Shown in pieces: positions 1-8,731 of a DNA stretch of 8,731 nucleotides. A program made the position numbers and the translations under genes. The notes under the pieces were generated by a model that saw only the letters and a list, made by a program, of their open reading frames with translations, ran no database searches and was not told the origin of the DNA. The stretch's first letter is position 1, and each line of letters starts with the position of its first letter. This DNA is from Candidatus Nitrosopelagicus sp. (GTDB lineage Archaea; Thermoproteota; Nitrososphaeria; Nitrososphaerales; Nitrosopumilaceae): positions 1 to 8,731 of the forward strand of contig DTTB01000088.1 of assembly GCA_012964965.1 (NCBI GenBank), given 5' to 3'.

Positions 1-850
1 TTCTAAAGTCATTATCAAAAACAAACACTGTAGCTATAATCGCACCTATGCTTGCGTCAATACCACTGGATTTGCCCACTTGAATAAGATCCATTAAAGG
101 AAATTTTGTTTCGTTTTCTCCTGACAATAAAAAATTTACAAACATCTCAAGTGGCTCAATAACGATGCCGTTCTGAGAGTAATCAATGAATTTTTTGCTA
201 GCCCAGTTAGTGTTTCCCATGATAACAAATTTGGCGTCCTTGTGGTTTGAGCACAAAAGAATTCTATTCAAGCAAAATAAGAAACCGACTATAAAATCGT
301 CACCTGAAGGAGTGAATCCGTTTCCCAAACCAACAATACTTGAAAGTTGGTCTGATAATTTCACCAAATCGCGTTTTTGTGCAGATTCTGATATGAACCT
401 GATTGAATCTGATAATTCGTTGAAAAATGGTGAGTGATTGTCAAGAATACTTCCTGATGTGTCAAAAAGATTCATTTCATCCACAGAAAACAGAATTCTA
501 TTCCGCAAACCGGCTTTTATTTCATGATCCTTTGTTATAGGATAAATTTTCGAGTTTTTAGTATCAAATCCGATAGTTTCTAACTTTAGCCCGTTTGGTG
601 TTCTAATGGCTTTTTTGTTAATACAATCTAATTTCAAAAAATTAACAGGTGAATCAAGATTCAGGTTGATTGGAGCTTTTACATCCTTTGAAGTTAAACA
701 GATTAAATCATCAGCCGTTGTTTTCAAATAAACTGTATTTTCAAAAACTTTTACGGTTTCGCCGATTGTATCACCCTCAGAATATGACTCGATAAAATTT
801 AATGCTGATTTTCCAATGGTGTCAATTTCAAAATTCAATACAGATTTCAT
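1..850 (-). CDS. DUF2877 family protein, AllH-like (oxamate carbamoyltransferase subunit type); 3' end off the left edge
   Basis: I translated this reading frame by hand. It starts at ATG (848-850, minus), stays open for 283 codons and leaves the window without a stop. The family signature is clear. A glycine-rich motif GLGNGFTPSGDDF lies at residues 174-186, followed by a hydrophobic stretch, then NTNWAS at 213-218 (where the family usually has a HTS-like motif) and VGKSSGIDASIGA at 258-270 (the G-x-SG-x-D motif). DUF2877 includes E. coli YlbF/AllH, a subunit of the FdrA(AllF)-AllG-AllH oxamate carbamoyltransferase of purine/allantoin catabolism. Family members are about 270-300 residues, so only a short tail should be missing. 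It sits 7 bases after an allophanate-hydrolase-like gene on the same strand, almost certainly in one transcript. Family membership is firm. The exact substrate is inference, and FdrA and DUF1116 partners, if present, would lie left of the window. Confidence 0.82.
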   Translation of the reverse strand, partial: MKSVLNFEIDTIGKSALNFIESYSEGDTIGETVKVFENTVYLKTTADDLICLTSKDVKAPINLNLDSPVNFLKLDCINKKAIRTPNGLKLETIGFDTKNSKIYPITKDHEIKAGLRNRILFSVDEMNLFDTSGSILDNHSPFFNELSDSIRFISESAQKRDLVKLSDQLSSIVGLGNGFTPSGDDFIVGFLFCLNRILLCSNHKDAKFVIMGNTNWASKKFIDYSQNGIVIEPLEMFVNFLLSGENETKFPLMDLIQVGKSSGIDASIGAIIATVFVFDNDFR

Positions 851-857
851 CAGTAAT

Positions 858-1238
858 CTATTTCTTAAGGCTGGCTATGTAGGCACGCCAACCGCCGAAG
901 TTAGAAATGTCTTTGTGGTTTGACTCTGCTATCTCCCTCGGGAATAACACGCCTTTGACTACATTCCCATTGTCTAATTTAACATCTCCAAAATACAGGT
1001 CAGATGGCTCTCCATTTTTCACCCGTTGAAAGATTTCGTCGCTCATGCTGTACATTTCGCCTGCAACTGAAATTCCACCTTCCTCGACCTCAAACATACC
1101 AGGATGAATGTCGTCAATAGAATAAAGACGATAAATTGGAAGGGTGCTAAACTCGCCAAGAAAATTGGCACCTTGTAAATTTTTGTGCAGTGCCAGTCCA
1201 CGCATTAATGTTCCATTGACAAATAATTCAATTGTCAT
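858..1238 (-). CDS. Standalone allophanate hydrolase C-terminal-type domain protein (GGCT/AIG2-like fold)
   Basis: This 126-residue protein resembles the C-terminal domain of allophanate hydrolases (AtzF/DUR1,2), not a full enzyme. Visible signatures are FVNGTLMRGLALHKNL (6-21), a short hydrophobic core around PIYRLYS (34-40), HPGMFEVEEGG (45-55), VAGEMYSM with Glu61 at the position conserved in gamma-glutamylcyclotransferase-like folds, VKGVLF (94-99), and a C-terminal DISNFGGWRAY (110-120) that is highly typical of allophanate hydrolases. The N-terminal amidase domain is absent. In the yeast-type enzyme this domain handles the second step, decarboxylation of the N-carboxycarbamate intermediate. 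In other bacteria it is mainly structural. The gene starts at ATG 1236-1238 just downstream of a TATA-like element and is followed 7 bases later by the DUF2877 gene, which supports a shared carbamoyl/ureide role. A generic gamma-glutamylcyclotransferase-like function remains possible. Confidence 0.8.
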   Translation of the reverse strand: MTIELFVNGTLMRGLALHKNLQGANFLGEFSTLPIYRLYSIDDIHPGMFEVEEGGISVAGEMYSMSDEIFQRVKNGEPSDLYFGDVKLDNGNVVKGVLFPREIAESNHKDISNFGGWRAYIASLKK

Positions 1239-1260
1239 AGGTTTCTTTTGGTTTATTGCC

Positions 1261-1270
1261 TAAAAATAAA
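1261..1270 (-). promoter_or_regulatory. TATA-like promoter element for the allophanate-hydrolase-like/DUF2877 pair
   Basis: On the minus strand the sequence reads TTTATTTTTA, centred about 27 bases before the ATG at 1238. That spacing would place transcription start at or next to the start codon, which fits a leaderless archaeal mRNA. No Shine-Dalgarno sequence is seen before this ATG. The call rests on position and composition only. Confidence 0.45.
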
Positions 1271-1282
1271 GTGTGACTATAA

Positions 1283-2950
1283 TCACATTGTTGCTTGCTC
1301 TGCTTCGTGGAACATCTGACTCTTGGCACAGCCTGCTGCAAGCTCATCGCCTGCACCCCTTCTCATAAGACCTCTGTAAAGACAGTCCTCAAGTTTTTCA
1401 CCTTGTTGTTCTTCCCATTCCTCAACGGTGATAGAATATTTCTTTTGGATTCTATCTCTATACCACTCAGGAATTACATTAAATGCACAGAATGGAACTA
1501 TCCTAAGATCTGGTGTGAGATAATGAATATCACATCTTTGTAATCTTTCAAGATCTTCGTTATACTTGTCTTGGAAGTGCATCATGCCCAAGAAGAGGCC
1601 TTTAACATGCCAACTACCTATTGCTTCGAATGATCTTTTCATTAGTATGCTACTAAACATCTTTGCCAGATCCAAACCTGCTGGCTGCTTGTCACTTTCA
1701 ATGAAACTTTTCAGTTTTCTTACTACTTCTAGCATTGTAAAGTACTTGTTAGCTCCAGAACGAATTTGTTCTGATTTATCCTCAAACAGTTCAAGCATTC
1801 CTTGAATATCACAAAATCGTGTCATTGGAACAAGTTTCTTCGTATCTGCATCTTCAAAGATGTATGTACCCGCACCACATGCAAAATGAATTGACAGTTC
1901 ATACTTTGGTTTGCTTGAGAATGCCTCAATCACATTTGTAAGTGGCATACAGCTTGGTACTGGCATCCAATCATCAATAGTTACCTGACCCTGTGTTTGT
2001 TCTTCTATTCTCTGAATACAGTCAGGAATGGTAATTCTGTACTTCTCTCTCTCTTGTTTTCCCATCCTTCCAGTCAATGATACTGGTTGGAAGTTTACTG
2101 CGTGAACAATATCCAAGTTCTTTTGTGCATATCTAATAATTCCACCAAGCTCATGATCATTAATTGATTTAATTACAGTTGGAACAAATACTACGGTTGT
2201 TCCCGTTTTTCTACAAGTATCTAATGCATGTGGAATTTCCCAATGGTTCTTTGGATTGGTTCTTGCTGTAACTCCATCAAAACTAAGATAAAGATTGTTA
2301 CAACCCGCTAATCTGACATCTCTACCAGCTTCTGGGTCTAGAGCATGACGTATTCCATTGGTATTCATTTGTATGTGATCTACATGTTCCTCTTTCATTA
2401 TTTTGATCAAATCAGTGATATCTTCTCTTAGCATTGGTTCACCACCAGTAATCTGCATAGAGTTTCCAGGAATTGGTCTCTCAGCCCTCAGGGTCTTCAT
2501 CATAGCTCGTACTTGATCCTGGGTTGGTTCATACATGTAAGCTCCTTCAAGACCTTTCTTTACGTAAAAGAAACAATACCAGCAAGTAAGATCACATCTG
2601 TTTGTAACTATAATATTTGCAAGTCCACTATGAGACAAATGATTGGAACAAAGTCCGCAGTTATTTGGGCATGAACATTTGTCTTCCATCATAACGTTTG
2701 GTGCATGGGCTCCTTTACCATCAACCCAGTAAGTACTGAATTTCTTGTACATGTCATATGAACCAAAGTATAATTCCTCACATTCTCCGTGTGTAGGGCA
2801 TGTTTTTGTCATGTAGACTTTTTCATCTCTTTCAAATACTTCAGCATCTAAAATCATATTGCAGTCAGGGCAAATACTCTGAGTGAAACGAATGGTTGAT
2901 TTTTTGCTCAACGATTTCGTTGATTGGTTAGAAATCTGAATTAGTGCCAT
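1283..2950 (-). CDS. tes: Radical SAM protein, tetraether lipid synthase (Tes/MJ0619-like, COG1964)
   Basis: The 555-residue protein has a radical SAM motif CDLTCWYC (Cys119, Cys123, Cys126), GGEP at 169-172 and MNTNG at 195-199. Before the core there is a rubredoxin-like metal site (Cys27, Cys30, Cys51, with CPTH at 51-54) and a tight cysteine group at 92, 94, 98 and 101. Further cysteines at 334, 358, 380, 473 and 488 could bind auxiliary clusters. This multi-cluster architecture and length match the Tes family. Tes joins the phytanyl chains of archaeol-type lipids through sp3-sp3 C-C bonds to give the tetraether (GDGT) membrane lipids characteristic of thaumarchaea. The start at 2950 lies about 30 bases from a good TATA box. 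The gene is transcribed divergently from a TrmB-DtxR regulator pair, which may control it. The radical SAM assignment is certain. The tetraether-synthase role is inferred from family resemblance; other COG1964 paralogues exist. Confidence 0.8.
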   Translation of the reverse strand: MALIQISNQSTKSLSKKSTIRFTQSICPDCNMILDAEVFERDEKVYMTKTCPTHGECEELYFGSYDMYKKFSTYWVDGKGAHAPNVMMEDKCSCPNNCGLCSNHLSHSGLANIIVTNRCDLTCWYCFFYVKKGLEGAYMYEPTQDQVRAMMKTLRAERPIPGNSMQITGGEPMLREDITDLIKIMKEEHVDHIQMNTNGIRHALDPEAGRDVRLAGCNNLYLSFDGVTARTNPKNHWEIPHALDTCRKTGTTVVFVPTVIKSINDHELGGIIRYAQKNLDIVHAVNFQPVSLTGRMGKQEREKYRITIPDCIQRIEEQTQGQVTIDDWMPVPSCMPLTNVIEAFSSKPKYELSIHFACGAGTYIFEDADTKKLVPMTRFCDIQGMLELFEDKSEQIRSGANKYFTMLEVVRKLKSFIESDKQPAGLDLAKMFSSILMKRSFEAIGSWHVKGLFLGMMHFQDKYNEDLERLQRCDIHYLTPDLRIVPFCAFNVIPEWYRDRIQKKYSITVEEWEEQQGEKLEDCLYRGLMRRGAGDELAAGCAKSQMFHEAEQATM

Positions 2951-2975
2951 TATTACTAAAAGTCTCGGAAATCAG

Positions 2976-2985
2976 TATATAATAA
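2976..2985 (-). promoter_or_regulatory. TATA box of the tes-like gene
   Basis: The minus strand reads CTTATTATATACTG here, an AT-rich TATA box centred about 30 bases before the ATG at 2950. The predicted leader is only a few bases. It lies in the 107-base divergent region shared with the TrmB gene, so a regulator bound there could affect both. Confidence 0.5.
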
Positions 2986-3020
2986 GTTTCATACTATACA
3001 CCGTTGGAATAGGCGGGTAA

Positions 3021-3029
3021 TTTATAAGG
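3021..3029 (+). promoter_or_regulatory. TATA box of the TrmB-DtxR unit
   Basis: TTTATAAGG is centred about 33 bases before the ATG at 3058 and is preceded by a purine-rich GGCGGG that could serve as a BRE-like element. Predicted transcription start is near 3050, giving a leader of only several bases. Confidence 0.55.
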
Positions 3030-3035
3030 TGTTCA

Positions 3036-3048
3036 GTTACAAAATAAC
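3036..3048. promoter_or_regulatory. Candidate operator: inverted repeat at the TrmB gene transcription start
   Basis: GTTA-CAAAA-TAAC is a 4-bp inverted repeat with a 5-base spacer. It lies between the TATA box (3021-3029) and the start codon (3058), over the predicted transcription start. A repressor bound there would block polymerase, so autoregulation by TrmB or the co-transcribed DtxR protein is possible. Arms this short can arise by chance in AT-rich DNA. Confidence 0.25.
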
Positions 3049-3057
3049 AACGACAAA

Positions 3058-3831
3058 ATGAGCATTTCCAATCAGGTACGAAAATCTTTGGAAAAAGTTG
3101 GTCTAACTAGTTATGAGATCAAAACTTTTACTTCATTAATAAGAAGTGGTGAGCTTAATGCCTCAGAGTTAAGTGAGAAATCTACTGTACCCTATTCGAA
3201 AATTTATGAAGTTTTGGGTGTGTTAGAGGAAAAAGGCTGGATATCTTCAGATGAATCAAGACCGACAAAATATTTTGCTAAATCTCCAAATAGTGCACTA
3301 CAAACAACAAAGCAAAACTATGAAACGGAATTTGCTAAAAATGAGAAAATGATCATGACAGAACTTGGTCCACTATATGAAAAAAGTGGAACAAGTGAAC
3401 GGCCTGATATCTGGGTAATAACAGGTACCATGAACATAGCAACTAAAATTCTTGAGATAATAGAATCATGTAGAAAAGAAGTGCTAATTGCAATCCCGAA
3501 AGCTGGAGAGGAATTAGTAAAACAGGCACTGCCAAGAATAAGGCAATTGCATGACAAAGGCGTCAAAATCACTATTCTTACGTCTGACAAATTTGACAAA
3601 AGTGCTCTCAAAGGATTAAAACGCGTTGCCACTGTAAAGATCAAGAAAGGACTCTATGGCGGTGGTATAATTTCAGATAAACAATATGTTGTAATATTAT
3701 TGGGTCCTGAAATTAGTCATTCAAACAGCTCTGAAATTATAGCTATCTGCACAGATCATGCAGCATTATCTGGTTTTGCAACCGAATATTTTGAATATTT
3801 ATTAAAAGATACTTTGGAAGTGAAGTCATGA
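3058..3831 (+). CDS. TrmB family transcriptional regulator
   Basis: This 257-residue protein has the TrmB layout. An N-terminal winged helix-turn-helix spans residues 8-78, with the typical LTSYEIKTFTSLI opening and a PYSKIYEVLGVLEEKGW recognition-helix region at 45-61. A charged helical linker at about 80-108 probably serves for dimerisation. A C-terminal alpha/beta domain of the TrmB/phospholipase-D-like type runs from 115 to 250 and includes an IISDKQYVVILLG strand pair (204-216). TrmB proteins are DNA-binding regulators that often respond to sugars or central metabolites. In thaumarchaea the family is expanded and effectors are mostly unknown. The stop overlaps the next start (ATGA), so it is translationally coupled to the DtxR-like gene. 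It is divergent from the tes-like gene. Family assignment is firm; the ligand and targets cannot be read from the sequence. Confidence 0.88.
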   Translation: MSISNQVRKSLEKVGLTSYEIKTFTSLIRSGELNASELSEKSTVPYSKIYEVLGVLEEKGWISSDESRPTKYFAKSPNSALQTTKQNYETEFAKNEKMIMTELGPLYEKSGTSERPDIWVITGTMNIATKILEIIESCRKEVLIAIPKAGEELVKQALPRIRQLHDKGVKITILTSDKFDKSALKGLKRVATVKIKKGLYGGGIISDKQYVVILLGPEISHSNSSEIIAICTDHAALSGFATEYFEYLLKDTLEVKS

Positions 3832-4292
3832 TACTAAAAGATGATGAAGTACTATTCGTCGGAACTGCCGAAGCTGAACATGTTGAGATGTATCTTAAGG
3901 GAATTTGGCACTTAAAAGAACGAAATGAGGAAGTAAAAATTAGTTCTATTGCAAAAATACTACATGTTAGACAGCCAAGTGTTGTTCAAATGTTAAAAAA
4001 ACTAAATGAAAAACAATTAGTTTCGTATAACAAAGCTGGAGTGTCTCTTACTGAGGATGGTGAAAGGATTGGTTCAAGTATGATGAGAAATAGTAGACTG
4101 CTTGAAGTATTGTTGGATAGTGCTCTTAAGGTAGAAATTGATGAGGAATTGGTATGTGGAATTGAACATCATATGAACAAACAATTTACAGATGCATTGT
4201 GTACTATGCTAAAACATCCACGAAAATGCCCACATGATCATGAAATTCCTTTAGGAGAATGTTGTACCAAAAATGAAACTGGTGAGGTATGA
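3828..4292 (+). CDS. DtxR/MntR-like metal-dependent transcriptional regulator (two-domain form)
   Basis: The 154-residue protein has an N-terminal winged helix: EMYLKGIWHL at 20-29, with Met21 matching DtxR Met10, and a recognition helix around QPSVVQMLKKL at 49-59. A metal-binding and dimerisation domain follows. The primary-site pattern C-x2-E-H is present at Cys110, Glu113 and His114. The family motif CPHDHEIP is at 134-141, followed by a Cys pair (145-146). By alignment to DtxR the ancillary-site histidines are replaced: His79 by Ser89 and His98 by Glu106, while Glu93 is retained. There is no C-terminal FeoA/SH3 domain, as in shorter MntR-type members. It overlaps the TrmB gene by 4 bases. 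It probably senses Fe2+ or Mn2+; which metal, and which genes, is unknown. The adjacent zinc-ribbon gene may belong to the same unit. Confidence 0.85.
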   Translation: MILKDDEVLFVGTAEAEHVEMYLKGIWHLKERNEEVKISSIAKILHVRQPSVVQMLKKLNEKQLVSYNKAGVSLTEDGERIGSSMMRNSRLLEVLLDSALKVEIDEELVCGIEHHMNKQFTDALCTMLKHPRKCPHDHEIPLGECCTKNETGEV

Positions 4293-4329
4293 TTTGTTTT
4301 ATCATATTGGAAAATTACCAAGTATGAAG

Positions 4330-4336
4330 GGTGATG
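4330..4336 (+). promoter_or_regulatory. Shine-Dalgarno sequence setting a TTG start
   Basis: GGTGATG lies 4 bases before the TTG at 4341. It is complementary to the AUCACC stretch at the 3' end of archaeal 16S rRNA. It is the clearest ribosome binding site in the window and supports the TTG start of the small zinc-ribbon gene, whose frame is closed by TGA two codons upstream. Confidence 0.6.
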
Positions 4337-4340
4337 AATT

Positions 4341-4505
4341 TTGACATGTTTTTGTGGTTGTGAAAATTTTGAAAAAAATCCAAATGGTAGATTTCTTGCA
4401 TGCGTAAAATGTGGTCATGGGCGACAAAATCATGATGATGAATTTAGGGCATCTGCAAGAACGAATGAAGAGCAATCACAAAAACGTGATAGTGATTTTG
4501 GTTAA
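4341..4505 (+). CDS. Small zinc-ribbon protein, 54 residues, TTG start
   Basis: This short frame opens with TTG at 4341 and stops with TAA at 4503-4505. An in-frame TGA lies two codons before the TTG, so no longer form is possible. The product begins with a cysteine-rich TCFCGCENF (Cys3, Cys5, Cys7), then has CVKCGHGRQNH (Cys21, Cys24, His26, His31), enough ligands for one zinc site of the zinc-ribbon type. The last 20 residues are polar and probably disordered. A strong Shine-Dalgarno GGTGATG sits 4 bases before the start. The gene follows the DtxR-like gene by 48 bases on the same strand and is probably co-transcribed, which suggests a metal-related or nucleic-acid-binding role. I do not recognise a named family. 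Cysteine spacing, Shine-Dalgarno and context support a real gene. Confidence 0.65.
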   Translation: MTCFCGCENFEKNPNGRFLACVKCGHGRQNHDDEFRASARTNEEQSQKRDSDFG

Positions 4506-4535
4506 TCTGTATTCAGACATTTCATAAATGGTAGA

Positions 4536-4600
4536 TTGCAGGCTCAGAACTCAAGATCCTCATCATCTATTCAAAGGGATAAGCTCATCAATGCCTGCAA
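4536..4600 (-). ncRNA. Box C/D guide sRNA (2'-O-methylation guide)
   Basis: On the minus strand an 8-bp perfect terminal stem (TTGCAGGC at 4600-4593 with GCCTGCAA at 4543-4536) encloses all expected boxes in order. They are C box TTGATGA (4591-4585), a 10-base guide GCTTATCCCT (4584-4575), D' box TTGA (4574-4571), a 3-base ATA spacer, C' box GATGATGA (4567-4560), a 12-base guide GGATCTTGAGTT (4559-4548), and D box CTGA (4547-4544). Between the stem and GATGA there are exactly three unpaired bases (ATT). With CTGA next to the opposite strand of the stem, this is the standard kink-turn with tandem G-A pairs bound by L7Ae. Size and guide lengths fit archaeal C/D sRNAs. C and D' vary from consensus at one base each. 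By the N+5 rule the D guide would direct methylation of the C in AACUC of target AACUCAAGAUCC. No strong promoter is seen upstream (an ATTAGTATTT-like element lies at 4616-4625). Confidence 0.78.
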
Positions 4601-4641
4601 ATCGTAGTTTAAGCAAATACTAATTGAATCTTTCAAGAAGC

Positions 4642-4651
4642 TTGATAAATA
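4642..4651 (+). promoter_or_regulatory. TATA-like element before the 131-residue protein gene
   Basis: TTGATAAATA is centred about 27 bases before the ATG at 4673, the spacing expected for a leaderless archaeal transcript. It probably drives this gene and perhaps Pelota. The call rests on position and composition. Confidence 0.45.
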
Positions 4652-4672
4652 ACACCACATATTGAAACAGAA

Positions 4673-5068
4673 ATGGTAAAAATAGATGCTGCCACATCAT
4701 TGGAAAACTTTCGAAGATTCACGATAGTAAGCACTTGCAGTTCATTTGCTCCTGAAAGCTATTCAGAAGATCCTGAAGTTTTTCCTGAGCGCGAAGAAAG
4801 CCTTGGTTCCATATACGTTGAGGCTGCTGATAAGGTGACTTTAAAGAAGATCAGAAATATTACGTTTGTGAATGCAAGAGATGTGTTAGGCATCATCTAT
4901 AATTCAAAGACTGGAAATACAAGTCTAAAGTGGCGCCAGTTTAGACACAATAGTGGTAAAGTTACTGGAGAGGCTTCATCAAATTCTCTTGTAAACTTGG
5001 CACAAAGCGGTGTTATTACCCTTGATTGGGTAGAAAAATACGTTCAAAAAATGACGCAAAAAAATTGA
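4673..5068 (+). CDS. Hypothetical protein, 131 residues, upstream of Pelota
   Basis: I do not recognise this protein. It is soluble, with no signal peptide or membrane segment. The N-terminal third is rich in Ser, Glu and Pro (about residues 23-45, including a PEVFPEREES stretch) and is probably flexible. The middle and end look folded, with alternating strands and helices (ITFVNARDVLGIIYN around 63-77, a basic KWRQFRHNSGK around 86-96, and a helix with ITLDWVEKYVQKM near the end). There is one Cys (22) and no metal motif. The start ATG at 4673 is the first in frame and sits at leaderless distance from a TATA-like element. Its stop is 31 bases before the Pelota ATG on the same strand, so the two may be co-transcribed. 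Codon use and AT content resemble those of its neighbours, so it is likely a real, lineage-restricted gene. Confidence 0.7.
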   Translation: MVKIDAATSLENFRRFTIVSTCSSFAPESYSEDPEVFPEREESLGSIYVEAADKVTLKKIRNITFVNARDVLGIIYNSKTGNTSLKWRQFRHNSGKVTGEASSNSLVNLAQSGVITLDWVEKYVQKMTQKN

Positions 5069-5099
5069 AAAGTTTTCTTTTACTGCAAGAAGAATAGAT

Positions 5100-6152
5100 A
5101 TGATAACAAAAATTATTGATAATAATTCAATCTCATGCATACCAGAAGATTCTGATGATCTAATTATTCTTCGCCGAATAATAAAAAGAGGAGATAGAAT
5201 TGTTGGTGAGACTGTTCGTGTTATTAAACAGGAAAAAGATTTTGCAAGACCTGATAAGGGAGAACGAATAAAGATTAGATTATCACTAGAAGTTGAAAAA
5301 ATATCACTGGATAATGTGTTGGACAGAATGCGTGTAAGTGGAATAATTAAAGAATCTAACAATGAATCAATTCCACACGGATCACATCATTCATTTATCA
5401 TCAAAGTTGATCAACCATTTAACTTAGTAAAAAAAAAATGGGCGTCAATAGAAAAAAAACTTCTTAAAACTAATAATCAGAATTTGGCATTTATCTTAAT
5501 TGCTATAGATACTAATGATTGTGGTATTGGAAAACTTAAGGGGACGCATCTACATCTACTACAGAATATCTATTCAGGGTCTAGTGGAAAGCGATATAAA
5601 ACAAATTTTAAAATTGAAAATTTCTTTGATGAAATTTCAAAAGCCTTGTTGTCAGTTGTAAGAACTGACAATCAGATCATCATCTTTGGACCAGGTGAAA
5701 CAAAAAATAGGTTTGCAAATTTTCTTGCAAAGACACAGATTGGACAAAATCATGAAATAAAAATAGTTGAAGGCATTGATTCTGGTGGAGAAGATGGTAT
5801 TCATATATTTACCAAATCTAAATCAATGAAAGAAATAATTTCAAATAGTAAGCTTGCAAAAGTCTCTGATATAATAGATCAAGTAATGTTTCTTGCCAAT
5901 AAAAAAAGCCGTAAATTCACAATGGGTTTTGAAGAAACCAAGAATGCAAATCAATACGGTGCAATAGACTCGCTTATTTTTTCTGAAAAAGTAATGCAAA
6001 GCTATGATGAACAGGAGGTTATAGATTTTCTAAATGATGTGGAGTCTAAAGGTAGTAGTATTTACAGTGTAGATACTACTACTGATGCTGGATTGAGAGT
6101 AACAGGACTTGGTGGTATTATTTCAATTCTAAGATTTCCAGTAGAAGGCTAA
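5100..6152 (+). CDS. pelA: mRNA surveillance protein Pelota (Dom34), archaeal
   Basis: Pelota binds stalled ribosomes with archaeal EF1A in place of Hbs1 and, with ABCE1, splits them in no-go and non-stop decay. The 350-residue length is normal for archaea. All three eRF1-like domains are seen. The N-terminal Sm-like domain (1-125) has PEDSDDLIILRRIIKRGD (15-32) and PHGSHHSF (92-99). The central domain (about 128-255) carries GPGETK (197-202) and GGEDGIH (229-235). The C-terminal domain (about 258-350) has YGAIDSLIFSEKV (286-298) and DAGLRVTGLGGIISILRFP (329-347). The GGQ peptide-release motif of eRF1 is absent, as expected for Pelota. The start has a purine-rich but not Shine-Dalgarno-like leader. 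The gene contains a run of ten A bases near 5429-5438, but the frame is intact. Its stop overlaps the stop of the convergent cutA gene by 4 bases. Confidence 0.95.
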   Translation: MITKIIDNNSISCIPEDSDDLIILRRIIKRGDRIVGETVRVIKQEKDFARPDKGERIKIRLSLEVEKISLDNVLDRMRVSGIIKESNNESIPHGSHHSFIIKVDQPFNLVKKKWASIEKKLLKTNNQNLAFILIAIDTNDCGIGKLKGTHLHLLQNIYSGSSGKRYKTNFKIENFFDEISKALLSVVRTDNQIIIFGPGETKNRFANFLAKTQIGQNHEIKIVEGIDSGGEDGIHIFTKSKSMKEIISNSKLAKVSDIIDQVMFLANKKSRKFTMGFEETKNANQYGAIDSLIFSEKVMQSYDEQEVIDFLNDVESKGSSIYSVDTTTDAGLRVTGLGGIISILRFPVEG

Positions 6153-6460
6153 CGTGTAGAGTCTACTAGCCATTTTAGATACGCTTGGTTGATCGAATCT
6201 ACATTGATTTCTGCAATTTCTGGAATATCATATGGGTGAAGTTTTCTAAGTTCCTTTTTTAGTACAAGCTGATTTTTCTTGGTAGTTTTGAAAAGCGCAA
6301 GATATTCAGGTTGATTTTCTATTTTTCCCTTCCAGGAATAAACAGATGAAATCTTCATAATGTTAACACATGCAGCAAGTTTTTTCTTTACCAATTGATT
6401 GGCAATCTTTGTGATTGATGTTTTGTCAGGAAATGTCGATACAATAATGACTGGTTTCAC
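6149..6460 (-). CDS. cutA: CutA1 divalent-cation tolerance protein
   Basis: The 103-residue protein is the full length of the CutA1 family, small trimeric proteins with a ferredoxin-like fold. Signatures are STFPDKTSITKIANQLVKKK (8-27), AACVNI (29-34, Cys31), SVYSWKGKIE (39-48, Trp43), EYLALFKTT (52-60) and HPYDIPEI (75-82), then YLKWL near the end. CutA1 has been linked to copper and other divalent-metal tolerance in E. coli, but its actual function in archaea is unsettled. The start codon is GTG (6458-6460 on the minus strand). The stop TAG overlaps the Pelota stop TAA on the other strand. A T-rich TTTTTTAAT about 27 bases before the start may be its TATA box. Family assignment is very secure. 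Confidence 0.95.
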   Translation of the reverse strand: MKPVIIVSTFPDKTSITKIANQLVKKKLAACVNIMKISSVYSWKGKIENQPEYLALFKTTKKNQLVLKKELRKLHPYDIPEIAEINVDSINQAYLKWLVDSTR

Positions 6461-6468
6461 AGTAACCG

Positions 6469-6490
6469 ATAAATTTACGTGATTAAAAAA
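6469..6490. promoter_or_regulatory. Overlapping divergent promoters of cutA and the site-2-type protease
   Basis: The 43 bases between the two starts hold two TATA-like elements. ATAAATTTA (6469-6477, plus) lies about 31 bases before the TTG at 6504. TTTTTTAAT (about 6482-6490, read on the minus strand) lies about 27 bases before the GTG at 6460. The elements are only a few bases apart, so polymerase use of one should exclude the other. This is inferred from spacing and composition. Confidence 0.4.
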
Positions 6491-6503
6491 AGTAGCAATT
6501 GAT

Positions 6504-7700
6504 TTGGCTCTTGACTTTCTCGCAGAAAATGCAATAATTTACGTTTTGATAGCATGGGTTGTTATCTTAATTGTAGCAAAGTCGCTAAAACTAGAAAAAC
6601 ACGGTTTTACAATAAAACCCTACAGTCTAACATACAAAAATAATCAAGTCCAGTCAGTACTTTCAAAAATGTTAACTAGGACTAGACGGGGAATTCGAGT
6701 TTTTGCTGATGTTAGTGTAATAGCAGGATTTCTAATGATGGGGTTTGCGTTTTGGTTTTTGCTTTCAAACATTTCAAACTTTTTTATCAAGCCAACAGAA
6801 TTTGCTGAATTAACAGTGCTAATACCGGGAGTTACGCTAACTTCTGCACCAGCTATGTTGTATTTTCTGTTATCTATTCCAATAGTTCTTGTGGTTCACG
6901 AAGGTGCTCATGGTATAGTAGCTACTCTAGAAAAAATAAAGATCAAGACTGGAGGGTTTGCTATTTTCATTGCACTGTTTGCAGGATTTGTAGAACCAGA
7001 CGAAAAAGAATTTGATAATGCAAGAAAAATATCAAAGCTCAGGGTCATAGGTGCAGGAGCAACCGCAAATGTAATTTTTGCATTTGTATTAGGAGCAATT
7101 TTATTAACAAATCCCTTATTTGCGTTAATTTTACCAGAGCCATTTTTGGAATGGTTTTATGATGAACCAGATGGCGTTCTCATCCTTTCAATTATTGAAG
7201 GTAGTGGTGCGGAAAAAGCAGGTCTGCAAAAAAATGATGTCATAACAGGAATTGAAGGTGTGCCCATTATAACTCCGTTAGATTTTCAAAAAGTTGATCT
7301 GAAACCCGGAGAGACTGTTACTGTTACAGTAAATAGAGATGGACAACAATTAGAATTCCCTGTTGAGATCATGTCTTCTCCTGATGATCCTGATAAAGGT
7401 CTAGTTGGCATTATGAGAGATAATGCATTTTACAAACCAATTTACAATTTCATAGAATGGGATCCTCAAGTATCTATGTTCCTTCTTTGGTTGTGGATGA
7501 TTTCATTTTTCATTGGAATCATCAACATGCTTCCGTTGCCCATACTTGATGGAGGGAAGTTTATCTACACTATCATTGAAAAGAAAGCATCCGAGGCAAA
7601 AATTAACGCAATTATGTTTTCGATTTATGGAATTACCTTTGCCATATTTGGTCTCAATATTGCGTTATCTTATATGAAGTCTGGCTGGTTTACGATTTAA
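6504..7700 (+). CDS. Site-2-type membrane zinc metalloprotease (M50 family) with PDZ domain
   Basis: This 398-residue polytopic membrane protein carries the zinc motif HEGAH (His132, Glu133, His136) inside a membrane helix and the second M50 signature NMLPLPILDGG (341-351), whose Asp349 is the third zinc ligand. Membrane segments are visible at about 9-27, 67-90, 115-137, 148-163, 181-210, 322-344 and 367-390. A PDZ domain at about 222-292 (GVLILSIIEGSGAEKAGLQKNDVITGI is its core, 224-250) sits between the two catalytic halves, as in RseP. Site-2 proteases cut transmembrane helices of regulators or leftover signal peptides. The archaeal substrate is unknown. The start is TTG at 6504. In-frame TGA at 6480 and the lack of ATG or GTG between make TTG the best choice, about 31 bases from a TATA-like element. 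It ends 15 bases before the convergent carbamoyltransferase gene. Confidence 0.9.
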   Translation: MALDFLAENAIIYVLIAWVVILIVAKSLKLEKHGFTIKPYSLTYKNNQVQSVLSKMLTRTRRGIRVFADVSVIAGFLMMGFAFWFLLSNISNFFIKPTEFAELTVLIPGVTLTSAPAMLYFLLSIPIVLVVHEGAHGIVATLEKIKIKTGGFAIFIALFAGFVEPDEKEFDNARKISKLRVIGAGATANVIFAFVLGAILLTNPLFALILPEPFLEWFYDEPDGVLILSIIEGSGAEKAGLQKNDVITGIEGVPIITPLDFQKVDLKPGETVTVTVNRDGQQLEFPVEIMSSPDDPDKGLVGIMRDNAFYKPIYNFIEWDPQVSMFLLWLWMISFFIGIINMLPLPILDGGKFIYTIIEKKASEAKINAIMFSIYGITFAIFGLNIALSYMKSGWFTI

Positions 7701-7715
7701 GGATACGTACATACA

Positions 7716-8731
7716 TTATGAATCTATTCTTTGAATCATATAATTTCCCATCATAATATAATCCATCTCTGTTTTTAATATCATGGCATGAGCTTGTTCT
7801 GGGGTATTTACTATTGGTTCCCCTCTCACATTCATTGATGTATTAATTACTACAGGAACATCAGTGATTTTGTAAAACTCGTTAATCAAACTGTGATATA
7901 ATGAATTAACATGCTTTGAAACTGTTTGTAATCTACCAGTTCCATCAACATGAGTAACTGCAGGAATTTTTTCTGGTTTTTTTATCTTTGCAACTAAAAG
8001 CATGTATGGACTAGGAATATCAAGTTCAAAATATTCAGAAACATACTCTTCTAAAATACTTGGAGCAAAAGGTCTGAATAGTTCTCGGTGCTTGATTTTT
8101 TCATTCAAAATATCTTTCATTTTAGGATCACGTGGATCTGCCAATATGCTTCTATTTCCAAGCGTTCGTGGTCCCCACTCCATTTTTCCTTGGAACCAAC
8201 CAACAATATTACCTTCTGATATCAACTTTGCAGTAGTTTTGAGTAGTAAATCTGTTGCAAGAAACTTGTATTGTATTTTGTTTGTGTCAAGAAATGATTT
8301 TATCTCATCATTAGAATATGATGGACCTACATAGATATTATTTTGAATTCTTTCAACATTATGTTCTCTTCTCCTTTTATTTTTAGCATGACAAAAATAT
8401 GAATACTGTGCACATCCAATTGCACTACCACCATCTCCCGGGGATGGAGGAATGTGAACGTTTTCAAAAGGACCCTCTTTGAGAATACGATAATTTGCTA
8501 CGCCATTCAGTGCAACGCCTCCGCCAAGGCATAGATTTTTCATTCCAGTCTTCTTATGAACATGATTCGCCATTCTTAACATAATTTCTTCCAAAACCTT
8601 TTGTGCACTTGCACCAATATCATAATGAATCTGTTCTGCTTTAGAATCTTCTTTTCTTGGAGGAATATCAAATAATTCTGCAAATTTCTGGTTTGTCATT
8701 ACTTTGTCATAGGTAAATGCAAAATATTTCA
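7716..8731 (-). CDS. NodU-type carbamoyltransferase, C-terminal part (5' end off the right edge)
   Basis: The frame stays open from the stop at 7716 to the right edge. Ten further codons (KYFAFTYDKV) precede the ATG at 8699 and continue the family alignment, so that ATG is internal. About 337 residues are present, whereas the family is usually 570-620, so the N-terminal part lies outside. Numbered from that ATG, signatures are LCLGGGVALNGVANYRIL (56-73), PPSPGDGGSAIGCA (84-97) of the ASKHA-fold domain, then in the C-terminal domain GWFQGKMEWGPRTLGNRSIL (167-186), FRPFAPSIL (208-216) and VINTSMNVRGEPIV (284-297). These enzymes transfer a carbamoyl group from carbamoyl phosphate (through carbamoyl-AMP) to hydroxyls of sugars, antibiotics or surface glycans. 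In archaea a role in surface polysaccharide or nucleotide-sugar decoration is likely but not shown here. Canonical Ala in GPRALG is Thr, and Phe in NTSFN is Met. Confidence 0.93.
   Translation of the reverse strand, partial: KYFAFTYDKVMTNQKFAELFDIPPRKEDSKAEQIHYDIGASAQKVLEEIMLRMANHVHKKTGMKNLCLGGGVALNGVANYRILKEGPFENVHIPPSPGDGGSAIGCAQYSYFCHAKNKRRREHNVERIQNNIYVGPSYSNDEIKSFLDTNKIQYKFLATDLLLKTTAKLISEGNIVGWFQGKMEWGPRTLGNRSILADPRDPKMKDILNEKIKHRELFRPFAPSILEEYVSEYFELDIPSPYMLLVAKIKKPEKIPAVTHVDGTGRLQTVSKHVNSLYHSLINEFYKITDVPVVINTSMNVRGEPIVNTPEQAHAMILKTEMDYIMMGNYMIQRIDS

Follow-up and report, generated by a model that had tools for sequence, protein, structure and literature searches.

Minus-strand positions 4600 to 4536 of the window (the whole 8,731-nucleotide stretch of Candidatus Nitrosopelagicus DNA analysed here, from an archaeon akin to marine ammonia oxidisers) carry, in order, the C, D', C' and D boxes and the closing stem of an archaeal box C/D guide sRNA, as read directly from the sequence. 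We consider it highly likely, with a probability of about 0.9, that this is a minus-strand sRNA that recognises the anticodon arm of tRNA-Leu(CAA) through its D guide and directs 2'-O-methylation of the wobble cytidine C34. The preliminary description had proposed a box C/D guide sRNA without naming a target; its identification is supported by architecture, conservation and stem covariation, and the evidence now points to C34 of tRNA-Leu(CAA) as the guided position.

Architecture of the sRNA locus

The sRNA lies between two ORFs, one of 54 codons that ends at 4505 and one of 131 codons that starts at 4673; its features are given below (A2 being the alignment of relatives described in the next section).

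4536–4600, minus strand: box C/D guide sRNA, comprising the core and its closing stem (sequence; Rfam snoPyro_CD at E 0.00014, below gathering; 78 of 80 loci with the D guide and D box)
4593–4600, minus strand: closing stem, 5' arm TTGCAGGC (conserved as pairs only at the inner six positions 4593–4598; 381 of 384 cells paired)
4585–4591, minus strand: C box TTGATGA (alignment A2)
4575–4584, minus strand: D' guide GCTTATCCCT, 10 nt, without established target (ATCCC in 55 and ATCCT in 15 of the 76 rows, the other 6 having neither)
4571–4574, minus strand: D' box TTGA (TGA invariant across the 64 rows of A2)
4560–4567, minus strand: C' box GATGATGA (TGAT invariant in A2)
4548–4559, minus strand: D guide GGATCTTGAGTT, 12 nt (12 base pairs formed with the spliced tRNA-Leu(CAA) of the relative G009; C34 opposite G4552, which is fifth from box D)
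4544–4547, minus strand: D box CTGA (identical in all 64 rows of A2, variable in more distant genomes)
4536–4543, minus strand: closing stem, 3' arm GCCTGCAA (inner six positions 4538–4543; same pair count as the 5' arm)
4622–4650, no strand assigned: conserved block with the inverted repeat TCAAG-AAG-CTTGA (4633–4645), between the sRNA and the plus-strand gene

The boxes, standing near their consensus and separated by guides in the range of about 10–12 nt, agree with the preliminary description, as do the guide lengths of 10 and 12, the eight-base-pair stem of the window and the intergenic position. Neither flanking ORF has a Pfam match, including the neighbour labelled earlier as a zinc-ribbon gene. 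A three-base bulge followed by GATGA opposite CTGA corresponds to a kink-turn, its geometry being judged from sequence. The first base of the C box is T in the window and G or A in many relatives; the C-box consensus begins with A or G.

An Rfam search (cmscan, E ≤ 1) returned snoPyro_CD (RF00095), the Pyrococcus C/D sRNA family, as the best match on the exact stretch (E 0.00014), but the score of 35.6 bits lies below the gathering threshold of 45 by which membership is defined. In 20 related loci, taken from neighbour genomes of the window, no Rfam family reached its gathering score, and a search of open-licence PMC papers for Nitrosopumilus together with box C/D sRNA found no paper.

Conservation and covariation among relatives

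Related loci were fetched through homologues of the 131-aa protein encoded next to the sRNA (4673–5068, plus strand; 3377 relatives at E ≤ 0.001), and the best 80 of 182 confirmed stretches in species genomes were compared, their titles naming Nitrosopumilus, Nitrosarchaeum, Nitrosopelagicus, Nitrosotenuis, marine group I and others. Loss of boxes and stem beside a retained flanking gene, an outcome that the preliminary description had held to speak against an sRNA, was looked for; instead, a 15-mer comprising D guide and D box is letter-perfect in 78 of these best 80 loci, on the strand opposite to the neighbouring gene. Two loci lack it: the contig of L061 stops 63 nt upstream of the gene, and L001 carries another sequence upstream and no sRNA at this place; in one of the 78 (L075) the 5' half is replaced by a TA repeat. 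Across 101 genomes of the class of genome G005, which we take to be Nitrososphaeria, the 15-mer occurs once each in 53, and the same letters read backwards, used as a control, in none.

The 78 loci and the window, without L066 (contig end), L069 (N letters) and L075 (TA repeat), give 76 rows, and alignment A2 comprises the 64 distinct ones. The inner six stem pairs, in which 381 of 384 cells are paired in the 64 rows, include an A-U for a G-C at one pair in nine rows and a U-A for a C-G at another in two rows. The covariation score was reached by none of 500 shuffles, the count of paired cells by 17 and the number of pairs with two-sided changes by 7, and further pair types did not rise above shuffles (325 of 500 as good). 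Compensatory changes in relatives, which had been suggested as a check, are present. The perfect eight-base-pair stem described earlier exists in the window in all its pairs and is conserved at six of them, the outer two being paired in 17 and 25 of the 64 rows.

A covariance model built from the 64 rows matched 173 of 200 genomes of the class at E ≤ 0.01 under stricter filters, with 98 matches below 1e-12 by manual count. The 56 hits that we fetched were for the most part weaker, with at least six of them being the second hit of their genome and four belonging to the 98 strong matches; the D guide core is GATCTTGAG in 48 of the 56, a retrieval that is biased towards this guide since the model was built with it. 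One genome (G051) has the 15-mer and no model hit. The remaining eight hits (L300, L379 and L410–L415, central ~68 bases) represent a sister C/D sRNA with the D guide GATTATGAG, complementary to CTCATAATC. It is probably aimed at a tRNA with the anticodon CAU, either elongator Met or Ile, whose anticodon loop would again bring C34 to the fifth position; a search of loci for such a tRNA gave none.

The stems of the distant copies were compared in 46 of the 48 Leu-guide copies, excluding L290 (short flank) and L418 (TA repeat). These 46 hold 26 different 5' arms, and pairing is kept at 231 of 276 stem positions, a mean of 5.0 of 6, compared with 3.75 of 6 for swapped arms given the same freedom. 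In distant genomes of the class the stem sequence has thus been replaced and yet pairs, with the D guide core unchanged. Such replaced stems look to be more independent evidence than retrieval by the model, because a model built with the guide leans towards it.

The flanks suggest how the sRNA may be expressed. Within the block at 4622–4650, TTATCAAG is present in 71 of 76 sequences (window included), 49 of the 76 have TTGAAAG 34–36 nt ahead of the stem, and CTTGATAA precedes the ATG of the gene by 31–33 nt in 15 of the 17 loci looked at. We infer from this arrangement that the block may be a compact divergent promoter shared by sRNA and gene. A flanking block of this type accompanies only 5 of the 46 distant copies, and a TATA-like word lies 11–32 nt before the sRNA in 27 of them, whereas bins lying further upstream hold 0–5 of 46 and the bin nearest the sRNA 11 of 46. 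Of the two origins suggested in the preliminary description, an own promoter or processing from an antisense transcript, the TATA-like words favour the former, and the sRNA would be independently transcribed.

The D guide and tRNA-Leu(CAA)

The D guide, 5'-GGAUCUUGAGUU-3', forms 12 pairs with 5'-GACUCAAG/AUCC-3', one of them a G-U next to box D, and brings its fifth nucleotide from box D, G4552, opposite the wobble base C34 of tRNA-Leu(CAA). The fifth nucleotide from the box is the position that the rule in the excerpted text of PMC4644070 assigns to modification. Among the targets of the relative G009 (16S, 23S, 28 tRNAs of 43 RF00005 matches, and tRNA-Leu(CAA)), spliced tRNA-Leu(CAA) gave the best score, 39, followed by the unspliced form with 33 and by 23S with 30, and 6 of 2000 shuffled D guides reached 39. 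Complementarity across the fifth nucleotide was found in this way for the D guide and not for the D' guide, for which 828 of 2000 shuffles were as good. The 11-mer complement of the D guide occurs at 17 places in ten genomes, ten of them the sRNA itself and seven without shared context as judged by eye.

Finding the tRNA depended on the search used: a D-arm tRNA pattern missed the Leu tRNA, ARAGORN did not call five intron-containing Leu genes, and a T-arm pattern found the Leu tRNA in five of six genomes, the sixth yielding only another tRNA. In five genomes (G001, G004, G005, G008 and G009) tRNA-Leu(CAA) carries a short insert after CTCAAG, which we read as a putative intron after position 37. 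A strict tRNA-Leu(CAA) pattern is present in 35 of the 101 class genomes, and 34 of these 35 also contain the 15-mer, the exception being G054, which has neither 15-mer nor model hit. Twenty further genomes held 15 Leu(CAA)-like genes, four of which (G014, G200, G196 and G156) run through CTCAAGATCTGC without an insert at 37/38; these insert-free genes would fit the assumed splice junction, though their 5' side looks irregular. At the centres of L325, L328, L329 and L330, Leu(CAA)-like genes have an anticodon stem seemingly interrupted before the anticodon (GCAG ... CTCAAGATCTGC), perhaps by an intron at an unusual place.

Spliced and unspliced forms could be compared in 26 of the 35 genomes with the strict pattern. 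Guide pairing was better with the spliced tRNA in 4 of the 26, equal in 5 and worse in 17, because the first bases of the intron also pair with the guide. With 4 of 26 in its favour, we rejected the notion that splicing always improves the target, though pairing within the intron may confound this comparison. It is a tentative thought, and to us a rather unlikely one, that sRNA and tRNA-Leu(CAA) intron were shaped together, with wobble methylation occurring on the unspliced pre-tRNA and tied to splicing.

On the molecular level, L7Ae, Nop5 and fibrillarin would assemble on the C/D and C'/D' motifs by analogy with other C/D RNPs, the D guide would engage the anticodon arm of tRNA-Leu(CAA) through its 12 pairs, the G-U included, and fibrillarin would place a 2'-O-methyl group on C34 opposite the fifth guide nucleotide. 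Fibrillarin is reported in excerpts of PMC8481954 to be nearly ubiquitous in archaea. What the sequences show is the architecture, its conservation, the covariation of the stem, the complementarity and the agreement with the position rule; transcription of the sRNA, assembly of the RNP, methylation and any effect on decoding are predictions from the sequence and its comparison.

Alternative explanations

A different function for a real C/D sRNA would be to guide rRNA modification mainly through D', either in 16S before the 530 loop or at A2448 of 23S (E. coli numbering, by alignment), with the tRNA pairing being secondary. The D' guide of G009 does pair at 10 positions (3 G-U) with 16S AGGGGTGGGC before the 530 loop and forms 8 pairs with 23S AGGGATAACA, the 23S loop pattern being matched in 17 of 20 genomes, and 55 of the 76 rows retain ATCCC; against this, the best target match of the D' guide is at chance level, with those 828 of 2000 shuffles equally good. 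The D' guide also becomes AGCCC in many other genomes, a change that the rRNA sites do not follow. We dropped the 16S site, where the expected compensatory change is absent and which is unlinked to D' variation, and set aside A2448, as the rRNA sites do not vary along with D'. No common D' site emerged across the genomes compared, and conservation is far higher in the D guide than in D', so that a main role in rRNA guiding appears improbable; the D' guide is probably an orphan, or else specific to a lineage. In the course of these comparisons a second, bacterial-looking 23S fragment was seen in an archaeal assembly (L135, G004:C171), probably a contamination.

The conserved stretch could alternatively be a regulatory DNA element or the leader of the plus-strand gene at 4673 rather than an RNA gene, as it adjoins this gene in 78 of 80 loci and the block between them may serve the promoter of the gene. 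Yet the D guide occurs with a pairing stem also where that stem is quite different and mostly where the flanking block is missing, and the pattern of kept and variable positions follows the rules of C/D sRNAs, which makes this explanation very improbable. A chance arrangement has in its favour that the boxes are short and that the single-strand fold outperforms shuffled sequences only moderately (z −2.68; 4 of 200 shuffles fold as well). A loose four-box descriptor matched once in the window and twice in 3000 first-order Markov windows, but none of those 3000 combined four boxes with a stem of at least 5 bp, as the preliminary description, which had called the arrangement very unlikely by chance, would lead one to expect. 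Chance, which merits next to no weight, is already refuted because of the conservation at 78 of 80 loci. We therefore retain the C/D sRNA directed at C34 of tRNA-Leu(CAA).

A 2'-O-methyl group at C34 of tRNA-Leu(CAA), the same mark as predicted here, is made in bacteria by TrmL and in eukaryotes by FTSJ1/Trm7, which are protein enzymes working without guide RNA. Among archaea, Pyrococcus has C/D sRNAs with C34 targets that include tRNA-Leu(CAA) (PMC7994747); such guides also appear in excerpts of PMC7668247, where the C34 site of tRNA-Leu(CAA) is called predicted and detection in that tRNA is not stated. The window sRNA resembles them in box C/D architecture and in having one guide aimed at position 34, with the same C34 for tRNA-Leu(CAA), and it shares what defines the Pyrococcus tRNA-Leu(CAA) guide, a D or D' guide aimed at C34; it differs in belonging to another archaeal lineage, and the likeness is one of description. 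The intron-encoded sR50 (PMC7994747), which lies in pre-tRNA-Trp, is likewise a box C/D guide for Cm34 of a tRNA, but that guide is supplied by the intron of the tRNA itself, whereas the window sRNA is a separate gene, though its target tRNA has an intron. Because Pyrococcus C/D sRNAs with C34 targets have been described (PMC7994747 and the excerpts of PMC7668247), the kind is already known, and what we describe is a widespread sRNA family, in effect new, of a known kind, the archaeal C/D guide.

The analysis has provided a covariance model for a family without a gathering-threshold Rfam match in the 20 loci tested. It directly predicts Cm34 in tRNA-Leu(CAA), and the family offers a sequence-defined marker for predicted RNA-guided wobble methylation across one archaeal class.
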